Source: Thiohalophilus thiocyanatoxydans | Lineage (GTDB): Bacteria; Pseudomonadota; Gammaproteobacteria; UBA6429; Thiohalophilaceae | NCBI RefSeq assembly: GCF_004366735.1 | Contig: NZ_SOQX01000003.1 | Span: 186,001 to 250,000, forward strand | Reading direction: 5' to 3' | DNA length: 64,000 nucleotides | In this document: positions 1 through 64,000 of the stretch, piece by piece | Numbering within the stretch: position 1 is the first letter of the stretch | Layout of the letters: each line of letters opens with the position of its first letter | Notes under the pieces: generated by a model | The model's database searches: none | Seen by the model: the letters and a program-made list of their open reading frames with translations, nothing else | Told to the model about the DNA's origin: nothing | Translations under genes and position numbers: made by a program

Positions 1-817
1 GGCTGCCCAGGGCGTCGTCGAGCAGTTCGGCCGCCAGATCCCTGGCCCCCTCCAGGCCGAGCAGGGCGGGGTAGGTGGGCTTGTTGCGAGCCAGATCGGC
101 CCCGCGGGCCTTGCCCAGCGTCTCGGTATCGCCTTCGACATCCAGGATATCGTCCTGGATCTGGAAGGCCAGGCCGATGCATTTGGCGTAATGATCCAGC
201 TGGTGCAGGGTGTCAGGGTCGATGCCGGGACGACACAGGGCGCCGAGTTTGACGCTGGCGCGGATCAGGGCGCCGGTTTTGTGGATATGCATGTTCTCCA
301 GCTCGGCGATGTTCAGCTCCCGCCCCACGGCCCCCAGATCGATGGCCTGGCCCCCGGCCATGCCGCGTGAGCCGCTGGCCAGGGCCAGATCATCGAGCAT
401 CTGCAGGCGTTGTGCGGCGGGAATCTGCGGATCCAGATGCCGGGCCAGGACGTAAAAGGCCAGCGATTGCAGGGCATCGCCGCAGAGGATGGCGGTGGCC
501 TCGTCGAAGGCCCTGTGCACCGTGGGCTGGCCGCGGCGCAGATCGTCGTCATCCATGGCGGGCAGATCGTCGTGGACCAGGGAATAGGCGTGGATCAGCT
601 CCACGGCCGTTGCCGGCGCATCGAGGTGTTCGGGGGCCACGCCCAGCGCCTGGCCGGCGGCGTAGGTGAGTACCGGGCGGACCCGTTTCCCCCCGTTGAA
701 CACGGCATAGCGCATCGCCTGGTGCAGGCGTTGCGGCAGGGTCTCCGCCGTAGGGAGCCAGCGATCCAGCGCGCGGTCGGCACGCTGTTGCCATTGTTCG
801 ATCAGTGCTTCGGTCAC
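1..817 (-). CDS. ispA: Farnesyl/geranyl diphosphate synthase, 3' end outside window
   Basis: Condenses IPP with DMAPP/GPP to make farnesyl diphosphate for quinone and undecaprenyl lipid synthesis in the cytosol. Translated on the minus strand from a GTG at 817-815, it shows the first aspartate-rich motif (DDLPAMDDDD, about residues 81-90) and the second (DDILD, about residue 220), both needed for Mg-diphosphate binding in trans-prenyltransferases. The reading frame is still open at base 1, so the C terminus is missing. It starts 3 bp after the xseB stop, so the two are co-transcribed. This xseB-ispA pair, usually followed by dxs, is standard in gammaproteobacteria. FPP versus GGPP product cannot be decided here. 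Confidence 0.93.
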   Translation of the reverse strand, partial: MTEALIEQWQQRADRALDRWLPTAETLPQRLHQAMRYAVFNGGKRVRPVLTYAAGQALGVAPEHLDAPATAVELIHAYSLVHDDLPAMDDDDLRRGQPTVHRAFDEATAILCGDALQSLAFYVLARHLDPQIPAAQRLQMLDDLALASGSRGMAGGQAIDLGAVGRELNIAELENMHIHKTGALIRASVKLGALCRPGIDPDTLHQLDHYAKCIGLAFQIQDDILDVEGDTETLGKARGADLARNKPTYPALLGLEGARDLAAELLDDALGS

Positions 818-820
818 GGC

Positions 821-1099
821 TTACTGATCATCCGGCTCAAAGGGGACCAGCTCTTCCTGGCCGTTTTGCTGCAGCAGTTGTTCGACTTTCTGTTCCGCGG
901 TTTTCAGCGCCTGCTGGCAGCTGCGGGTCAGGGCGACGCCGCGTTCGAAATCCTTGAGCGATTGCTCAAGGGTCTGGTCCCCCTGTTCCATGCGCTCCAC
1001 CAGCGCCTCCAGCTCGGCCAGGGATTTTTCGAAATCGGGGGCGGCGGTTTTGGCCGCCGTCTTTTTGCTGGTTTTCTTTTTGCTATCTTTTTGGGTCAC
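821..1099 (-). CDS. xseB: Exodeoxyribonuclease VII small subunit
   Basis: Small subunit of the ExoVII single-strand DNA nuclease, which works with XseA. The 92-residue product begins at GTG (1099-1097). It has a Lys-rich, probably disordered leader (KDSKKKTSKK) before the conserved helical core FEKSLAELEALVERMEQGD, followed by the typical LEQSLKDFERGVALTRSCQ segment. The leader makes it somewhat longer than the usual ~80 residues. It is the first gene of an operon with ispA. The partner xseA lies 35 kb away in this window, so the subunits are not co-transcribed. Confidence 0.93.
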   Translation of the reverse strand: MTQKDSKKKTSKKTAAKTAAPDFEKSLAELEALVERMEQGDQTLEQSLKDFERGVALTRSCQQALKTAEQKVEQLLQQNGQEELVPFEPDDQ

Positions 1100-1265
1100 G
1101 GCACTTATACTCTAGGGTTCAGACAGTTGCAGCGCCCTGGGCGCAGGGCTAATGATAGGGGGATTTATCCGCCGAAAACAGCCCCGCAACCAGGAACATG
1201 GTGTCGCCACGCTTTAAATTGACGCGCTCTGGCCCCATGCAGTCGAAGTGAGCCACCCGCGCAGG

Positions 1266-1336
1266 GTTTAGACTGAGTCTTGACAGGGGCAAGCGGCTGG
1301 TCTATCTTACTATCACGATTTAGACAGAGTCTAAAT
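1266..1336 (+). promoter_or_regulatory. Rubrerythrin promoter with two matching palindromic operators
   Basis: A promoter is readable: TTGACA at 1280-1285, a 17-bp spacer, and TATCTT at 1303-1308, putting the start near 1315. A perfect inverted repeat, ATTTAGAC-AGA-GTCTAAAT, lies at 1318-1336, just past the start. A weaker copy, GTTTAGACTGAGTCTTGAC, at 1266-1284 covers the -35 box. Their centres are 52 bp apart, about five helical turns. The layout fits a repressor that bridges the promoter. TTTAGA(C)-N3-(G)TCTAAA resembles Fur-superfamily (PerR/Irr-type) boxes; naming PerR is inference from the peroxide role of rubrerythrins. Confidence 0.6.
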
Positions 1337-1379
1337 TTTGATTTTTCCACTAAGTCATTGATAAATGGAGGAAACGATA

Positions 1380-1802
1380 ATGGCAGAACTGAAAGGCAGC
1401 AAGACCGAACAGAGTCTGAAGGACGCCTTCTCCGGCGAGTCCCAGGCTAACCGTCGTTACCTGTACTTTGCGGCCAAGGCCGACGTCGAAGGCTACAACG
1501 ATGTCTCCGCTGTATTCCGCTCAACCGCGGAAGGTGAAACCGGCCATGCCCACGGCCATCTGGAATATCTGGAACAGTCCGGTGACCCGGCAACCGGTCT
1601 GCCCATCGGCGGTACCGCGGACAACCTGAAAGCCGCGATCGCGGGTGAAACCCACGAATACACCGACATGTATCCGGGGATGGCCAAGACCGCGCGCGAC
1701 GAAGGCTTCGACGAAGTCGCCGACTGGTTCGAAACCCTGGCCAAGGCGGAACGCTCTCACGCGAACCGTTTCCAGAAGGCCCTGGACAACCTGGATTCCT
1801 GA
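1380..1802 (+). CDS. Rubrerythrin-type diiron protein (no rubredoxin domain)
   Basis: Ferritin-like diiron protein; rubrerythrins reduce hydrogen peroxide in the cytosol. From the ATG at 1380 the product is 140 residues. The diiron ligands are visible: E20, the ExxH pair E53/H56, E90/E93 and the second ExxH pair E124/H127. There is no C-terminal CxxC rubredoxin domain, so electrons must come from a separate donor. The ATG at 1380 was chosen over the in-frame one at 1365 because GGAGGA at 1367-1372 gives ideal ribosome-binding spacing. A strong terminator follows directly, so it is likely transcribed alone or attenuated before the Fe-S gene. Rubrerythrin, an HdrD-like Fe-S protein and DUF3501 often occur together in proteobacteria. 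Confidence 0.93.
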
Positions 1803-1826
1803 TCCGGCGTTGTACAGGATAAAGAG

Positions 1827-1855
1827 CCGGGATCAGAACCCTGATCCCGGTTTTT
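1827..1855 (+). terminator. Rho-independent terminator after rubrerythrin
   Basis: Perfect 10-bp stem CCGGGATCAG / CTGATCCCGG with a 4-base loop, followed by TTTTT. It separates the rubrerythrin gene from the downstream Fe-S gene. Confidence 0.85.
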
Positions 1856-1898
1856 CAACTTCTGTTTTCACCAAACTTGATAACAACAGGGAGCTCTC

Positions 1899-3233
1899 AT
1901 GGCCGGTTCAAACGTTCGTGAAGGTAGTCTCGATGCACCAACTCGTCATCCGATTGACTGGCAAAGCGAGTCGTTCTATGACGAACAGGCACTCAACGAC
2001 GAGCTGGAAAGGGTCTTCGATATCTGTCACGGGTGTCGTCGCTGCGTAAGCCTGTGCCACTCATTCCCGACGTTATTCGATCTGGTGGACGAATCCGAGA
2101 CCATGGAAGTCGATGGTGTTGCCAAAGACGATTTCTGGAAAGTCGTGGAGCACTGTTATCTGTGTGATCTGTGCTACATGACCAAATGTCCTTATGTGCC
2201 GCCGCACGAATGGAATGTGGATTTTCCACACCTGATGTTGCGCGCCAAGGCCGTCAAATTCAAAAAAGAGGGCACGAGTTTCCGTAACAAGATGCTCTCC
2301 TCAACCGACACGGTGGGCAAGATCGCCGGTATTCCGGTGGTCGCCCAGACCGTCAATACCGTGAACAATATCAAACCGCTGCGCAAGCTGATGCAGCCGG
2401 TTACCGGCATCCATGCCGAAGCCACGTTGCCGCGTTTTGAAAGTAAGTCGTATCGCCAGCGCTTCAAGGGCAGCGGCGATATGCAGGCCGATCCCGGTGA
2501 AACCACCTGGGGCAAGGTGGCGATGTTCGCGACCTGCTACGGGAACCGCAATGAACCGGGCATGAATGAAGACATGGTCGCGGTGCTGGAGCATAACGGC
2601 ATCCCGGTGGTGCTGGCCGAGAAGGAACAGTGCTGCGGTATGCCCAAGCTGGAACTGGGCGATCTGGAGTCGGTGGCGAAGGCCAAAGATGCCAACATTC
2701 CGGCGCTGGCCAAACTGGTGGATGAAGGTTATGACCTGATCGCGCCGATTCCCTCCTGCGCGCTGATGTTCAGGCAGGAACTGCCGCTGATGTTCCCCGA
2801 TGACGAGGATGTCAAAAAAGTCCAGCAGGCGTTTTACGATCCGTTTGAATACCTGATGCTGCGCCACAAGGAAGGCAAACTGAACACCGACTTCCCCAAC
2901 AGGCTGGGCAAGGTCGCCTACCACGTGGCCTGCCACCAGCGGGTGCAGAACATCGGTCTGAAAACCCGGGACGCCCTGAAGCTGGTACCCGATACCGAAA
3001 TTGAAGTCATCGAGCGCTGCTCGGGCCATGACGGTACCTACGCGGTGAAAAAGGAGTACCACGAGATCTCCATGAAAATCTGCCGCCCGGTGACCAACAA
3101 GGTCAAACAGGCCGAACCGGACCACTACACCAGTGACTGCATCATGGCCGGCCATCAGATCGAAAACGGCCTGCGCGACGGCTCGCATCCCGAACACCCG
3201 ATGACCCTGCTGCGAGTTGCTTACGGTATATAA
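1899..3233 (+). CDS. HdrD/GlpC-like iron-sulfur protein with CCG domains
   Basis: Cytosolic or membrane-peripheral electron-transfer protein of 444 residues. Two [4Fe-4S] motifs are visible: C43, C46, C49, C53 and C86, C89, C92, C97 (the latter followed by Pro). Two CCG-type domains follow, of the kind found in heterodisulfide reductase HdrD, GlpC and LutA. The first has a canonical CCG (EKEQCCGMP); the second reads CSG, so one cysteine is replaced by serine. Located between rubrerythrin and DUF3501, it is a plausible electron donor for peroxide reduction by the rubrerythrin, but that is inference. No catalytic FAD or Mo subunit lies nearby, so glycerol-3-phosphate dehydrogenase or heterodisulfide reductase activity is not supported. 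Confidence 0.85.
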   Translation: MAGSNVREGSLDAPTRHPIDWQSESFYDEQALNDELERVFDICHGCRRCVSLCHSFPTLFDLVDESETMEVDGVAKDDFWKVVEHCYLCDLCYMTKCPYVPPHEWNVDFPHLMLRAKAVKFKKEGTSFRNKMLSSTDTVGKIAGIPVVAQTVNTVNNIKPLRKLMQPVTGIHAEATLPRFESKSYRQRFKGSGDMQADPGETTWGKVAMFATCYGNRNEPGMNEDMVAVLEHNGIPVVLAEKEQCCGMPKLELGDLESVAKAKDANIPALAKLVDEGYDLIAPIPSCALMFRQELPLMFPDDEDVKKVQQAFYDPFEYLMLRHKEGKLNTDFPNRLGKVAYHVACHQRVQNIGLKTRDALKLVPDTEIEVIERCSGHDGTYAVKKEYHEISMKICRPVTNKVKQAEPDHYTSDCIMAGHQIENGLRDGSHPEHPMTLLRVAYGI

Positions 3234-3235
3234 GC

Positions 3236-3275
3236 AACAGGGCCGAGGGACGAGTTACGAGGGACGAGGAAAAGC
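3236..3275. repeat. Dispersed 40-bp repeat (family B), single arm
   Basis: The 40 bases starting right after the Fe-S gene are identical to 16832-16871. The core is GGGACGAG-TTAC-GAGGGACGAG. Only one arm is present here, whereas the other locus has an inverted pair. Confidence 0.85.
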
Positions 3276-3280
3276 ACTCA

Positions 3281-3338
3281 CCACCAAGACACCAAGAAAA
3301 TAAATAATTTATTACTTGGTGTCTTTGTGCCTTGGTGG
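3281..3338. repeat. Imperfect inverted repeat (CCACCAAG type)
   Basis: The left arm CCACCAAGACACCAAG (3281-3296) pairs with the right arm at 3315-3338 around an AT-rich centre; the right arm carries 8 extra bases. It lies between the HdrD-like and DUF3501 genes and is probably a mobile-repeat remnant or mRNA hairpin. Confidence 0.75.
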
Positions 3339-3397
3339 AGAGATTTTAGTTGCTTTGTTTTTGACCGAATACACATGCAGATTCGAGAGGTTTGATA

Positions 3398-3979
3398 ATG
3401 GCTACGTTGACACGTGACGATCTGATGTCGCTGGAAGAGTACGCGAAACAACGCAAGGATTTCCGCAGCAAGGTTCTTGAGCATAAAAAGTACCGCAAGG
3501 TCCCGCTGTCGGAACATGCGACTTTGTATTTCGAGGATCGGCTGACTATCCAGTACCAGATTCAGGAGATGTTGCGGGTCGAACGCATTTTTGAACAGGA
3601 AGGGATCCAGGATGAACTGGATGCCTACAACCCGTTAATCCCCGATGGCAGCAACCTCAAGGCCACCTTCATGATCGAATACGAAGATGAAGAGGAGCGT
3701 AAAAAGGCCCTGGCCCAGCTGATCGGTGTGGAGGACAAGGTCTGGGTTCAGATCGAGGGGCACGACAAGGTCTATGCCATTGCCGACGAGGATATGGAAC
3801 GGGAAGACGAGACCAAGACCTCGTCGGTCCACTTCATGCGCTTCGAGTTTGAACCGGCCATGGCCGAAGCGGTTAAAAACGGCGCGGCGATCAATATGGG
3901 TGTCGACCACGAGAACCTGACAACCAGCATTACCGTCAGTGACGATACCCGCAAGGCGCTGGTGGCCGACTTTCAGTAA
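3398..3979 (+). CDS. DUF3501 family protein
   Basis: A 193-residue cytosolic protein of unknown biochemical function, recognised by its opening (TRDDLMSLEEYAKQR) and by the ALYFED/QIQEMLRVERIF region typical of DUF3501. Residues about 80-150 are strongly acidic (YEDEEERKK, DEDMEREDETK). I chose the ATG at 3398 over the in-frame TTG at 3392 because homologues start with a short leader before LTRDDL. It belongs with the rubrerythrin and HdrD-like genes, and co-occurrence is the only functional clue. A bidirectional-looking terminator follows immediately. Confidence 0.85.
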   Translation: MATLTRDDLMSLEEYAKQRKDFRSKVLEHKKYRKVPLSEHATLYFEDRLTIQYQIQEMLRVERIFEQEGIQDELDAYNPLIPDGSNLKATFMIEYEDEEERKKALAQLIGVEDKVWVQIEGHDKVYAIADEDMEREDETKTSSVHFMRFEFEPAMAEAVKNGAAINMGVDHENLTTSITVSDDTRKALVADFQ

Positions 3980-4002
3980 CGCTGTCGGCAACCCGTAAAA
4001 AA

Positions 4003-4031
4003 AGCCCGACCAGTAATGGTCGGGCTTTTTT
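4003..4031 (+). terminator. Terminator after DUF3501 gene
   Basis: AGCCCGACC / GGTCGGGCT stem with loop AGTAAT, flanked by an A-tract upstream and TTTTTT downstream. Confidence 0.9.
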
Positions 4032-4108
4032 GTGCAAGAAAGAGAATGTTTACCGTAGCAATGCTCGCAGGCAGGTATTGTCAGTCGGGTCTCGGAAATT
4101 TTCGCATA

Positions 4109-4288
4109 TGGAAATCAAACGCGGAGTTCGCGGAGACGCGGAGGCGCAGAGAAACCTGGTTTGGTTTGCAGGATATTTGTTGCTCTGTCAATTCTGACAG
4201 CCTGCTTCTGCATAATTCATTTTTCTACATTAACAATTATCCTTGTCTCCGCGACTCTGCGTCTCCGCGAACTCCGCGTTATTTTCCA
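4109..4288. repeat. Palindromic intergenic element, family A copy 1
   Basis: The left arm (4109-4154, AACGCGGAGTTCGCGGAGAC core) is the reverse complement of the right arm (4244-4288), around a ~90-bp interior without genes. The ends resemble TGGAAAATAACGCGGAG. Related copies lie at 10585, 11717, 11943, 18211, 22783 and 23680. Confidence 0.85.
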
Positions 4289-4322
4289 AACAATCATAGA
4301 ATGTAATATCACAGCTTACAGC

Positions 4323-5435
4323 TTAGAATTGCACGCCCAGCTGCACAAAGCCGGAGAGGTTGTTGTCGTTACCCATTACCGCGGCGTCAGCTTGCAGGCC
4401 GAGGATATTCAGTCCCAGTCCGGCGGAGAGCAGATCATCATCCGGACCGGCGACATCGGCGGTATTTTTGGCGTAACCGGCGCGCAGCTTGAGGGTGCTG
4501 AAAATATCGAACTCCAGCCCGGCGGCCAGCATCTGCGTCTTGTCACCCCCGGCGACCAGCGGGTCGTTTTCGCTCAGATCATAATCCACGGCCACGGTGA
4601 ACACATCGCCGTTATAGGCGAGGCCGGCCCGGCTCTGGGGCTCGATCTTGACGGTCCGGTTGCCGGAGGTCGTGTAGGTTTGCTCACTGATATTGCGTAC
4701 CACCACCCCGGCTTGCCAGCGGCTCTCCTCGCCCAGCCGGTAGACCAGGCCGATATCGGCGTTGACGCCGCCGCCATGATCCTTCTCGCCTTCCTCGGTG
4801 GCGGCATCGATCAGATCGCCCAGGTCTTCGGTGTTGCGCAGCAGAACCGAATCCGAGTCATAGGAGGTGACCGACTGCGATTTGGGGGTGAAGCCGACCG
4901 AGAACCGGCCGAACTGACGGGCCAGGCTGACGCCGATCTCGGTGACTTCCAGACCGACCAGATCGATGGTGGAGTCAGCGCCATTGTTTGACGCGTCATA
5001 TTGGACGCCGCTGTTGGCCTGGATATAGCGGTTGGCACTGACTGCCCCGGCCCACTTTTCCGCCGAGAACCCGACATTCAGCGCGCCGTTGCCGAGCACA
5101 TCGATCCGCTTGCCGTCGGCGCGGCTGGCCGCCGCATCCATGCCGGCAAGGTCGTTGGCGTCGTAGGCATCGTTGAAGTCTTCGATGTCATCCAGCAGAT
5201 TTTCGTTATCAATCGCCTGCACGCCGAGACCGGCGGTGAGGGAGAAATCATCCTCGAAGCGCTGGGCGGCCAGCATCGCCGGGTTGCTGAACGGGGCCGA
5301 GGCAATGTTGCTGCTGGCCACACCGGTGGTGCCCATCCCGGCCGAGCGGGCTTCATAGGTGGCAAAGGGCAGGGCCGTGGCGTTCAGGCTGAGTCCCAGC
5401 AGGGCGGCGGTAAGCAGGGGGCGTGTCAGTTGCAT
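4323..5435 (-). CDS. TraF-like outer-membrane beta-barrel protein
   Basis: A 370-residue exported protein with a signal peptide (residues 1-21, ending NATA-LP) and a barrel-type C terminus ending in Phe (QLGVQF), the usual outer-membrane assembly signal. The start of the mature part (ATYEARSAGMGTTGVAS...APFSNPAML) matches the conjugal-transfer TraF-type family (PF13729), which is related to FadL-like barrels. Despite the family name there are no conjugation genes here. It is a single gene on the minus strand whose 3' end abuts a family A repeat. The substrate is unknown. Confidence 0.8.
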   Translation of the reverse strand: MQLTRPLLTAALLGLSLNATALPFATYEARSAGMGTTGVASSNIASAPFSNPAMLAAQRFEDDFSLTAGLGVQAIDNENLLDDIEDFNDAYDANDLAGMDAAASRADGKRIDVLGNGALNVGFSAEKWAGAVSANRYIQANSGVQYDASNNGADSTIDLVGLEVTEIGVSLARQFGRFSVGFTPKSQSVTSYDSDSVLLRNTEDLGDLIDAATEEGEKDHGGGVNADIGLVYRLGEESRWQAGVVVRNISEQTYTTSGNRTVKIEPQSRAGLAYNGDVFTVAVDYDLSENDPLVAGGDKTQMLAAGLEFDIFSTLKLRAGYAKNTADVAGPDDDLLSAGLGLNILGLQADAAVMGNDNNLSGFVQLGVQF

Positions 5436-5583
5436 GGTATCCTCGTTTTTATAAGTTGTCGGGCGATCCCGGATCCGTCCCGGAAACAGGGTGGCGAAAA
5501 GTGCATGATTGCGCCGATTTTTTGTTATTATCGGACGCTAATCAAATTGCTTTAATAATGAATCGATTACGAGCCACTACCCG

Positions 5584-6858
5584 TTGCAGCCAGAAATCAT
5601 TCCACGTAATGCCCATGCGGTTTCCCGCGCCGACATCAGTGAGTATGCGCTCAAGGTGCTCTATCGGCTGAAAAAGGCCGGTTTTGCCGCCTATCTGGTC
5701 GGCGGCGGGGTGCGGGATCTGCTGTTGCGCCATCAGCCCAAGGACTTCGATGTGGCGACCGACGCCACCCCCGAGGATGTCAAAAAGCTGTTTCGCAATT
5801 GCCGGCTGATCGGCCGCCGTTTTCGCCTGGCGCATGTCCATTTCGGGCGGGACATCATCGAGGTAGCCACCTTCCGGGCCCAGCATCGGGATGGGGATGA
5901 GGACGGGGTGATGACCGACGGGATGATTTTGCGGGATAACGTTTTCGGCTCACTGGAAGAAGATGCCTTTCGCCGCGATTTTACGGTCAATGCGCTGTAT
6001 TACAACATCGAGGATTTTTCCATCGTCGATTACACCGGTGGCATGGCCGATCTGGCGCAACAGCGCCTGCGCATGATCGGGGATCCCGATGTGCGGATCC
6101 AGGAAGACCCGGTACGCTTGCTGCGCGCCCTGCGCTTTGCGGCCAAACTGGATTTCAGCCTCGATTCCGAACTGGAGGCAATGTTTGCCCGCCATGGCGA
6201 GCGGCTGCTCGATGTGCCGCCGGCGCGCCTGTTCGAGGAGATGCTGAAACTGTTCATGTCCGGTCAGGCAGTGCAAACCTTCGAGCTGTTGCTCAAATAC
6301 GGCCTGTTCCAGTTTCTGTTTCCCCAGACGGCCGAACTGCTGGAGACTGATGACGGCTATACCCGGCGCTTTATCGAAGCGGGCCTGGCGAATACGGATC
6401 GGCGCATTCAGGATGAAAAACCGGTAACCCCGTTCTTTTTGTTCGGGGTGCTGTTGTGGCCGCCGGTACAGCAGCAGGCGGCCCTGTTGCGGGAACAGGA
6501 GGAGAGCGAACTGCAGGCGCTGTACCAGGCGGGCCGCGACGTGGTGCAACAGCAGACCCGGCGCATCACCATTCCCAAACGCTTCACCCTGCCGATGAAG
6601 GAGACCTGGCAGATGCAGGCGCGTCTGGTCAAACGTCAGGGCAAGCGGGCGGTGCGGTTGCTGGAGCAATCGCGCTTTCGCGCGGGGTATGATTTTCTGT
6701 TACTGCGCAAACAGGCCGGTGAACCGCTGGATGAATTGTGTGAGTGGTGGACCGAGTTCCAGCAGGCGGATGAAAAGATCCAGCGGGAGATGCTGCAGGC
6801 CGTGTCGCCGGGCACCAAAAGCAAACGCGGCCGGCGGCGCCGGAAAAAACGGACATGA
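5584..6858 (+). CDS. pcnB: Poly(A) polymerase I
   Basis: Adds 3' poly(A) tails that target RNA for decay. The nucleotidyltransferase core is clear: YLVGGGVRDLLL (about residues 38-48) and the metal-binding DFD (54-56), then the RRFRLAHVHFG motif. The C terminus is very basic (SKRGRRRRKKRT), as in the family. No ATG is available: the frame opens at 5542 after a stop, and the only usual start is TTG at 5584; an ATT lies in frame at 5566. E. coli pcnB is known to start at AUU, which keeps expression low, so a weak start may be conserved. Its stop overlaps the folK start. Confidence 0.92.
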   Translation: MQPEIIPRNAHAVSRADISEYALKVLYRLKKAGFAAYLVGGGVRDLLLRHQPKDFDVATDATPEDVKKLFRNCRLIGRRFRLAHVHFGRDIIEVATFRAQHRDGDEDGVMTDGMILRDNVFGSLEEDAFRRDFTVNALYYNIEDFSIVDYTGGMADLAQQRLRMIGDPDVRIQEDPVRLLRALRFAAKLDFSLDSELEAMFARHGERLLDVPPARLFEEMLKLFMSGQAVQTFELLLKYGLFQFLFPQTAELLETDDGYTRRFIEAGLANTDRRIQDEKPVTPFFLFGVLLWPPVQQQAALLREQEESELQALYQAGRDVVQQQTRRITIPKRFTLPMKETWQMQARLVKRQGKRAVRLLEQSRFRAGYDFLLLRKQAGEPLDELCEWWTEFQQADEKIQREMLQAVSPGTKSKRGRRRRKKRT

Positions 6859-7346
6859 TAGACAGCTACATTGCCCTGGGCAGCAATCTTGATGATCCGC
6901 TTGCCCAGGTGAGACAGGCGCTGGACGAACTGGCGCACTTGCCCGGCTCGCGCCTGCGCGCGGCCTCCGCGTTGTATCGTTCGGCGCCGATGGGACCGGC
7001 CGATCAGCCGGATTATATCAACGCGGTGGCTGTCCTGGAGACCGGGTTGTCACCGCATGCGCTGCTGGATGCCTTGCAGGCGATCGAACAGACGCATGGA
7101 CGGGTGCGCGAGGGAGAACGCTGGGGCCCGCGTCCCCTGGATCTGGATGTGTTACTCTATGGCGAGGAAACGATCAGCGATCAACGATTAACCATTCCGC
7201 ACCCGGGCATGACTGAACGCGCTTTTGTGTTGTATCCATTGCAGGAGATCGTCGCGCCGGATTTCACGATCCCGGGTCACGGCTCCCTGCAGGCGCTCCT
7301 GCCCCGGGTCGCGGCGGATCGGCCGGAGCGTTTGCACGATGCGTGA
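6855..7346 (+). CDS. folK: 2-amino-4-hydroxy-6-hydroxymethyldihydropteridine pyrophosphokinase
   Basis: Transfers pyrophosphate from ATP to the pterin in folate synthesis. The product is 163 residues, a usual HPPK length. It opens with SYIALGSNLDDP and carries the signature RPLDLDVLLYG with the Mg-binding D96 and D98. Its ATG overlaps the pcnB stop by 4 bp (ATGA), and it overlaps the following kinase gene by 8 bp, so the three are translationally linked. Confidence 0.95.
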   Translation: MIDSYIALGSNLDDPLAQVRQALDELAHLPGSRLRAASALYRSAPMGPADQPDYINAVAVLETGLSPHALLDALQAIEQTHGRVREGERWGPRPLDLDVLLYGEETISDQRLTIPHPGMTERAFVLYPLQEIVAPDFTIPGHGSLQALLPRVAADRPERLHDA

Positions 7347-7988
7347 TAGCGGTTCTCTCGGCTATATTGTGGTGGAAGGGCCGATCGGGGTGGGCAAGAC
7401 CACGCTGGCCCGGCGCCTGGCCGACTCTTTCGGTTCGGATCTGATTCTCGAGGGCGCCGACGACAATCCTTTTCTGGAACGCTTCTACGAGAATCCCCGC
7501 GCCGCCGCCCTGCAGACCCAGCTGTTTTTCCTCTTCCAACGGGTACGCCAGATTCAAACCCTGCAACAGAGCGATATGTTCGCCCCGGTGCGCGTGGCCG
7601 ACTTTCTGATGGAAAAGGATCGGCTGTTTGCCGAGCTGACCCTGGATGCCGAGGAGTTCAAGCTCTATGATCAGGTATATCAACATATGGCGGTGAGCGG
7701 TCCGCAACCCGATCTGGTGGTCTATCTGCAGGCGCCGGTCGAGGTGTTGCGCAAGCGCATTGCTGAGCGCGGCCGCGCTTATGAACGTAGCCTGGATCCC
7801 AACTATCTGCACCGCTTGAGTGAAAGTTACATGGCGTTCTTTCATGACTATAATGCGTCGCCGCTGTTGATCGTCAATGCCGCCGAAATTGATTTTGCCA
7901 ACAAGGCGCAGGATTACACGCTGCTGCTGGACCAGATCAGCAAAATTCGCAGCGGCAGACACTATTTCAATCCCGGTCCGCTGGAATT

Positions 7989-7992
<4 letters not shown>
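7339..7992 (+). CDS. Deoxynucleoside kinase (dGK/dCK family)
   Basis: Phosphorylates deoxynucleosides for dNTP salvage. The start at 7339 (MRDSGSLGYIVVEGPIGVGK) gives 217 residues with the P-loop GPIGVGKTT at about 14-22. The lid-type Arg segment KRIAERGRAYERS is followed by LHRLSESYMAFFHDY, typical of the dNK/thymidylate-kinase-like fold. Substrate preference cannot be read from sequence. It lies between folK and panB, overlapping both, an arrangement also found in other gammaproteobacteria. Longer in-frame starts exist upstream (7225) but would run inside folK and lack family similarity. Confidence 0.88.
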
Positions 7993-8810
<818 letters not shown>

Positions 8811-8867
8811 GCGAACCTTGAGAACGTGTAAGGTTCTAAGTAAAACAACGTTTCTCTGGAGAACAGT

Positions 8868-9185
8868 ATGAAAAAGCTTTTCGTGGTACTGGCACTGGTA
8901 GCCCTGCAGGGTTGCAGCTGGGTCAAGCTGGATCCGGCCGCCGAACAGGTCCGGGTGGTCGAGGCGCAACATGTCGAGGGTTGCAAACGACTGGGCAAGA
9001 CCACCGTCTCGGTCAAGTCCACCGTGGCGGGTGTCGAGCGCAAGGAAGAGACCATGCAAGAGGAGCTGGAAGTCCTGGCGCGTAACCATGCGGTCGATCT
9101 CAAAGGCGATACCATCGTTGCCACTACCGGAATCGAGGATGGCAAGCGGGTCTATGACGTCTATCGCTGCAAGCAGACTGACTAG
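8868..9185 (+). CDS. DUF4156-type lipoprotein
   Basis: A 105-residue predicted lipoprotein. It has a short signal peptide with lipobox LQGC (C16), then a small domain containing EGCKRLGKTTVSVKS, EEELEVLARNHAVDLKGDTIVAT and a C-terminal YDVYRCKQ. This matches the DUF4156 pattern, in which the two Cys of the domain (in EGC and YRC) probably form a disulfide. The residue after C16 is Ser, so outer-membrane sorting is expected. It sits between panB and panC with its own ribosome-binding site, and no link to pantothenate is evident. Confidence 0.78.
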   Translation: MKKLFVVLALVALQGCSWVKLDPAAEQVRVVEAQHVEGCKRLGKTTVSVKSTVAGVERKEETMQEELEVLARNHAVDLKGDTIVATTGIEDGKRVYDVYRCKQTD

Positions 9186-9191
9186 GCATTC

Positions 9192-10067
9192 ATGCAGATC
9201 ATCCATGCCGTACGCGACATGCAGCTGCAAAGCCTGTCGTGGCGGGCCGCCGGCTGGCGCATTGCCTTTGTGCCGACCATGGGCAATTTGCATGAAGGCC
9301 ACCTGAGCCTGGTCCGCGAGGCCGCGCGCCGGGGCGACAGGGTAGTGGTCAGTATCTTCGTCAATCCGCTGCAATTCAACGAGGCCGCGGACTACCGGCA
9401 CTATCCCCGGACGTTTGAGCAGGATCGCCAGCAACTGGCGGCACTGGATGTGGCCGCCGTGTTCGCCCCGGACGAGGCGGCCATGTATCCCGAAGGACGC
9501 GAAAGTGTGACCCGGGTGGAGGTGCCGCAGTTGACGAGCGAACTGGAAGGCGCACATCGCCCCGGCCATTTCACCGGCGTCGCCACGGTCGTGACCAAGC
9601 TGTTTCAGGCGGTGCTGCCGGATCTCGCACTGTTTGGCGAGAAGGATTATCAGCAGTTGCTGGTGGTGCGCAAGCTGGCGGCCGATCTGAATATGCCCGT
9701 GGAAGTGATCGGCCTGCCAACCCGCCGGGAAGCGGACGGCCTGGCCATGAGCTCGCGCAACAGCCGGCTCAGGGCGCCCGAACGCCGCCAGGCACCCGCG
9801 TTATACGCCACCCTGCAGTGGGTCGGCGAGCAGTGGCGCGCGGGTGAGATCGATTTGAGCGCGCTGGAGGCGGCGGCGATGGCGCGGCTTGCGGATGCCG
9901 GGTTTGCCCCCGAATATATCAGCCTGCGCGATGCCGCCACCCTGCAGCCTCCCGCTGCCGGGCGGCCGGTGGTCGTTCTGGGCGCCGCCCGCCTTGGCGA
10001 GGTCCGGCTGATCGACAACCTGCGGATCGGCGCCACGCAGCCGCAAGGCGCCGACGCTGTCAAGTGA
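9192..10067 (+). CDS. panC: Pantothenate synthetase
   Basis: ATP-dependent condensation of pantoate with beta-alanine. The product is 291 residues, with the HIGH-like motif FVPTMGNLHEGHLSLV (about 27-41), FGEKDYQQL and the KMSKS-like AMSSRNSRL loop. It follows the DUF4156 lipoprotein gene by 6 bp and belongs to the folK-pan operon. Confidence 0.96.
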   Translation: MQIIHAVRDMQLQSLSWRAAGWRIAFVPTMGNLHEGHLSLVREAARRGDRVVVSIFVNPLQFNEAADYRHYPRTFEQDRQQLAALDVAAVFAPDEAAMYPEGRESVTRVEVPQLTSELEGAHRPGHFTGVATVVTKLFQAVLPDLALFGEKDYQQLLVVRKLAADLNMPVEVIGLPTRREADGLAMSSRNSRLRAPERRQAPALYATLQWVGEQWRAGEIDLSALEAAAMARLADAGFAPEYISLRDAATLQPPAAGRPVVVLGAARLGEVRLIDNLRIGATQPQGADAVK

Positions 10068-10182
10068 TGGCGCGAAAAACTCCTTATTAAAGAAGACCTT
10101 GTCTGGTAGGAAGCCCGCGTCGGGCATGCTAAAATAAACAGTCCGGAAAAGAGTCTCGTATTCAGAGAGGAAGCGCAGGACC

Positions 10183-10563
10183 ATGATGACCACCATGCTG
10201 AAGGCCAAACTGCATCGGGCCCGGGTAACCCACTCGGAGCTGGAGTACGAAGGCTCCTGCGCCATCGACGGCAAACTGCTGGAAGTTTCCGGGATCCGGG
10301 AATACGAGCAGATCGAAATCTACAACGTCACCAACGGTGAGCGATTTACCACTTACGCCATCCGGGCCGAAGATGGCTCCGGCATTGTCTCCGTCAATGG
10401 CGCCGCCGCGCACAGGGCCAACCCCGGTGATGTGATCATCATCTGCGCCTATGTCGGCCTGGACCAGAAAGAACTGGCCACCTACAAGCCCAAACTCGTC
10501 TACCTTGACGAAAATAACGACATTACCCATACCCGCAACACCATCCCCGTCCAGGTCGCCTGA
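10183..10563 (+). CDS. panD: Aspartate 1-decarboxylase proenzyme
   Basis: Makes beta-alanine from aspartate. The precursor is self-cleaved between G24 and S25 (YEGSCAIDG) to generate the pyruvoyl cofactor. The 126-residue length and the start [19 protein letters not shown] align with E. coli PanD from the first Met, so 10183 is preferred over the ATG at 10195. It lies 115 bp after panC. A degraded copy of its last ~55 bases occurs at 11643-11700. Confidence 0.96.
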
Positions 10564-10584
10564 CCTTCATTCTCTTCTCCAACG

Positions 10585-10730
10585 CTCTGGAAAATAACGC
10601 AGAGGACGCGGAGACGCGGAGAACGCAAAGTAATTTTGAATTCTGAATTTATCGGTGAATATTGTCATTCAAACCTCAAAATTCAATACTTAGAATTGTC
10701 ACTTTATTTTCTTTGCACCTCTGCGTTAAA
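10585..10730. repeat. Palindromic intergenic element, family A copy 2
   Basis: Left arm 10585-10629 (CTCTGGAAAATAACGCAGAG start), interior with AATTTTGAATTCTGAATTT-like AT-rich inverted stretches, right arm 10707-10730. The remaining 10731-10999 holds no gene I can support. Confidence 0.85.
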
Positions 10731-10999
10731 AGCCTTGTAAACCAGTTAACCACGTTCGGTGTGTTCTGTGAATTCGGTGTTCCAGTAAAACGAACCCTGA
10801 AGATAATTTCGGATGTCACCAACGTTGCTTGCTGACGTTCGACGACATTACATAAACTTCTTTGCGATTATTCGCATGTGCTTATCTTGGTGTTAGTTTT
10901 CCGTGGCTCAAAAACATCCTTGATTAAACCGCTTCAGATCGATTTATACGCCGGCGGGTTGCATTGGTACCTGGTTAAAGGTAATGTTTTTGAGTAGCA

Positions 11000-11075
11000 G
11001 ATGGTGAGGTGTCTCACTATCAGAATAACAACGCTGATTTACCCGGCGTTGTTTATTAAACAATAACGATATAAT
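11000..11075 (+). promoter_or_regulatory. Two palindromes and a -10 box upstream of the DsrE-like gene
   Basis: A 9-4-9 inverted repeat, GATGGTGAG-GTGT-CTCACTATC (one mismatch), lies at 11000-11021. A perfect 7-1-7 palindrome, TTGTTTA-T-TAAACAA, lies at 11049-11063, directly upstream of a consensus TATAAT at 11070-11075. The second palindrome would cover the -35 region, as expected for a repressor or anaerobic/redox regulator. The regulator is not identifiable from sequence. Confidence 0.5.
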
Positions 11076-11110
11076 TAAAAATGTCATAAGAGCTATTTGA
11101 GGAGATTACT

Positions 11111-11560
11111 ATGCATAAAGTGACGAATTTTGTAAAAGGTGGACTGGTTTCGGCGGTACTGGCCACTGTTTTTCTGGGGCAGAGCGCCCTGGCGGGATCG
11201 ATGGATGCGGATCACAAGGTGATCATTCAGGTCAGCACGGATGATCCCCGTACCCAGAAAATTGCCCTGAATAATGCGGCAAACCTGCAAAAAGCATACG
11301 GAATGGATAATGTTGACGTGCAGATTGTCGCCTATGGACCGGGGCTCGGCCTGCTTTCCAAAAACGGCGATAATGCCGATCGGGTCGAGAGCATGGCAAT
11401 GCAGAATATCAACTTCAATGCCTGTTCCAATACCATGGCCAAGATAGAAAGCAAAAAAGGTAAAAAGCCTGCCCTGGCCAAGGGGGTAGAAGTGGTTCCC
11501 GGTGGTGTCGCCCGGATAGTCGAACTGCAGGAACAGGGCTACGCCTACATCCGTCCGTAA
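11111..11560 (+). CDS. Exported DsrE-family protein
   Basis: A 149-residue protein with a signal peptide (cleavage near residue 28, SALA-GS) followed by a DsrE/F-like domain: HKVIIQVSTDDPRTQKIALNNAANLQ, VDVQIVAYGPGLGLL and RVESMAMQNINFNACSNTM. The single conserved cysteine, C105, is in the position used by DsrE-type sulfurtransferases. Periplasmic DsrE-like proteins are common in sulfur oxidisers, and a sulfur-carrier role is inference. The ribosome-binding site TGAGGAG (11098-11104) supports the start. It is a single gene with its own promoter and terminator, flanked on both sides by repeats. Confidence 0.85.
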   Translation: MHKVTNFVKGGLVSAVLATVFLGQSALAGSMDADHKVIIQVSTDDPRTQKIALNNAANLQKAYGMDNVDVQIVAYGPGLGLLSKNGDNADRVESMAMQNINFNACSNTMAKIESKKGKKPALAKGVEVVPGGVARIVELQEQGYAYIRP

Positions 11561-11588
11561 GCTTGTTAGCAAAAAACTTGATCATGCA

Positions 11589-11614
11589 AAGGGCCGGTTT
11601 ACCGGCCCTTTTCT
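11589..11614 (+). terminator. Terminator after DsrE-like gene
   Basis: AAGGGCCGGT / ACCGGCCCTT, a 10-bp stem with a 2-base loop and a short T-run. Confidence 0.85.
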
Positions 11615-11642
11615 ATTCAATAACAAACCCGGAAGCGTCTGC

Positions 11643-11700
11643 CTCGACGAAATAACCCCATTACCCACGCCCGCAACACCATTCCCGTCCAGCTTGCCTG
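11643..11700 (+). pseudogene. Duplicated remnant of the panD 3' end
   Basis: The segment aligns along its length with 10505-10563, the last codons of panD (shared words include CCCGCAACACCAT and CCCGTCCAG), with scattered substitutions, a 1-bp deletion and loss of the stop codon. It is followed, as at panD, by a family A repeat (11717 on), so the gene end and its downstream repeat were copied together. It is not expressible. Confidence 0.85.
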
Positions 11701-11716
11701 GTCCCTTTTTCACTTT

Positions 11717-11765
11717 CTCTGGAAATGAACGCAGAGGACGCGGAGGCGCGGAGACGCAGAGAAGG
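11717..11765. repeat. Family A repeat, left arm only (copy 3)
   Basis: CTCTGGAAATGAACGCAGAG-type arm followed by AT-rich interior sequence; no matching right arm before the next elements. It follows the panD remnant. Confidence 0.8.
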
Positions 11766-11834
11766 CGAAAAGACAATTATAAATATTGAATTTTTGATTT
11801 TGAATTGCGATCCCACATTTGACTTAATATCTGC

Positions 11835-11936
11835 CTGTAGGTCAGGTTGCGTGCAGCGCTACCTGACAAACGCGAGTAAGTGAGCGCCAATAAATAATAA
11901 AGAAGTCACACAGGCGGAGCCAGCGTGACCAACGGA
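11835..11936. repeat. REP-like hairpin pair
   Basis: The first hairpin, 11835-11870, is GTAGGTCAGGTTGC...GCGCTACCTGAC. The second, 11907-11936, reads GTCACACAGGCGGAGCCAGC and resembles the reverse complement of the hairpin at 23567-23600. This is a pair of inverted REP units in intergenic DNA. Confidence 0.65.
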
Positions 11937-11942
11937 ACTATC

Positions 11943-12097
11943 CCTGGAAATGAACGCAGCGGGCGCGGAGTGCGTAAAGTAATTTTGGATGCTGAATTGT
12001 TCTTTGAAATTGTCATTCAAAATCCAAAATTGTCACTTTGTATTCTCTGCGACTCCGCGACTCCGCGTCCTCCGCGTTTTTTTACTATTCTGGAGAA
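11943..12097. repeat. Palindromic intergenic element, family A copy 4
   Basis: Left arm 11943-11980 (CTGGAAATGAACGCAGCGGG), AT-rich interior, right arm 12041-12097 (CTCTGCGACTCCGCGACTCC...). It lies downstream of ppc, which ends at 12132. Confidence 0.85.
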
Positions 12098-12131
12098 ATG
12101 GAATTCACTGCTGAAACAGTGCATTCCAGAT

Positions 12132-14966
12132 TTAACCGGTGTTTCGCATACCCGCGGCGATGGCGTTGATGCTGCGCAGTAGCGGGTTGAGCCATTGGTT
12201 GCGGTCTTCCTCGCTGATTGATTCGTCGCGGAAACGCTCGATGAGGATGCGCTGGATCTGGTTGAGGGGATCCAGGTAGGGGTTGCGCCGGGTGAGGGAG
12301 AGGGCGAGGTTGGGGGTTTCGGCCATCAGTTCCTGCAGCCGGGCGGCTTCGAGCACGCGCAGACGGGTGCGGTTGTATTCGGCGTTGATCATCTTGTAGA
12401 TGGTGTCCGCAGTTTGCGGATCCTTGCACAGATCGGCGTAATCGCGGGCGATGTGCATGTCGGCCTTGAACAGTGACATCTGGGTATTGCTCAGCAGGGC
12501 GCTGAAGAAGGGCCATTGCTGGTACATCTCCTGCAGCTTTTGCAGTTTTTCCGGACTGCGACCGACCCATTTTTCCAGGGCCATGCCGATGCCGTACCAC
12601 GCGGGGATCGTATGGCGCGACTGGGCCCAGCCGAAGACCCAGGCGATGGCGCGCACCGACTCCTTGGAGCGATCGGTTTTCTTGCGATGCGAGGGGCGCG
12701 AGCCGATGTTGAGCAGCCCGATCTCCGATACCGGGGTGGCTTCGTAGAAGTAATCCAGAAAGCCGGGGGTGTTATCGGTCAGTTCGCGATAATGTTGTTC
12801 ACCGGTTTTGGCCAGTTGCGCCATGATATCCAGGTATTCGGGGTTATCCGGCGGCGGCGGTTCGATCAGGTTGCGACTGGCCTTGAGCAGTCCAGTAATG
12901 CCCATGGTTAGCTCGTAAACGGCGGTCTCCTGGTTGCTGTATTTATAGGAGAGCACTTCACCCTGTTCGGTGAACTTGATCTCGCCGTGTACAGTACCGG
13001 TCGGTTGCGACAGGATCGAGTCATGGGTCGGGCCGCCGCCGCGGCCCATGGTGCCGCCGCGACCGTGGAACAGGCGCAGGCGGATGCCGCGTTGCTGGGT
13101 CAGGGCGGTGATCTGCTGCTGGGCCTGATACAGGTTCCAGGTGGAGGCGAGAATGCCGCCGTCCTTGCAGGAGTCGGAATAACCCAGCATCACTTCCTGG
13201 GTGTTGTCCGCGGCTTTGAGCAGTTCGGTATAGGTCGGAATATCCAGCAGGCGGTTCATCACCGGTTCGATATGGGCCAGGTCGTTGACCGTCTCGAACA
13301 GCGGCGAAATATGAATATGGCAGAACGGCTCACCGTCACGGTAGCCGGCCAGTCCGGCCAGCCAGCCGAGGAACATCACTTCCAGTACATGACTGGCCTG
13401 ATGGGTCATGGAGATGACGTAACTGCCAAAGGCGTGCGGGCTGACTTCCTCGCGCAGCCGGGTCATGACCTGGAATACCTCGAAGGTCTCCCGGCTCATC
13501 TCGCTCAGTTTTTCAGTGTCGATCTCCGCGGGCGGCTGGCGAATCAGTTCAGCCAGTTTGTGCAGCCGGCCATCTTCATCCAGCGCGGCGTAGTCGCTGC
13601 CGTCGATCTGGCGAATGATTTCGCTGACCGTTTCGGTGTGAATGGTCGATTCCTGACGAATATCCAGATGAGCCAGATAGAAACCAAAGGTTTCCACCAG
13701 TCGGATCAGGTTCTGCAGCTCACCGTCGGCGATGACCCGGTCGCCGTGACTGATGAGCGAATCGCGGATCAAAGAAAGATCCTTGAGCAGTTCGTGTTCG
13801 TTGATATAACCGCAACCCAGGCCGACATACTCGGCATCGGCGATACGTGACTGCAGCTTGTCCAGGGTCGCCTGCAGGCGCTTGTGCATGAGGAACAGCT
13901 TGCGCCGATAAGGTTCCTGTTTAAAACGGTGCGGATGGTCGGCAAAGATGTGCGGGTACCGCTGTTCATCCCCTTGCAGGCTGTCGTTAAAGGCGGCGTT
14001 GGGTTCGCACAGCTGGGAAGAGTGGGTCAGGGTCCGGCTCAGACCGCGGACGCGCTCGGCGTATTCCTCGACGGCGGCATGGGCCATCATGTTGACGGCC
14101 TTGACAGTGGTTTCCGGCTTGACGAACGGATTGCCGTCGCGGTCGCCGCCGATCCAGGAGCCGAAGCGAATGAAGCTCGGCACGCTCACACCGTGGTCAC
14201 GGCCATAGATATGGTTAAGGGATTTTTCCAGGTTGCGGTAGGTCTCCGGCACCGCATCGAACAGCGATTCCTTGAAGTAATAGAGCCCGTTTTTGACCTC
14301 GTCCAGCACCTGCGGCTTGTCCACCCGTACCTCGTTGGTCTTGTACAGAATCCGGATGTGGCGGCGCAGCTTCTCCTGAATTTCCTCACGCTGATTAAGT
14401 GTCAGACCGGGGATGTCCAGCTCTTCGCTGATTACGAAGATGCGTCGCAGGGCCTCAAGAATGGTGCGGCGTTTCGCCTCGGTCGGATGGGCAGTGAATA
14501 CGGGAATGTAGGCCAGCCGGTTCAGCAGGGTCTGGACCTGCGCCGGCTCGATACCGTCACCTTCCAGCTCTTTTAATATGGCGTGGTAGGACCCCTTCCA
14601 GGTGGGGCCGGTTTTACCGGCATCACGACGACGCATGCGATGCTGGAAGGATTCCTCGGCGATATTGACCAGACTGAAATAGATAGCGAATGCGCGCACC
14701 ACATGGACAAGGGTCTCGGCATCGAGCGTGGCGGTATACTCGGCCAGCTTGCGGCGCTTGTTCGGGTTGTCCGCCTCGCGCAGGCTGATGTGGCCCTTGC
14801 GCAGCGTTTCCACGGCGTTGAAGACCTCTTCACCGGCGTGCTCGCGCAGGATCTCGCCAAGGATATTGCCGAACAGCTTGACCCGGGAGCGCAACGGTTT
14901 GTCGTGCACAGGCCGATTGCCGGTTTGACGGGACCCGTCTTGCGAGAATTGTTTTTCTGCCGCCAT
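12132..14966 (-). CDS. ppc: Phosphoenolpyruvate carboxylase
   Basis: Anaplerotic carboxylation of PEP to oxaloacetate. From ATG 14966 the protein is 944 residues. Signatures seen are the catalytic-His motif VFTAHPTEA, the substrate loop GSWIGGDRDGNP, LGYSDSCKDGG and the Gly-rich loop FHGRGGTMGRGGGPTH (about residue 630). The C terminus ends AAGMRNTG, the conserved allosteric tail. A longer frame opens at 15095, but its first 43 residues have no family similarity and overlap the promoter region shared with pgi, so MAAEKQF is the chosen start. Divergent from pgi. Confidence 0.95.
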   Translation of the reverse strand: MAAEKQFSQDGSRQTGNRPVHDKPLRSRVKLFGNILGEILREHAGEEVFNAVETLRKGHISLREADNPNKRRKLAEYTATLDAETLVHVVRAFAIYFSLVNIAEESFQHRMRRRDAGKTGPTWKGSYHAILKELEGDGIEPAQVQTLLNRLAYIPVFTAHPTEAKRRTILEALRRIFVISEELDIPGLTLNQREEIQEKLRRHIRILYKTNEVRVDKPQVLDEVKNGLYYFKESLFDAVPETYRNLEKSLNHIYGRDHGVSVPSFIRFGSWIGGDRDGNPFVKPETTVKAVNMMAHAAVEEYAERVRGLSRTLTHSSQLCEPNAAFNDSLQGDEQRYPHIFADHPHRFKQEPYRRKLFLMHKRLQATLDKLQSRIADAEYVGLGCGYINEHELLKDLSLIRDSLISHGDRVIADGELQNLIRLVETFGFYLAHLDIRQESTIHTETVSEIIRQIDGSDYAALDEDGRLHKLAELIRQPPAEIDTEKLSEMSRETFEVFQVMTRLREEVSPHAFGSYVISMTHQASHVLEVMFLGWLAGLAGYRDGEPFCHIHISPLFETVNDLAHIEPVMNRLLDIPTYTELLKAADNTQEVMLGYSDSCKDGGILASTWNLYQAQQQITALTQQRGIRLRLFHGRGGTMGRGGGPTHDSILSQPTGTVHGEIKFTEQGEVLSYKYSNQETAVYELTMGITGLLKASRNLIEPPPPDNPEYLDIMAQLAKTGEQHYRELTDNTPGFLDYFYEATPVSEIGLLNIGSRPSHRKKTDRSKESVRAIAWVFGWAQSRHTIPAWYGIGMALEKWVGRSPEKLQKLQEMYQQWPFFSALLSNTQMSLFKADMHIARDYADLCKDPQTADTIYKMINAEYNRTRLRVLEAARLQELMAETPNLALSLTRRNPYLDPLNQIQRILIERFRDESISEEDRNQWLNPLLRSINAIAAGMRNTG

Positions 14967-15155
14967 GGTGGTTTGACTGTTTCGGTTGCAAAATGACCGC
15001 ACATTATAGCCGTCAAACTGTGGGGTGTGTCCATTGACGGCGTATTTTCTCTGTGATCCGAACGGCCCGGCAAACAATGGTTGCCTTGCCAGCATAGCGT
15101 GGTAGTATCTTTATAAGCCTGTAAGCTAATGAATTATGAAGGATTTGTGACCGTC

Positions 15156-16826
15156 ATGTCCAAACCGCAGCCTGCACTATCCCGCACCGCCCTGCCAGCC
15201 TGGCAGGCGCTGCGCCGCCACGCCGAACAGCTGCAATCGGTGTCTATGCGGGATCTGTTCGAGAGTGATCCGGCCCGTTTCGACCGTTTCTCGCTCACTC
15301 TGGACGATATGTTGCTGGATTATTCCAAGAACCGGATCACGGACGAGACCCTGGCTCATCTGCAGGCCCTGGCCGGGCAGTGTGACTTGCCTGACTGGAT
15401 CGAACGGTTGTTCAGCGGCGAGCGGATTAACCATACCGAGCAGCGGGCCGTGTTGCACACGGCCCTGCGTGATCCCGAGGCCGGGCCGATCCGGGTGGAC
15501 GGGGAGGATGTACTGCCGCAGGTGCAGGCGGTGCTGGCGCAGATGCGCGAGCTCAGCGAGGCGGTACGCTCCCGTCACTGGCGCGGCTACAGCGGCCAGC
15601 CAATCACCGATGTGGTGAACATCGGGGTGGGCGGTTCGGATCTGGGACCGCTGATGGCCTGCGAGGCGTTGCGCCCGTATGCGATTCACGATTTACGGAT
15701 GCATTTTGTCTCCAATGTGGACGAGAACCACATTCTCGACACCCTGGAATCGATCAAACCCGAGACCACGCTGTTTATTATTGTCTCCAAGAGCTTTACC
15801 ACCCGCGATACCCTGGTCAATGCCAAGACCGCGCGTAACTGGTTCCGGCGGGTGGCCGGGGATGACTCGGCAATGGAACGCCACTTCATCGCCGTTAGCG
15901 ACAATGTTGCCGCCGCGGGTGAGTTCGGGATTCCCGAGTCCAATATCTTTCGCATGTGGGACTGGGTCGGCGGGCGTTATTCCATGTGGTCGGCGGTCGG
16001 TCTGAGTATCGCCATCTCGGTGGGGATGGATCACTTCGAGTCGATGTTGCAGGGCGCCTGTGACATGGATCGCCATTTTCGTAACGCGCCGCTGGATCAG
16101 AACATGCCGGTGATCCTGGGGTTACTGGGCATCTGGTACAACAATTTTCTCGGCACCCAGACGTATGCCGTGCTGCCCTACGATCAGCATCTTAAATACC
16201 TGCCCGATTACCTGCGTCAGATGGACATGGAGAGTAACGGCAAGAGCGTCGATCGCCAGGGTAATCCGATTACCGATTACGAGACCGGGCCGGTATTGTT
16301 CGGTCAGCTGGGGATCACCGGCCAGCATGCGTTTTATCAATTGATGCATCAGGGCACCAAGTTGATTCCGGCGGATATTATCGCGCCGATCACCAGTCTG
16401 CACTGTATTCGTGATCACCATCGTACCCTGATGTCCAACGTCTTCGCCCAGACCGAGGCATTCATGCGCGGCAAGACCGAAGCCGAGGCCCGAACCGATA
16501 TGCAGGCCCAGGGGCTGGATGAGGCGGAGATCGAGCGGCTGTTGCCATACCGCGTCTTTCCCGGCAACAAACCGACCAATACGATTTTGTTCCACACCCT
16601 CGATCCCCGCACCCTCGGACGGTTGATCGCGCTCTACGAACACAAGGTTTTCGTCCAGGGCGTGATCTGGGACATCAACTCCTTCGATCAATGGGGCGTG
16701 GAACTGGGCAAGCAACTGGCGGATAAAATCCTGCCGGAACTGGCCGACAACGACCCGATCGACAGCCACGATACCTCGACCAACGGCCTCATCAACTACT
16801 ACAAGGGTTTGCGTCCGGATAAATAA
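15156..16826 (+). CDS. pgi: Glucose-6-phosphate isomerase
   Basis: Interconverts glucose-6-phosphate and fructose-6-phosphate. From ATG 15156 it is 556 residues. Motifs seen are VVNIGVGGSDLGPLM, SKSFTTRDTL, the active-site region GGRYSMWSAVGL, and QGTKLIPADIIAP. An upstream in-frame ATG at 15129 would add nine residues (MNYEGFVTV); the AAGGA at 15138-15142 lies between the two and does not decide clearly. The gene is divergent from ppc, with only ~190 bp for both promoters. Confidence 0.95.
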   Translation: MSKPQPALSRTALPAWQALRRHAEQLQSVSMRDLFESDPARFDRFSLTLDDMLLDYSKNRITDETLAHLQALAGQCDLPDWIERLFSGERINHTEQRAVLHTALRDPEAGPIRVDGEDVLPQVQAVLAQMRELSEAVRSRHWRGYSGQPITDVVNIGVGGSDLGPLMACEALRPYAIHDLRMHFVSNVDENHILDTLESIKPETTLFIIVSKSFTTRDTLVNAKTARNWFRRVAGDDSAMERHFIAVSDNVAAAGEFGIPESNIFRMWDWVGGRYSMWSAVGLSIAISVGMDHFESMLQGACDMDRHFRNAPLDQNMPVILGLLGIWYNNFLGTQTYAVLPYDQHLKYLPDYLRQMDMESNGKSVDRQGNPITDYETGPVLFGQLGITGQHAFYQLMHQGTKLIPADIIAPITSLHCIRDHHRTLMSNVFAQTEAFMRGKTEAEARTDMQAQGLDEAEIERLLPYRVFPGNKPTNTILFHTLDPRTLGRLIALYEHKVFVQGVIWDINSFDQWGVELGKQLADKILPELADNDPIDSHDTSTNGLINYYKGLRPDK

Positions 16827-16831
16827 CAAAT

Positions 16832-16992
16832 AACAGGGCCGAGGGACGAGTTACGAGGGACGAGGAAAAGCGATTGCGTAATCCCGACTCTGTATCATTG
16901 TTGCCAGCTCACGCGATAATACATTGACGGAAAATTCAGGAAGGAATCAGGGGCAGGGGGCTTTTTCCTCGGCCCTCGTAACTCGTCCCTGT
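16832..16992. repeat. Family B repeat as an inverted pair
   Basis: The left arm, 16832-16871, is identical to 3236-3275. The right arm, 16960-16992, is its near-perfect reverse complement (GCTTTTTCCTCGGCCCTCGT...). About 88 bp lie between them. The element sits between pgi and tRNA-Leu and could fold into a long hairpin. Confidence 0.85.
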
Positions 16993-17000
16993 GTTTAAGT

Positions 17001-17085
17001 TGGTAGCGCTCCCCGGACTCGAACCGGGACGGGTTGCCCCACGGCATTTTGAGTGCCGCGTGTCTACCAATTCCACCAGAGCGCC
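17001..17085 (-). tRNA. tRNA-Leu (CAA)
   Basis: Read on the minus strand: acceptor GGCGCTC, D-arm GTGGAATTGGTAGACAC, anticodon stem CGGCA/TGCCG around loop CTCAAAA (anticodon CAA), a long class II variable arm, T-arm CCGGTTCGAGTCCGG and an encoded CCA (17003-17001). Positions 1 and 72 form a G-U pair. The long variable arm and anticodon identify leucine. It is convergent with pgi and divergent from queA. Confidence 0.93.
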
Positions 17086-17172
17086 ATTGCGGCGGCCATT
17101 ATAGGCAAATCGGGCGGCGGTTGTAAGGGCGTTTGGGGTCGAAGGGGTTCAAATCTGCTACTATGCGCCGCC

Positions 17173-18210
17173 ATGCGATGCCAGGATTTTCATTTTGATC
17201 TGCCCGAGGAGCTGATTGCCCAGGTTCCCGCCGCTCAGCGACGGGACAGTCGTCTGCTGTGCCTGGGCGTCACGGGCGAGATCGCGGATCGGCAGTTTGT
17301 GGACTTGCCGGAGCTGCTGCAGGCCGGCGATCTGTTGGTGATGAACGATACGCGGGTGATTCCGGCACGGTTGTTCGGGCACAAGGCGAGCGGCGGGCAG
17401 ATCGAGGTGCTGGTGGAGCGGTTGCTCGATGACACTGACTTGCTGGCCCACGTGCGCGCCAGCAAAAGCCCGAAGGCGGGCACGACACTGCATTTGAGCG
17501 ATAGCGTGAGTGCGACGGTACTGGGTCGTGAGGGAGAACTGTTTCGTCTGCGGCTCACCGATCGTGACGATCCCGAACGCACCCTGCTGGCGATACTGGA
17601 CGAGCTGGGACACATGCCGCTGCCACCGTATATCCGCCGTGCCGATGAACAGGCGGATCGGGAGCGCTACCAGACCGTCTTTGCCCGACGCCCCGGTGCG
17701 GTGGCCGCGCCCACTGCCGGACTCCATTTTGATGAGGCCCTGCTGGCCCAGCTGGCCCGGCAGGGGATCGAAACCGCCTGGGTTACCCTGCATGTCGGCG
17801 CCGGCACCTTTCAGCCTGTGAGGGTGGAGAATATTCGCGAACATCACATGCACGCCGAATGGGTCGAGGTGAACGAGACTGTTTGCCAGCAGGTTGAACA
17901 GACCCGCCAGCGGGGCGGGCGGGTGATCGCGGTGGGCACCACCAGCGTGCGTTGTCTGGAATCCGCCGTACGCGACGGACAACTGCAACCGTTCACCGGC
18001 GACACGGATATCTTTATCTATCCGGGCTATGAATTTCAGATCGTCGACGGGCTGATCACCAACTTCCATCTGCCCGAATCGACCCTGCTGATGCTGGTCT
18101 GCGCCTTCGCCGGCTACGACAACGTCATGCGCGCCTACCGCCACGCCGTCGAACAGCGCTACCGCTTCTTCAGCTACGGCGACGCCATGTACCTCACTCG
18201 TAGTGAGTGA
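17173..18210 (+). CDS. queA: S-adenosylmethionine:tRNA ribosyltransferase-isomerase
   Basis: Builds epoxyqueuosine on tRNA by transferring the ribosyl part of SAM to preQ1-modified tRNA. The start [17 protein letters not shown] at 17173 gives 345 residues, the usual length. It contains [22 protein letters not shown] and [12 protein letters not shown], all QueA signatures. The longer in-frame ORF from 17053 would overlap the tRNA gene and is rejected. The next pathway gene, tgt, is downstream but separated by a repeat element. Confidence 0.95.
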
Positions 18211-18383
18211 TGGATATTCAACGCAGAGGGCGCGGAGACGCAGAGGCGCGGAGTGTGTGAAAATATAATTTTGAATGTTGAATTCTAAATTTTGAATTTC
18301 AGGGGACGGCTTCCATTCACAATTCAAAATTATTTTCTCTGCGTCTCCGCGCCTCTGCGAACTCCGCGTTATTTTTCCAGAGC
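18211..18383. repeat. Palindromic intergenic element, family A copy 5
   Basis: Starts at the base after the queA stop. Left arm 18211-18258 (CAACGCAGAGGGCGCGGAGA), AT-rich interior with TTTTGAATTT inversions, right arm 18332-18383 ending ATTTTTCCAGAG. It is inserted between queA and tgt, which are usually adjacent. Confidence 0.88.
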
Positions 18384-18398
18384 ATTTAAATAGAGTGA

Positions 18399-19523
<1,125 letters not shown>

Positions 19524-19561
19524 TAGCGCCTCTCTAACCTCCAAAATGCAAGGGACAGATT

Positions 19562-19903
19562 ATGAGCTTTTTCATTTCCGATGCGATGGCCCAGGCGGCC
19601 CCGGCAGCCCAGGAACCCAATATCATGTCGCAGCTGATCTTTTTTGTCGGGATCTTCGTGATTTTCTATTTTTTGCTGATTCGCCCGCAGCAAAAACGCG
19701 CCAAGGAACATCGTAACCTCGTATCCGCACTGTCCAAGGGTGACGAGGTTGTAACCAACGGCGGCCTGGTGGGTAAAGTGACCGAAGTGGGCGACGAATA
19801 TGTCAACCTGGAACTGGCCGATAACATCGAGGTCAAATTGCAAAAGCAGTCGGTGGTCAATGTGTTGCCCAAGGGAACTCTGAAGACCATCAACAAAGAA
19901 TAA
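19562..19903 (+). CDS. yajC: Preprotein translocase accessory subunit YajC
   Basis: Single-span inner-membrane protein of the SecDF-YajC complex. It has 113 residues with one membrane segment (LIFFVGIFVIFYFLLI, about 22-38) followed by RPQQKRAKEH and the basic KGDEVVTNGGLVGKV domain typical of YajC. It is in operon order tgt-yajC-secD-secF. Confidence 0.95.
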   Translation: MSFFISDAMAQAAPAAQEPNIMSQLIFFVGIFVIFYFLLIRPQQKRAKEHRNLVSALSKGDEVVTNGGLVGKVTEVGDEYVNLELADNIEVKLQKQSVVNVLPKGTLKTINKE

Positions 19904-19966
19904 CGACAAACACTTCGCGCGGCGGGGCTTAAAGCCCGCCGCGAACTCAATCCGGGAACGTGTTTC

Positions 19967-21820
19967 ATGCTCAATCAGTACCCACTCTGGAAATATCTTC
20001 TGATCCTGTTGATTCTGGTAACAGGCCTTGTTTACGCCTTGCCCAATGTTTACGGCACGGATCCCTCGATTCAGATCTCCGCCACCGGCGAGGGGCAGGT
20101 CGACAGTGCGGCACACCATCGGGTTCGGGAGCTGCTGGAAGGCAATGATATTCCCTATAGCCGGATTACGCTGGATGAACAGGGTATGTTGGTACGTTTT
20201 GCCGATGTCGATGAGCAGCTCAAGGCGAACGACATTCTCCGTTCGGAAATGGGGGATGATTATGTCGCGGCAATGAACCTGGCGCCGGCGGCACCGTCCT
20301 GGCTGACCGGGCTTGGTGCGCTGCCGATGTACCTGGGGCTGGATTTGCGGGGTGGTCTGCACTTTCTGATGGAAGTGGACACCGACACGGTGATGGAGCA
20401 GACCTACGAGGATATGAGCAATGAGATGCGCACTATCCTGCGGGAGGCGAAAGTTCGCTATCGCTCGGTCACCCAGAAAGACGGAGCAGTGGAGCTGCGT
20501 TTTTCCAGTGACGAAGAGCGTGAGGCAGCCGATACCGCTATCAGTGCCGAGCGGCGCGATCTGCAACTGATCGAGCAGGAACGTAACGGGGCTTATTATC
20601 TTGTTGCCAGCCTGGCGGATAGTGCAATAACGGAAATCAAGAAGGCGGCGGTCAAGCAAAACATTACGACCCTGCGTAATCGTATCAACGAGCTGGGGGT
20701 AGCCGAGCCGATCGTCCAGCGCCAGGGTGAGGAACGGGTTGTTATCCAGTTGCCGGGGGTACAGGACAGTGCCCAGGTCAAGACCGTCATCAGCGCTACC
20801 GCGACGCTGGAGTTCCGCCTTGTCGATGTGGAAAATGACGTGCGTGAAGCGCAGCGGGGCCGGGTTCCTTTTGGTTCACGGCTCTATGAAGAGCGTAACG
20901 GCGATCCGATTTTGCTCAAAAAACGGGTGATCATCACCGGTGAACGCATCACCAATGCGACCGCCGGCTTCGATGAGGAGAGCGGTTCCCCGGCGGTGTT
21001 CGTCAATCTGGACGGCGCCGGTGCCAGCCGCATGGCCAGTGTGACCAAGAAGAACATCGGCCAGCCGATGGCGGTGGTCTTCATCGAGTACAAGCCCGAG
21101 ATTACTCATGAAGACGGCGAAGAGAAGGTCGTGACCCGCAAGGTCGAGGAAGTGATCAATGTAGCGACCATCCGCGGTGTACTGAGCAAGCGTTTCCAGA
21201 TAACCGGCCTTGAGCCGAATGAATCCAGCGAACTGGCGCTGCTGCTGCGTGCCGGGGCGCTGGCCGCACCGATCCGGATCATCGAAGAACGCACCATCGG
21301 TCCCAGCATGGGCCAGGATAATATTAACCAGGGAACCAGTTCGGTACTGATCGGCATGATTCTGGTGCTCGCCTTCATGGCCTTCTGGTATCGCGGCTTC
21401 GGCCTGGTGGCCAATGTGGCGCTGGTGACAAACCTGGTGCTGATCGTGGCGGTACTCTCCATGTTGCAGGCCACGCTGACCCTGCCGGGGATCGCCGGAA
21501 TCGTGCTGACTGTGGGGATGGCGGTCGATGCCAATGTGCTGATCTTCGAGCGTATTCGCGAGGAGTTACAAAATGGCAATTCGCCCCAGGCCTCGATCAG
21601 TTCCGGCTATGCCAAGGCCCTGTCGACCATCGCCGATGCCAACATTACTACCCTGATCGCCGCCGTGGTGCTGTTTGTTTTTGGAACCGGTCCGATCAAG
21701 GGGTTCGCGATTACCCTGTCGATCGGGATCATCACCTCCATGTTCACCGCCATTATGGGTACCCGCGCCATCGTTAATCTGGCGGTCGCGGGCAAGAAAC
21801 TGCGCAAACTGTCTATTTAA
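19967..21820 (+). CDS. secD: Protein translocase subunit SecD
   Basis: Proton-driven accessory subunit that pulls secreted proteins through SecYEG. It is 617 residues: one N-terminal membrane span (YLLILLILVTGLVYALPNVYG), a large periplasmic P1 domain, then five C-terminal spans. Signatures are LGLDLRGGLHFLMEVD and, in the membrane part, GMAVDANVLIFERIREEL. A GC-rich hairpin lies in the 63-bp yajC-secD gap (around 19918-19945). Confidence 0.96.
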   Translation: MLNQYPLWKYLLILLILVTGLVYALPNVYGTDPSIQISATGEGQVDSAAHHRVRELLEGNDIPYSRITLDEQGMLVRFADVDEQLKANDILRSEMGDDYVAAMNLAPAAPSWLTGLGALPMYLGLDLRGGLHFLMEVDTDTVMEQTYEDMSNEMRTILREAKVRYRSVTQKDGAVELRFSSDEEREAADTAISAERRDLQLIEQERNGAYYLVASLADSAITEIKKAAVKQNITTLRNRINELGVAEPIVQRQGEERVVIQLPGVQDSAQVKTVISATATLEFRLVDVENDVREAQRGRVPFGSRLYEERNGDPILLKKRVIITGERITNATAGFDEESGSPAVFVNLDGAGASRMASVTKKNIGQPMAVVFIEYKPEITHEDGEEKVVTRKVEEVINVATIRGVLSKRFQITGLEPNESSELALLLRAGALAAPIRIIEERTIGPSMGQDNINQGTSSVLIGMILVLAFMAFWYRGFGLVANVALVTNLVLIVAVLSMLQATLTLPGIAGIVLTVGMAVDANVLIFERIREELQNGNSPQASISSGYAKALSTIADANITTLIAAVVLFVFGTGPIKGFAITLSIGIITSMFTAIMGTRAIVNLAVAGKKLRKLSI

Positions 21821-21838
21821 GGCAACAGGATTCGCGTC

Positions 21839-22774
21839 ATGCAGATTTTCCAGAACACCAATTACGATTTTACCGGTAAACGTCATTACGCGCTCTTTCT
21901 GACCGCAGTATTGCTCATAATTGCCGTTGTCTCACTGGCGACGCGCGGACTGAATTTCGGTCTCGATTTTACCGGCGGCACGTTGCTGGAAGTCGGCTAC
22001 AGTGAGCCGGCGGAGCTGGACGAAATCCGTAGCGCGATTGGCCGCGCCGGTTACGATAATGCCGTGGTGCAGCACTTTGGCAGTTCCCGCGATGTCATGA
22101 TTCGTCTGGCCCCGCAAGAGGGGCAGATCAATGCGGCTCTGAGTGACGATATTCTCAAGGCCCTGAGAGCCGAGGATGAGTCGGTCGAGATGCGGCGTCA
22201 GGAATTTGTCGGTCCGCAAATCGGTGAGGAGCTGCGCGATGATGGCGGGCTGGCGATGTTGATCGCACTGGCCTTTATTCTGATTTATGTCATGGCCCGT
22301 TTCGAATGGCGCTTTGCGGTCGGCTCCATCGCGGCACTGATTCACGATGTGGTGATCGTAATCGGCTTTTTCTCCGTTACCCAGATGGATTTCGATCTGA
22401 CCGTGCTGGCGGCGGTGCTTGCCGTGATCGGCTACTCGTTGAACGATACCATCGTGGTGTTTGATCGTATCCGGGAGAATTTCCTGCGCATGCGCAAGAG
22501 TCAGCCACCGGAGGTGATCAATACCTCGCTGAACCAGACGCTGTCGCGCACGGTGGTCACTTCCCTGACGACCCTGCTGGTGGTCCTGGCCATGTTTTTC
22601 CTCGGTGGGGAGATGATCCACTCCTTCGCCGCGGCGCTGCTGGTGGGTATCATTATCGGGACCTACTCGTCCATTTATGTGGCCAGCAGTGTTGCCCTGG
22701 CACTGAACGTCAACAGCGCGAACCTGATCCCGGTGGAAAAAGAGGGCGCCGATCAACCCGGCCATGAGCTTTGA
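21839..22774 (+). CDS. secF: Protein translocase subunit SecF
   Basis: Partner of SecD. It is 311 residues, with the opening YDFTGKRHYALFLTAVLLI, the D1 motif LNFGLDFTGGTLLEVGY and the conserved VIGYSLNDTIVVFDRIREN in the C-terminal membrane domain. It starts 18 bp after secD. A family A repeat begins right after its stop. Confidence 0.96.
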   Translation: MQIFQNTNYDFTGKRHYALFLTAVLLIIAVVSLATRGLNFGLDFTGGTLLEVGYSEPAELDEIRSAIGRAGYDNAVVQHFGSSRDVMIRLAPQEGQINAALSDDILKALRAEDESVEMRRQEFVGPQIGEELRDDGGLAMLIALAFILIYVMARFEWRFAVGSIAALIHDVVIVIGFFSVTQMDFDLTVLAAVLAVIGYSLNDTIVVFDRIRENFLRMRKSQPPEVINTSLNQTLSRTVVTSLTTLLVVLAMFFLGGEMIHSFAAALLVGIIIGTYSSIYVASSVALALNVNSANLIPVEKEGADQPGHEL

Positions 22775-22782
22775 AATCAAGT

Positions 22783-22957
22783 CTCTGGAAATAATCGCAG
22801 AGCGCGCGGAGGCGCTGAGTCGCGGAGAAGTGAATTTCGTGTTGCATTACGAGAAGTGATGGTGAAAAGCGAATTAACCAGAATGGCCAAATTCACTTTT
22901 GCAATTCTATTATTTTAACTCTGCGTCTCCGCGCCTCTGCGAACTCCGCGTTTTCAA
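22783..22957. repeat. Palindromic intergenic element, family A copy 6
   Basis: Left arm 22783-22829 (CTCTGGAAATAATCGCAGAG), interior ~80 bp, right arm 22911-22957 (CTCTGCGTCTCCGCGCCTCT). It lies between secF and the following terminator. Confidence 0.86.
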
Positions 22958-22977
22958 TTGGCCGTGAGACGGAGTGC

Positions 22978-23003
22978 AAAAAGCCCGCGGTTGCGGGCTT
23001 TTT
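22978..23003. terminator. Bidirectional terminator
   Basis: AAAAAGCCCGC / GCGGGCTTTTT with a GGTT loop, between convergent secF and the small membrane-protein gene at 23007. Confidence 0.88.
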
Positions 23004-23006
23004 GTT

Positions 23007-23366
23007 TTAGCGGGACTGGAATTTTTTCACTTCGTCCATCGGGTCCGAGTCATCGGCGCGGGGACGGACCATGCGACAGACTGTGCTGCTGCGGGTTTCG
23101 CATTCGGGATCGTTTTCATCCTCTTCCACGTTCCTGATGACCGTCTCCGCCCAGACGGCGGCAATGCCCCACAGGGCCGCACCCAGTGCCAGGGTGCCGA
23201 GACTGATGCCCTCAACGCCAAGCGGGCCGCCGAAAAATGCGTATATGAGGCTGATAATGCCGGCAATCCAGAATACTGAGATCGGTGCGGCGCAACAGCC
23301 GGCACAGCCATAGCGGCAGACCGCCACCGGCGGTGCGATTAAAGCGAAAGCACTACGTTTCACCAT
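23007..23366 (-). CDS. Small Cys-rich membrane protein, unknown
   Basis: A 119-residue protein I do not recognise. The N-terminal part has a cysteine cluster (CRYGCAGCCAAP) followed by two likely membrane spans (VFWIAGIISLIYAFFG and TLALGAALWGIAAVWAETVI). The C-terminal tail is acidic and cytosolic-looking (VEEDENDPECETRSS) with two more Cys. The ATG at 23366 is preceded by a strong AAGGAGGGG ribosome-binding site. It is monocistronic and ends in the terminator at 22978. The cysteine cluster could bind metal, but that is only a possibility. Confidence 0.7.
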   Translation of the reverse strand: MVKRSAFALIAPPVAVCRYGCAGCCAAPISVFWIAGIISLIYAFFGGPLGVEGISLGTLALGAALWGIAAVWAETVIRNVEEDENDPECETRSSTVCRMVRPRADDSDPMDEVKKFQSR

Positions 23367-23566
23367 CCCCTCCTTAATAAATATTCGGGTTGAATATTCT
23401 GGTGATGTGTACGGTTACTGACTAGTAAGCATGAATTTTTGATCTCGGTCAAATGAATTTTGCCCCCGATGTGCCGGGGTGACGAGCAAAAAACCACCAG
23501 CGTCCCCGCCTGCGTGGTGGCGCCTGGGCTGCGCCTTTGGGTTAGTCCTTGATGCTGAAAAAGGAT

Positions 23567-23646
23567 GTAGGTCACGCTGGCGACAGCCTGCGTGACAATT
23601 GGCTAGTGGGTGAGTCTCAGGTAGCGCTATGCGCAACCTGAGCTAC
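23567..23646. repeat. REP-like hairpins
   Basis: Two adjacent hairpins: GTAGGTCACGCTGG...CCTGCGTGAC (23567-23598) and CTCAGGTAGCGCTATGC...CAACCTGAG (23616-23642). Related units lie at 11835-11936. The stretch 23367-23566 holds no gene I can support. Confidence 0.65.
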
Positions 23647-23679
23647 GATACGCCGTTGCCTGGATTATTATTATATTCA

Positions 23680-23722
23680 TTCTCTGCGATCCTCTGCGTC
23701 TTTGCGCCTCTGCGTTCGTCTC
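23680..23722. repeat. Family A repeat, single arm (copy 7)
   Basis: CTCTGCGATCCTCTGCGTCTTTGCGCCTCTGCGTTC-type arm just downstream of suhB; no partner arm nearby. Confidence 0.7.
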
Positions 23723-23741
23723 TTTTTACCGAAAAGAGAGC

Positions 23742-24545
23742 TCAACCCTTGAGGTCGTCGGGGACGAAGGGACGGATTTTCTGCAGCATGGCCTTGAACA
23801 GGCGGGGGTTGGCGGTGACGATATTGCCGTTTTTCATGTGGTTGGCGTTGCCGCTGAAGTCGCTGACCAGTCCCCCGGCCTCCTCGATCAGCAGCACGCC
23901 GGCGGCCATGTCCCAGCTGTTGAGACCGAATTCCCAGAAGCCGTCGAGGCGGCCGGCGGCCACGTAGGCCAGATCCAGGGCCGCCGAGCCGGCGCGGCGG
24001 ATTCCGGCGCTGCCGGGGAGCAGCGCCTGCATCATCTGCAGATAGGCGTCCATGTAGGGCATATGCTCGTCACGGAAGGGGATCCCGGTGCCCAGCAGGG
24101 CGCCTTCCAGGGTGCGACGGGGGGTTACGCGAATGCGCTTGCCGTTGAGCTGGGCGCCTTCGCCCCGGCTGGCGGTGAACAGCTCCTCGCGCAGGGGATC
24201 GTAGACCACCGCCTGCTCCAGCCGGTTCTTGTGGCGCAGGGCGATGGAGACCGCGTATTGCGGGAAGTTATGCACGAAGTTGGTGGTGCCGTCGAGCGGA
24301 TCAATAATCCACTCGTAGTCGTTGCCGGCATGGCTGCCGCTCTCCTCGGCCAGGATACTGTGGTCCGGATAAGCCTTGTGCAGGGTGCGGATGATCGCCT
24401 GTTCGGCGCGCCGGTCTACCTCGCTGACAAAATCGTTGTCGGCTTTTTCGGTGATGGTCAGAGTGTCGACCTTGTCCGCGTTACGGGCGATGATAAAACC
24501 AGCATCACGCGCCGCGCGAACCGCGATATTCAACATCGGGTGCAC
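23742..24545 (-). CDS. suhB: Inositol-1-monophosphatase family protein SuhB
   Basis: Mg-dependent phosphatase; in E. coli it also joins rRNA antitermination complexes. The motifs EESG, DPLDGTTNFVH and WDMAAG, the metal-binding sites of the family, are all present. I chose the GTG at 24545 (VHPMLNIAVRAARDAG), preceded by AAGGA, because it aligns with E. coli SuhB MHPMLNIAVRAAR. This gives 267 residues; ATG 24536 is the alternative. It is divergent from trmJ, with ~105 bp between them. Confidence 0.93.
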   Translation of the reverse strand: MHPMLNIAVRAARDAGFIIARNADKVDTLTITEKADNDFVSEVDRRAEQAIIRTLHKAYPDHSILAEESGSHAGNDYEWIIDPLDGTTNFVHNFPQYAVSIALRHKNRLEQAVVYDPLREELFTASRGEGAQLNGKRIRVTPRRTLEGALLGTGIPFRDEHMPYMDAYLQMMQALLPGSAGIRRAGSAALDLAYVAAGRLDGFWEFGLNSWDMAAGVLLIEEAGGLVSDFSGNANHMKNGNIVTANPRLFKAMLQKIRPFVPDDLKG

Positions 24546-24651
24546 AAGCTTTTCCTTAATCCGGTTGCCAAAGAACAAAAACGCCGGCGGCGCCGGACGT
24601 CAAGGTGCGCTATTGTAGCAGGCTGTATTCAAACTGACAGGATGATTTGCG

Positions 24652-25437
24652 ATGTCGGCAAAGCAGGACGACGTGCTCAATGCCCGCCTGTCGCGGGTGC
24701 GGGTGGTGCTGGTCAGCACCAGCCATCCGGGCAACATCGGCGCCGTGGCCCGGGCGATGAAAAATATGGGCCTGACGCAACTGGTACTGGTCAATCCGGC
24801 CGAATTCCCCAGCGGCGAGGCCCGGGCCCGGGCCTCGGGGGCGAACGATATTCTGGAACAGGCGCAGGTAGTGAGTTCGATGGAGTCGGCCGTGGCCGGT
24901 TGTGCCGTGGTGCTGGGCGCCAGCGCCCGGCTGCGCAGTATTCCCTGGCCCAGCCTGGATCCGCGCGCCGCCGCCGACAGGGTTCTGGAGGTGGTCGAGT
25001 CGGCGGATGCGGCGCTGGTGTTCGGGCGCGAGAATAACGGGCTGAGTAATGACGAGCTGGATCGGTGCAACTATCTGGTGCATATCCCCGCCAACCCGGA
25101 TTACAGCTCGCTGAATATCGCCGCCGCCACCCAGGTGCTGGTGTATGAGCTGCGCATGAGTCTGCTGGAACAGACGGGGCGGCGGGATAACCGTTTCCAC
25201 AGCGATCAGCCGCGGGCCACGGCCGATGAACTGGAGCGGCTCTACGAACATTTGCAACAGACTCTGACCGAGCTCGATTTTCTCAAGCCCAGCGCGCCGC
25301 GCCAGATCATGCGCCGCTTGCGCCGGCTGTTCGGCCGGGCCGAGCTGGATCGCATGGAGATCAACATCCTGCGCGGCATTCTGAGCGCCGTCCAGTCCCG
25401 CAGCCGCGGCGAAAAGACTGAAGAATCAGAGCGTTAA
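24652..25437 (+). CDS. trmJ: tRNA (cytidine/uridine-2'-O-)-methyltransferase TrmJ
   Basis: SPOUT-class enzyme that methylates position 32 of tRNA. The N-terminal knot-fold motif VLVSTSHPGNIGAVARAMKN, then FGRENNGLSNDEL and the AdoMet-binding IPANPDYSSLNIAAATQV, are all visible. It is 261 residues. The trmJ-cysE-iscR order is the standard gammaproteobacterial layout. Confidence 0.94.
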   Translation: MSAKQDDVLNARLSRVRVVLVSTSHPGNIGAVARAMKNMGLTQLVLVNPAEFPSGEARARASGANDILEQAQVVSSMESAVAGCAVVLGASARLRSIPWPSLDPRAAADRVLEVVESADAALVFGRENNGLSNDELDRCNYLVHIPANPDYSSLNIAAATQVLVYELRMSLLEQTGRRDNRFHSDQPRATADELERLYEHLQQTLTELDFLKPSAPRQIMRRLRRLFGRAELDRMEINILRGILSAVQSRSRGEKTEESER

Positions 25438-25473
25438 TGGTAAAGTAAGCTTCAGGACAGATTAGAGCTTCTT

Positions 25474-26286
25474 ATGTTCAGACGGATTAAACAAGACATT
25501 CAGTGCGTCTTCGAGCGGGATCCCGCCGCGCGCAACACCTTCGAGATACTGACCACCTATCCGGGGGTGCACGCGGTACTCTTGCACCGCCTGAGTCATG
25601 CCCTGTGGAACCATCACCTCAAATGGCTGGCCCGGGTGCTCTCCAACCTGGGTCGCTGGGTGACCGGGATCGAGATTCATCCCGGGGCGCAAATCGGCCA
25701 CCGCTTTTTTATCGATCACGGGATGGGTGTGGTCATTGGGGAGACCGCCCAGATCGGCGACGACTGTACTTTGTATCACGGGGTGACCCTGGGCGGCACC
25801 ACCTGGCAGAAGGGCAAACGCCATCCGACCCTGGCCAATAATGTGGTGGTGGGGGCCGGTGCGAAGGTGATCGGGCCGATCACCCTGGCCGAGGGGGTGC
25901 GGGTCGGCTCCAACGCGGTGGTGGTCAAGGATATTCCCCCCGGTGCGACGGTGGTCGGCATTCCGGGGCGGGTCGTGGCCAAGGTCAAACCGGGGCCGGA
26001 GGATGAACGGCGCAAGGCCTTTGCCGCCAAAATCGGCTTCGACGCCTACGGCACCACCCAGGACATGCCCGATCCGGTCGCCAACGCCATCGATTGCATG
26101 CTGGATCACATTCACGCCATGGATCAGCAGATGGAGACCATGTGCCGGTCACTCAAGGCGTTGGGCATGGAGATCGAGGTGCCCGATCTGCCCGATCTGG
26201 AGGTTTGCGATATCAGTGGCAAGGATCTGAAAGGGCCCGATGATATCGGGATGGCCGATGATCCGGGCAAACCCGAAAAGTCATGA
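25474..26286 (+). CDS. cysE: Serine O-acetyltransferase
   Basis: Makes O-acetylserine, the precursor of cysteine. It is 270 residues: an N-terminal helical part ([20 protein letters not shown]) and a left-handed beta-helix of hexapeptide repeats with catalytic HPGAQIG...[12 protein letters not shown]...GVTLGGTTW. The C-terminal ~60 residues ([21 protein letters not shown]) are a helical extension seen in the longer proteobacterial forms. It follows trmJ by 36 bp and precedes iscR. Confidence 0.94.
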
Positions 26287-26318
26287 CTATAATATGGGTA
26301 AAATTCGCCCGGCATATT

Positions 26319-26348
26319 CTTGACTAAAATAGTAGGGCTTGCTAGATT
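26319..26348 (+). promoter_or_regulatory. iscR promoter with IscR type 1-like site
   Basis: TTGACT at 26320-26325, a 17-bp spacer and TAGATT at 26343-26348 form the promoter. CTTGACTAAAATAGTAGGG overlaps the -35 and fits the type 1 IscR core GACT-RWWWY-AGT. This supports autoregulation by the [2Fe-2S] form of IscR. Confidence 0.6.
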
Positions 26349-26398
26349 AACCGTAAGTTAAACCGGTAAATCCAAATTATACGAGACAGGACAGTACA

Positions 26399-26884
26399 AT
26401 GAGACTGACTACCAAGGGTCGCTACGCAGTCACCGCCATGCTGGATCTGGCGCTGCATTACAAAGAAGGGCCGATCACGCTGGCCGACATTTCCCAGCGC
26501 CAGGGGATCTCCCTTTCCTATCTGGAGCAGTTGTTTTCCAAGCTGCGCAAGAACGGTCTGGTCGACAGCACCCGTGGACCGGGCGGCGGTTACCGCCTCA
26601 GCCGCGATGCCCACGAAGTGGCCGTGGCCGACGTCATCACCGCCGTGGATGAAAAGGTCGAAACCACCCGTTGCGGCGGTCTGTCAAACTGCCAGGATGA
26701 CCAGCAGTGCCTGACCCATGATCTGTGGACCGATTTGAGTTATCAGATTCACGATTTTCTCAAGGGTATCAGCCTGGGCCAGCTGGTTGAACGACGGGGT
26801 GTCCAGGAAGTGGCCGCCCGTCAGGAACGCCAGCAACAGGCCAGCTTCCAGTCGCCGCAAGGCAAGGTCGCGGTCGAATCCTGA
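26399..26884 (+). CDS. iscR: Iron-sulfur cluster regulator IscR
   Basis: Rrf2-family [2Fe-2S] transcription factor. It is 161 residues with winged-helix residues [18 protein letters not shown]...[17 protein letters not shown]. The cluster ligands C92, C98, C104 and H107 fall exactly at the positions known for E. coli IscR. It usually heads the iscRSUA-hscBA-fdx operon. Here no iscS or iscU follows: a long GC hairpin and then ndk come next. It therefore acts in trans on any distant isc or suf genes. Confidence 0.94.
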
Positions 26885-26890
26885 GGCCTG

Positions 26891-26928
26891 ATCGCCCCTT
26901 GCCCCGTTCGCGCGGGGCAAGGGGTGAT
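26891..26928 (+). terminator. Long GC-rich hairpin after iscR
   Basis: A 16-bp stem (26891-26906 with 26913-26928, one G-U pair) closing a TTCGCG loop. There is no T-run, so factor-independent termination is uncertain; mRNA stabilisation is an alternative. The remainder to 27132 contains a second hairpin near 27071-27098 (ATAAACCCG / CGGGTTTAT) and no gene. Confidence 0.6.
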
Positions 26929-27132
26929 CCGATTCAGGGTATTGCGGCGGCCGTCACTGCGGTTCGACCGGCTGTGCGATTAAATCCTGCTCCATGCTCC
27001 GGGAAACCGGTCTTGCTGATTGCCTGCGGCCCCGCCAGGGGATAAAATTCCCGATCTACCATTTGTGATATAAACCCGTGCCCTGGCGCGGGTTTATGCT
27101 ATCTTGCTACCCTGAACCAGGAGTAACTCTGC

Positions 27133-27564
27133 ATGGCCGTTGAACGCACCCTTTCCATAATCAAACCCGATGCCGTTGCCAAGAATGTGATTGGCGAGAT
27201 CTACAGCCGCTTTGAGAAGGCGGGCCTGAATATCATCGCCGCCCGGATGCTGCATCTGAGCAAGGAGCAGGCGGGGGAGTTCTATGCTGTGCACAGGGAG
27301 CGTCCCTTCTATAATGAACTGGTTGAGTTCATGACCTCCGGGCCGGTCATGGTTCAGGTGCTCGAAGGCGATGAGGCCATTGCCAAAAACCGCGAAGTGA
27401 TGGGTGCCACCAATCCGGCCGAAGCGGCGCCGGGCACCATTCGCGCCGATTTCGCCAAAACCGTGGATGAAAACGCGGTCCACGGTTCCGATGCCCCGGA
27501 AACCGCCCGCGCCGAAATCGCCTTTTTCTTCAACGACGACGAAATCTGTCCGCGCACCCGCTAG
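27133..27564 (+). CDS. ndk: Nucleoside diphosphate kinase
   Basis: Equilibrates NTP pools by a phosphohistidine ping-pong mechanism. It is 143 residues, with [15 protein letters not shown] at the N terminus and the catalytic H117 in NAVHGSD. It is followed by rlmN after 24 bp, a conserved pairing. Confidence 0.96.
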
Positions 27565-27588
27565 GGTCTTACAGGAGCATTTATCACC

Positions 27589-28704
27589 TTGAGCGAGCAC
27601 GACAAAGTCAATCTGCTGAATTTCGATCAAAGCGGCTTGCAGGCCTTTTTTGCCGAGCAGGGCGAAAAGGCCTTTCGCGCCACCCAGGTGATGAAATGGA
27701 TCTACCAGTTCGGCGTCGACGAGTTCGACGCCATGACCAATCTGGGCAAAGGGCTGCGCGAGAAGCTCGATCAGGTCGCGGAAATCCGCCCGCCCGAGGT
27801 GGTCAGCGAACAGCGTTCCGAGGACGGCACCATCAAGTGGCTGCTGCGGGTGGACAATGGCAACTGCATCGAAACGGTGTTTATCCCCGAGGACCATCGC
27901 GGCACCCTCTGTGTCTCCTCGCAGGTCGGTTGCGCACTGGACTGTACGTTCTGTTCCACCGCCCAGCAGGGCTTCAATCGTAATCTCTCCGCCGCCGAGA
28001 TCATCGGCCAGCTGTGGGTAGCCAACCAGCGCCTGCACAGTATTCCGCGCGTGGAACGCAGCATCAGCAACGTGGTGTTGATGGGCATGGGCGAACCCTT
28101 GCTTAATTTCGACAACGTGGTGCGCGCCATGAATATCATGATGGAAGACAACGCCTATGGGCTGTCCAAGCGACGTGTGACCCTGAGTACCTCCGGCGTG
28201 ATTCCGGCACTCGATCGTCTCAAGCAGGTCAGCGATGTGAGCCTGGCCGTATCACTGCACGCGCCGACCGATGAACTGCGCGATCAGCTGGTACCGATCA
28301 ACCGCAAATACCCGATCAAGGAGTTGATCGCGGCCTGCCTGCGTTATATTGACGGCGATTCACGACGTAAGATTACCTTTGAGTATGTGATGCTGGCGGG
28401 AATCAACGACAGCGAGGCCGATGCACGGGCATTGATCAAACTGTTGCGGCAGGTGCCCTCCAAGATCAATCTGATTCCGTTCAACCCGTTTCCCGGAACC
28501 GACTATCGCTGCTCCGATGCGGCGACCATCAACCGGTTTCGTGATATCTTGCTGGAAGCGGGGCTGATGACAGTGACCCGCAAGACCCGTGGCGATGACA
28601 TTGATGCCGCTTGTGGCCAGTTGGCCGGCCAGGTGCTGGACAAGACCAAACGCAAATTACGGCGCACTGCCGAACAGATACCAATCAACAGGGTGGGAAC
28701 ATGA
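27589..28704 (+). CDS. rlmN: Dual-specificity rRNA/tRNA m2A methyltransferase RlmN
   Basis: Radical-SAM enzyme that methylates C2 of A2503 in 23S rRNA and A37 in tRNAs. The start is TTG at 27589 with AGGAG upstream (27573-27577). The cluster motif CxxxCxxC is C115, C119, C122 (CALDCTFC), and the mechanistic C-terminal Cys is in [12 protein letters not shown]-type context near residue 340 onward. It is 371 residues and overlaps pilW by 4 bp. Confidence 0.95.
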
Positions 28705-29477
28705 ACCGATATCTGCCTCTTGTATTGCTGATCGTTTCGACGCTGATGCTGGGGGCCTGTACCACTACCAGCAGTAAACCAGCACTGTCGGACGAACGCC
28801 TGCGCGAGGCCTCGGAACTGAACGCCGAGCTGGGTGTGAAGTACATGCAACAGGGCGATAACGAACGGGCAATGGGAAAGCTGCAAAAGGCGATTGACCA
28901 GAACGAGGACAATGCCCGGGCCCATCATTACCTGGGCGAACTCTATCGCCGCGTCGACCGGCCCGAGAAGGCCGAACAGCACTTCAAAGAAGCCCTGGAT
29001 ATTACCCCGAAGGATCCCTCGTTGTTGAACAACTATGCGGTGCTGTTATGTGATCTGGAAAAATATGAAGCGTCCGATCGCAATTTCGAAAAAGCACTGG
29101 ATGATCCGGTTTATTCCGGCAAGGCGGGTATCTACGAGAACATGGGTCAGTGTGCCGAGACCCGGAATAATCTCAGGCAGGCTGAGGAGTATTACCTCAA
29201 GGCCCTGCGACTCGATCCCGAACTGCCCATCGCCAATCTGGGTATGGCCCGGTTGACCTTTGATATGAGTCTGTACGGGCAGTCCCGCAACTACCTGGAA
29301 CGGGCTCTGGAGCAGCGCAAGCACAATGCCCAGAGCCTGTGGCTCAGTATTTTGCTGGAACGCCAAGCAGGTAACAGAAATAAGGTGACCAGATATGCCA
29401 TGTTGCTCAAGGAACGGTTTCCGGATTCCGAGGAAACCCGAAAATTGAGAAAGCTGGAACGCCAGGGTAAACTTTAA
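28701..29477 (+). CDS. pilW: Type IV pilus biogenesis/stability lipoprotein PilW (PilF)
   Basis: Outer-membrane lipoprotein that assembles the PilQ secretin. The start at 28701 ([10 protein letters not shown]) shares ATGA with the rlmN stop. The lipobox LGAC places the lipidated Cys at residue 20. The rest is about six TPR repeats ([40 protein letters not shown] and onward). It is 258 residues. The rlmN-pilW-rodZ order is conserved in gammaproteobacteria. No other pilus gene is in the window. Confidence 0.93.
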
Positions 29478-29486
29478 GGGGGCAAT

Positions 29487-29939
29487 ATGACACGGGAGGC
29501 ATTACATCAGCCGGAAATGCCGCCCGCCGAACCGCGTATCTGGCCCGGCCAGCGTCTGCGTGAAGCCCGTGAAGCCCAAAATCTGAGCCGTGAACAGGTT
29601 GCCCACCAGCTTAATCAGGAAGTGAGCACTATTGCGGCCCTGGAAGAGGACGATTATGCCCGCCTGCCGGGCAAGACCTACATCCTGGGTTACCTGCGCA
29701 GCTATGCCCGTCTGTTGCAGTTGCCGGAAAATGAAATCATCGATGCCGTCCAGATCGATCGGGAGGAAAACCGTGATCTTCTCCCCGGACACCTCAACTC
29801 TGACAAACCGATCCCGCTGACCACGCGCAACAGGCGGCCGCTGCGTTATGTGATATTGATTATTTTGATTATTGTCGCGCTGGTCGGTCTGTTTGTCGGC
29901 GTCCCTTCCCTGCCGTTCGCTCTGGACTGGCCCTTCTAG
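29487..29939 (+). CDS. rodZ: RodZ-like cytoskeletal protein, short form
   Basis: RodZ links MreB to the cell-wall machinery. This product, 150 residues, keeps the cytosolic HTH domain (RIWPGQRLREAREAQNLSREQVAHQL...YILGYLRSYARLL, about 17-85), the basic juxtamembrane stretch (RNRRPLRY) and one membrane span (about 115-135). It stops about 15 residues later and lacks the periplasmic DUF4115 domain of the ~330-residue E. coli protein. I saw no continuation of that domain in the 190 bp before hisS, so this looks like a truncated form rather than a simple frameshift. Confidence 0.85.
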   Translation: MTREALHQPEMPPAEPRIWPGQRLREAREAQNLSREQVAHQLNQEVSTIAALEEDDYARLPGKTYILGYLRSYARLLQLPENEIIDAVQIDREENRDLLPGHLNSDKPIPLTTRNRRPLRYVILIILIIVALVGLFVGVPSLPFALDWPF

Positions 29940-30128
29940 CCGGCGGGTTTTCGGGGTTGAGCCGGCACTTGCCTGCTGTGCGCCCTGGCCGGGGATACTC
30001 CGTCGGTCCTGTTTTACTGAAATTGCCTCCCGATCCCCCACCGCATGGCGGTTTGAATCGCGTATAATGGCGACCGTTTTCAGCGTCGGGAGACGCTTTT
30101 TCGCGCATCGCAAATACAGGGTATCAAC

Positions 30129-31415
30129 GTGGCAAACGCAGTCCAGGCAATCCGGGGCATGAACGACATTCTGCCGGCAGAGACGCCGCGCTGGCAGTTC
30201 GTGGAGCAGGCATTTCGCGAGTTGATGGCCGGTTATGGCTACCGGCAGATTCGGCTACCCCTTGTCGAGAAAACCGAGCTGTTCAAACGCTCCATCGGCG
30301 AGGTGACGGACATTGTCGAAAAGGAGATGTACACCTTTGAGGATCGCAACGGCGACAGCCTGAGCCTGCGCCCGGAAGGGACCGCCGGCTGTGTACGCGC
30401 CGCCATCCAGAACAGCCTGCTGAATCAGGGGGCACAGAAGCTGTGGTACGCCGGCCCGATGTTCCGCCACGAGCGGCCGCAAAAGGGGCGTTATCGCCAG
30501 TTTTACCAGCTCGGGGTCGAGGTGTTCGGCCTGAGCGGCCCGGATATCGATGCCGAGCTGATCGTGCTGACGGCCCGGTTGTGGCAGCGGCTTGGGCTGG
30601 CACAGGATGTCCATCTGGAGATCAATACCCTGGGCACCAGCGAGTCGCGTCGCGCCTATCGCGCGGTGCTGGTGGAATACTTCAATGCCCACCTCGATCA
30701 GCTCGACGAGGACAGCCGACGCCGGTTGCACAGCAACCCGCTGCGCATTCTTGACAGCAAGAATCCCGAGATGCAGGCGCTGATTGAGGCGGCTCCCCGC
30801 CTGCAGGATCACCTGGATGACGAATCAAACGCGCACTTTGCCCGTGTGCGGGAACTGCTCGAAGCGGTCGGCATCCCATACCGGGTCAATCCGCGTCTGG
30901 TGCGTGGTCTCGATTATTACGCCAAAACCGTGTTTGAATGGGTCACCGACAAGCTCGGGGCTCAGGGCACCGTGTGTGCCGGCGGCCGTTTCGACGGCCT
31001 GGTCGAGCAGCTGGGCGGCAAGCCGACCCCGGCCATGGGCTTCGCCCTGGGTATGGAGCGGCTGGTGGCGTTGCTCGACGAGCGGCCGTTCGACGAGACG
31101 CCGTACTGCCCGCACGCATATCTGCTGCTGGCCGGGGAACAGGCCGAAACCGCGGGGCTGCAACTGGCCGAACAGTTGCGCGACACTCTGCCTGCCTTGC
31201 GCCTGCAGGTCCACTGCGGTGGTGGCAGTATCAAGAGTCAGATGAAAAAGGCCGATCGCAGCGGCGCCGCTTACGCCCTGATTCTGGGGGACCAGGAGCT
31301 GACCGAACAGCGCGTGACGGTGAAGGATTTACGCGGCGACAGGCCGCAGCAACAGGTGGCGCAGAACGAGCTCGCGGGATTTCTGGCCCGTGAATTCACC
31401 CTGGCTCAGGACTGA
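30129..31415 (+). CDS. hisS: Histidyl-tRNA synthetase
   Basis: Class II aminoacyl-tRNA synthetase of 428 residues. Visible are the opening [11 protein letters not shown], motif 2 ([16 protein letters not shown]), the histidine-specific [15 protein letters not shown] and motif 3 ([11 protein letters not shown]), then the C-terminal anticodon-binding domain. It is in the conserved block pilW-rodZ-(ispG in many species)-hisS-yfgM-bamB-der; ispG is absent from the block here. Confidence 0.96.
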
Positions 31416-31475
31416 GCGGACCCGCAACGGGATCGGGCCGCCACGGGACTTATTTTCAAAATACTGGATAAAACG

Positions 31476-32135
31476 ATGGCACAGTTAGAACGCAGCGAAG
31501 AAGAGACCGTCCAGGCGATCAAGGACTGGTGGAAGGAAAACGGCCGCGCCGTGATTGCCGGCGTGGTGCTGGGAATCGGCGGGATCGTGGGGGTTCGTTA
31601 CTGGTTTGATCACCAGCAGCAGAACCAGCACCAGGCCTCTCAGGCCTACAGCACTGTCCAGATGGCGCTGCAGGCCGGTAACCGGGAACTGGCCGACAAG
31701 GCGGTCGCTGCGCTGATGGAAGAGTACGACTCCACGGCGTATGCCGTGCTGGGAGCGCTGGGGATGGGCCGGCTGGAGCTGGAAGCGAACCGGCCCGGGG
31801 AGGCTGAATATTATCTGCGCTGGGCGCTGGATAACAGCGACATCGACGAATATCGGCATCTGGCCCGGCAGCGTCTGGCGCGGTTACTGCTGGTTGAACA
31901 GCCCGAACAGGCAGCCGAGCTGCTCGACGGGGTGAAGGAAGGCGGTTACGGGTCGATCTATGCCGAAATTCGCGGGGACATTGCCGGGGCGCGGGAGCAG
32001 CCGGATGAGGCACGCGGCCATTATCAACGGGCGCTGCTGGGCGCCGAAAATGCCCTGCGCCGACAGTTGCTGGAGATGAAGCTCGCCGAGTTGTCCGCCG
32101 GGGCCGTGGCGCCGAACAGTGAGGTTATGCCGTGA
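31476..32135 (+). CDS. yfgM: YfgM-family ancillary SecYEG translocon protein
   Basis: Inner-membrane protein with a periplasmic TPR-like domain, known to contact SecYEG and periplasmic chaperones. It is 219 residues. An N-terminal cytosolic stub (LERSEEETVQAIKDWWKENGR) is followed by one span (AVIAGVVLGIGGIVGVRYWF) and helical repeats. Its stop overlaps the bamB start (GTGA). Confidence 0.92.
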   Translation: MAQLERSEEETVQAIKDWWKENGRAVIAGVVLGIGGIVGVRYWFDHQQQNQHQASQAYSTVQMALQAGNRELADKAVAALMEEYDSTAYAVLGALGMGRLELEANRPGEAEYYLRWALDNSDIDEYRHLARQRLARLLLVEQPEQAAELLDGVKEGGYGSIYAEIRGDIAGAREQPDEARGHYQRALLGAENALRRQLLEMKLAELSAGAVAPNSEVMP

Positions 32136-33322
32136 GAAGAGTCGGAGTAGTGAGTCTCGCGCTGCTGGTCGGCGCCTGTGGATCGTCGCCCAACCTGCAG
32201 CCCCCCCGCGAACTGGAACCGATTGACGAGCCCATGCGGATCGACACCGTGTGGTCGGGCCAGGCCGGACGGGGTGCCGGGGAGCAATCTCTGCAGTTGC
32301 CGGTACGTCATCACGAAGAAACGGCCTATGCGGCGGATTATCAGGGCTATGTGAAAGCGTTTGCCGTCGATAGCGGCAAGACGGTGTGGGAGCGACAGAC
32401 CGGTCTGGAACTGGCCACCGGCGCGGTCCATGCCAACGGCCGGCTCTATTTCGGGACCCGGCAGGGCGAAGTGGTCGCGCTGTCGGCCGAGGACGGGCGC
32501 GAATTGTGGCGCAGCGAACTCTCCAGCGAGGTGATCGCCCGCCCGGCGGTGGCTGATGGCACCCTGGTCGCCAGAACCAATGACGGCAAGGTGTTTGCGC
32601 TGGAGGCGGCCAGTGGTCTGCGCCGCTGGGTGTATGATCGCGATGTCCCGGCCCTGACCCTGCGCGGCAACAGCGCCCCGATCATTGTCAATGATCTGGT
32701 CATCGCCGGTTCCGATAACGGACGCCTGACGGCCCTGGTACTCGATAACGGCTCGGTTTTCTGGGAGACGCCGATCAGCCATCCCTCGGGCAAGACCGAG
32801 CTGGAACGGATGATCGATATCGACGCCGAACCGGTGGTGGTTGATGAGATGGTCTATGCCGTGACCTATCAGGGCCGGCTGGCCGCGGTGGATATCCGCT
32901 CCGGACGGGTTCAGTGGACTCGCGAAATGTCCTCCTACACCGGCATGGTGGCGGACGATCAGCGTATTTATCTCACTGACAGTGAAGGCCAGATTCTGGC
33001 CTTGAATCGGCGCAATGGTTCGACCTTGTGGCGGCAGGATAAATTGCAACGTCGCAATCCCACCCGCCCGCGACTGGAGGGACCCTATCTGGTGGTGGCC
33101 GATTACGACGGTTATCTGCACTGGCTGCTGCGCGAGAGCGGCCGGATGGAGGGACGGGCCCGGCTCAATGCCGGCGCTTATCTGTTTACCGATGAGTCCG
33201 ACGATTACGAGCATGTATTTCGCAAGGAAAACAATGTGCTCGCCCGACCGCTGGTGGTCGGGGAACGGGTGATTGCGGTGGATCGCCACGGTTTTCTGGC
33301 CGCCTTTCGACGGGCAGAGTAG
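32132..33322 (+). CDS. bamB: Outer-membrane assembly lipoprotein BamB
   Basis: Eight-bladed beta-propeller lipoprotein of the BAM complex. It begins at GTG 32132 with lipobox LVGAC (C16), then repeated PQQ-like blades (AYAADYQGYVKAFAVDSGKTVWERQTG and similar). It is 396 residues, the usual size. It overlaps yfgM by 4 bp and is followed by der after 41 bp. Confidence 0.94.
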   Translation: MRRVGVVSLALLVGACGSSPNLQPPRELEPIDEPMRIDTVWSGQAGRGAGEQSLQLPVRHHEETAYAADYQGYVKAFAVDSGKTVWERQTGLELATGAVHANGRLYFGTRQGEVVALSAEDGRELWRSELSSEVIARPAVADGTLVARTNDGKVFALEAASGLRRWVYDRDVPALTLRGNSAPIIVNDLVIAGSDNGRLTALVLDNGSVFWETPISHPSGKTELERMIDIDAEPVVVDEMVYAVTYQGRLAAVDIRSGRVQWTREMSSYTGMVADDQRIYLTDSEGQILALNRRNGSTLWRQDKLQRRNPTRPRLEGPYLVVADYDGYLHWLLRESGRMEGRARLNAGAYLFTDESDDYEHVFRKENNVLARPLVVGERVIAVDRHGFLAAFRRAE

Positions 33323-33363
33323 TGCCGTCCTTCGCACCGCCAATAATCTGATCAGGATATACC

Positions 33364-34758
33364 ATGCAACCGGTTATTGCCCTTGTGGGTCGTCCCAATG
33401 TTGGCAAGTCCACCCTGTTCAACAAGCTGACGCGTTCGCGGGACGCGCTGGTGGCCGATCAACCGGGCCTGACCCGGGATCGGCAGTTCGGCGAGGGCAA
33501 GCTGGGCGACAAGCCCTATATCGTGGTCGATACCGGCGGTCTCAGTGGCGAGGATGCCGAGCTCGACAGCCTGATGGCCAGCCAGTCGTGGCTGGCGGTG
33601 GAGCAGGCCGATATCGTGCTGTTTATGGTCGATGCCCGCGCCGGTCTGTTACCGGATGATCACGCTATTGCCGAGCGGCTGCGCCAGAGCGGCAAAACGC
33701 TGTTTCTGGTGGTCAACAAGGTCGACGGCACGGAGGCCGCGCTGGCCACCGCCGAGTTCCATGCGCTGGGACTGGGTGAGCCCTACGCCATTGCCGCCAG
33801 CCAGGGACGTGGGATCAAACCGCTGATGGAACAGGTTCTGGCCGCTTTGCCTGATGCGGATGCCCGGGAAGAGGGGGTGCCGCCGGGGATCAAGGTGGCG
33901 ATCATCGGGCGGCCCAATGTCGGCAAATCCACGCTGGCCAACCGGATCCTCGGTGAAGAGCGGGTGCTGGCCTATGACAGTCCGGGCACGACCCGGGACA
34001 GTATCTACCTGCCTTTCGAACGCGACGGACAACACTATGTCCTGATTGATACCGCCGGCGTGCGACGCCGCAGCCGGGTTAAGGAAACCGTTGAAAAGTT
34101 CAGTGTTATCAAAACACTGCAGGCGGTCAAGGATGCGCATGTGGTATTAATGCTGCTCGATGCCCATCAGGGGATCAGCGATCAGGATGCCAGCCTGCTC
34201 GGATTTGTTCTGGAGAGCGGCCGGGCGCTGGTACTGGGGGTGAATAAATGGGACGGGCTGGAGAAAGATCAGCGTGACTGGATACGTCGTGAGATCGACG
34301 CCAAGCTGCCGTTTCTCAGTTTTGCCGAGGTCCATTTCATATCCGCCCTGCATGGCACCAATGTCGGCCATCTCTTCGCGTCGATTACCACGGCCTATGA
34401 ATCCGCCACCCGCACGCTCTCCACGGCCAGCCTGACCCGGTTACTGCAGGATCTGGTCGAGGCCCATCCGCCGCCGATGGTACGCGGCCGTCGGATCAAG
34501 TTGCGTTTCGCGCATCAAGGGGGCCAGAACCCGCCGGTGATCATTATCCACGGCAACCAGACGGCCTCTGTCCCTGACAGCTATCGGCGCTATTTGATCA
34601 ACGGGTTCCAGAAGCATCTGGGGCTGGAAGGGACACCGGTGCAGGTGGAATTGCGCAGTGGTGATAATCCGTTTGCCGGCAAGAAGAACAAACTGACCGC
34701 CCGCCAGTTACAAAAACGCCAGCGCCTGCGCCGCTTCGTCACTAAACGCGGCAAGTAA
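33364..34758 (+). CDS. der: Ribosome biogenesis GTPase Der
   Basis: Double-GTPase factor for 50S assembly. It is 464 residues with two G domains, each with GRPNVGKST (about 9-17 and 183-191), DTGG/DTAG switch II motifs and NKVD/NKWD. The C-terminal KH-like domain ends with the basic tail [16 protein letters not shown]. Confidence 0.96.
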
Positions 34759-34855
34759 TCCCGCCTTCAGGTATAAACCCCGCTGTGTTGCTGAGGGCCA
34801 TCCTGCCGTGTTCTGAACAGCGTAATGCTGATTGCCGGGCATTCCTCATTGTATG

Positions 34856-35080
34856 TCACGTTACACCCTGGGCGTTAATACGTTGCAGGGTGTCCCGCCA
34901 CAGGCGGTTCGGTGTATCAGCGCCGAGAAACTGACACTTCCCGACTTCATTTTCATACCAGCCCTGATGATATTGCTGCGGCTCTGCACTGTAGCCCCAC
35001 CAGTTGCCGTTGGCGTCCTGGGCTATCCAGTTGATCCAGTCCGGTAATCTTAATCTATTTGCAGATATAAAATGTGACAA
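34856..35080 (-). CDS. Conserved small protein rich in Trp, unknown
   Basis: A 74-residue protein without recognisable domain. It contains LPDWINWIAQDANGNWWGY and GWYENEVGKCQFLG, a pattern I associate with a small hypothetical family in gammaproteobacteria, though I cannot name it. Only a TTG (35080) is available as a start and the ribosome-binding site is weak, so the N terminus is uncertain. It is convergent with der. Confidence 0.6.
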   Translation of the reverse strand: MSHFISANRLRLPDWINWIAQDANGNWWGYSAEPQQYHQGWYENEVGKCQFLGADTPNRLWRDTLQRINAQGVT

Positions 35081-35164
35081 GGTTTGCTGATATCCAGGTC
35101 GCTGTTCGATAGTTTAGGCGATTAGATCGTAGCGTAAATTTGTCACCGATTACAGGAGCCGGTT

Positions 35165-35479
35165 ATGAAGTGGTTTGACATTATCCTGAACGGGTCGTCT
35201 CGATTGCCTGATGTATTGCGTGCCGCTTTCAGTGTGCCGGGTTCACCGGATAATGATCTGCGCTGTCAACGAGAGCGGCGTAATAACAGTGAGCGGCGCA
35301 GGGCGCAGCGGCCAGTTTATCTGCAGGGTACCGATGATGGGGGCGAACGGCGTTGCAGCCATGGCCGGCGGAGCGGGGATCCGTGTTCACCGGTCTCCTT
35401 TATCGGCGTGTTTCTTCGCCAGGATTTATCTCGCGAAAAAGATCGTTCCGGGAGCGCGTGGGCGCAAGAGTCCGGCTGA
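35165..35479 (+). CDS. Possible small basic protein, unknown
   Basis: Translated from an ATG with a good ACAGGAG ribosome-binding site, the 104-residue product starts MKWFDIILNGSSRLPDVLRAAF and becomes Arg-rich. No family is recognised. Other frames in 35211-35637 are also open, so it may be a chance ORF in a 528-bp gap that otherwise shows nothing. Confidence 0.3.
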   Translation: MKWFDIILNGSSRLPDVLRAAFSVPGSPDNDLRCQRERRNNSERRRAQRPVYLQGTDDGGERRCSHGRRSGDPCSPVSFIGVFLRQDLSREKDRSGSAWAQESG

Positions 35480-35608
35480 GACTGTTGTCAGCGTACCCGG
35501 TCTTATTGGTAGTGACATGTTGGGCGAGCCGGAGTAGGGGTACGACCGGCCTGGTGTCAATCGACGCTATCGTTATTCGGGATGATTATTCTGTTCGTAA
35601 ATCAATGA

Positions 35609-36460
35609 TTATTTTGTCTTTTCCAGTTGGCTCATAAACAGCTCGGGATCGACCTTGAAGCGGTTGAGAAAGACGGCCCAGTGCAGATGCGGGCCACTAA
35701 CCCGGCCGGTCATGCCGACTTCCCCCAGTTTCTGGCTCTGGTTGATGTGCTGGTTTTCCTCGACATCTATTTTGTCCAGGTGACAGTACAGGGTAATCAG
35801 TCCCTGGCCGTGATCGATAAACACGGTGTTGCCGGTAAAAAAGTAGTCGCCGGTGCGAATGACTGTTCCTGAAGCCGGGGCAATAATCGGTGTCCCCACG
35901 GGCGCGGCGATATCCAGCCCGGTGTGGCGGCGAATGCGCTCCTGGTTGTTGTAGATCCGCTTGAGTCCGAAGGGGCTGCTGAAACGGCCCTCTACCGGCG
36001 TGATGAAGCTGGCGTCCACGTTGTCGCGTTCGCTCCAGCTGTTAATCGCCGCGGTGATCTGTTTCTTTTCCCGGTAATGGCGCTGGAGATCTTCCTCACT
36101 GAGGGAGACCTTGCTTTCGTCGCTAATGGTGATATGGGTGGTTTTGTAATCCTTGTCTACCACGCGAAATTCCTTGTGGAAGTTATCCTGACCATTGCGG
36201 ACTTTAAGACGATGAATACCGGGTTGGGCAGACAGGGGGATCCCGACGATGGCTTCCCAGTGCGTGTCATTGGCGCGCACCATCACTTTTTTCTTGAGAT
36301 ACGAGACTCCTGGCCTGGCTTCGTTCACGTCGTTCAGGGTAATGATTGCGACACCGCCGGGTATGGCCTGATGACGGGGCAGGGTGTTGGCTGACACCAG
36401 CGTGCTATAAAACACGACAGCAACAGCGAGTGTTCGCAGAAAGAAACCAGGTTTATTCAT
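35609..36460 (-). CDS. M23 family metallopeptidase, exported
   Basis: A 283-residue periplasmic endopeptidase-type protein. It has a signal peptide (residues 1-24), an Ig-like domain and a LytM/M23 domain. The zinc ligands are H179 and D183 (HTGLD) with the catalytic and ligand His in H258-L-H260. All M23 metal residues are present, so it is likely an active peptidoglycan cross-bridge hydrolase. It overlaps the xseA stop by 8 bp. Confidence 0.9.
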   Translation of the reverse strand: MNKPGFFLRTLAVAVVFYSTLVSANTLPRHQAIPGGVAIITLNDVNEARPGVSYLKKKVMVRANDTHWEAIVGIPLSAQPGIHRLKVRNGQDNFHKEFRVVDKDYKTTHITISDESKVSLSEEDLQRHYREKKQITAAINSWSERDNVDASFITPVEGRFSSPFGLKRIYNNQERIRRHTGLDIAAPVGTPIIAPASGTVIRTGDYFFTGNTVFIDHGQGLITLYCHLDKIDVEENQHINQSQKLGEVGMTGRVSGPHLHWAVFLNRFKVDPELFMSQLEKTK

Positions 36461-37802
36461 CTTCGAGTCTCTCGATTACGGCAATAAAACGGCCCCGGTG
36501 CAAGCGTGCCCGGATACGGCTGTGTCGGGAAATCTGTTTTACATCGGTAATGATTTTATCCCCGGCTTCGGTGCTGACAATAGCATACCCGCGACTCAAG
36601 GTGGCCAGCGGACTGACGGTCTCCAGTGCCCGGGCCAGATATTGCAGCCGCTGCCCACTGTCCTCCAGGTGACGGCGCATGAGGCGGGCAAGTCGAGTCG
36701 TCAGTTGTTGTCGCCGTTCCTCAAGGTGACGCAGATTGTGCCGGGGATTGTGCTGTTGCAATCGTTCGCGCACGGTGTCGAGACGTGCGGCGCGCTCACG
36801 TAACTGGTAGCGCCAGGCATTGTTGCGCCGGATCTCCAGTTCATCCAGTCGCTGGGCGACCGATTGCAGATAGCGTTGCGGGTGCGGCAACTGTCGCGCG
36901 AGCCAGCTCAACTGTTGCTCCCGCTGGCGCAATTGCTGCTGCATCACGCGGGTCAGGCGTTGCCCCAGCTGCGAGAAGCTCTGCTGCCATTCGATCCGGC
37001 TGGGGCTGACCAGTTCCGCGGCGGCGGTGGGGGTGGGGGCGCGGAGATCGGCGGCAAAATCGGCGATGGTGACGTCTGTCTCATGGCCCACGCCGCTGAC
37101 CACCGGAATCGGACAGTTGTGGATGGCACGGGCGACCTGCTCCTCGTTGAAGGGCCACAGATCTTCCAGTGACCCGCCGCCGCGGGCCAGAATCAGCACG
37201 TCACATTCGGCGCGCCGGGCGGCGGTATGCAGGGCCTCGACGATGGCCGGCGCGGCGGTTTCGCCCTGGACCGGCACCGGGTAAACCACCACGGGCAGCC
37301 CCGGGAAGCGCCGCTGCAGGGTCGTGACAATATCGCGGATGGCCGCGCCGCTAGGGGAGGTGATCACCCCGATGCGCTGCGGGAAACGGGGCAGAGGCTG
37401 TTTGTGCTCGCTGGCAAACAGTCCGGCGGCCTCCAGCTTGACCTTGAGTTCGTCAAAAGCGCGGCGCAGGGCGCCGTCGCCGGCCTCTTCCATGTGTTCA
37501 ACGATCAGCTGGTAATCGCCGCGCGCCTCGTACAGGCTGACCCGGGCGCGAACCCGCACCTGCAGGCCGGCTTCCGGCCGGAATTTGAGCAGCAGGTTGC
37601 GGTTACGGAACATGGCACAACGGACCTGGGCGGCTTCGTCCTTGAGGGAGAAATAGAGATGGCCGGAGGCGGGTCGCGCCAGGTTGGAGAGCTCGCCTTC
37701 CAGCCAGATGGCCGGGAAGCCGGTCTCCAGCAGGGTGCGGATCTCGCGGTTGAGTCGCGAGACACTGTAGATATCGCGTTGTCCGGGGCTCGGCTGATTC
37801 AT
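36453..37802 (-). CDS. xseA: Exodeoxyribonuclease VII large subunit
   Basis: Catalytic subunit of ExoVII. From ATG 37802 (MNQPSPGQRDIYSVSRLNREIR) it is 449 residues. It shows an N-terminal OB-fold (WLEGELSNLARPASGHLYFSLKD), the catalytic-domain motifs VITSPSGAAIRDI and LILARGGGSLEDL and VSGVGHETDVTIADFAAD, and a long coiled-coil C-terminal region. The longer frame from 37820 lacks support. It is in operon with the M23 peptidase and unlinked to xseB. Confidence 0.95.
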   Translation of the reverse strand: MNQPSPGQRDIYSVSRLNREIRTLLETGFPAIWLEGELSNLARPASGHLYFSLKDEAAQVRCAMFRNRNLLLKFRPEAGLQVRVRARVSLYEARGDYQLIVEHMEEAGDGALRRAFDELKVKLEAAGLFASEHKQPLPRFPQRIGVITSPSGAAIRDIVTTLQRRFPGLPVVVYPVPVQGETAAPAIVEALHTAARRAECDVLILARGGGSLEDLWPFNEEQVARAIHNCPIPVVSGVGHETDVTIADFAADLRAPTPTAAAELVSPSRIEWQQSFSQLGQRLTRVMQQQLRQREQQLSWLARQLPHPQRYLQSVAQRLDELEIRRNNAWRYQLRERAARLDTVRERLQQHNPRHNLRHLEERRQQLTTRLARLMRRHLEDSGQRLQYLARALETVSPLATLSRGYAIVSTEAGDKIITDVKQISRHSRIRARLHRGRFIAVIERLEDE

Positions 37803-37877
37803 GAAAGCAGGATACCGCAATCACGCCCGTTGTGTCGCCGAAAGCGCGGTGCTGCCGCATCGCGGATGACGGGCAAA

Positions 37878-37907
37878 AAAAAGGCCGGGGAGCTTCCCGG
37901 CCTTTTT
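37878..37907. terminator. Terminator of the SoxK-like gene
   Basis: AAAAAGGCCGGG / CCCGGCCTTTTT stem with a GAGCTT loop. On the minus strand it is followed by eight T, directly after the stop of the SoxK-like gene. Confidence 0.9.
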
Positions 37908-37926
37908 ATTCAGTATTCGCGAACTC

Positions 37927-38229
37927 TTAGATGATTGGTTCTGCATCCTTCTGTTCACGAGACTGTTTCTGAGCAAGTTCGCTTTGTTTCTCGGCTTCGT
38001 TAGCCAGATCAACGGCCTTCTCATATTCGCCTTCTTTGGCGGCTTTTTCGGCTGCCTTGATCATCTTGCCGGTATCGCGCCAGGCATAGTTGACGTTTTT
38101 GGCTTTGTTCAGTTCGCTTTTCGCGGCACTGATGGCATTGTTGGCGTCCTGTTCAGACATGCTCGGGCCGGTTGCACACGCGGCCAGAGTCAGGGCAGCA
38201 GTCATCGCCATAATCGCTATCTTCTTCAT
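37927..38229 (-). CDS. SoxXA-binding protein (SoxK)-like lipoprotein
   Basis: A 100-residue predicted lipoprotein. The signal peptide MKKIAIMAMTAALTLAAC has its lipidated Cys at residue 18. The mature part is helical and Ala/Lys/Glu-rich, with the family-like features AWRDTGKMIKAAEKAAKEGEYEKAVDLANEAEKQ. This pattern matches SoxXA-binding proteins (SoxK/SAXB), which stimulate SoxXA in thiosulfate oxidation. No sox genes lie nearby, so function in Sox is inference; a generic envelope lipoprotein is the alternative. ATG 38229 is preferred over 38250. Confidence 0.7.
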   Translation of the reverse strand: MKKIAIMAMTAALTLAACATGPSMSEQDANNAISAAKSELNKAKNVNYAWRDTGKMIKAAEKAAKEGEYEKAVDLANEAEKQSELAQKQSREQKDAEPII

Positions 38230-38394
38230 GGGCTCCTCCGATGGAATCACTTGTTATGAGTTTATCTTGGGTTTGTGATTTACGATCCTTGCCGGATCTT
38301 GATTGTTATTCAGTTTTTTGGCTGGAGCAAAAATGCCACCAAGCCGCACTTGGAGTCCATTATGCGGGGTCAGAATCCAGATGGCAACCGCTGA

Positions 38395-39945
<1,551 letters not shown>

Positions 39946-39954
39946 ATCAGGACT

Positions 39955-39976
39955 GCCGGGTATCACTTTACCCGGC
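39955..39976 (+). terminator. Hairpin after guaB
   Basis: GCCGGGT / ACCCGGC stem with a short loop, followed by a pyrimidine-rich tract. It is a likely terminator. The rest of the 328-bp gap to 40273 holds no gene I can support. Confidence 0.55.
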
Positions 39977-40273
39977 CGCTCTCCTTCCTCTCTGTCTTCT
40001 TTCTCTCCGCGAGCTCTGGTTTTTAGCCAAGCAGCTCGTTTTAAATAGTCGTTACGAATGCCGGATCAATCGGGTGGTGGCACGGTACCGCTAGGCGTAA
40101 TACCTGTTGAGATAACGGCACGATGGCAGGCCGCCTGGCCTTAAAATGTCTGCTGACGGTCTTGCTGGCTATTACTACAGCCTGAAGTCTGGAGTGGGTC
40201 GCTGTCGTTGGCCGGATTTTTTTTGTAGACTCAAAAGACAGTCCAATACACACCGGGCGGATCAGCCTCCACC

Positions 40274-43200
40274 ATGCATAATCCCGTGACGCCGACACAT
40301 GATGCCCACCATATGATTGACAAGGTGGTGGCGCGTGCCCATAACAGCTTTCCCGTCCGGGATCATGACAACATAGAGCGGTTTATCCGTCAGTACCTGG
40401 GCAGTGTGTCCTGGGAGGACATGGCCGAACGTCAGCTGGAGGACCTGTACGGTGCGGTGATCTCACACTGGAACCTGGTGAGCCAACGTCTGCCGCAGCA
40501 GGTGCTGATCCGGGTACAAAATCCCACCCTGGAAGAGCATGGTTGGCAATCGACCCATACGGTTGTTGAAGTCATCCAGAAGGATATGCCATTTCTGGTG
40601 GATTCCGTGCGTATGGCACTGAATCGGCACGGGTTGACGGTTCATCTGATTATTCATCCGGTGATGCGTATAGAGCGCAACGCGGAAGGTCGTCTGATCA
40701 AGGTGTTTGATATCGATGAAATCGGTGATGAGACCGCCAATGAAGCCTGTATGTATTTCGAGGTGGACCAGCAGAGTGATCCGGTCGTGTTACAGGCGTT
40801 GTATGATGATATCGCCCGGGTGCTCGCGGATATCGAGGCCTGTGTACAGGACTGGCAACCGATGCGGGAACGTTTGCGAACCATTATCGGCGAAGTCAAG
40901 GCAATCACCCCACCACTGGATGATGAACAACTGGAGGAAGATCTGGCTTTTCTGGAATGGCTGGATCAGGACCATTTTACCTTTATCGGTTATCGTGAAT
41001 ATCAACTCGAACATCGCAAAGGGAGTGATTCTTTAAAAATTATTCCTGACAGTGGGCTGGGAATTTTGCGTAATGCTGAGGATAATACCTATTCCCGCAG
41101 CTTCGAACAATTACACCCCCGGGCCAAACAAAAAGCCCACGAACCGGCTTTGTTGATTCTGACCAAGAGTAATTCCCGGGCGACCGTTCACCGGCCTGGC
41201 TATCTGGACTATGTCGGTATCAAGCGATTCGATGCCGATGGCAAAGTGATCGGTGAATGGCGTTTTCTCGGGCTGTATACTTCCGCAGCCTATATTCGCC
41301 GCGCCACGGACATCCCGTTGCTGCGGCGCAAGGTACAGTCCGTGATGCGTCGCTCCGGTTTTCGAGCGCACAGTCATTCACAAAAAGCGCTGTTGAATAT
41401 CGTTGAAACCCTGCCGCGTGATGAACTGTTCCAGTGTACCGATGACGAACTGTATGAAATTGCGCACAGCATTTTGCAACTTCAGGAGCGGCAACGTGTA
41501 CGGGTGATTGTGCGTCCCGATGCTTATGGACGATTTGTTTCCATCCTGATTTATATGCCGCGGGATCGCTTCAATACCGATATCCGGCTCAAGGTCCAGG
41601 AGATTCTCGCCAACCTGTTTAATGCCCGGGAACTGGACTTTACAGTCTGGCTGACCGATTCGGTACTGGCCCGTTTGCATCTGATACTGCATCTGCCACC
41701 CGGCGAGTTGCCCCGGTATGAGACCGAGGAAATTGAAAAACGTATCGCGGCTACTATTCGCAGCTGGAAAGATGAATTGCATGGCGCGCTGATTCATGAA
41801 TACGGCGAGGAGCAGGGCAACAGATTATTGCAGGAATATGAGACCGCCTTTCCTGTCTCCTACCAGGGAGAGTATTCGGCGGAAATCGCCGCGCATGATA
41901 TCCACAAACTCGAAGCGCTGAAAAATGGCCTGGATCTGGGGATGGGACTGTATCACCCGGTAGAAGCGCCGCAGGAGAAAATCCGCTTCAAACTGTTTCA
42001 TACCGAAGAGCCATTATCTCTTTCTTTGTTATTACCCGTTCTGGAGAATATGGGGCTGAAGGTTATTGACGAGCGACCGCATCGTCTGCAACCGGCCGGA
42101 CGCCCCCTGGTCTGGCTGCATGATGTCGGTATGGTGTATGCGTATAAAGGGAAACTGGATATCGAACAGATCAGGCAGATTTTTCAGGATGCCTTTGTGC
42201 GCATATGGTATGGAGTGGTGGAAAATGACGGACTAAATGCCCTGGTGTTGCGCGCCCGGCTTGACTGGCGCGAAGTCGTGGTGATTCGAAGCTGTGTCAA
42301 ATATCTTAAACAGACCAACTTCCCGTTCAGTCAGAACTATATGGAACAGGCGCTGGTGGAACATCCCCAGATTGCCCGAATGCTGGTGGATCTGTTTCTG
42401 GTGCGCTTCGATCCCGACGGACAGGCACAAGCCGCCGAACGCAGCGAACGGATCACTGATGCGATTCAACGCTCCCTGGATGAAGTGCCGACGCTGGATG
42501 CGGATCGAATATTACGCCGCCTATTTGTCCTGCTCCAGGCCATGCTACGCACCAACTACTTTCAGACAACGGACCAGCAGGCCCCAAGGGCTTATCTGTC
42601 ATTCAAACTGGATCCGCAAAAAATCCCCGATCTGCCCAACCCGCAACCCCGGTTCGAGATATTTGTTTACTCGCCGCAAACCGAGGGGGTCCACCTGCGA
42701 GGTGATAAGGTCGCGCGTGGCGGTATCCGCTGGTCAGACCGCCAGGAGGATTTTCGCACCGAAGTCTTTGGGCTGATGAAGGCCCAGATGGTGAAAAATG
42801 CCGTAATCATTCCCGTTGGCGCGAAGGGCGGTTTCATTGTCAAACAGAATCTGCGTGAACTGGAACGCGATGAGGTGAATCAGCGGGTTATCAGTTGTTA
42901 CAAAACCTTTATTCGCGGATTGCTGGATTTGACCGATAACCTGATCGACGACAAACCGGTTCCGCCACCCCGGGTGGTCAGTTATGACGAGCCGGATCCC
43001 TATCTGGTAGTGGCGGCCGACAAGGGGACGGCCTCTTTCTCCGATACCGCCAATGCCATCGCCCGGGAGTATAACTTCTGGCTGGATGATGCCTTTGCTT
43101 CAGGGGGCTCGAGCGGTTACGACCACAAGAAAATGGGAATTACCGCCCGCGGTGGCTGGGAGTCGGTCAAACGCCACTTTCGGGAAATCGGTAAGGATAT

Positions 43201-45130
43201 TCAGCTGGAAAACTTTACCGTTGCCGGAATCGGGGATATGGCCGGCGACGTCTTTGGCAACGGTATGTTGTTATCCCGCCATATCCACTTGATAGCGGCC
43301 TTCAATCACAAGGAGATTTTTCTGGATCCCGAGCCGGATGCCGAGCACAGTTTCAGGGAACGTGAACGCCTGTTCAACCTGCCACACTCCAACTGGTCAG
43401 ATTATGATCCGACACTTATCTCCAAAGGCGGGGGAGTTTATTCGCGTACGGCAAAATCCATTACGCTTTCTCCACAGGTGAAAAACGCTTTGCAAGTGGA
43501 GGCCGGGTCACTGACACCCAACGAACTGATTACGGCAATTCTCAAAGCACCGGTTGAACTGTTCTGGAACGGCGGTATCGGGACTTTTGTCAAAGCCAGT
43601 GATGAAAGCCATGATGATGCGGATGATCGGGCTAATGATGCCCTGAGAGTCAATGCCGATGAATTGCGCTGCCGGGTGATCGGAGAAGGGGGGAATCTGG
43701 GGTTGACACAGCGTTCCCGTATCGAGTTCGCTCGACAGGGTGGGCGTCTCAATACCGACTTTATCGATAATTCGGGTGGGGTTGATTGTTCCGATCACGA
43801 AGTCAACATCAAGATATTGCTCAACAAGGCGATGAGCGAAGAGTTGCTTGACGAATCACAGCGCAACCAGCTTCTCGACAGTATGACCGAAGATGTCGCC
43901 CGCCTGGTTCTGATAAACAATTATCAGCAGAGTGAGGCGCTTTCGCTCAGTGAGCACCTGGCTCCGACATTATTGGATGAACATATTCGCCTGATGCGAA
44001 TGATGGAACGTAAAGGGTTGATCCAACGCGAGACCTGGAGTCTTCCCGATGATGAAAATCTGTCGTCACGACGCAGCACCGAACAGGGATTAAGTCGACC
44101 TGAACTGGCCGTGTTACAGGCGTTTAGCAAGATCGATCTATATCAGGAACTACTGGCTTCCGGGGTTCTTGATGAAGGGTATCTGATTAATGAACTTCCG
44201 ATTTATTTTCCCGAGGCGATTGCCAGGCAATATCCGCAGTATATGAACAATCATCCGTTACGTCGGGAAATTATCGCAACGTTCATCGCCAATAGTATGA
44301 TTAATCGGATGGGTATGGCTTTCCCGTCTCGCCTTTATGAGCACACCGGCGCACCGATTCCCGAGATCGCCTGCGCTTACCTGGTAACCCGCAAAACTTT
44401 TGACCTACCCGGCTTGTGGCAACAGATCGCGTTACTCGATAACCGGGTCACGGCCTCTGTCCAGCTCGATATGTTAAGCGCAATCCGCCGCCTGGCCAAT
44501 CAGTCTACATTGTGGTTATTACAAAATATTCCGCGTCCGCTGGATATTGGCGCCACAATTGATAAATACATGGATAGTGTCTCCTCCCTGATTCATGCCT
44601 TGCCGAGCCAGGTTGTTGAGGAGGATAGTGAAGCTCTGGCTAAAGCGGCACAGGCGTACCAGGAACAGGATATCCCCGAACCCTTTGCCTGGCGTATGGC
44701 GGGACTACCCTACCTGTTTCCGGCGCTGGATATGGTTGAAGTCGCCCTGCAGACGGGGCAAAGTCCGGTATTTGTCGCTCAGGTGTTCAATCGGATCGGG
44801 GCGGCACTGGAGTTACACTGGTTACGGGATCAGATCGATAAATTATCGCGCAAAGAGCACTGGACACGCCTGGCGCGCTCCGCCCTGCGCGATGAATTGT
44901 ATCGCCTGCAACGTCTGTTGACCGCCAGCGTGCTGGATTCCGATGCGACAAATACCGACGCGATGCTATTGGTTGAAAATTGGCGAGCGGCTCAGGAAGC
45001 CGTGCTGGAACGGTACACTCGGCGCTTTGTGGAATTTAAATCAGCCAGTGTGGATCTGGCATTGCTCAATGTGGCATTGAACGAACTTCAAAAGTTGATT
45101 CGTAATCTTGATGAGCCCGGCGAATATTGA
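40274..45130 (+). CDS. NAD-specific glutamate dehydrogenase, large 180-kDa class
   Basis: Oxidative deamination of glutamate to 2-oxoglutarate. The 1618-residue length and domain pattern match the GDH2/Bac_GDH (PF05088) class. A long N-terminal regulatory half contains ACT-like segments. The catalytic part has GAKGGFIVK (about 849), DKGTASFSDTANA, GSSGYDHKKMGITARGGWE (about 947) and VAGIGDMAGDVFGNGML (NAD fold, about 983), with a helical C-terminal extension. The ribosome-binding site is weak. It is monocistronic, ending in a strong terminator. Such enzymes feed amino-acid carbon into the TCA cycle and are often allosterically controlled. Confidence 0.95.
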   Translation: MHNPVTPTHDAHHMIDKVVARAHNSFPVRDHDNIERFIRQYLGSVSWEDMAERQLEDLYGAVISHWNLVSQRLPQQVLIRVQNPTLEEHGWQSTHTVVEVIQKDMPFLVDSVRMALNRHGLTVHLIIHPVMRIERNAEGRLIKVFDIDEIGDETANEACMYFEVDQQSDPVVLQALYDDIARVLADIEACVQDWQPMRERLRTIIGEVKAITPPLDDEQLEEDLAFLEWLDQDHFTFIGYREYQLEHRKGSDSLKIIPDSGLGILRNAEDNTYSRSFEQLHPRAKQKAHEPALLILTKSNSRATVHRPGYLDYVGIKRFDADGKVIGEWRFLGLYTSAAYIRRATDIPLLRRKVQSVMRRSGFRAHSHSQKALLNIVETLPRDELFQCTDDELYEIAHSILQLQERQRVRVIVRPDAYGRFVSILIYMPRDRFNTDIRLKVQEILANLFNARELDFTVWLTDSVLARLHLILHLPPGELPRYETEEIEKRIAATIRSWKDELHGALIHEYGEEQGNRLLQEYETAFPVSYQGEYSAEIAAHDIHKLEALKNGLDLGMGLYHPVEAPQEKIRFKLFHTEEPLSLSLLLPVLENMGLKVIDERPHRLQPAGRPLVWLHDVGMVYAYKGKLDIEQIRQIFQDAFVRIWYGVVENDGLNALVLRARLDWREVVVIRSCVKYLKQTNFPFSQNYMEQALVEHPQIARMLVDLFLVRFDPDGQAQAAERSERITDAIQRSLDEVPTLDADRILRRLFVLLQAMLRTNYFQTTDQQAPRAYLSFKLDPQKIPDLPNPQPRFEIFVYSPQTEGVHLRGDKVARGGIRWSDRQEDFRTEVFGLMKAQMVKNAVIIPVGAKGGFIVKQNLRELERDEVNQRVISCYKTFIRGLLDLTDNLIDDKPVPPPRVVSYDEPDPYLVVAADKGTASFSDTANAIAREYNFWLDDAFASGGSSGYDHKKMGITARGGWESVKRHFREIGKDIQLENFTVAGIGDMAGDVFGNGMLLSRHIHLIAAFNHKEIFLDPEPDAEHSFRERERLFNLPHSNWSDYDPTLISKGGGVYSRTAKSITLSPQVKNALQVEAGSLTPNELITAILKAPVELFWNGGIGTFVKASDESHDDADDRANDALRVNADELRCRVIGEGGNLGLTQRSRIEFARQGGRLNTDFIDNSGGVDCSDHEVNIKILLNKAMSEELLDESQRNQLLDSMTEDVARLVLINNYQQSEALSLSEHLAPTLLDEHIRLMRMMERKGLIQRETWSLPDDENLSSRRSTEQGLSRPELAVLQAFSKIDLYQELLASGVLDEGYLINELPIYFPEAIARQYPQYMNNHPLRREIIATFIANSMINRMGMAFPSRLYEHTGAPIPEIACAYLVTRKTFDLPGLWQQIALLDNRVTASVQLDMLSAIRRLANQSTLWLLQNIPRPLDIGATIDKYMDSVSSLIHALPSQVVEEDSEALAKAAQAYQEQDIPEPFAWRMAGLPYLFPALDMVEVALQTGQSPVFVAQVFNRIGAALELHWLRDQIDKLSRKEHWTRLARSALRDELYRLQRLLTASVLDSDATNTDAMLLVENWRAAQEAVLERYTRRFVEFKSASVDLALLNVALNELQKLIRNLDEPGEY

Positions 45131-45187
45131 AAAGGGCAGGTGTCCTGCTGTTCGCGATATCATTGCCGCTCTGAAACCAATGCGCAC

Positions 45188-45219
45188 AAAAAAGCCCGGC
45201 ACACAGGCCGGGCTTTTTT
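45188..45219. terminator. Bidirectional terminator
   Basis: AAAAAAGCCCGGC / GCCGGGCTTTTTT with a 6-base loop, between the convergent glutamate dehydrogenase and TauE/SafE genes. Confidence 0.9.
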
Positions 45220-45237
45220 ATGACATTGCGAATCGAC

Positions 45238-46329
45238 TTATGATTCTGCCACGGAGGCGGCGTATTCTGCATCCGCCTGTTGTTTCTTATGTTGTTTGAT
45301 ACCCTTGAGCAGTGCAGCAAGGATTGCAAACGCGCCACTCAATAATGCCAGCGCCAGAGTGCCAAAGCTGATGTTGCTCAGTAACGAGCTGGTTCCCTCG
45401 GAAATAGTGCTGATGAGATCCAGATCAGACAGGTAAACCGGCATCTCGAACAGCCGGCTGAACAGCACGATGATCATAATCATGCCCATGATCATCTTGA
45501 CCGTATAGTCCCGGACATAGGTGGTACCGATGGCACCGATCTGCACGCCGAACAAAGAGCCGGCCAGGATGATCATCGCCAGGCGAATATCCACGAAACC
45601 TTCCCAGGCATAGAACAGACTGCCGCCCATGCCCATGACAAACGCCACAACCAGCTCGGTGGCCGAGGCCATCAGGGCCGGGACGCCCAGGACATACATC
45701 ATGGCAGGAACGCCGATGAAACCACCTACCGCAATCGAGGCGGCCAGCAAGCCGGTGGCAAAACCCAGCGGGGCAATGAACAGGACCGAGACCCGTTTGC
45801 CACCGATGGAGTGGAAGCGCATCATGGTGCCGGGGATGTTGATGGATTGGACCCATTTGGCCAGACGCGGGGTGATATGTTCCGCGCCCTCCACATCGCC
45901 GCCTTCACGTTTGCAACGGAATGCATCGCGCAACACGTAACCGCCGACCAGCGCCAGGACGACAATAAAGACCACAGAGACATAGAGATCGGTGCCGGTA
46001 TCGCCAAAGTTATTGCGAATATTGGTCATAAACTCCTTACCGACGAATACGCCGATCTCGGCAAAGATACCCATGATGAGGCCCAGCTTGATGTCGACCT
46101 GGCCGTACTTGTTTCGCTTTATGGAGGCGACCAGCGCCTTGGGGAATTTGTGCGCCATATTACTGGCCACGGCGATTACTGCCGGGGCACCCAGGCTCAT
46201 CATGGCCGGGGTCAGGACGAAGGCGCCCCCGGAACCGATGAAGCCGCTGACCATGCCACCGATAAAACCGACCAGGAACAGCAAAAAGACGGTTGTTGCA
46301 TTGAGATCCAGAAAATTGACAGCTTCCAC
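45238..46329 (-). CDS. TauE/SafE family sulfite/anion exporter
   Basis: A multi-span inner-membrane transporter of 363 residues. The first repeat has FVGFIGGMVSGFIGSGGAFVLTPA-type Gly-rich helices; the second has LAASIAVGGFIGVPAMMYVLG. Both are typical of the TauE/SafE (DUF81) family that exports sulfite or sulfonates. There is a larger cytosolic loop (FRCKREGGDVEGAEHITPRL) and a charged C-terminal tail (KGIKQHKKQQ). It is co-directional with the small membrane gene upstream and divergent from a CysB-like regulator, so sulfur-compound export is a reasonable inference. Confidence 0.88.
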   Translation of the reverse strand: MEAVNFLDLNATTVFLLFLVGFIGGMVSGFIGSGGAFVLTPAMMSLGAPAVIAVASNMAHKFPKALVASIKRNKYGQVDIKLGLIMGIFAEIGVFVGKEFMTNIRNNFGDTGTDLYVSVVFIVVLALVGGYVLRDAFRCKREGGDVEGAEHITPRLAKWVQSINIPGTMMRFHSIGGKRVSVLFIAPLGFATGLLAASIAVGGFIGVPAMMYVLGVPALMASATELVVAFVMGMGGSLFYAWEGFVDIRLAMIILAGSLFGVQIGAIGTTYVRDYTVKMIMGMIMIIVLFSRLFEMPVYLSDLDLISTISEGTSSLLSNISFGTLALALLSGAFAILAALLKGIKQHKKQQADAEYAASVAES

Positions 46330-46347
46330 GACATTAACCTCTTGAGA

Positions 46348-46620
46348 TTATTTTTTCTTGGCTTTGAGACCCAGCGCTTCCCAGAAATAACCGGTGAAGG
46401 CGCCGTGCACCAGGGAGAAAACCAGGGCGATGATGATGGGGATAAAAAACAGGGTTTTGTCGCCGCGGCTGGTTGCCTCCGCCATGTGACGGATTTCATC
46501 ATTGAATACGAATAATAAAATGTAGAGTCCCAGGCTCAGGCACCCATACAGGATGGTAAAGAGGGTAGCCGTCGAGAACATTTTGCGTCCGGGCGCCGGT
46601 TTGTCTGCAGGTTTGGTCAT
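46348..46620 (-). CDS. Small two-span membrane protein, TauE partner
   Basis: A 90-residue protein with two membrane segments (LFTILYGCLSLGLYILLFVF and LFFIPIIIALVFSLVHGAFTGYF) and a C-terminal KAKKK. I do not recognise a named family. It lies 18 bp upstream of the TauE/SafE gene and is surely co-transcribed, so it may be an accessory subunit. Confidence 0.78.
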   Translation of the reverse strand: MTKPADKPAPGRKMFSTATLFTILYGCLSLGLYILLFVFNDEIRHMAEATSRGDKTLFFIPIIIALVFSLVHGAFTGYFWEALGLKAKKK

Positions 46621-46663
46621 CGATGCACTCCATGGATGCTTGCGGGTGCTTTCCTAGGCCGCT

Positions 46664-46828
46664 GATATCGCCCTGTGGAATATCACCCGGAGTTAGTCTT
46701 TTCAGTCTGGTTGCCGGCGAACTGACCGGCTGACAGAAAACTACAGGAAATTAGTAAGATATGCTTACCGAGGGCGCGTATTATGCGACAGTGTTTCAGT
46801 ATTTACTAATGAAATTCTTTATGTAAAT
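46664..46828. promoter_or_regulatory. LysR-type operator region between divergent genes
   Basis: Three inverted repeats are visible: GATAT-N11-ATATC (46664-46684), GTAAG-ATATG-CTTAC (46754-46768) and ATTTAC-N16-GTAAAT (46801-46828). The middle one has the T-N11-A spacing (T46755, A46767) typical of LysR-family boxes. Confidence 0.5.
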
Positions 46829-46836
46829 ATTCCTGT

Positions 46837-47754
46837 ATGGAATATCAAGAACTCCCCGATATCAACGGCTGGGCGACTTTGCGGGCGATTGTCGAGCAGG
46901 GCGGTGTCTCCGCGGCCGCCGCGGCGCTGAATATCGGCCAGCCGGCGGTGACCAAGCGCCTGCGGGCCCTGGAAGCCAGTTACGGGACCCGGCTGATGGA
47001 GCGGGTCAGCGGCCGGCTGCGGCTGACGCCCGCAGGTGAAAAGGTCTATCTGCTGGCGGTCCAGACCCTGGATCGCCAGCGCGCCCTCTATGAAGAGTTC
47101 CAGAATCTGCATCTGGGGCAGAATACCCTGGCTCTGGAGGTGACGTTTTCCATTGGCGAGCACCTGCTGCCGGATCTGCTTTTCCAGTTTGCCGATCACT
47201 ATCCCGATTACAAGATCGACAGTCGCATGGCTTACGGCCGGGACATCCAGTCCCACCTGGTGACCGGACACACCGATCTGGCGCTGATGGAGAATGCACC
47301 GGATCATCCTGATGTGCTGGTGCAAAAATGGGCGGATGATGAGTTGTGGCTGGTCTGCGGCGCCAGCCATCCCCTGGCCGGGACCGACTGGCTGCCGATC
47401 GAACGGCTGACTGAACTCCCTTATGTGTTACGGGAGAAACACGCCTCCAGCCGCGAGGAGCTGGAGCAGGCGTTAAGCGGTATTGGCATCGAAAAACTCA
47501 ACGTGACCCTGGAAGTCGGATCCACCGATACGATTGTGGAGATGCTGGCCCGGGGTAAACATGTCAGCTTTCTTCCGCGCTTTGCCGTGGCGGACAAGGT
47601 CCTGCGGGGTGATCTCTACCATGTCAAGATTACCGGTTTCCGCATCCTGCGTACGCTCTGGATCGCGCGCAATCGCGCCAAGCTCGATCATCCCGTGGCG
47701 GAAGCATTTGTTGATCTTTTACGGAATATGACTGTATCGCAGCCTGGAATGTAA
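46837..47754 (+). CDS. LysR-family transcriptional regulator (CysB-like)
   Basis: A 305-residue regulator with an N-terminal winged HTH (WATLRAIVEQGGVSAAAAALNIGQPAVTKRLRALE) and a C-terminal periplasmic-binding-like effector domain. The HTH recognition helix and PAVTKRL are of the CysB/LysR type. It is divergently transcribed from the TauE/SafE pair, the classic arrangement for a LysR regulator and its target. The effector is unknown. Confidence 0.88.
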   Translation: MEYQELPDINGWATLRAIVEQGGVSAAAAALNIGQPAVTKRLRALEASYGTRLMERVSGRLRLTPAGEKVYLLAVQTLDRQRALYEEFQNLHLGQNTLALEVTFSIGEHLLPDLLFQFADHYPDYKIDSRMAYGRDIQSHLVTGHTDLALMENAPDHPDVLVQKWADDELWLVCGASHPLAGTDWLPIERLTELPYVLREKHASSREELEQALSGIGIEKLNVTLEVGSTDTIVEMLARGKHVSFLPRFAVADKVLRGDLYHVKITGFRILRTLWIARNRAKLDHPVAEAFVDLLRNMTVSQPGM

Positions 47755-47954
47755 ATAGTGTTATCCCCTGACAGTTTTGACTGATAATCACTCTGTGTAT
47801 TACCCGTACACCTGGTATCATTTTCCGAAAACTAAATTTCCAAACAGTGATGATTTTCACTGACTCGTTGCTGCCTCCTTCTATACTTTAGCTTATGTAA
47901 GCCCTCACCCGGACGGGTGTTGGGTAACTGTTAAGCGTCCAGGGAGTGATGATG

Positions 47955-48698
47955 ATGAAACGCAGGTTAAAATCCGTATTATCAATTCTATTATCAGGTC
48001 TGTTGATGTCGGGGATGGTCGTGGCGGACGAAGAGGCCGAACTCCAGCAACAGGCCGAGACCATGGATAATGGAAACCCCCGGGTAGTCACCGATAAGCT
48101 GACCGAAACCTTTAGTGATTTTGCCGGTTCAGAGGAAAATGCCTCCGCTCTGATTACAGGTTTGCGTAATGGTGATGAGATTACTATTACAACCGGGCAG
48201 GATGCCGAAACCAGCACCGCGACCTTCACAGATCCAACCGGCCAGAGCGGTTACGGCAATGTGTTTATCTCCCTGAGCCTGGCACAGGAACAGCTTGCGG
48301 CGTCCGGTATCAGTCAACCGACGGCCGAACAGATTGAGCTTGCTCTGCTAGGCGGTGAACTGGATGCCGATGTCAGTTTAGAGGGCGTGCTGACGCTACG
48401 TGAGCAGGGCATGGGCTGGGGTGAAATCGCCCAAACCATGGACACCAGGCTGGGGCACGTTATCAGGGGGTTACGTTCTGCCAATCAGGCGGCTGAGCCC
48501 AACCGCGGTGACGACAGGGCGAATCAGGCGACGAGCAAATCACAGCGTATGGACAAGTCGGCTCGTGAAGGGCGACAGGTCGGATCTGAGCGTCCCGAGC
48601 AATTCGCCAGGCCTGATCGGCCACAACGTCCGGAAAGACCCGAGCGACCCGAACGGCCAGAGCGGCCCGACAAACCACAAACGCCTGCTCGAAATTGA
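47955..48698 (+). CDS. Secreted protein with PER-repeat tail, unknown
   Basis: About 247 residues, with a signal peptide (MKRRLKSVLSILLSGLLMSG, cleavage near VVA-DEE). The middle part contains GVLTLREQGMGWGEIAQTMDTRLG, a motif recurring in secreted proteobacterial proteins of unknown function. The tail has imperfect Pro-Glu-Arg tripeptide repeats (48611-48680). Several ATGs are stacked in frame; 47955 has the best spacing from AGGGAG (47941-47946). It is likely co-transcribed with the barrel gene that follows it directly. Confidence 0.72.
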   Translation: MKRRLKSVLSILLSGLLMSGMVVADEEAELQQQAETMDNGNPRVVTDKLTETFSDFAGSEENASALITGLRNGDEITITTGQDAETSTATFTDPTGQSGYGNVFISLSLAQEQLAASGISQPTAEQIELALLGGELDADVSLEGVLTLREQGMGWGEIAQTMDTRLGHVIRGLRSANQAAEPNRGDDRANQATSKSQRMDKSAREGRQVGSERPEQFARPDRPQRPERPERPERPERPDKPQTPARN

Positions 48699-48706
48699 GG
48701 TTGGCA

Positions 48707-49492
48707 ATGTGGCGGATGAATGGGCGGCGGCATTATGTCGCCGTCATCATGTTGACGGTGGCACTTTTCCCCCGGGTACTTTTTGCTGAAACCGAATTCA
48801 GTCTGTCAGCCGGCATCGATTACACCACGGGGGATTACGGTCAACAGGCGGATACCGATATGGTGTATCTGCCCTTTACCGCCCGTTATAAAACGGATGC
48901 GTATAACCTGTGGCTAACGGCGCCCTATCTGATGGTGGACGGGCCGGGTGGTGTGACCCGTGCTCAGGGACCGGTGCGACACACCGGAACCCAGACCACG
49001 AGCACCGAGTCGGGGCTCGGCGATGTTATTACCGGTCTGAGCTATGGTGTGTATGTGGATGCCCGCCAGGGTTTGCTGGTAGATGTGACCGGCAAAATAA
49101 AATTTTCCACAGCGGATGAAGCCAGGGGCCTGGGTACAGGGGAGAATGATTACTCGTTGCAGGTCGACTTGTATCAAAGCTGGAAGCAGTACACCTTGAT
49201 CGCGACCCTGGGGTATACCCTTGTGGGTGATCCGCCGGATATTAATCTCGATAATCGAACCTATCATTCGTTCGGGCTGGCCGGAAAGCTGTCGGAAAAA
49301 ACCCAGGCGGGTATCCTGTACGATGTCAGTGGTCCAGCCTTCGACTTCGATTATGATCGTGAAGAACTCTTTGGCTATATTTCCCAGCGACTGGATCGTC
49401 GGCAGAAAATCCAGTACTACGCGCTTTATGGCCTGGAAACGGCGAGCCCGGATGTCGGGTTCGGTGTGATCCTGACTTACATGTTTATTTGA
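48707..49492 (+). CDS. Outer-membrane beta-barrel protein
   Basis: 261 residues from ATG 48707 (GAGG at 48697-48700). The signal peptide is MNGRRHYVAVIMLTVALFPRVLFA-like, cut near LFA-ET. Repeated amphipathic strands follow (SLSAGIDYTTGDYG, YKTDAYNLWLTAPYLM), and the C terminus ends with aromatic/hydrophobic strands (FGVILTYMFI). It resembles the transporter/porin-like barrels of the MetA-pathway type, but the family is uncertain. It pairs with the secreted PER-repeat protein upstream. Confidence 0.75.
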   Translation: MWRMNGRRHYVAVIMLTVALFPRVLFAETEFSLSAGIDYTTGDYGQQADTDMVYLPFTARYKTDAYNLWLTAPYLMVDGPGGVTRAQGPVRHTGTQTTSTESGLGDVITGLSYGVYVDARQGLLVDVTGKIKFSTADEARGLGTGENDYSLQVDLYQSWKQYTLIATLGYTLVGDPPDINLDNRTYHSFGLAGKLSEKTQAGILYDVSGPAFDFDYDREELFGYISQRLDRRQKIQYYALYGLETASPDVGFGVILTYMFI

Positions 49493-49574
49493 TGGCTAAC
49501 GGATAAATAAGCGTTTCGAATGTCCGATCCCTGTGGGTTTAAGCGGGAGTGGTATTCGGAAGGCCTGTTTAGTT

Positions 49575-50318
49575 TTAGTGCTGCAGGACAAAGGCCTGTT
49601 CCACGGTGAAGTTACCCACGCCCTTGTAGTTGGTCATGGTCCAGCCGTTTTGCTCCAGGTATTCGGTCATATCCTTGTTCATGTGCGGGTTACCACACAG
49701 CATGACCCGATCCTCTTCCGGATCGATGGCCGGCAGGTTCAGCTGTTGTGCCAGCCTGCCGGAGTAGAACAGATTCGCGCCCCGTTCGGTATTGGCAAAG
49801 TCTTCGCGCGTCACGGTGGGGACGTACAGGAACTCATCTCCGTGGCGGGACTCCAGCTCTTCGCGATAGGCCAGCGCCGGTGCATGACGTACGGTGTGTA
49901 CCAGGATAACCCGTTCGAAATTCTCAAACAGTTCCGTTGAACGGACCAATGACATAAACGGGGCCAGACCGGTGCCGGTGGCCAGCATGTACAGATGCCG
50001 TCCCGGTTGCACGTGGTTCAGGGTCAGCGAGCCGGTGCTTTTGGTATTGATCCAGATAGGGCTGCCGGTATCGGCCTCGGCCAGGTGGCTGGTCAGCGGG
50101 CCATCGGGTACCGCAATACTGAGAAACTCCAGTTGCTCATCCTCATTGGTTGAGACGATCGAGTAGGCGCGGGGGATCAGCTTGCCTTCCGGGCGCAGGC
50201 CCAGGGTGACAAATTCCCCGTTCTTGAATTCAAAGCCCTCGGGTCGGGTGGTCGTGAAGGTGAAGATATTCTCCGACCAGGGGCGTTTGGATGTAATCGT
50301 CTGTTCTGAATAAGGCAT
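49575..50318 (-). CDS. fpr: Ferredoxin-NADP reductase
   Basis: FAD flavoprotein that moves electrons between NADPH and ferredoxin/flavodoxin. It is 247 residues, with the FAD motif RAYS at 50-53, NADP motif GTGLAPF (about 114-120) and VMLCGNPHMN near the C terminus, all usual for bacterial Fpr. It is convergent with the barrel gene. Confidence 0.93.
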   Translation of the reverse strand: MPYSEQTITSKRPWSENIFTFTTTRPEGFEFKNGEFVTLGLRPEGKLIPRAYSIVSTNEDEQLEFLSIAVPDGPLTSHLAEADTGSPIWINTKSTGSLTLNHVQPGRHLYMLATGTGLAPFMSLVRSTELFENFERVILVHTVRHAPALAYREELESRHGDEFLYVPTVTREDFANTERGANLFYSGRLAQQLNLPAIDPEEDRVMLCGNPHMNKDMTEYLEQNGWTMTNYKGVGNFTVEQAFVLQH

Positions 50319-50445
50319 ACTGCGTTCCGTTAAATGTCTGGTGTGTTTATTATGTCAGGTCACACAGGGGGAGAATCAACCCTTGATGCTGAAGGGTTAT
50401 ACAGGGGTGTGTGAGACACCAGCATAACAGCCTGTGAGTGCCCTG

Positions 50446-51285
50446 TCATTGCAGGCTATACAGCAATTCAATTTCGTGCGCCCACCGATCGGGTTCGGGC
50501 GTCTCCAGCACCATGGGGATTTCATCAAAGCGCGGATCCTGCATGATGTAATGAAACACCGCCAGCCCCAGTTTGCCTTTCTCCAGGGTTTCATGGCGAT
50601 CGACCCGATCCCCCAGATCGGGTTTGGAACCGTTGAGATGCATACCCCGTAAGTAGTCAAAACCGACAATCCGCGCAAACTGATCGAAGATTGTTTCACA
50701 GGATTCAGCAGTGCGCAGATCATACCCGGCGGTAAACGTATGACAGGTATCGAGGCAAACACCGACCCGCGATTTATCTTCGACCTGGTCGATGATCCGC
50801 GCCAGATGTTCAAAGCGATAACCGAGGTTGGTGCCCTGACCGGCAGTGTTTTCGATCACGGCGGTCACGCCACGGGTTCTGGTCAGCGCGAGGTTGATCG
50901 ATTCGGCAATGAGGTCGAGACTTTGCTCCTCGCTGATCTTGTTAAGATGTGAGCCGGGATGAAAATTCAACAGCTTCAGGCCAAGCTGTTCGCAACGCTG
51001 CATCTCGTCGACAAACGCGGTGCGGGATTTTTCGAGTGCGGTTTTCTCCGGATGGCCCAGGTTAATCAGGTAACTGTCGTGGGGCAGAACATGTTCGGCG
51101 GCAATACCGACCTGTTGCAAATTATGCCTGAACGCCTCGATGGTATCGGCTGTCAGTGGTTTGGCCTGCCACTGGCGCTGGTTTTTGGTGAACAGGGCAA
51201 AGGCCCGTGCGCCGATGGCCCGGGCATTGAGCGGGGCGTTCTGCACACCGCCGGCGGCACTGACGTGGGCGCCTACATATTTCAT
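50446..51285 (-). CDS. nfo: Endonuclease IV (AP endonuclease)
   Basis: Cleaves abasic sites in base-excision repair. It is 279 residues in a TIM barrel with three zinc sites: [49 protein letters not shown] and VLETPEP are all visible. It is divergent from guaA. Confidence 0.95.
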
Positions 51286-51439
51286 AATCCTATTATATAT
51301 AAAGTGTGGCGAGGTGGTTACCCGTACCGGAGTTGATTTATAAGTTACTGATTTTAGTAAAAATACTTGAAATTTTCTGCAGTTTCCGGGATCATCGCCG
51401 CTTTATTGTCCACCCCGGCCCATTTTTGAGAGTTTACCC

Positions 51440-53017
51440 ATGTCCCAGGATATCCATTCGGACCGCATACTGATCCTCGATTTCGGTTCCCAGTACAGCC
51501 AGCTCATCGCTCGCCGGGTCCGCGAAGCCGGCGTCTATTGTGAGTTGCACCCCTGGGACATGGAGGAGGCGGCTATCCGGGAATTCAGCCCCAATGGCCT
51601 GATTCTCTCGGGCGGACCGGAGAGTACCACCGCCGAGGGGGCACCCGTGGCGCATCCGCTGTTGTTTGAACTTGGCGTGCCGGTACTGGGGATCTGTTAC
51701 GGGATGCAGACCATGGCCCGGCAGCTGGGCGGCTCGGTGGAAATCAGCGACCGCCATGAATACGGTTATGCTCAGGTCCGCGCTCACGGGCATACCCCGT
51801 TGCTCAAGGATATTGAGGATCACGCCAGTCCCGAAGGGTATGGCCTGCTGGATGTGTGGATGAGTCACGGTGATCGGGTCAGTGAGCTGCCGGCAGGCTT
51901 CAAGCTGATGGCCTCCACCGATAGCGCGCCTATCGCAGGTATCGCGGATGTCGAACGCCATTTTTATGGTCTGCAGTTTCATCCGGAGGTCACCCATACC
52001 AATCAGGGTCAGCGCATTATCGAGCGGTTCGTACACGAGATCTGCGGTTGCCGTCGGCTCTGGACACCCGAGAACATCATCGACGAGAGTATCGATCAGA
52101 TCCGCCAGCAAGTCGGCGATGACGAAGTGGTGCTCGGTCTCTCCGGCGGCGTCGACTCCTCGGTGGTGGCGGCGTTACTGCACAAGGCCATCGGTGATCA
52201 GTTGACCTGTGTCTTCGTGGATAACGGCCTGTTACGTCACCTGGAAGGTGAGCAGGTTATGGCGACCTTTGCCGAACACATGGGCATCCGGGTGATCCGG
52301 GTGGATGCCGAGGATCTGTTCCTGGGTAAACTCAAGGGCGTCAGCGATCCGGAAGAAAAACGCAAGATTATCGGCAACACCTTCATCGATGTGTTTGATA
52401 CAGAAGCCGGGAAGCTCACCAATGCCGCCTGGCTGGCACAGGGCACCATTTATCCCGATGTCATCGAGTCGGCCGGCGCCAAGACCGGCAAGGCGCACCT
52501 GATAAAGTCCCATCACAATGTGGGCGGTTTACCGGAGAACATGAAACTCAAGTTGTGCGAACCTCTGCGCGAACTGTTCAAGGACGAAGTGCGCAAGATT
52601 GGCGTGGAACTGGGCTTGCCATTCGATATGGTCTATCGTCATCCGTTCCCCGGCCCCGGCCTGGGGGTACGTATTCTCGGTGAAGTAAAAAAGGAATATG
52701 CCGATCTGCTGCGTCTGGCCGATGCGATTTATATCGAAGAACTGCGCAAGCACGAGTTGTACGACAAGGTCAGCCAGGCCTTTACCGTCTTCATGCCGGT
52801 CAAGTCGGTCGGGGTGACCGGTGACGGGCGCCGTTACCAGTACGTAGTGGCGTTGCGCGCGGTGGAGACCATCGACTTCATGACCGCCCGCTGGGCCCAT
52901 CTGCCCTATGAATTCCTCGATCACGTTTCGCGGCGCATCGTCAACGAGATCGACGGCATCTCGCGCGTGGTCTACGACATTACCGGCAAACCACCCGGCA
53001 CTATCGAGTGGGAGTGA
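51440..53017 (+). CDS. guaA: GMP synthase (glutamine-hydrolysing)
   Basis: Converts XMP to GMP. It is 525 residues. The N-terminal class I amidotransferase has the catalytic Cys at C86 (GICYGMQ), and the later His/Glu are at FHPEV. The ATP-PPase loop [14 protein letters not shown] and the C-terminal dimerisation domain ending PPGTIEWE follow. It is separated from guaB in this genome. Confidence 0.96.
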
Positions 53018-53312
53018 ATTTAATTTTGTTGTAGTTGCAGTAGTTTAGAGGCGATTAAATATAATAATTCAAGCTGACACGCCTTTTGAAAGGGCGTGAG
53101 TTTAATTTGTAAGTGCAACAGGGTTAAAGGAAAGTCCGACTCAGGCTCAGTCATGCAATTCAATCGCAAATCAAAGGAACACTTGATAAGACACTATACC
53201 GGCTTACGCGGAAACACTATACCCGCTTCGGCCTGTATAAAAGCCGGTTTTAAGTAAACCCGGGCGCGGGTTTTATCGGCCCGGGCGGTGCCAATCGGGA
53301 AGCGGCAGCGGA

Positions 53313-53477
53313 TCAGTTGCCGTCGGTGGCATCTTTGATGGCATCGCCCGTTTCTTCAACTGTGTCGTCAATTTCCTCACCAGCCTCTTCCATAGGGCCG
53401 TCCTTGTCGCAGCCAGGCAGTGTGATCATCAGGGTACTCATGAGCAGGGCGGCTGCAATGGTTTCGATGAGTTTCAT
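53313..53477 (-). CDS. Small entericidin-like lipoprotein
   Basis: A 54-residue protein read on the minus strand from ATG 53477: signal peptide MKLIETIAAALLMSTLM, lipobox LPGC, then an acidic tail (KDGPMEEAGEEIDDTVEETGDAIKDATDGN). The layout resembles small entericidin-type stress lipoproteins, though the match is not strong. The 53018-53312 gap holds only a small hairpin (CACGCC/GGCGTG, near 53080-53098). Confidence 0.72.
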   Translation of the reverse strand: MKLIETIAAALLMSTLMITLPGCDKDGPMEEAGEEIDDTVEETGDAIKDATDGN

Positions 53478-53798
53478 GGTTCTTTCGCTCCGTGTGGGTT
53501 ACTGTAATACACAGATCCGCCCCGGCGTCTGTAATGGCGTAGATCTGTTAAGTTGGATTAAATCATGACGGTCTGTCGAAAAATTATCTGTGCGCAGGCG
53601 TACAGATCGTTCAAGCTGGATTGGCCCTCGGTTGATTGTTCACCGGGCACTGGAGGAGTGAATAAGTGGGTGGGTCAATGAGCCTGGTGGATTCGCGCCT
53701 CTGTTCGTTGCCGCGCAGACAAGGTTTGGCATTTGCGAGAGACTTACCGGTACTGACCACGTCCATCCATCCCACCACAGCAACGGGAAACAAATACC

Positions 53799-54092
53799 AT
53801 GAGTGATAAACCAGCCAGTGGCGACCACGCCACCACAGACCGTCTCTCCGAGCGCGCTCACGAGTCAGTAGACCGGTTCGCCAAGACTGCGGGCAAGGGC
53901 GAGGAACGGATTCGCCAGGAGGCCGCGGATGCGGAGGCCCGTGTCAGGGATGCCGGGCATAAAGTCAAGGAGCGCTCCGGTGAGGCCCTGCACTCCATTA
54001 ACGAGTTCGTTCATAACAAACCTTTGATCTCCCTGGGCCTTGCCTTTGCCGCGGGAACCTTGTTGTCTGCCTACCTGAGACGCCGCTCATAG
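53799..54092 (+). CDS. DUF883/ElaB-YqjD-like protein
   Basis: A 97-residue protein with a long charged helical domain (ERAHESVDRFAKTAGKGEERIRQEAADAEARVRDAGHKVKER) and a C-terminal membrane anchor (LISLGLAFAAGTLLSAYLRRRS). This is the architecture of ElaB/YqjD, inner-membrane ribosome-associated proteins made in stationary phase. It precedes the 54092 gene by a one-base overlap. Confidence 0.8.
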   Translation: MSDKPASGDHATTDRLSERAHESVDRFAKTAGKGEERIRQEAADAEARVRDAGHKVKERSGEALHSINEFVHNKPLISLGLAFAAGTLLSAYLRRRS

Positions 54093-54361
54093 TGTCTCGT
54101 AACCAGTTGAGGCAGGAGGCCGCGCAGGTGCGCGACCGAATTGATCATCGTGTCTGTCTTGTACATCAGCGTACCGACAGCCTGGTGCATCAGGTACGGG
54201 CCCTGGCCCGCAGCCCTGCCGCACTGCCCGTTGCCTTTGTCTTTGGCATACTGGCCGAACGCCTGGATGTGTCCGATATCAAAGGTGCCTGCGGATTTTT
54301 GACCGGCCAGGCAAATGCCATGCAGATCATCTCCAGCTTCATCGGCTCGCCAGCCCGCTGA
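54092..54361 (+). CDS. Small YqjK-like protein, unknown
   Basis: An 89-residue product from GTG 54092, the G of which is the last base of the upstream TAG. It has an N-terminal charged helix and a hydrophobic C-terminal half. Position after the DUF883 gene resembles the yqjC-D-E-K cluster, but I do not recognise the sequence with confidence. Confidence 0.6.
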   Translation: MSRNQLRQEAAQVRDRIDHRVCLVHQRTDSLVHQVRALARSPAALPVAFVFGILAERLDVSDIKGACGFLTGQANAMQIISSFIGSPAR

Positions 54362-54366
54362 TCCGC

Positions 54367-54795
54367 TTACTCATCCTCTGGTCGCTGCCCGGCAGGGTCA
54401 ACGATAGACCGGGCATGGGTGAACAGATTGTTAACACTGGCCCGGCTCTCACGAAATGTGAGGTCCCGTGTCATGTAGCGCAGCCGCCAGAAGAGCAGGG
54501 CCACAAGCACGAGATGAGCCAGCGCCACCGTCAACAGAGCACCCGTCAGGCTGAAGGCCTGCAGGCTGGCCAGTGTCATCACCAGCGCCGCCCCGATAAG
54601 CAGCCAGCTAGTCACCAGTAGCAGCGCCATGAGCACGGTGAGTCCGATCATCACCAGTGCCGTGTGCCCGAACAGTCGCGCCTCCACCAACACAAGGCGT
54701 ACCATGTCAGCCGACAGGGCCTTCAGGAGGCGTATGATGTCCCCGATGCCGTCGTGCTCATCTGCTTCATCCCGTGACGGATCCGTCTCTTTCAT
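54367..54795 (-). CDS. YqjE-type holin-family membrane protein
   Basis: A 142-residue protein with two paired membrane spans (ALVMIGLTVLMALLLVTSWLLIG and LTGALLTVALAHLVLVALLF) after a charged, acidic leader, fitting the phage-holin-like family (PF07332) that includes YqjE. Overlaps the AI-2E gene by 4 bp. It lies convergent with the DUF883/YqjK-like pair. Confidence 0.75.
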   Translation of the reverse strand: MKETDPSRDEADEHDGIGDIIRLLKALSADMVRLVLVEARLFGHTALVMIGLTVLMALLLVTSWLLIGAALVMTLASLQAFSLTGALLTVALAHLVLVALLFWRLRYMTRDLTFRESRASVNNLFTHARSIVDPAGQRPEDE

Positions 54796-55973
54796 GACCT
54801 GGCCTCCCGGTTGCTCAGCGAGCGTTTCAGGCTGGTTTTGATCTCGCTCCAGATAGCGACAAAGAATGCTGTCAGGGGAACCGCGAGTACCATGCCGATA
54901 ATGCCGCTCAAGGCTGTGCCCCAGAAGAACAGGGAAATAACCACGAGTGCGGGGTGCAGGCCCGAGTGGTTGGCCATGATTTTCGGTGTCAGCAACCAGC
55001 TTTCCACCAGTTGCACCGCCGCGAATACCAGTCCGGTCAAAAGCAGTAACTCAATACCGCCGTCCGGCTGGAAGTAGGCCATGGGCAGGACCACCAGCAA
55101 GCCGATCAGGGTGCCTAGGAAGGGGACGATATTCAGCAGCCCCAGCACCAGCCCGACCAGCACGCCGAACTTCAGGCCGATCAGCGTAAAGCTCAGGGCA
55201 TACAAGATACCCATGGACACGGCGATGATCAGCTGGCCCTGAAAGAAGGCGCTGACGTATCCCACGAAGACATCCATGAAATACAGTACTTTCTGCCGGG
55301 TGGGATTGTGAAAGATGGATAACAGTTCGGATGCCTTTCCCCGCAGCAAATTCCCGGAGAGCAGGGTAAAGAACAGGAACAGAGGTACGAAGCTGATACC
55401 CGCCAACACCCCCAGAGAGGACATGATGACCTTGCCCGGGTCTTTCACGACTGGCTGGGACTCCTCCCCCCCATCGCTGCTTTCCATGCGGTTGGAAATC
55501 ATTGTGCTGAGTTCCGGGAAGTGCGAAGAGAAACGTGCCTGCCAGCTCGCCAGTATGTCGGGCAAAACAGTCATCAACTGGATGGCCTGACTGACCAGGA
55601 CGGGGACAAGCAGGAAAATCAGGCCGCTGATAGCCACGAAGAAGATCAGCAGCAAAAGAATGATGGCCAGCAAGTGCGGTAAGCGAAGCCGTCTCTCGAG
55701 AAACTCCACCACAGGATGCAGCACCAGAGCCAGAATGCCGGCGAGGGAGAGCGACAGAAGCAGGTTGTAGAACGCATTCACTATCCAGCCAAATGACCAC
55801 ACGATGATTCCGATCAGCGTGGCCAGTGCAACCAGGGAAAACAGAACCGCCGTGTAACGAAACAAGCGAAGCTCAACCGTATTGAACAGTCGTTTATCCG
55901 GAGATGACGTCGCCGGGTTTGGATCGGTACTCTTTGCCCTGCCAACCTGGGGTTCCGGTATGTCGTGGGGCAC
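54792..55973 (-). CDS. AI-2E/PerM family transporter
   Basis: A 393-residue multi-span membrane protein. It shows the family features VLHPVVEFLERRLRLPHLLAI, a central periplasmic domain and the C-terminal pore segment LGLLNIVPFLGTLIGLLVVLPMAY. The family is named for autoinducer-2 export, but many members move other ions, so the substrate is open. It is transcribed with the holin-like gene. Confidence 0.85.
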   Translation of the reverse strand: MPHDIPEPQVGRAKSTDPNPATSSPDKRLFNTVELRLFRYTAVLFSLVALATLIGIIVWSFGWIVNAFYNLLLSLSLAGILALVLHPVVEFLERRLRLPHLLAIILLLLIFFVAISGLIFLLVPVLVSQAIQLMTVLPDILASWQARFSSHFPELSTMISNRMESSDGGEESQPVVKDPGKVIMSSLGVLAGISFVPLFLFFTLLSGNLLRGKASELLSIFHNPTRQKVLYFMDVFVGYVSAFFQGQLIIAVSMGILYALSFTLIGLKFGVLVGLVLGLLNIVPFLGTLIGLLVVLPMAYFQPDGGIELLLLTGLVFAAVQLVESWLLTPKIMANHSGLHPALVVISLFFWGTALSGIIGMVLAVPLTAFFVAIWSEIKTSLKRSLSNREARS

Positions 55974-55987
55974 CGGAGACTCCTGCG

Positions 55988-56203
55988 TCAGTGTCTTGCG
56001 GATTTACCGAACAGCAGTAGTCCAACACCGGCCACCGTAGAAGCCGCGCCAAGGATCAGGAACCAGGTGGTTGAGTCAGTGAAGCGGCCGGTTACGGCCT
56101 CCGTCACCTGATCGCCCAGGCTTTGGGATGACTGGTACGCGAAGAAAAGCAGGATTAAACCGACAATAATCAAGACAATAGCCAAAATTCTATTATTCAT
56201 CAT
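55988..56203 (-). CDS. DUF3185 family membrane protein
   Basis: A 71-residue protein with two membrane spans (ILAIVLIIVGLILLFFAYQS and WFLILGAASTVAGVGLLLFG) around a short loop (LGDQVTEAVTGRFTDSTT), the DUF3185 pattern. It is just upstream of the AI-2E gene. Confidence 0.82.
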   Translation of the reverse strand: MMNNRILAIVLIIVGLILLFFAYQSSQSLGDQVTEAVTGRFTDSTTWFLILGAASTVAGVGLLLFGKSARH

Positions 56204-56474
56204 TTTAATCTCTTTCTGATGGTGGAGGAGTGATCATTATTTCATTATTCAAGAATGGTTTTCTGAAGGTGCTGCTGGCATGCTGACATTGCTCTTCCTG
56301 GCCTGGTGCGTACGTACATAGTCTCATCCGCACGGTTGATCAGGGTCGCGATATTCTCGCCATCGTCTAATTCCGACGTCCCTCGCCGTACAGTTTTGTC
56401 ACACACACAGCAATTTACCGCCGGCGTCGCGTTCTGTGAGCCATCACAAGCACCCGACAAGGCGCTCGCCTGAT

Positions 56475-56549
56475 TCAGCGCAGTCCCAGGAGCCCCAGGA
56501 TAACCAGGACAATGACGACTGCACCCACAATCCATATGATTTGATTCAC
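56475..56549 (-). CDS. 24-residue hydrophobic membrane peptide
   Basis: Below usual ORF-calling size. From GTG 56549 the peptide starts NQIIWIVGAVVIVLVILGLL and ends LR, one membrane span. It is preceded by an AAGGAAG ribosome-binding site. Peptides of this shape are common next to DUF3185 and stress membrane genes in proteobacteria. The longer overlapping minus-strand frame 56245-56556 looks spurious. Confidence 0.65.
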   Translation of the reverse strand: MNQIIWIVGAVVIVLVILGLLGLR

Positions 56550-56614
56550 GATTCACTTCCTTTTCTGTTAATTACATGCCTGTTTACCACTGCGTTGGAC
56601 TCCGCTTCGGTGCG

Positions 56615-56779
56615 CTAGCGAACGAACGTCTGGGAATTCGGGCGGTTTTGATCTCGATAAGCCCGTTTGAACGGTCTGTCAATATTCACCATGTTCTGGT
56701 CGCGCGAGGTCAGGCGACCGTCGTAAAGCAAGAGGAACGACCAAAGAGTCACCAGTATAGCTCCTGCAGCCCCAGACAA
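56615..56779 (-). CDS. Possible 54-residue membrane protein
   Basis: From a TTG at 56779 with a CAGGA ribosome-binding site: a hydrophobic segment (GAAGAILVTLWSFLLLYDG) followed by a basic, Asn-rich tail (DRPFKRAYRDQNRPNSQ). No family is recognised. The rest of the 56780-57311 gap contains overlapping weak ORFs on both strands that I do not support. Confidence 0.35.
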   Translation of the reverse strand: MSGAAGAILVTLWSFLLLYDGRLTSRDQNMVNIDRPFKRAYRDQNRPNSQTFVR

Positions 56780-57311
56780 GACTCTGTCCTGGAGTCCATT
56801 TCATCCTGAGACGCTCCGTGTTCGTCACTGCGTCATCCAGGATCTGGTATCAGATTTATGTGCTTTTATGCGGGGCTTAAAGGTGTGTCTCGAAGATAAA
56901 ACAGAAAATAATTGTTTGTGTATTTGAGGCAGTCGACAAAGCGGTCGCTTTTCACAAGCCTGAAAAGGTGGTAGTTGAGTCGGTGTGTTTCCGCACTGAA
57001 TGAGAAGTTTTCACCAAGAGACGATTCCCGGCGAATCTCAAGAAAACTTGTTGAGCTGCTCATACGGGAAGGGGCTGTTTTCCGCAACGTGAATGGCCGG
57101 GAAGATTTCAGAGGGTCTCTCGGCATTGAGTGGATAGGAAGTTTTTATTCATTAAGTGCGCTTACGAACTGACGAACTAAAGGTTTTGGGAAGATTATGT
57201 GAATATGCGTTGTCTGAATACTCTGGCATTCGCTTCAACGCGGTCTGCGCCAGTTACGTAATGGCGAATTTTGGAACCGCCACATGAAAGTTACAAACTA
57301 AGGAATATAAC

Positions 57312-57860
57312 ATGAACAGAGTCAACACTGCGGCAATTACTCTCTGTCTTCTTGGTGCATTGCCTATAGCAGCATTCGCACAATCCTCTGATGTCGGCCC
57401 ACATCATGGCGACCGGGAGTTCTCCATCTCCGGAACCGGCAGCAGTGATCAGGAATTCAATAGCGGTACCTTCGGCGTAACCGGCGATCTGGGCTGGCAT
57501 ATGCAGGATAACGTGGTTGCCGGTATCCGGCAAAGCATCAATTATGCAAGTATCGAAGGTGAACACCTCAAGGATGATTTCTGGAACGGTTCAACCCGAG
57601 GTTACCTCAACTATCATTTTCTTGCCGATCGTGCGCGGCCGTTTATCGGCGCCAGCCTCGGCGGAATCTACGGCGACGGCGTCAAAGACAGCGGCTTCGC
57701 CGGCCTGGAGACGGGCGTGAAGTACTACGTGCGGACGAAGACCTATTTCCTCGCCCGCGTCGAGTACCAGTTCCTTTTCGACAGCACCAGTGAAGCTGAT
57801 GATGCGTTCCAGGACGACGGAGCCTGGGCCTATACGGTGGGACTGGGTTACAACTTTTAA
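57312..57860 (+). CDS. Outer-membrane beta-barrel protein
   Basis: A 182-residue exported protein: signal peptide cleaved near AFA-QS, then eight or so amphipathic strands (FGVTGDLGWHMQDNVVAGIRQSINYAS, RGYLNYHFLADRARPFIGASLGGIYG) ending in Phe (GLGYNF). It matches the small OmpA/OmpW-like beta-barrel class. The substrate is unknown. It is monocistronic. Confidence 0.85.
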   Translation: MNRVNTAAITLCLLGALPIAAFAQSSDVGPHHGDREFSISGTGSSDQEFNSGTFGVTGDLGWHMQDNVVAGIRQSINYASIEGEHLKDDFWNGSTRGYLNYHFLADRARPFIGASLGGIYGDGVKDSGFAGLETGVKYYVRTKTYFLARVEYQFLFDSTSEADDAFQDDGAWAYTVGLGYNF

Positions 57861-58390
57861 ACCACGGCAAAGCGTTGTCGAAATACTGGAAGCTCTGACA
57901 CTTCTTCCGACTATCATTGCTGTCATCAAAGCGTTTTGACAAGGGAGGCGATCCTGCTCAGGTTAAGCCTGAGTGAGGTCGCAACCCATGCCATACATGA
58001 ACGGATATTGCTCTCGCTGATGATCGATTCATGAGAACAGGTTGTTCAGGTCGAGGACGATTGGGGTGTGGAGGCCTCGGTTGCAATGCCGAAGACTATC
58101 ACCGGAGTCGGCGGGGGTAACTGTTTCTCCAACTTTTTGGATGATGATGCTGCAGGGCGAATAATTGCCAACGGATAGAATTATCGGAATTAGTTTTCAG
58201 GACGATAAAAATGTTGAAGCACTACTCTTAACACGCGGTTGGAAAACTTGTGTTATTACATACTGAAACCGAATCGTTGAAAGATGCCGTATGGTGCATC
58301 AGGTGAAGGATTTGTTTCTCCCGCATAGTAAAACCGCAGGGGCTTTCGCTGCTGCCTTCTGTTATACCACAACAAGTGGAATACAGGAAT

Positions 58391-58545
58391 TCAATCAGAT
58401 CGTTTAAATTCCGGAGCAGACTTCAGATCTCTCGGGTCGTTTTAATCTTCAATTCGTCCTTATCAGACGAGCCAGATCGGTTTACCGCGTCCCGGCCAAT
58501 GGCGATGTCTTTCTTGCCCATGCCCAGGAATCCGTCACCACAAAC
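58391..58545 (-). pseudogene. Decayed copy of the PRC-barrel gene 3' end
   Basis: Read on the minus strand it encodes DGFLGMGKKDIAIGRDAV...SGSSDKDELKIKTTREI, matching the C-terminal part of the intact gene at 59862-60329. A one-base deletion puts a TGA after TREI. The homology extends past the stop into the 3' flank (58298-58390 versus 59766-59861), including the hairpin. The flanking stretch 57861-58297 shows nothing I can identify. Confidence 0.88.
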
Positions 58546-58993
58546 AAGGTGAGTATGCTGTCCACACACACTCTGCAACTGTGTACGGATTGGTGATAAG
58601 CGCTCTCGTAGTGTGTCCTTTCCCGGCTACTGCCGGGGCGATACCCATTATTTTTTTATGACTCACGCACGGATTGTTCTCACACTACGGCCAATACCCG
58701 GCTCCAGCGTGGGTCACGTGCACCATCGTTTTCCGCTAACGCCTGCTCAGTCTGATTTTCATGAATTGACATAATCCGGGGTTGCCGATAGGGTTTTGGT
58801 CAGATTCGAGTACAGTTCGCAAGTCGCAGGGATGCCCAATTTTAGCTTGAGCATAAGCGAGCATTTTGTCGGTGCGATGGCGCACCTACTGTAGTCATTG
58901 TTCGTTATCCTGTACCGGAGTCCCCGTGCGCCTTCAAAGCACTTTTGCAGGGTCGATTCCGGTGCCTTCAGGTATCTTTTTCAGGAGTCTGCG

Positions 58994-59752
58994 GTGCGAT
59001 CAATCACGCGTGTATCCCTACCCATACTGGCATTAATCATGGCCGGGCTTCTGCCTCTGGCGTTCCCGCTGCCTGCCCATGCCAGCGAAGGTGGGTATCG
59101 GCTGCTCGAGCTGGACGGCTACAAGGTGAAGTGGGGAGACCGGCGCCTGGGTGTAGGGGCCAGCATCAGCTATGCCTTTGCCGCAAAGACGCTACAGTTC
59201 GATGAGGCGCGCAACTGTCGTGATCTGGCGCCGATTGAAGCGCTTTTTGGGGATGAACTCTCCAGCGAGACGCTGGCGCGCGAAACCGCGGCGGCGTTTC
59301 AGGTCTGGGAGCGCGCTGCCGGTCTGTCGTTCCATGAGGTTGACGATGCCCGGGATGCGGACATCATCCTCGGTGCCCAGGGACAGCCGCGTGGGCGGGC
59401 TTACGCCAACGTATCCTACGCACCCGATCCGGCGGAGGGGGTGCGCGCCATCGAACAGGCGCTGGTGTGCCTGAATCCCGACCATGAGTGGAAGATCGGG
59501 TTCAACGGTGATAAGGATGTCTACGACATCCGCTATACGCTGATTCACGAGATCGGTCACGCCATCGGCCTGGACCATCCCGGGCCATCCGGGCAGGTGA
59601 TGGCGTTTCGCTATACCGAGGCCTTCGACGATCTGCAGCCCGGCGATCTGCGTGGCGTCCAGTTGCTTTACGGGCGAGCCGCCGATGACGTCGTTACTCA
59701 ACTGGCCCGGAAATCGAGCGACGAGACCCTCTCACGCCAGCAATCTGATTGA
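58994..59752 (+). CDS. Metzincin (M10-type) zinc protease, exported
   Basis: A 252-residue product from GTG 58994 (AGGAG six bases upstream), with a signal peptide (VSLPILALIMAGLLPLAFPL...HA-SE). The zinc motif HEIGHAIGLDHPG (about 185-197) is the full metzincin HExxHxxGxxH. The Met-turn is in the following GQVMAFRY. There is no obvious propeptide Cys-switch. It is a matrixin-like secreted protease, with substrate unknown. It sits between the decayed and intact PRC-barrel copies. Confidence 0.85.
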   Translation: MRSITRVSLPILALIMAGLLPLAFPLPAHASEGGYRLLELDGYKVKWGDRRLGVGASISYAFAAKTLQFDEARNCRDLAPIEALFGDELSSETLARETAAAFQVWERAAGLSFHEVDDARDADIILGAQGQPRGRAYANVSYAPDPAEGVRAIEQALVCLNPDHEWKIGFNGDKDVYDIRYTLIHEIGHAIGLDHPGPSGQVMAFRYTEAFDDLQPGDLRGVQLLYGRAADDVVTQLARKSSDETLSRQQSD

Positions 59753-59800
59753 TCATTCTTTTATCATCGAGTTAAGGGTTTGTGCCGTCCGAATAGGAAA

Positions 59801-59826
59801 ACGGCAGGGACTTTCGCCGCTGCCGT
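59801..59826 (-). terminator. Hairpin after the PRC-barrel gene
   Basis: ACGGCAG / CTGCCGT stem followed on the minus strand by TTTT. A diverged version is present at the pseudogene copy. Confidence 0.6.
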
Positions 59827-59861
59827 CTGTTATTCCACTATTATAAGTGGGTGACAGGAAT

Positions 59862-60329
59862 TCAATCCTGGGTTTTAAACTCCGGCGCAGACATCAGATC
59901 CTCGCGGGTCGATTTAATCTGCAGTTCGTCCTGATCAGAAGAGCCAGAGTGGCTTACATTATCCCAGCCAATGGCCACGTCTTTCTCACCCATGCCCAGG
60001 AATCCGCCGACACCGACGACAATACCCACGACCTGACCTTTCTGATCAATAATCAGGTCACTCACCGAGCCCACCTCCTCATTATTGGTGGTTTTAACCT
60101 CGGCTCCGATCAGGTTGCTTGCATGCCTGCCATTGGCCGGCGCAGAACTCAGATAGCCCTGGCTCTGCATCTGAGACTGGTCTTGCTTGTTATCCTGGTA
60201 ACTCTGAGAACTCTGCTGTTCACGATCCATCTTCTTGTCAGAAGAGGATTCAGCCAGCACAGAACCCGCGCCTAACGCTATAACGGGTGTAACCAGTGCA
60301 TAAAAGGTAAGTGAATGTAAATTTTTCAT
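59862..60329 (-). CDS. PRC-barrel domain protein, exported
   Basis: 155 residues from ATG 60329 (AAGGAG ribosome-binding site), with a signal peptide cleaved near VLA-ES. A Gln/Ser/Asp-rich linker (SSDKKMDREQQSSQ) precedes a PRC-barrel: SNLIGAEVKTTNNEEVGSVSDLIIDQKGQVVGIVVGVGGFLG and KDVAIGWD. Exported PRC-barrel proteins are stress-associated in proteobacteria; the function is not established. The longer ORF to 60440 is rejected. Confidence 0.83.
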   Translation of the reverse strand: MKNLHSLTFYALVTPVIALGAGSVLAESSSDKKMDREQQSSQSYQDNKQDQSQMQSQGYLSSAPANGRHASNLIGAEVKTTNNEEVGSVSDLIIDQKGQVVGIVVGVGGFLGMGEKDVAIGWDNVSHSGSSDQDELQIKSTREDLMSAPEFKTQD

Positions 60330-61411
60330 ATGAATCTCCTTTGTATCGCTTATGTCGGTTGGACGAGATGTCCGGTTGAATCGCTTCATCACAGCTTTCT
60401 TTCCCGGTATATCCTTACCGGAAAGGGGCTGAATCGCCACGAGACATGGAATTCAGGATGAGGTGCTAAAGTACGCGATGTGAGTTTAACTGTCTGTTCG
60501 CTGACGTACCCAGGCGAGATCAGGAAGATTGAGAAAAAGTAACGGATTAGGAGTAAGCCAGGAGCGGGCATCAATCTGTTCGACGGCAAACGTCACGAGA
60601 AAAACGGAGCCTGCGCTTTGCCGGGGAGGTTAATGTGATTTGCAGAAGCAGAAATCCCGTAGTCACTTCCGGGTTTGAACTACCAGACACTACGTTGAGA
60701 AGAAACCGAGAGGGGAAATAGTTCAAGACGAACCTGCCGGGAGTCTGATTATTCTGTTGTGTTTGATTATAAGTGCAAGGAAAAAATCGATCTTCGGATA
60801 AACAGAAAAATTGAGTGTGGTTTTTGGGTCGGACGACAGAAGGAATGTTTAATCGAGGGAATATCTTGATGTCTTGTTATATGTAATTATGTTGATTTGG
60901 ACTGAGCAGGCTGTTTGCATATAGTCGGGTCAGACAAAGAGGAGCGTGTCATTCATGCTGAGTCGCAATATAGTGGCAGGGCAAAGGAAACTGCGTTGGG
61001 CAGTATCTCCGGGTCAGAGACTGTTTTGCTTCGACGGTCGAAAGAGATGCGGAAGTGACTCGATTCCCTATCCGGTATCAGGAAACGAAAGAATATAGAC
61101 CCGGTTAATTGAAACGGATGTAAGCGTTTCCTTTTCGGAGCAAGGAGCAATGGCGCCGTGACCGTCGCTTTGAACGGCTCACAAAACTGACGCTTCTGGC
61201 TCTGCCGGGGTGCTGACTTAACGATAGAGTAGGAGTAGGGGTATCTGGTCGTGGTGATGGAGGGTTGCCGGCGACAAGTTGCCATTTTCTTTTACATTAA
61301 GGGCCTCAATTCCTGCCAAAAGAGCATACAATCAATTGTGAATGAGTCAATCTATAAAGACTGAGGGTCCGCAAGCACAAGGGATGCATTTTCGGAAGTT
61401 TCCGGTCATAG
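60330..61411. other. Gap without supported gene
   Basis: About 1.1 kb between the PRC-barrel gene and the glucan synthase. A small hairpin (CCGGTATA/TACCGG) lies near 60402-60420. The minus-strand frame at 60953-61285 has no ribosome-binding support or family similarity. Confidence 0.6.
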
Positions 61412-61525
61412 GGCGAGGGTGACTGGACCATCCGAAGTTCGAGCAAGGAGCATGTCATAGACATCAAAGCAATCAGACTTTCGGCCCGCACACGAAGTGC
61501 GCTGCACCATCAGCAGGATGCCGAG

Positions 61526-64000
61526 TTGCTGCGCGCGGAGTTGTTCAGTATCGAGCAACTGAAGCGTCATGCCGTCACGCTGGCCGGCCAGTACCAAATC
61601 AATCCGCACCCGGGTCCGGACCGGCTGTTGCCACGGCTGGCGGACAATGCCCGGGTTCTGCTCGCGGCGTATGACGTGGTCACCGCCGTCGCCACCCAGG
61701 GGCAACGGATTGTGCCGGCGGAGGCCTGGTTGCTCGACAATTTCTACCTGATCGAGCAGCAGATCACCCTGGCGCGTCGGCACCTGCCGCGCGGGTACAG
61801 CCGGCAGTTGCCGCGACTGGCCGATGGCCCGTCGGCCGGATTCCCCCGCATCTACGACCTGGCGCTGGAGCTGATCTCGCACATGGACGGCCGCGTCGAC
61901 AGCGACAACGCCAGCCAGTTCATTGCCGCCTACCAGAGTGTCGAGCCCCTGAAGCTGGGCGAACTGTGGGCCTTCCCGATCATGCTGCAGCTGGCGCTGC
62001 TGGAAAACCTGCGTCGCGTCGGGGTGCGCATCGCCCGGCGGCGCGAGGAGCGCGATGCGGCCATCAGCTGGGCGGACCGCATGCTCAAGGCGGCCGAAAC
62101 CGAACCCAAACAGCTGATCCAGTTGCTGGCCGAGTTTGCCCATGCCGATGTGCCGCTGACCGCCCCGTTTGTGGAGGAGTTTTACGATCGTCTGCAGGCG
62201 CAGGGACCGGCCATGGCTTTCGTACAAACCTGGGTCGAGCAGAAACTGCACGAACAGGGAGTGACCGCCGCCGGTTTGTCGGAGGCGGCCGGGCGCACCG
62301 CCGCGGCCAACCAGATTTCCATCGCCAACAGCATTGGCAGCCTGCGCTTTATTGGCGCGATGGACTGGAAGCATTACGTCGAGTCGCTCAGTGTCGTCGA
62401 ACAGATCCTGCGTGAAGACCCCATGGCGTTGTATGCCAGCCAGGATTTCGCCACCCGCGATCGCTATCGGCACGTCATCGAGGATCTGGCGCGACGCAGC
62501 AGCGGCAGCGAAATGGCAGTGGCACGCGAAGCCCTCGAGCTTGCGCAGGCCGCCGCACAACAGGGCGCGCAGGATCGCAGCGCGCATGTGGGCTACTACC
62601 TGATCGATCAGGGCCGACCACAGCTGGAACGTGCGGTCGATTTCCGGCTGTCGTGGAAAACCCGGCTCAGCCGAAGGGGCCGGCAGCTCCGCCTCCCCCT
62701 TTATCTCGGCGCGATCCTGCTGCTCACGTTGCTGGTGACAGCGGCCGGGTTGATCCTGCCCGGCCTTGATACGGGTGGGGTCGATGGGGAGGGCTGGCGA
62801 ATCGGATTGCTGGCGCTGCCCCTCGTGATTGGCGCCTCGGCGCTGGCCGTGCCGCTGGTGAACCTGCTGGTCACACTGGTTCTGCAGCCGCATGCGTTGC
62901 CACGCCTGGATTTCTCCTCCGGGATTCCGGACTGCCACCGCACCATGGTGATCGTTCCCACCTTGCTGACGAAACCGGAGGATGTCGACGATCTGCTCGA
63001 AGCGATGGCGATCCGCTACCTCGGCAATCGCGATCCCAATCTGTATTTTGCCCTGCTGACCGATTTTGCCGACGCCCCCGAACAAACGCTGCCGGGTGAC
63101 GCAGCCCTGCTCGACTATGCTCGCGCCGAAGTCGAAGCGCTCAACGCAACCTACCACGAGGATCGCCCGTGCATCTTCTATCTGTTCCATCGGCCACGGG
63201 TGTGGAACCCGTTTGAGTCGGTGTGGATGGGCTACGAGCGCAAGCGCGGCAAGCTGGAGCAGTTCAATGCCCGACTGCGGGGCGCGGCGCAAACAGCCTT
63301 CTCGGATATCGTCGGTGATCAGTCCCTGCTTGGATCGATCCAGTACGTCATCACCCTGGATACCGATACGCAATTGCCACGCGACGCGGCACACACCCTG
63401 GTGGGCAACCTCGCGCATCCGCTTAACCGGCCGGTATACGATGCCGACAAGGGCCGTATTGTCGAAGGCTACGCGATCCTGCAACCGCGCGTCTCGATCA
63501 GCCTGACCAGTGCGGGCCAGTCCCGCTTCACGAAATTGTTCGCGGGGGAGGCCGGCATCGATCCCTACACGCGCGAGGTGTCGGACGTCTACCAGGATCT
63601 GTTCGGGGAAGGCTCGTTTATCGGCAAGGGCATCTACGACGTCGATGCGTTTCGTCAGGCCGTCGACGGCCGCTTTCCGGAAAATCTCATCCTCAGCCAC
63701 GACCTGCTGGAAAGCGGCTATGCGCGTTCGGCGCTGGTGACCGATGTCGAACTCATCGAGGAACATCCGGCCAGTGTTGCCATCGAGGCCAGCCGGCACC
63801 ACCGCTGGATACGCGGCGACTGGCAGCTGGCCGGCTGGCTGCTGCCACGCGTGCCGGGCTCTCCCGGCCCGAATGGTGAGAAAGCGAGGCGGCAGGCGAA
63901 CCCGCTCTCGGCCCTGTCGCGCTGGAAACTTTTCGACAATCTGCGGCGCAGTCTGGTGGCGCCTGCGCTGCTCGCCCTGCTGGCCGGCGGCTGGCTGCTG
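61526..64000 (+). CDS. Cyclic beta-1,2-glucan synthase, N-terminal part
   Basis: Inner-membrane synthase of periplasmic cyclic beta-1,2-glucans (NdvB/Cgs type). The frame is open to the window end. It begins with a conserved region (LRAELFSIEQLKRHAVTLA) followed by a long helical domain (LLDNFYLIEQQITLARRHLPRGY) and two membrane spans near 62700-62890. The GT84 glycosyltransferase core follows, with LDTDTQLP and GEGSFIGKGIYDVDAF. No ATG exists in frame: after a TAG at 61409 the frame stays open, and TTG 61526 (AGGA seven bases upstream) is the best start. Full-length homologues are about 2800 residues, so roughly 70% lies outside. The large ORF on the minus strand here is a shadow. Confidence 0.88.
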   Translation, partial: MLRAELFSIEQLKRHAVTLAGQYQINPHPGPDRLLPRLADNARVLLAAYDVVTAVATQGQRIVPAEAWLLDNFYLIEQQITLARRHLPRGYSRQLPRLADGPSAGFPRIYDLALELISHMDGRVDSDNASQFIAAYQSVEPLKLGELWAFPIMLQLALLENLRRVGVRIARRREERDAAISWADRMLKAAETEPKQLIQLLAEFAHADVPLTAPFVEEFYDRLQAQGPAMAFVQTWVEQKLHEQGVTAAGLSEAAGRTAAANQISIANSIGSLRFIGAMDWKHYVESLSVVEQILREDPMALYASQDFATRDRYRHVIEDLARRSSGSEMAVAREALELAQAAAQQGAQDRSAHVGYYLIDQGRPQLERAVDFRLSWKTRLSRRGRQLRLPLYLGAILLLTLLVTAAGLILPGLDTGGVDGEGWRIGLLALPLVIGASALAVPLVNLLVTLVLQPHALPRLDFSSGIPDCHRTMVIVPTLLTKPEDVDDLLEAMAIRYLGNRDPNLYFALLTDFADAPEQTLPGDAALLDYARAEVEALNATYHEDRPCIFYLFHRPRVWNPFESVWMGYERKRGKLEQFNARLRGAAQTAFSDIVGDQSLLGSIQYVITLDTDTQLPRDAAHTLVGNLAHPLNRPVYDADKGRIVEGYAILQPRVSISLTSAGQSRFTKLFAGEAGIDPYTREVSDVYQDLFGEGSFIGKGIYDVDAFRQAVDGRFPENLILSHDLLESGYARSALVTDVELIEEHPASVAIEASRHHRWIRGDWQLAGWLLPRVPGSPGPNGEKARRQANPLSALSRWKLFDNLRRSLVAPALLALLAGGWLL

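Follow-up and report, generated by a model that had tools for sequence, protein, structure and literature searches.

OxyR is the regulator to which the peroxide response of Gammaproteobacteria is generally attributed, and the genome of Thiohalophilus thiocyanatoxydans does carry an OxyR-like gene (40% identity). A preliminary description of its rubrerythrin gene (rbr) had placed two palindromic operators of an unusual type at the promoter, which raises the question of what protein could act there and on which other genes. The window considered here is a stretch of 64,000 nucleotides of contig NZ_SOQX01000003.1 (positions 186,001 to 250,000), and the features discussed are collected in Table 1. 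Judged from sequence comparisons, the two palindromes are probably operators for an Irr/PerR-type repressor with a peroxide-defence regulon, for which we infer both the binding and the signal.

Table 1. Features of the rbr locus (window positions) and the candidate regulator gene (contig C10)
Feature	Position	Strand	Basis or remark
xseB, encoding the small subunit of exonuclease VII, divergent from rbr	821-1099	-	PF02609
Upstream degenerate box GTTTAGACTGAGTCTTGAC = GTTTAGAC-TGA-GTCTTGAC	1266-1284	.	Putative operator/-35 composite
-35 hexamer TTGACA	1280-1285	+	Promoter scan; bases common to upstream box
-10 hexamer TATCTT	1303-1308	+	Promoter scan
Main operator (predicted), perfect 8-3-8 palindrome ATTTAGAC-AGA-GTCTAAAT, 19 bp	1318-1336	.	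Sequence inspection
rbr ribosome-binding site GGAGGAAA	1367-1374	+	By inspection
rbr, 140-aa rubrerythrin of the aerobic type, no rubredoxin domain	1380-1802	+	Pfam PF02915, 101.5 bits
RFO, GlpC-like Fe-S oxidoreductase	1899-3233	+	Profile matches; name from PMC5114695
DUF3501 protein, third gene of rbr cluster	3398-3979	+	PF12007, 258.3 bits
Irr-like Fur-family protein, 143 aa, no cysteine	C10:24640-25068		Pfam FUR

The rbr operon and its promoter

The three genes downstream of the boxes form an aerobic-type rubrerythrin cluster, as they are co-located and the rubrerythrin has no rubredoxin domain. This rubrerythrin lineage and the rbr-RFO-DUF3501 cluster were described by Cardenas et al. 2016 (PMC5114695), in whose main text the words "regulator", "promoter" and "Irr" are absent. 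On the other side, a polyprenyl-synthase-like gene and xseB lie divergently upstream of rbr (window positions 1-1099), and the xseB-rbr neighbourhood is also found in other families (L036, L044, L045, L050). No evidence at the rbr locus supports control of xseB by the boxes. Between RFO and the DUF3501 gene there is a repeat-like stretch (3241-3350) with GAGGGACGAG-type copies and the inverted pair CACCAAGACACCAAG/CTTGGTGTCTT, and similar sequence of the GAGGGACGAG type is also present upstream of the Irr-like gene on contig C10.

Both palindromes, the perfect and the degenerate copy, were found again at the positions described before, with centres at 1275 and 1327, 52 bp apart. The promoter scan gave a -35/-10 spacer of 17 and 10 of 12 matches over both hexamers, and from it the transcription start is placed near 1315. 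As had been claimed, the degenerate copy overlaps the -35 hexamer and the perfect copy stands just past the predicted start, beginning some 3-4 nt after it and spanning about +4 to +22.

The motif is not enriched in number, either in the window, where 28 of 100 shuffles reach 2 matches at ≤3 mismatches, or genome-wide, with 46 matches versus 91 for the reversed control. The perfect box did not appear in any of 20,000 base shuffles of the 180-bp rbr promoter. Since the raw counts are not enriched, the significance of the motif rests on its position and conservation.

Conservation of the box in related genomes

The analysis of conservation covered 70 copies of rbr, drawn from 69 related genomes, and used the 300 bp upstream, the pattern TTTAGA(A/C)-N3-(G/T)TCTAAA and the reversed pattern as a control. 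Upstream of aerobic-type rbr the box is exact in 41 of the 70 copies, and it is found in 47 with ≤1 mismatch and in 54 with ≤2 mismatches, versus 0/70 for the control at every mismatch level. The palindrome is thus kept in close relatives, as expected of an operator in the preliminary description, and to judge by these counts the rbr box is selected and not a product of chance. Across the 54 boxes the bases TTAGA and TCTAA are nearly invariant, the centre prefers TNA, and the distance to the rbr ATG ranges from -22 to -131. The inner pair is mixed (A...G in 21 boxes, C...G in 14, C...T in 11 and A...T in 6), a variation in keeping with half-sites that a protein reads tolerantly and at odds with an RNA stem.

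A second, degenerate box at 51-53 bp spacing was found in 10 genomes from 7 genera of the family, where it is kept roughly as TTTAGA(A/C)..AGTCTTGACA with small variations. In these two-box promoters the DNA between the conserved elements has diverged, and the -10 is TATCTT in eight of the ten, with TATTTT and TATCGT in the remaining two. Most other relatives have a single box. The idea of an in-phase spacing for cooperative repression therefore stands only in part: the spacing is indeed near five helical turns, but cooperativity is not required, because most relatives have one box only. The 51-53 bp may simply follow promoter geometry, if one box has to cover the -35 and its partner the start site.

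A second Fur-family protein as the candidate regulator

The genome encodes two Fur-family proteins, a canonical Fur (C2:85497-85859, 152.9 bits) and the protein encoded on C10, whose Pfam FUR score of 67.4 bits against a curated cut-off of 23.1 makes it a member of the Fur superfamily. The best NCBIfam matches of the C10 protein are IrrA (134.9 bits) and Irr (128 bits), with PerRA and PerRB next. The first two scores are below the equivalog cut-offs (150 and 170, respectively), and the same is true of the PerR equivalogs (53.7 against 180 and 26.5 against 200). The homologues of all 20 relatives sampled match the same NCBIfam families.

A phylogenetic tree was built with seven alphaproteobacterial Irr, Leptospira PerRA, three PerR and four Fur proteins, and no Zur. 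The C10 protein and its homologues join the alphaproteobacterial Irr and Leptospira PerRA with a bootstrap of 92, in a clade separate from PerR and Fur; the gammaproteobacterial group, with PerRA inside, has a support of only 26. The named GTDB contig matches for the regulator include Chromatiales, Ectothiorhodospira, Thiohalomonas, Thiogranum, Hydrogenophilus, Sulfuriferula and other Betaproteobacteria.

Regarding the residues, H43, D91, H97, H99 and D110 are invariant in 70/70 regulator homologues and align with the regulatory metal ligands of PerR, H37, D85, H91, H93 and D104. The HxH motif is present in 70/70 homologues and the CxxC of the structural Cys4 zinc site in 0/70, the C10 protein being without any cysteine; the CP haem motif is also absent from it. 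In the recognition helix, Fur has VYR versus VYN in PerR and the Irr-like proteins.

A copy of the box, ACTAGACTTTGTCTAAA, is located 22 bp before the first ATG of the C10 regulator gene and adjoins a -10-like TATACT. In genus g11 (L087, L088, L165) the best site in the promoter of the regulator gene itself is TTGGACTT(C/T)ATCCAA and rbr was not found, so that a shift of the box and of the target set is possible there.

Other predicted sites and their co-occurrence with the regulator

Further occurrences of the motif had been expected in the genome, and the scan did find them: besides the site at the C10 regulator gene, there is a box 69 bp before gpmI (iPGM domains) and another 390 bp before katG. 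The gpmI product belongs to the independent-type phosphoglycerate mutases, enzymes that commonly depend on Mn. In relatives the gpmI box was found in 22/30 cases at ≤2 mismatches, versus 2/30 for the control. At some loci (L002, L204, L222, L223, L229) the genes divergent to gpmI are a conserved set that includes those of an ArsR-family regulator and a rhodanese-like protein; the box lies between both sides, closer to gpmI, and in some of them a glutaredoxin follows further on. The katG box is kept between both species of the genus, over an aligned stretch that is about 50% identical as a whole. Other own-genome matches at ≤2 mismatches (L003, L006, C6:19833, C2:368987) were set aside due to lack of conservation, lack of a promoter position or an ambiguous gene context. 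A box-like AATAGAACTGGTCTAAA is also found at C8:127959-127975 (L215 2460-2476), some 117 bp ahead of the gene for a proton-pumping pyrophosphatase (PF03030); it is identical in the sister species, but the whole intergenic stretch is 86% identical.

In relatives the box is also found upstream of the di-haem cytochrome c peroxidase gene (ccp) and of AhpC/Prx genes, and in single cases at a glutaredoxin-Prx cluster and at an oxyR-like/ccp divergent pair. Its presence at ccp and Prx tracks the regulator. The ccp box was found in 9/9 genomes with the regulator and in 1/8 without it (Fisher p=0.0004, relatedness uncorrected), and the Prx box in 11/16 and 1/14, respectively (Fisher p=0.0008, relatedness uncorrected). 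The lone exceptions without the regulator (G023 and G011) are assemblies 77% and 84% complete, and their genus-mates have it. At rbr, the association gave p=0.004 in genomes ≥90% complete at ≤2 mismatches (relatedness uncorrected) and p=0.15 over all genomes at ≤1 mismatch; at katG it gave p=0.10, with a box at 4/16 katG genes in regulator-bearing genomes.

Against the pairing speak discordant cases among the near-complete genomes: G013, G020 and G050 have the rbr box and no detected regulator, as is true of G126 with a weaker box, and G073, G103, G118, G100, G060 and G074 bear the regulator without a close rbr box. The OxyR-like gene of the T. thiocyanatoxydans genome is a further point against it. 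In G094, katG is preceded by a perfect box and rbr follows farther along that strand, and this may account for the absent rbr box there. G054, G078 and G096 have no Irr-like gene and no box, and a LysR/OxyR-type gene is directly beside rbr (on contigs C53, C2 and C35 of these assemblies), which suggests that one peroxide regulator has been replaced by another.

The proposal of a regulon is borne out in that the sites are multi-gene, related to peroxide defence and conserved in relatives (rbr, gpmI, ccp and Prx). Haem-synthesis, bacterioferritin and iron-uptake genes were not seen among the conserved sites. The pairing of the C10 regulator with the box seems likely from these comparisons, and this lineage would seem to possess a small network of peroxide defence of its own, in which a second Fur-family repressor would also have sites at other peroxide-defence genes.

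Proposed mechanism and alternative readings

In the simplest reading, the C10 repressor would occupy both the -35 and the start site, shut out RNA polymerase and thereby hold the rbr-RFO-DUF3501 operon low. Under peroxide stress the repressor would be lost or inactivated, either because a PerR-like Fe site is oxidized or by way of haem, as is known in relatives, and the operon would be released. The same protein would repress its own gene; its other targets would be gpmI and katG in this genome and, in relatives, the genes for cytochrome c peroxidase and AhpC/Prx. We infer the binding, its repressive sign and peroxide as the inducing signal; the content of the regulon (rbr, ccp, Prx, katG) is what suggests inactivation by peroxide. 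As for the signal itself, peroxide or redox is somewhat favoured over iron or haem supply alone. A bolder idea, which we put forward tentatively and hold slightly more doubtful than not, is that this widespread gamma- and betaproteobacterial Irr/PerRA-type regulator truly senses peroxide: it would have arisen outside the PerR clade and retained the Irr box, and it would couple peroxide defence to glycolysis via gpmI.

The protein could instead be an Irr proper, responsive to iron and haem, which would repress the genes of peroxide defence and of iron proteins when iron is scarce and be removed by haem, the effect of peroxide being indirect. The placement in the Irr clade, the Irr-type box, the conserved HxH and the ccp and rubrerythrin-like targets, which Irr of Rhodobacter sphaeroides has too, agree with this, but the conserved targets are mostly peroxide defence, with none of the haem-synthesis, bacterioferritin or iron-uptake genes among them, and the protein lacks the CP motif and scores under the Irr cut-offs. 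This reading is possible, although we consider it unlikely.

Binding of the boxes by the canonical Fur, with rbr as an ordinary iron-regulated gene, is improbable. The genome does encode a strong Fur, but Fur is also present in the box-less genomes examined and so does not track the box, in contrast to the Irr-like gene, which does so at ccp and Prx; its recognition helix also has Arg where PerR and the Irr-like proteins have Asn. Moreover, the rbr motif differs from the Fur consensus.

The downstream palindrome, a perfect inverted repeat just past the predicted start, might alternatively act at the RNA level, as a hairpin of the 5' leader, and not as a DNA operator. This was rejected as very improbable, because pairing would often fail at the inner bases: 32/54 rbr boxes have A...G or C...T at the innermost position, neither of them a standard RNA pair. 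The range of box positions relative to the ATG also speaks against a hairpin, as does the second box on the -35, outside the transcript. Finally, a chance AT-rich inverted repeat near rbr would fit genome-wide counts that do not exceed the control, but it is already contradicted by the conservation at rbr and the shared targets, and is hardly credible.

Returning to the Irr/PerR-type repressor, no report of the box and its regulon in Gammaproteobacteria was found in the open-access literature searched, and an earlier description in subscription journals or regulon databases is possible. Together, the conserved box, the conserved regulator and the shared targets predict a second network of peroxide response, open to direct test, for many sulfur- and sediment-dwelling lineages, from which the divergence in sensing among Irr, PerRA and PerR may become clearer. 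The gpmI site is an unexpected link between peroxide defence and central carbon metabolism.

Comparison with known Irr, PerR and PerRA systems

A close parallel is Irr of R. sphaeroides, which binds the promoters of mbfA, encoding a rubrerythrin-like protein, and ccpA (PMC3413700). Its box at mbfA, ccpA and suf P3, known as the iron control element, has, as here, TTAGAA-type half-sites with a 3-nt spacer (PMC3413700, PMC6956336), and the site bound in EMSA, TTAGAAATATTCTAGA (PMC6956336), has the same half-site and spacer as the rbr box when these candidate sites are compared by sequence. The earlier description of a Fur-superfamily box that differs from the usual Fur and PerR consensus thus holds, but the box is not wholly distinct, since it agrees in half-sites and spacer with that of alphaproteobacterial Irr. 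Transcription of mbfA starts within the Irr box (PMC3413700), so that the box lies at or just past the start, near the arrangement predicted for rbr; ccp and rubrerythrin-like targets are also predicted here. Irr is the best HMM match of the C10 protein, and the two have in common the lack of CxxC and the PerR-type Asp and Asn residues.

On the other hand, Irr is alphaproteobacterial, whereas the present system is found in Gamma- and Betaproteobacteria. Here the inner base is C about as frequently as A, an autoregulatory box is present in many genomes, and the targets include gpmI, Prx and the aerobic-type rbr operon, with no iron or haem genes seen. Alphaproteobacterial plasmid matches share about 33-41% identity with the C10 protein. 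In the cross-class check, most of the sampled alphaproteobacterial plasmid ccp and irr genes, and Burkholderia rbr, showed no clear box, with weak boxes only in Pannonibacter, Azospirillum and Microvirga.

Irr has been stated to be limited to Alphaproteobacteria, and PerRA and PerRB of Leptospira seem nearer to Irr than to PerR (PMC8638967). The closest solved sequence to the C10 protein is structure 5nl9 from this group, which also lacks CxxC and has PerR-type ligands. Irr-like boxes have been noted at Leptospira perRA, and a search with the perRA autoregulatory sites gave no further matches in Leptospira (PMC8638967). The group belongs to a different phylum, and the C10 protein reaches 90 and 82 bits against the corresponding NCBIfam cut-offs of 200 and 250.

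Irr/PerR-type proteins outside Alphaproteobacteria are not new in themselves, because PerR-type and Irr-type regulators were already predicted from sequence and gene context in Acidithiobacillus, described as gammaproteobacterial, where the PerR-type regulator adjoins an AhpC/Tsa peroxiredoxin; in the parts of these reports consulted, the predictions come without an Irr or PerR box or regulon (PMC2631029, PMC2621215). With respect to Bacillus-type PerR, the C10 protein differs in having no structural CxxC zinc site, another box and a place in a separate clade, but both have all five regulatory ligands, including the Asp (D110 = D104), and the Asn in the recognition helix, and the peroxide-defence regulon and autoregulation predicted here are alike.

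What the first reader, a model, noticed from the sequence alone, without database searches (positions are those of the whole stretch)
11643..11765. panD tail copied together with its downstream repeat
The remnant at 11643-11700 matches the last ~55 bases of panD, followed, as at panD, by a family A arm. The copying unit therefore included gene and repeat, pointing to replication slippage or recombination between repeat arms with the intervening DsrE segment.
Basis: seen in the sequence. Interest (0 to 1): 0.55.

Follow-up and report, generated by a model that had tools for sequence, protein, structure and literature searches.

The report
panD gene-tail copy at intergenic repeat
A worn copy of the last 80 letters of the vitamin-pathway gene panD, together with the start of the repeat that follows it, lies about 1.1 kb further on beside another copy of that repeat; several other places in this genome show a similar scar, so these repeats may help copy scraps of neighbouring genes.

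Summary
The copy is real and longer than stated. Window 10484-10579 (last 80 nt of panD plus spacer) matches 11623-11719 (score 49.5; best of 1000 shuffles 17.5); panD is its only other match in the genome. A family A arm follows both copies. Differences fall evenly over codon positions and the frame is broken: the copy is decayed. DsrE is not tied to it: the one congener held (G001) has panD-repeat-DsrE-repeat-ppc without the remnant. The arm after the remnant looks chimeric: front like the panD-side repeat, rear like the congener's ppc-side repeat, though ranks shift with the cut. Other family A sites show similar scars: 6 of 60 own stretches (this one included) and 2 of 62 in G001 hold a local direct duplication that abuts or contains arms, two of them 3' ends of an SDR and a carbonic anhydrase gene. 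Best reading: copying between family A elements, one joint in the repeat and one illegitimate, in this lineage at about the age of its split from G001. The type of process is known; the recurrence is mildly interesting; the exact mechanism is unproven.

The parts
10183..10563 (+). panD (aspartate 1-decarboxylase); source of the copied tail (10484-10563)
   Evidence: ORF 126 aa; Pfam Asp_decarbox E 1.6e-47
10585..10735 (.). family A element rep1 (left arm from 10585, right arm to about 10725); front of the chimeric arm resembles it
11111..11560 (+). DsrE-family gene (N-terminus looks signal-like by eye, not tested); lies between the two panD-tail copies
   Evidence: ORF; Pfam DsrE E 9.1e-07; same position in G001
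11623..11701 (+). decayed copy of the last 80 nt of panD: one-base deletion, stop codon lost, 16 differing columns of 80 counting the gap
11702..11716 (+). copied spacer between panD stop and repeat, weakly conserved
11717..11806 (+). family A left arm after the remnant; looks chimeric: front like rep1, rear like the congener's ppc-side repeat
11837..11868 (+). REP-like palindrome (family B, GTAG head) between the arms on the ppc side; many copies in the genome
   Evidence: format compared with PMC2817692 passages
11942..12085 (.). second ppc-side family A element; its left part (11942-12010) finds rep1 of G001 and of the own genome as best matches
12132..15095 (-). ppc (phosphoenolpyruvate carboxylase), convergent neighbour; lies behind panD in 18 of the 29 relatives' loci L002-L030, and in a longer stretch of a further one

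Best explanation
The remnant is a fossil of a local copying event between two family A elements. In this lineage the element on the ppc side of DsrE was repaired or copied using the element behind panD as template. Synthesis or strand exchange entered through the shared arm, ran outward past the arm through the spacer into the last 80 nt of panD, and was then joined without homology just behind the DsrE terminator. The donor panD stayed intact and the copy decayed. DsrE and both repeats were already in place. Shown: the homology, its extent and uniqueness, absence in the congener, decay, and similar scars at other family A sites. Moderately supported: the two-faced arm. Inferred: strand invasion or template switching in the arm, the illegitimate second joint, and the order of events.
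For: Homology far above chance and unique in the genome. G001 keeps the order panD-rep1-DsrE-repX-ppc without the remnant. Chimeric arm: with a cut at 11755 the front ranks own rep1 first of 315 arms (tied with L214) and G001 repX 261st, the rear ranks G001 repX first and own rep1 76th; the same crossing holds at cuts 11745 (front rep1 2nd, repX 287th; rear repX 8th, rep1 41st) and 11762 (front rep1 14th, repX 268th; rear repX 4th, rep1 82nd). Recurrence: 6 of 60 own and 2 of 62 G001 stretches have a local direct duplication within 25 nt of, or containing, arms at both copies; position-shift control for own mean 1.7, p 0.0025. Neighbouring gene sequence is copied elsewhere too: SDR 3' end 81 nt at 97.5%, with no such second copy in G001; carbonic anhydrase 3' end 212 nt at 90%; upstream region of msrB, 52 columns at 87%. 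No own match between different stretches that abuts arms passed the filters, so in this genome the copying looks local. At the 10 columns where own and G001 panD tails differ, the remnant matches own at 7, G001 at 2, neither at 1.
Against: Only one congener is held, so loss in G001 is not excluded; the tree test (own, remnant and 11 of 29 relatives) is short of significance (AU p about 0.06). The cut in the arm was chosen after seeing the sequences; at cuts 11745 and 11762 neither rep1 nor repX is the top match, and one G001 element (L214) is among the top three for both halves at cuts 11745 and 11755, so the arm could be an unbroken member of a subfamily. The shift control keeps, per stretch, the pair nearest to arms, which favours the reading; the window also holds a pair far from arms that the per-stretch count hides (58297-60013). 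In G001 alone the enrichment is not significant (2 of 62, p 0.21), its two cases are tandem units that contain arms, and G001 has 3 matches between stretches that abut arms. At L113 a piece of the other neighbour gene is copied as well, which fits plain tandem duplication better than one-sided copying. No microhomology is visible by eye at the old panD joint (sequences).
Confidence: 0.5

Rival explanations
1. Two steps: a tandem duplication of panD tail-rep1-DsrE with an illegitimate joint behind DsrE, then deletion of the second DsrE by recombination between the copied rep1 and the ppc-side element, leaving panD tail plus a hybrid arm.
For: Gives the same final order and the same hybrid arm. 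Tandem duplications exist at family A sites: L131 and L162 have an arm between the units, L181 and L205 are tandem units that contain arms; L113 carries pieces of both neighbouring genes.
Against: Needs two events; no trace of a second DsrE in 11806-11941 (score 9.0, shuffle maximum 16).
Confidence: 0.25
2. Displaced tail: DNA carrying panD tail-repeat-DsrE came from another strain, recombined homologously in panD and illegitimately downstream; the remnant is the old native panD end pushed aside, later lost in G001.
For: Gene-cargo-old tail order is what homology-facilitated illegitimate recombination would leave; the carbonic anhydrase locus also has another gene between gene and tail copy, and a search with that stretch lists no match to this other gene in G001 and no second tail beside the G001 carbonic anhydrase gene.
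Against: Needs loss in G001; the remnant shares own rather than G001 states at 7 of 10 sites and groups with own panD (not significant). Own DsrE is 393 of 450 identical to G001, near the 88-90% of other shared stretches, with no sign of late import.
Confidence: 0.18
3. Simple replication slippage between the two arms.
For: Arms are similar and palindromic.
Against: Copies are 1.1 kb apart start to start with other sequence between, and the copied tail lies outside the arm.
Confidence: 0.05
4. Chance resemblance.
For: None found.
Against: Score 49.5 against a maximum of 17.5 in 1000 shuffles; E 4.8e-14 genome-wide.
Confidence: 0.005

Closest known systems
Homology-facilitated illegitimate recombination (PMC3240628; outline and abstract seen)
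   Same: One homologous joint and one illegitimate joint
   Different: There linear DNA enters the cell from outside; here the template seems to be the neighbouring repeat on the same chromosome
Displaced effector genes in Vibrio cholerae T6SS clusters (PMC5361080; search listing with start of abstract only)
   Same: Order gene, newer DNA, leftover of an older gene (how far this holds there is recalled)
   Different: No intergenic repeats are invoked as far as recalled; here only short gene ends are left
MITE-like small mobile sequences of bacteria (PMC2229807, PMC2759123; search listing with start of abstract only)
   Same: Short intergenic elements with inverted repeats in many copies
   Different: Own transposition and target duplications of family A were not tested
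REP elements with RAYT Y1 transposases (PMC2817692; passages seen)
   Same: Family B repeats have the GTAG head and palindrome; both genomes hold Y1 transposase genes
   Different: Family A shows no GTAG head in the copies printed; the scars abut or contain family A arms

Membership tests
MITE-like element (family A) | many intergenic copies | tested here: met
   Core pattern at 139 exact places in the own genome, reversed-pattern control 0; intergenic placement seen at the loci read in full, not counted for all
MITE-like element (family A) | terminal inverted arms | tested here: met
   44 paired plus-then-minus elements, 30 unpaired arms, 1 minus-then-plus neighbour pair in the 60 own stretches
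MITE-like element (family A) | target-site duplication and a cognate transposase | not tested
   Not examined
Homology-facilitated illegitimate recombination | one homologous and one illegitimate joint | tested here: inconclusive
   Arm looks chimeric with caveats; other joint without homology visible by eye, but old and eroded
Homology-facilitated illegitimate recombination | incoming DNA from another cell | tested here: inconclusive
   Tree leans against, AU p about 0.06
Tandem duplication by slippage | adjacent full copies of a unit | tested here: not met
   No second DsrE relic in the stretch tested, 11806-11941; self-comparison of 10001-12200 shows no other copy of DsrE
REP/RAYT (family B repeat at 11837) | GTAG head plus short palindrome, many copies | tested here: met
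   One search lists 53 places for 11795-11975, most of them near-identical copies of 11837-11868; format as in PMC2817692 passages

The most novel reading that the evidence does not exclude
Family A palindromic elements are standing hot spots for local capture of flanking DNA: broken or stalled arms repeatedly prime copying outward into neighbouring genes, so that in this genome about one element stretch in ten carries a scrap or repeat of adjacent DNA, which makes these elements steady producers of gene-end pseudogenes and remodelled intergenic regions.
Probability: 0.3. Interest if true: 0.5.

Novelty: new member of a known kind. Interest (0 to 1): 0.35.

Why it matters
If such repeats regularly copy the ends of neighbouring genes, they give natural records of repair or replication errors in a wild bacterium and explain odd gene scraps that confuse annotation. 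Where a congener lacks the scar, as at panD and at the SDR gene, a site can be read as an event with a before and an after.

Tried and rejected
Link of the copy with DsrE arrival: rejected as a requirement, since G001 has DsrE without the remnant. Tail copies in other relatives: one search examined 20 panD-ppc gaps from 19 genomes (G007 entered twice, G001 included); none had a direct tail copy clearly above shuffles. L010 reached p 0.01 at score 11.5, equal to its shuffle maximum, in a simple-repeat spacer and was not counted. The reverse-strand signal in G007 (score 20 against shuffle maxima of 13 and 14) proved to be a palindrome over its panD stop, not a distant copy. A ppc-tail or second DsrE relic between the repeats: not found in the stretches tested. 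In one search one more of the 18 tests was low (panD against 10736-11110, score 13.5, shuffle maximum 14, p 0.007) and was not taken as real. Rough dating: remnant against own panD 64 of 79, own against G001 upstream of DsrE 211 of 292, which puts the copy at about the age of the split, with wide error; a DsrE third-position count was out of frame and was replaced (109 of 150). Paper searches for a published account of gene tails copied with intergenic repeats listed nothing that I recognised as the same; only two of the papers listed were opened, in part.

Counting choices: L125 was dropped because it repeats window DNA, and only the first 6 kb of L032 was used, the part before the window. 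Local pairs shorter than 35 nt were dropped in both calls; pairs more than 3 kb apart or more than 70% multi-locus repeat were also dropped, and stretches, not pairs, were counted. A few stretches overlap slightly (for example L124 and L171 by about 800 nt). The stretches were chosen because they hold arms; one search prints 100 of its 139 places and not all of these were fetched (for example C3:179788), so not all elements were examined. The same holds for G001, whose list was cut as well.

Full report
Observation. The panD tail really is copied. Window 10484-10579 aligns with 11623-11719 at score 49.5, against a maximum of 17.5 in 1000 dinucleotide shuffles. A search of the whole own genome with 11615-11725 returns only itself and panD, E 4.8e-14, 81%.

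State of the copy. Of 80 aligned columns 16 differ, one a gap. They fall 5, 5 and 6 on codon positions 1, 2 and 3, the gap counted at position 2; the frame is broken and the stop codon is lost. This is what neutral decay gives, not what another working panD would give.

Surroundings. Of the 29 relatives' loci L002-L030, all show panC beside panD and 18 show ppc behind it within the stretch; G012 shows it in a longer stretch. Of the 19 genomes whose panD-ppc gap was examined, 14 have a gap under 300 nt. Outside the genus no DsrE (E 1e-5) and no family A element (E 1e-4) was found in these gaps. The single congener held, G001, has panD-rep1-DsrE-repX-ppc, with DsrE 91% identical in protein, and lacks the remnant. 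DsrE insertion and tail copy are therefore separable. DsrE relatives occur in 39 of 40 family genomes searched, own and G001 included; in the loci compared, similarity to window 10565-12131 is confined to the gene and its immediate edges.

Age. At the 10 columns where own and G001 panD tails differ, the remnant matches own at 7, G001 at 2 and neither at 1. A maximum-likelihood tree of own, remnant and 11 of the 29 relatives joins remnant and own panD, with alternatives 2.2 lnL units worse and AU p about 0.06. Divergence of the remnant from own panD (64 of 79) beside own-G001 divergence upstream of DsrE (211 of 292) suggests an age near the split. A copy made after the split is favoured, not proven.

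The repeat. Family A is a MITE-like element with inverted arms. The core pattern has 139 exact places in the own genome, control 0, and 138 places with up to one mismatch in G001. Among the own stretches 44 paired elements and 30 unpaired arms were found. The arm after the remnant has two faces: with a cut at 11755 its front ranks own rep1 first of 315 arms, tied with L214, and G001 repX 261st, while its rear ranks G001 repX first and own rep1 76th. At cuts 11745 and 11762 the crossing remains (front rep1 2nd and 14th, repX 287th and 268th; rear repX 8th and 4th, rep1 41st and 82nd) but other arms are top, and one G001 element, L214, scores well on both halves at two of the three cuts. I take this as moderate support for a recombination joint inside the arm.

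Recurrence. In 60 own stretches (204 kb, the window included; 154 arms) and 62 G001 stretches (149 kb; 162 arms) I masked arms and looked for local direct duplications. In one search, after filters, 10 own stretches held one: in 6 a pair lies within 25 nt of arms at both copies (L113, L131, L154, L157, L162, window) and in 4 none does (L118, L129, L155, L166); the window also has one pair far from arms (58297-60013). Random shifts within stretches give a mean of 1.7 and p 0.0025, with the caveat that the pair nearest to arms stood for each stretch. G001 has 2 (L181, L205, both tandem units that contain arms) and 1 without (L216), p 0.21. Between different stretches no own match abutting arms passed the filters; G001 has 3, two of them from one shared contig-end stretch (L180 with L189) and one of 50 nt at 88% (L141 with L190). 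L113 carries the 3' end of an SDR gene (81 nt, 97.5%) plus a piece of the other neighbour gene; the G001 ortholog has a 129-nt gap and a single SDR tail. L157 carries the 3' end of a carbonic anhydrase gene (212 nt, 90%) with another gene between the copies, whose match to a beta-barrel family is below the curated cut-off. L154 carries the upstream region of msrB, with a weak match to its first codons (p 0.04). L131 and L162 are repeats of intergenic-looking sequence with an arm between the units, and L205 a tandem unit that appears to take in a few codons of a gene end (read by eye).

Mechanism. The cases share a local copy that abuts or contains a family A arm; the second joint is not in an arm or is unclear, except at L131 and L162, where exchange between arms alone could explain the units. 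Copying between neighbouring elements, entered through an arm and ended illegitimately, explains the panD case in one step. Duplication followed by arm-arm deletion explains it in two. Import with displacement of the old tail needs loss in G001. I favour the first at 0.5. Slippage and chance are disfavoured.

Known kinds. The pieces are known: MITE-like repeats (listing only), REP with Y1 transposases (PMC2817692 passages), and homology-facilitated illegitimate recombination (PMC3240628 abstract). What is new here is the instance and the hint that one repeat family does this repeatedly.

Noticed in passing
L033:8449-8493: In G007 the panD stop codon sits in a 45-nt palindrome (93% in a self-comparison); 20 coding bases that end two bases before the stop are mirrored exactly right after it.
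   Followed up: partly
L113:1225-1290 and L154:1170-1250: At both sites the end of the copied segment lies, by eye, within a few bases of a GTAG-type REP-like palindrome (sequences), which may mark the second joint.
   Followed up: partly
window 58297-58541 and 59765-60013: Direct duplication of about 249 nt at 78% identity, with no family A arm close by.
   Followed up: no
window 3236-3275 and 16832-16871: Identical 40-nt dispersed repeat, mostly multi-locus.
   Followed up: no
L180:1-957 and L189:1180-2136: 957 identical bases shared by two G001 contigs near the end of one of them: assembly overlap or recent duplication.
   Followed up: no
G000 and G001 whole genomes: Y1 transposase genes: 6 matches in the own genome (one with an inner TGA) and 3 in G001.
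   Followed up: no
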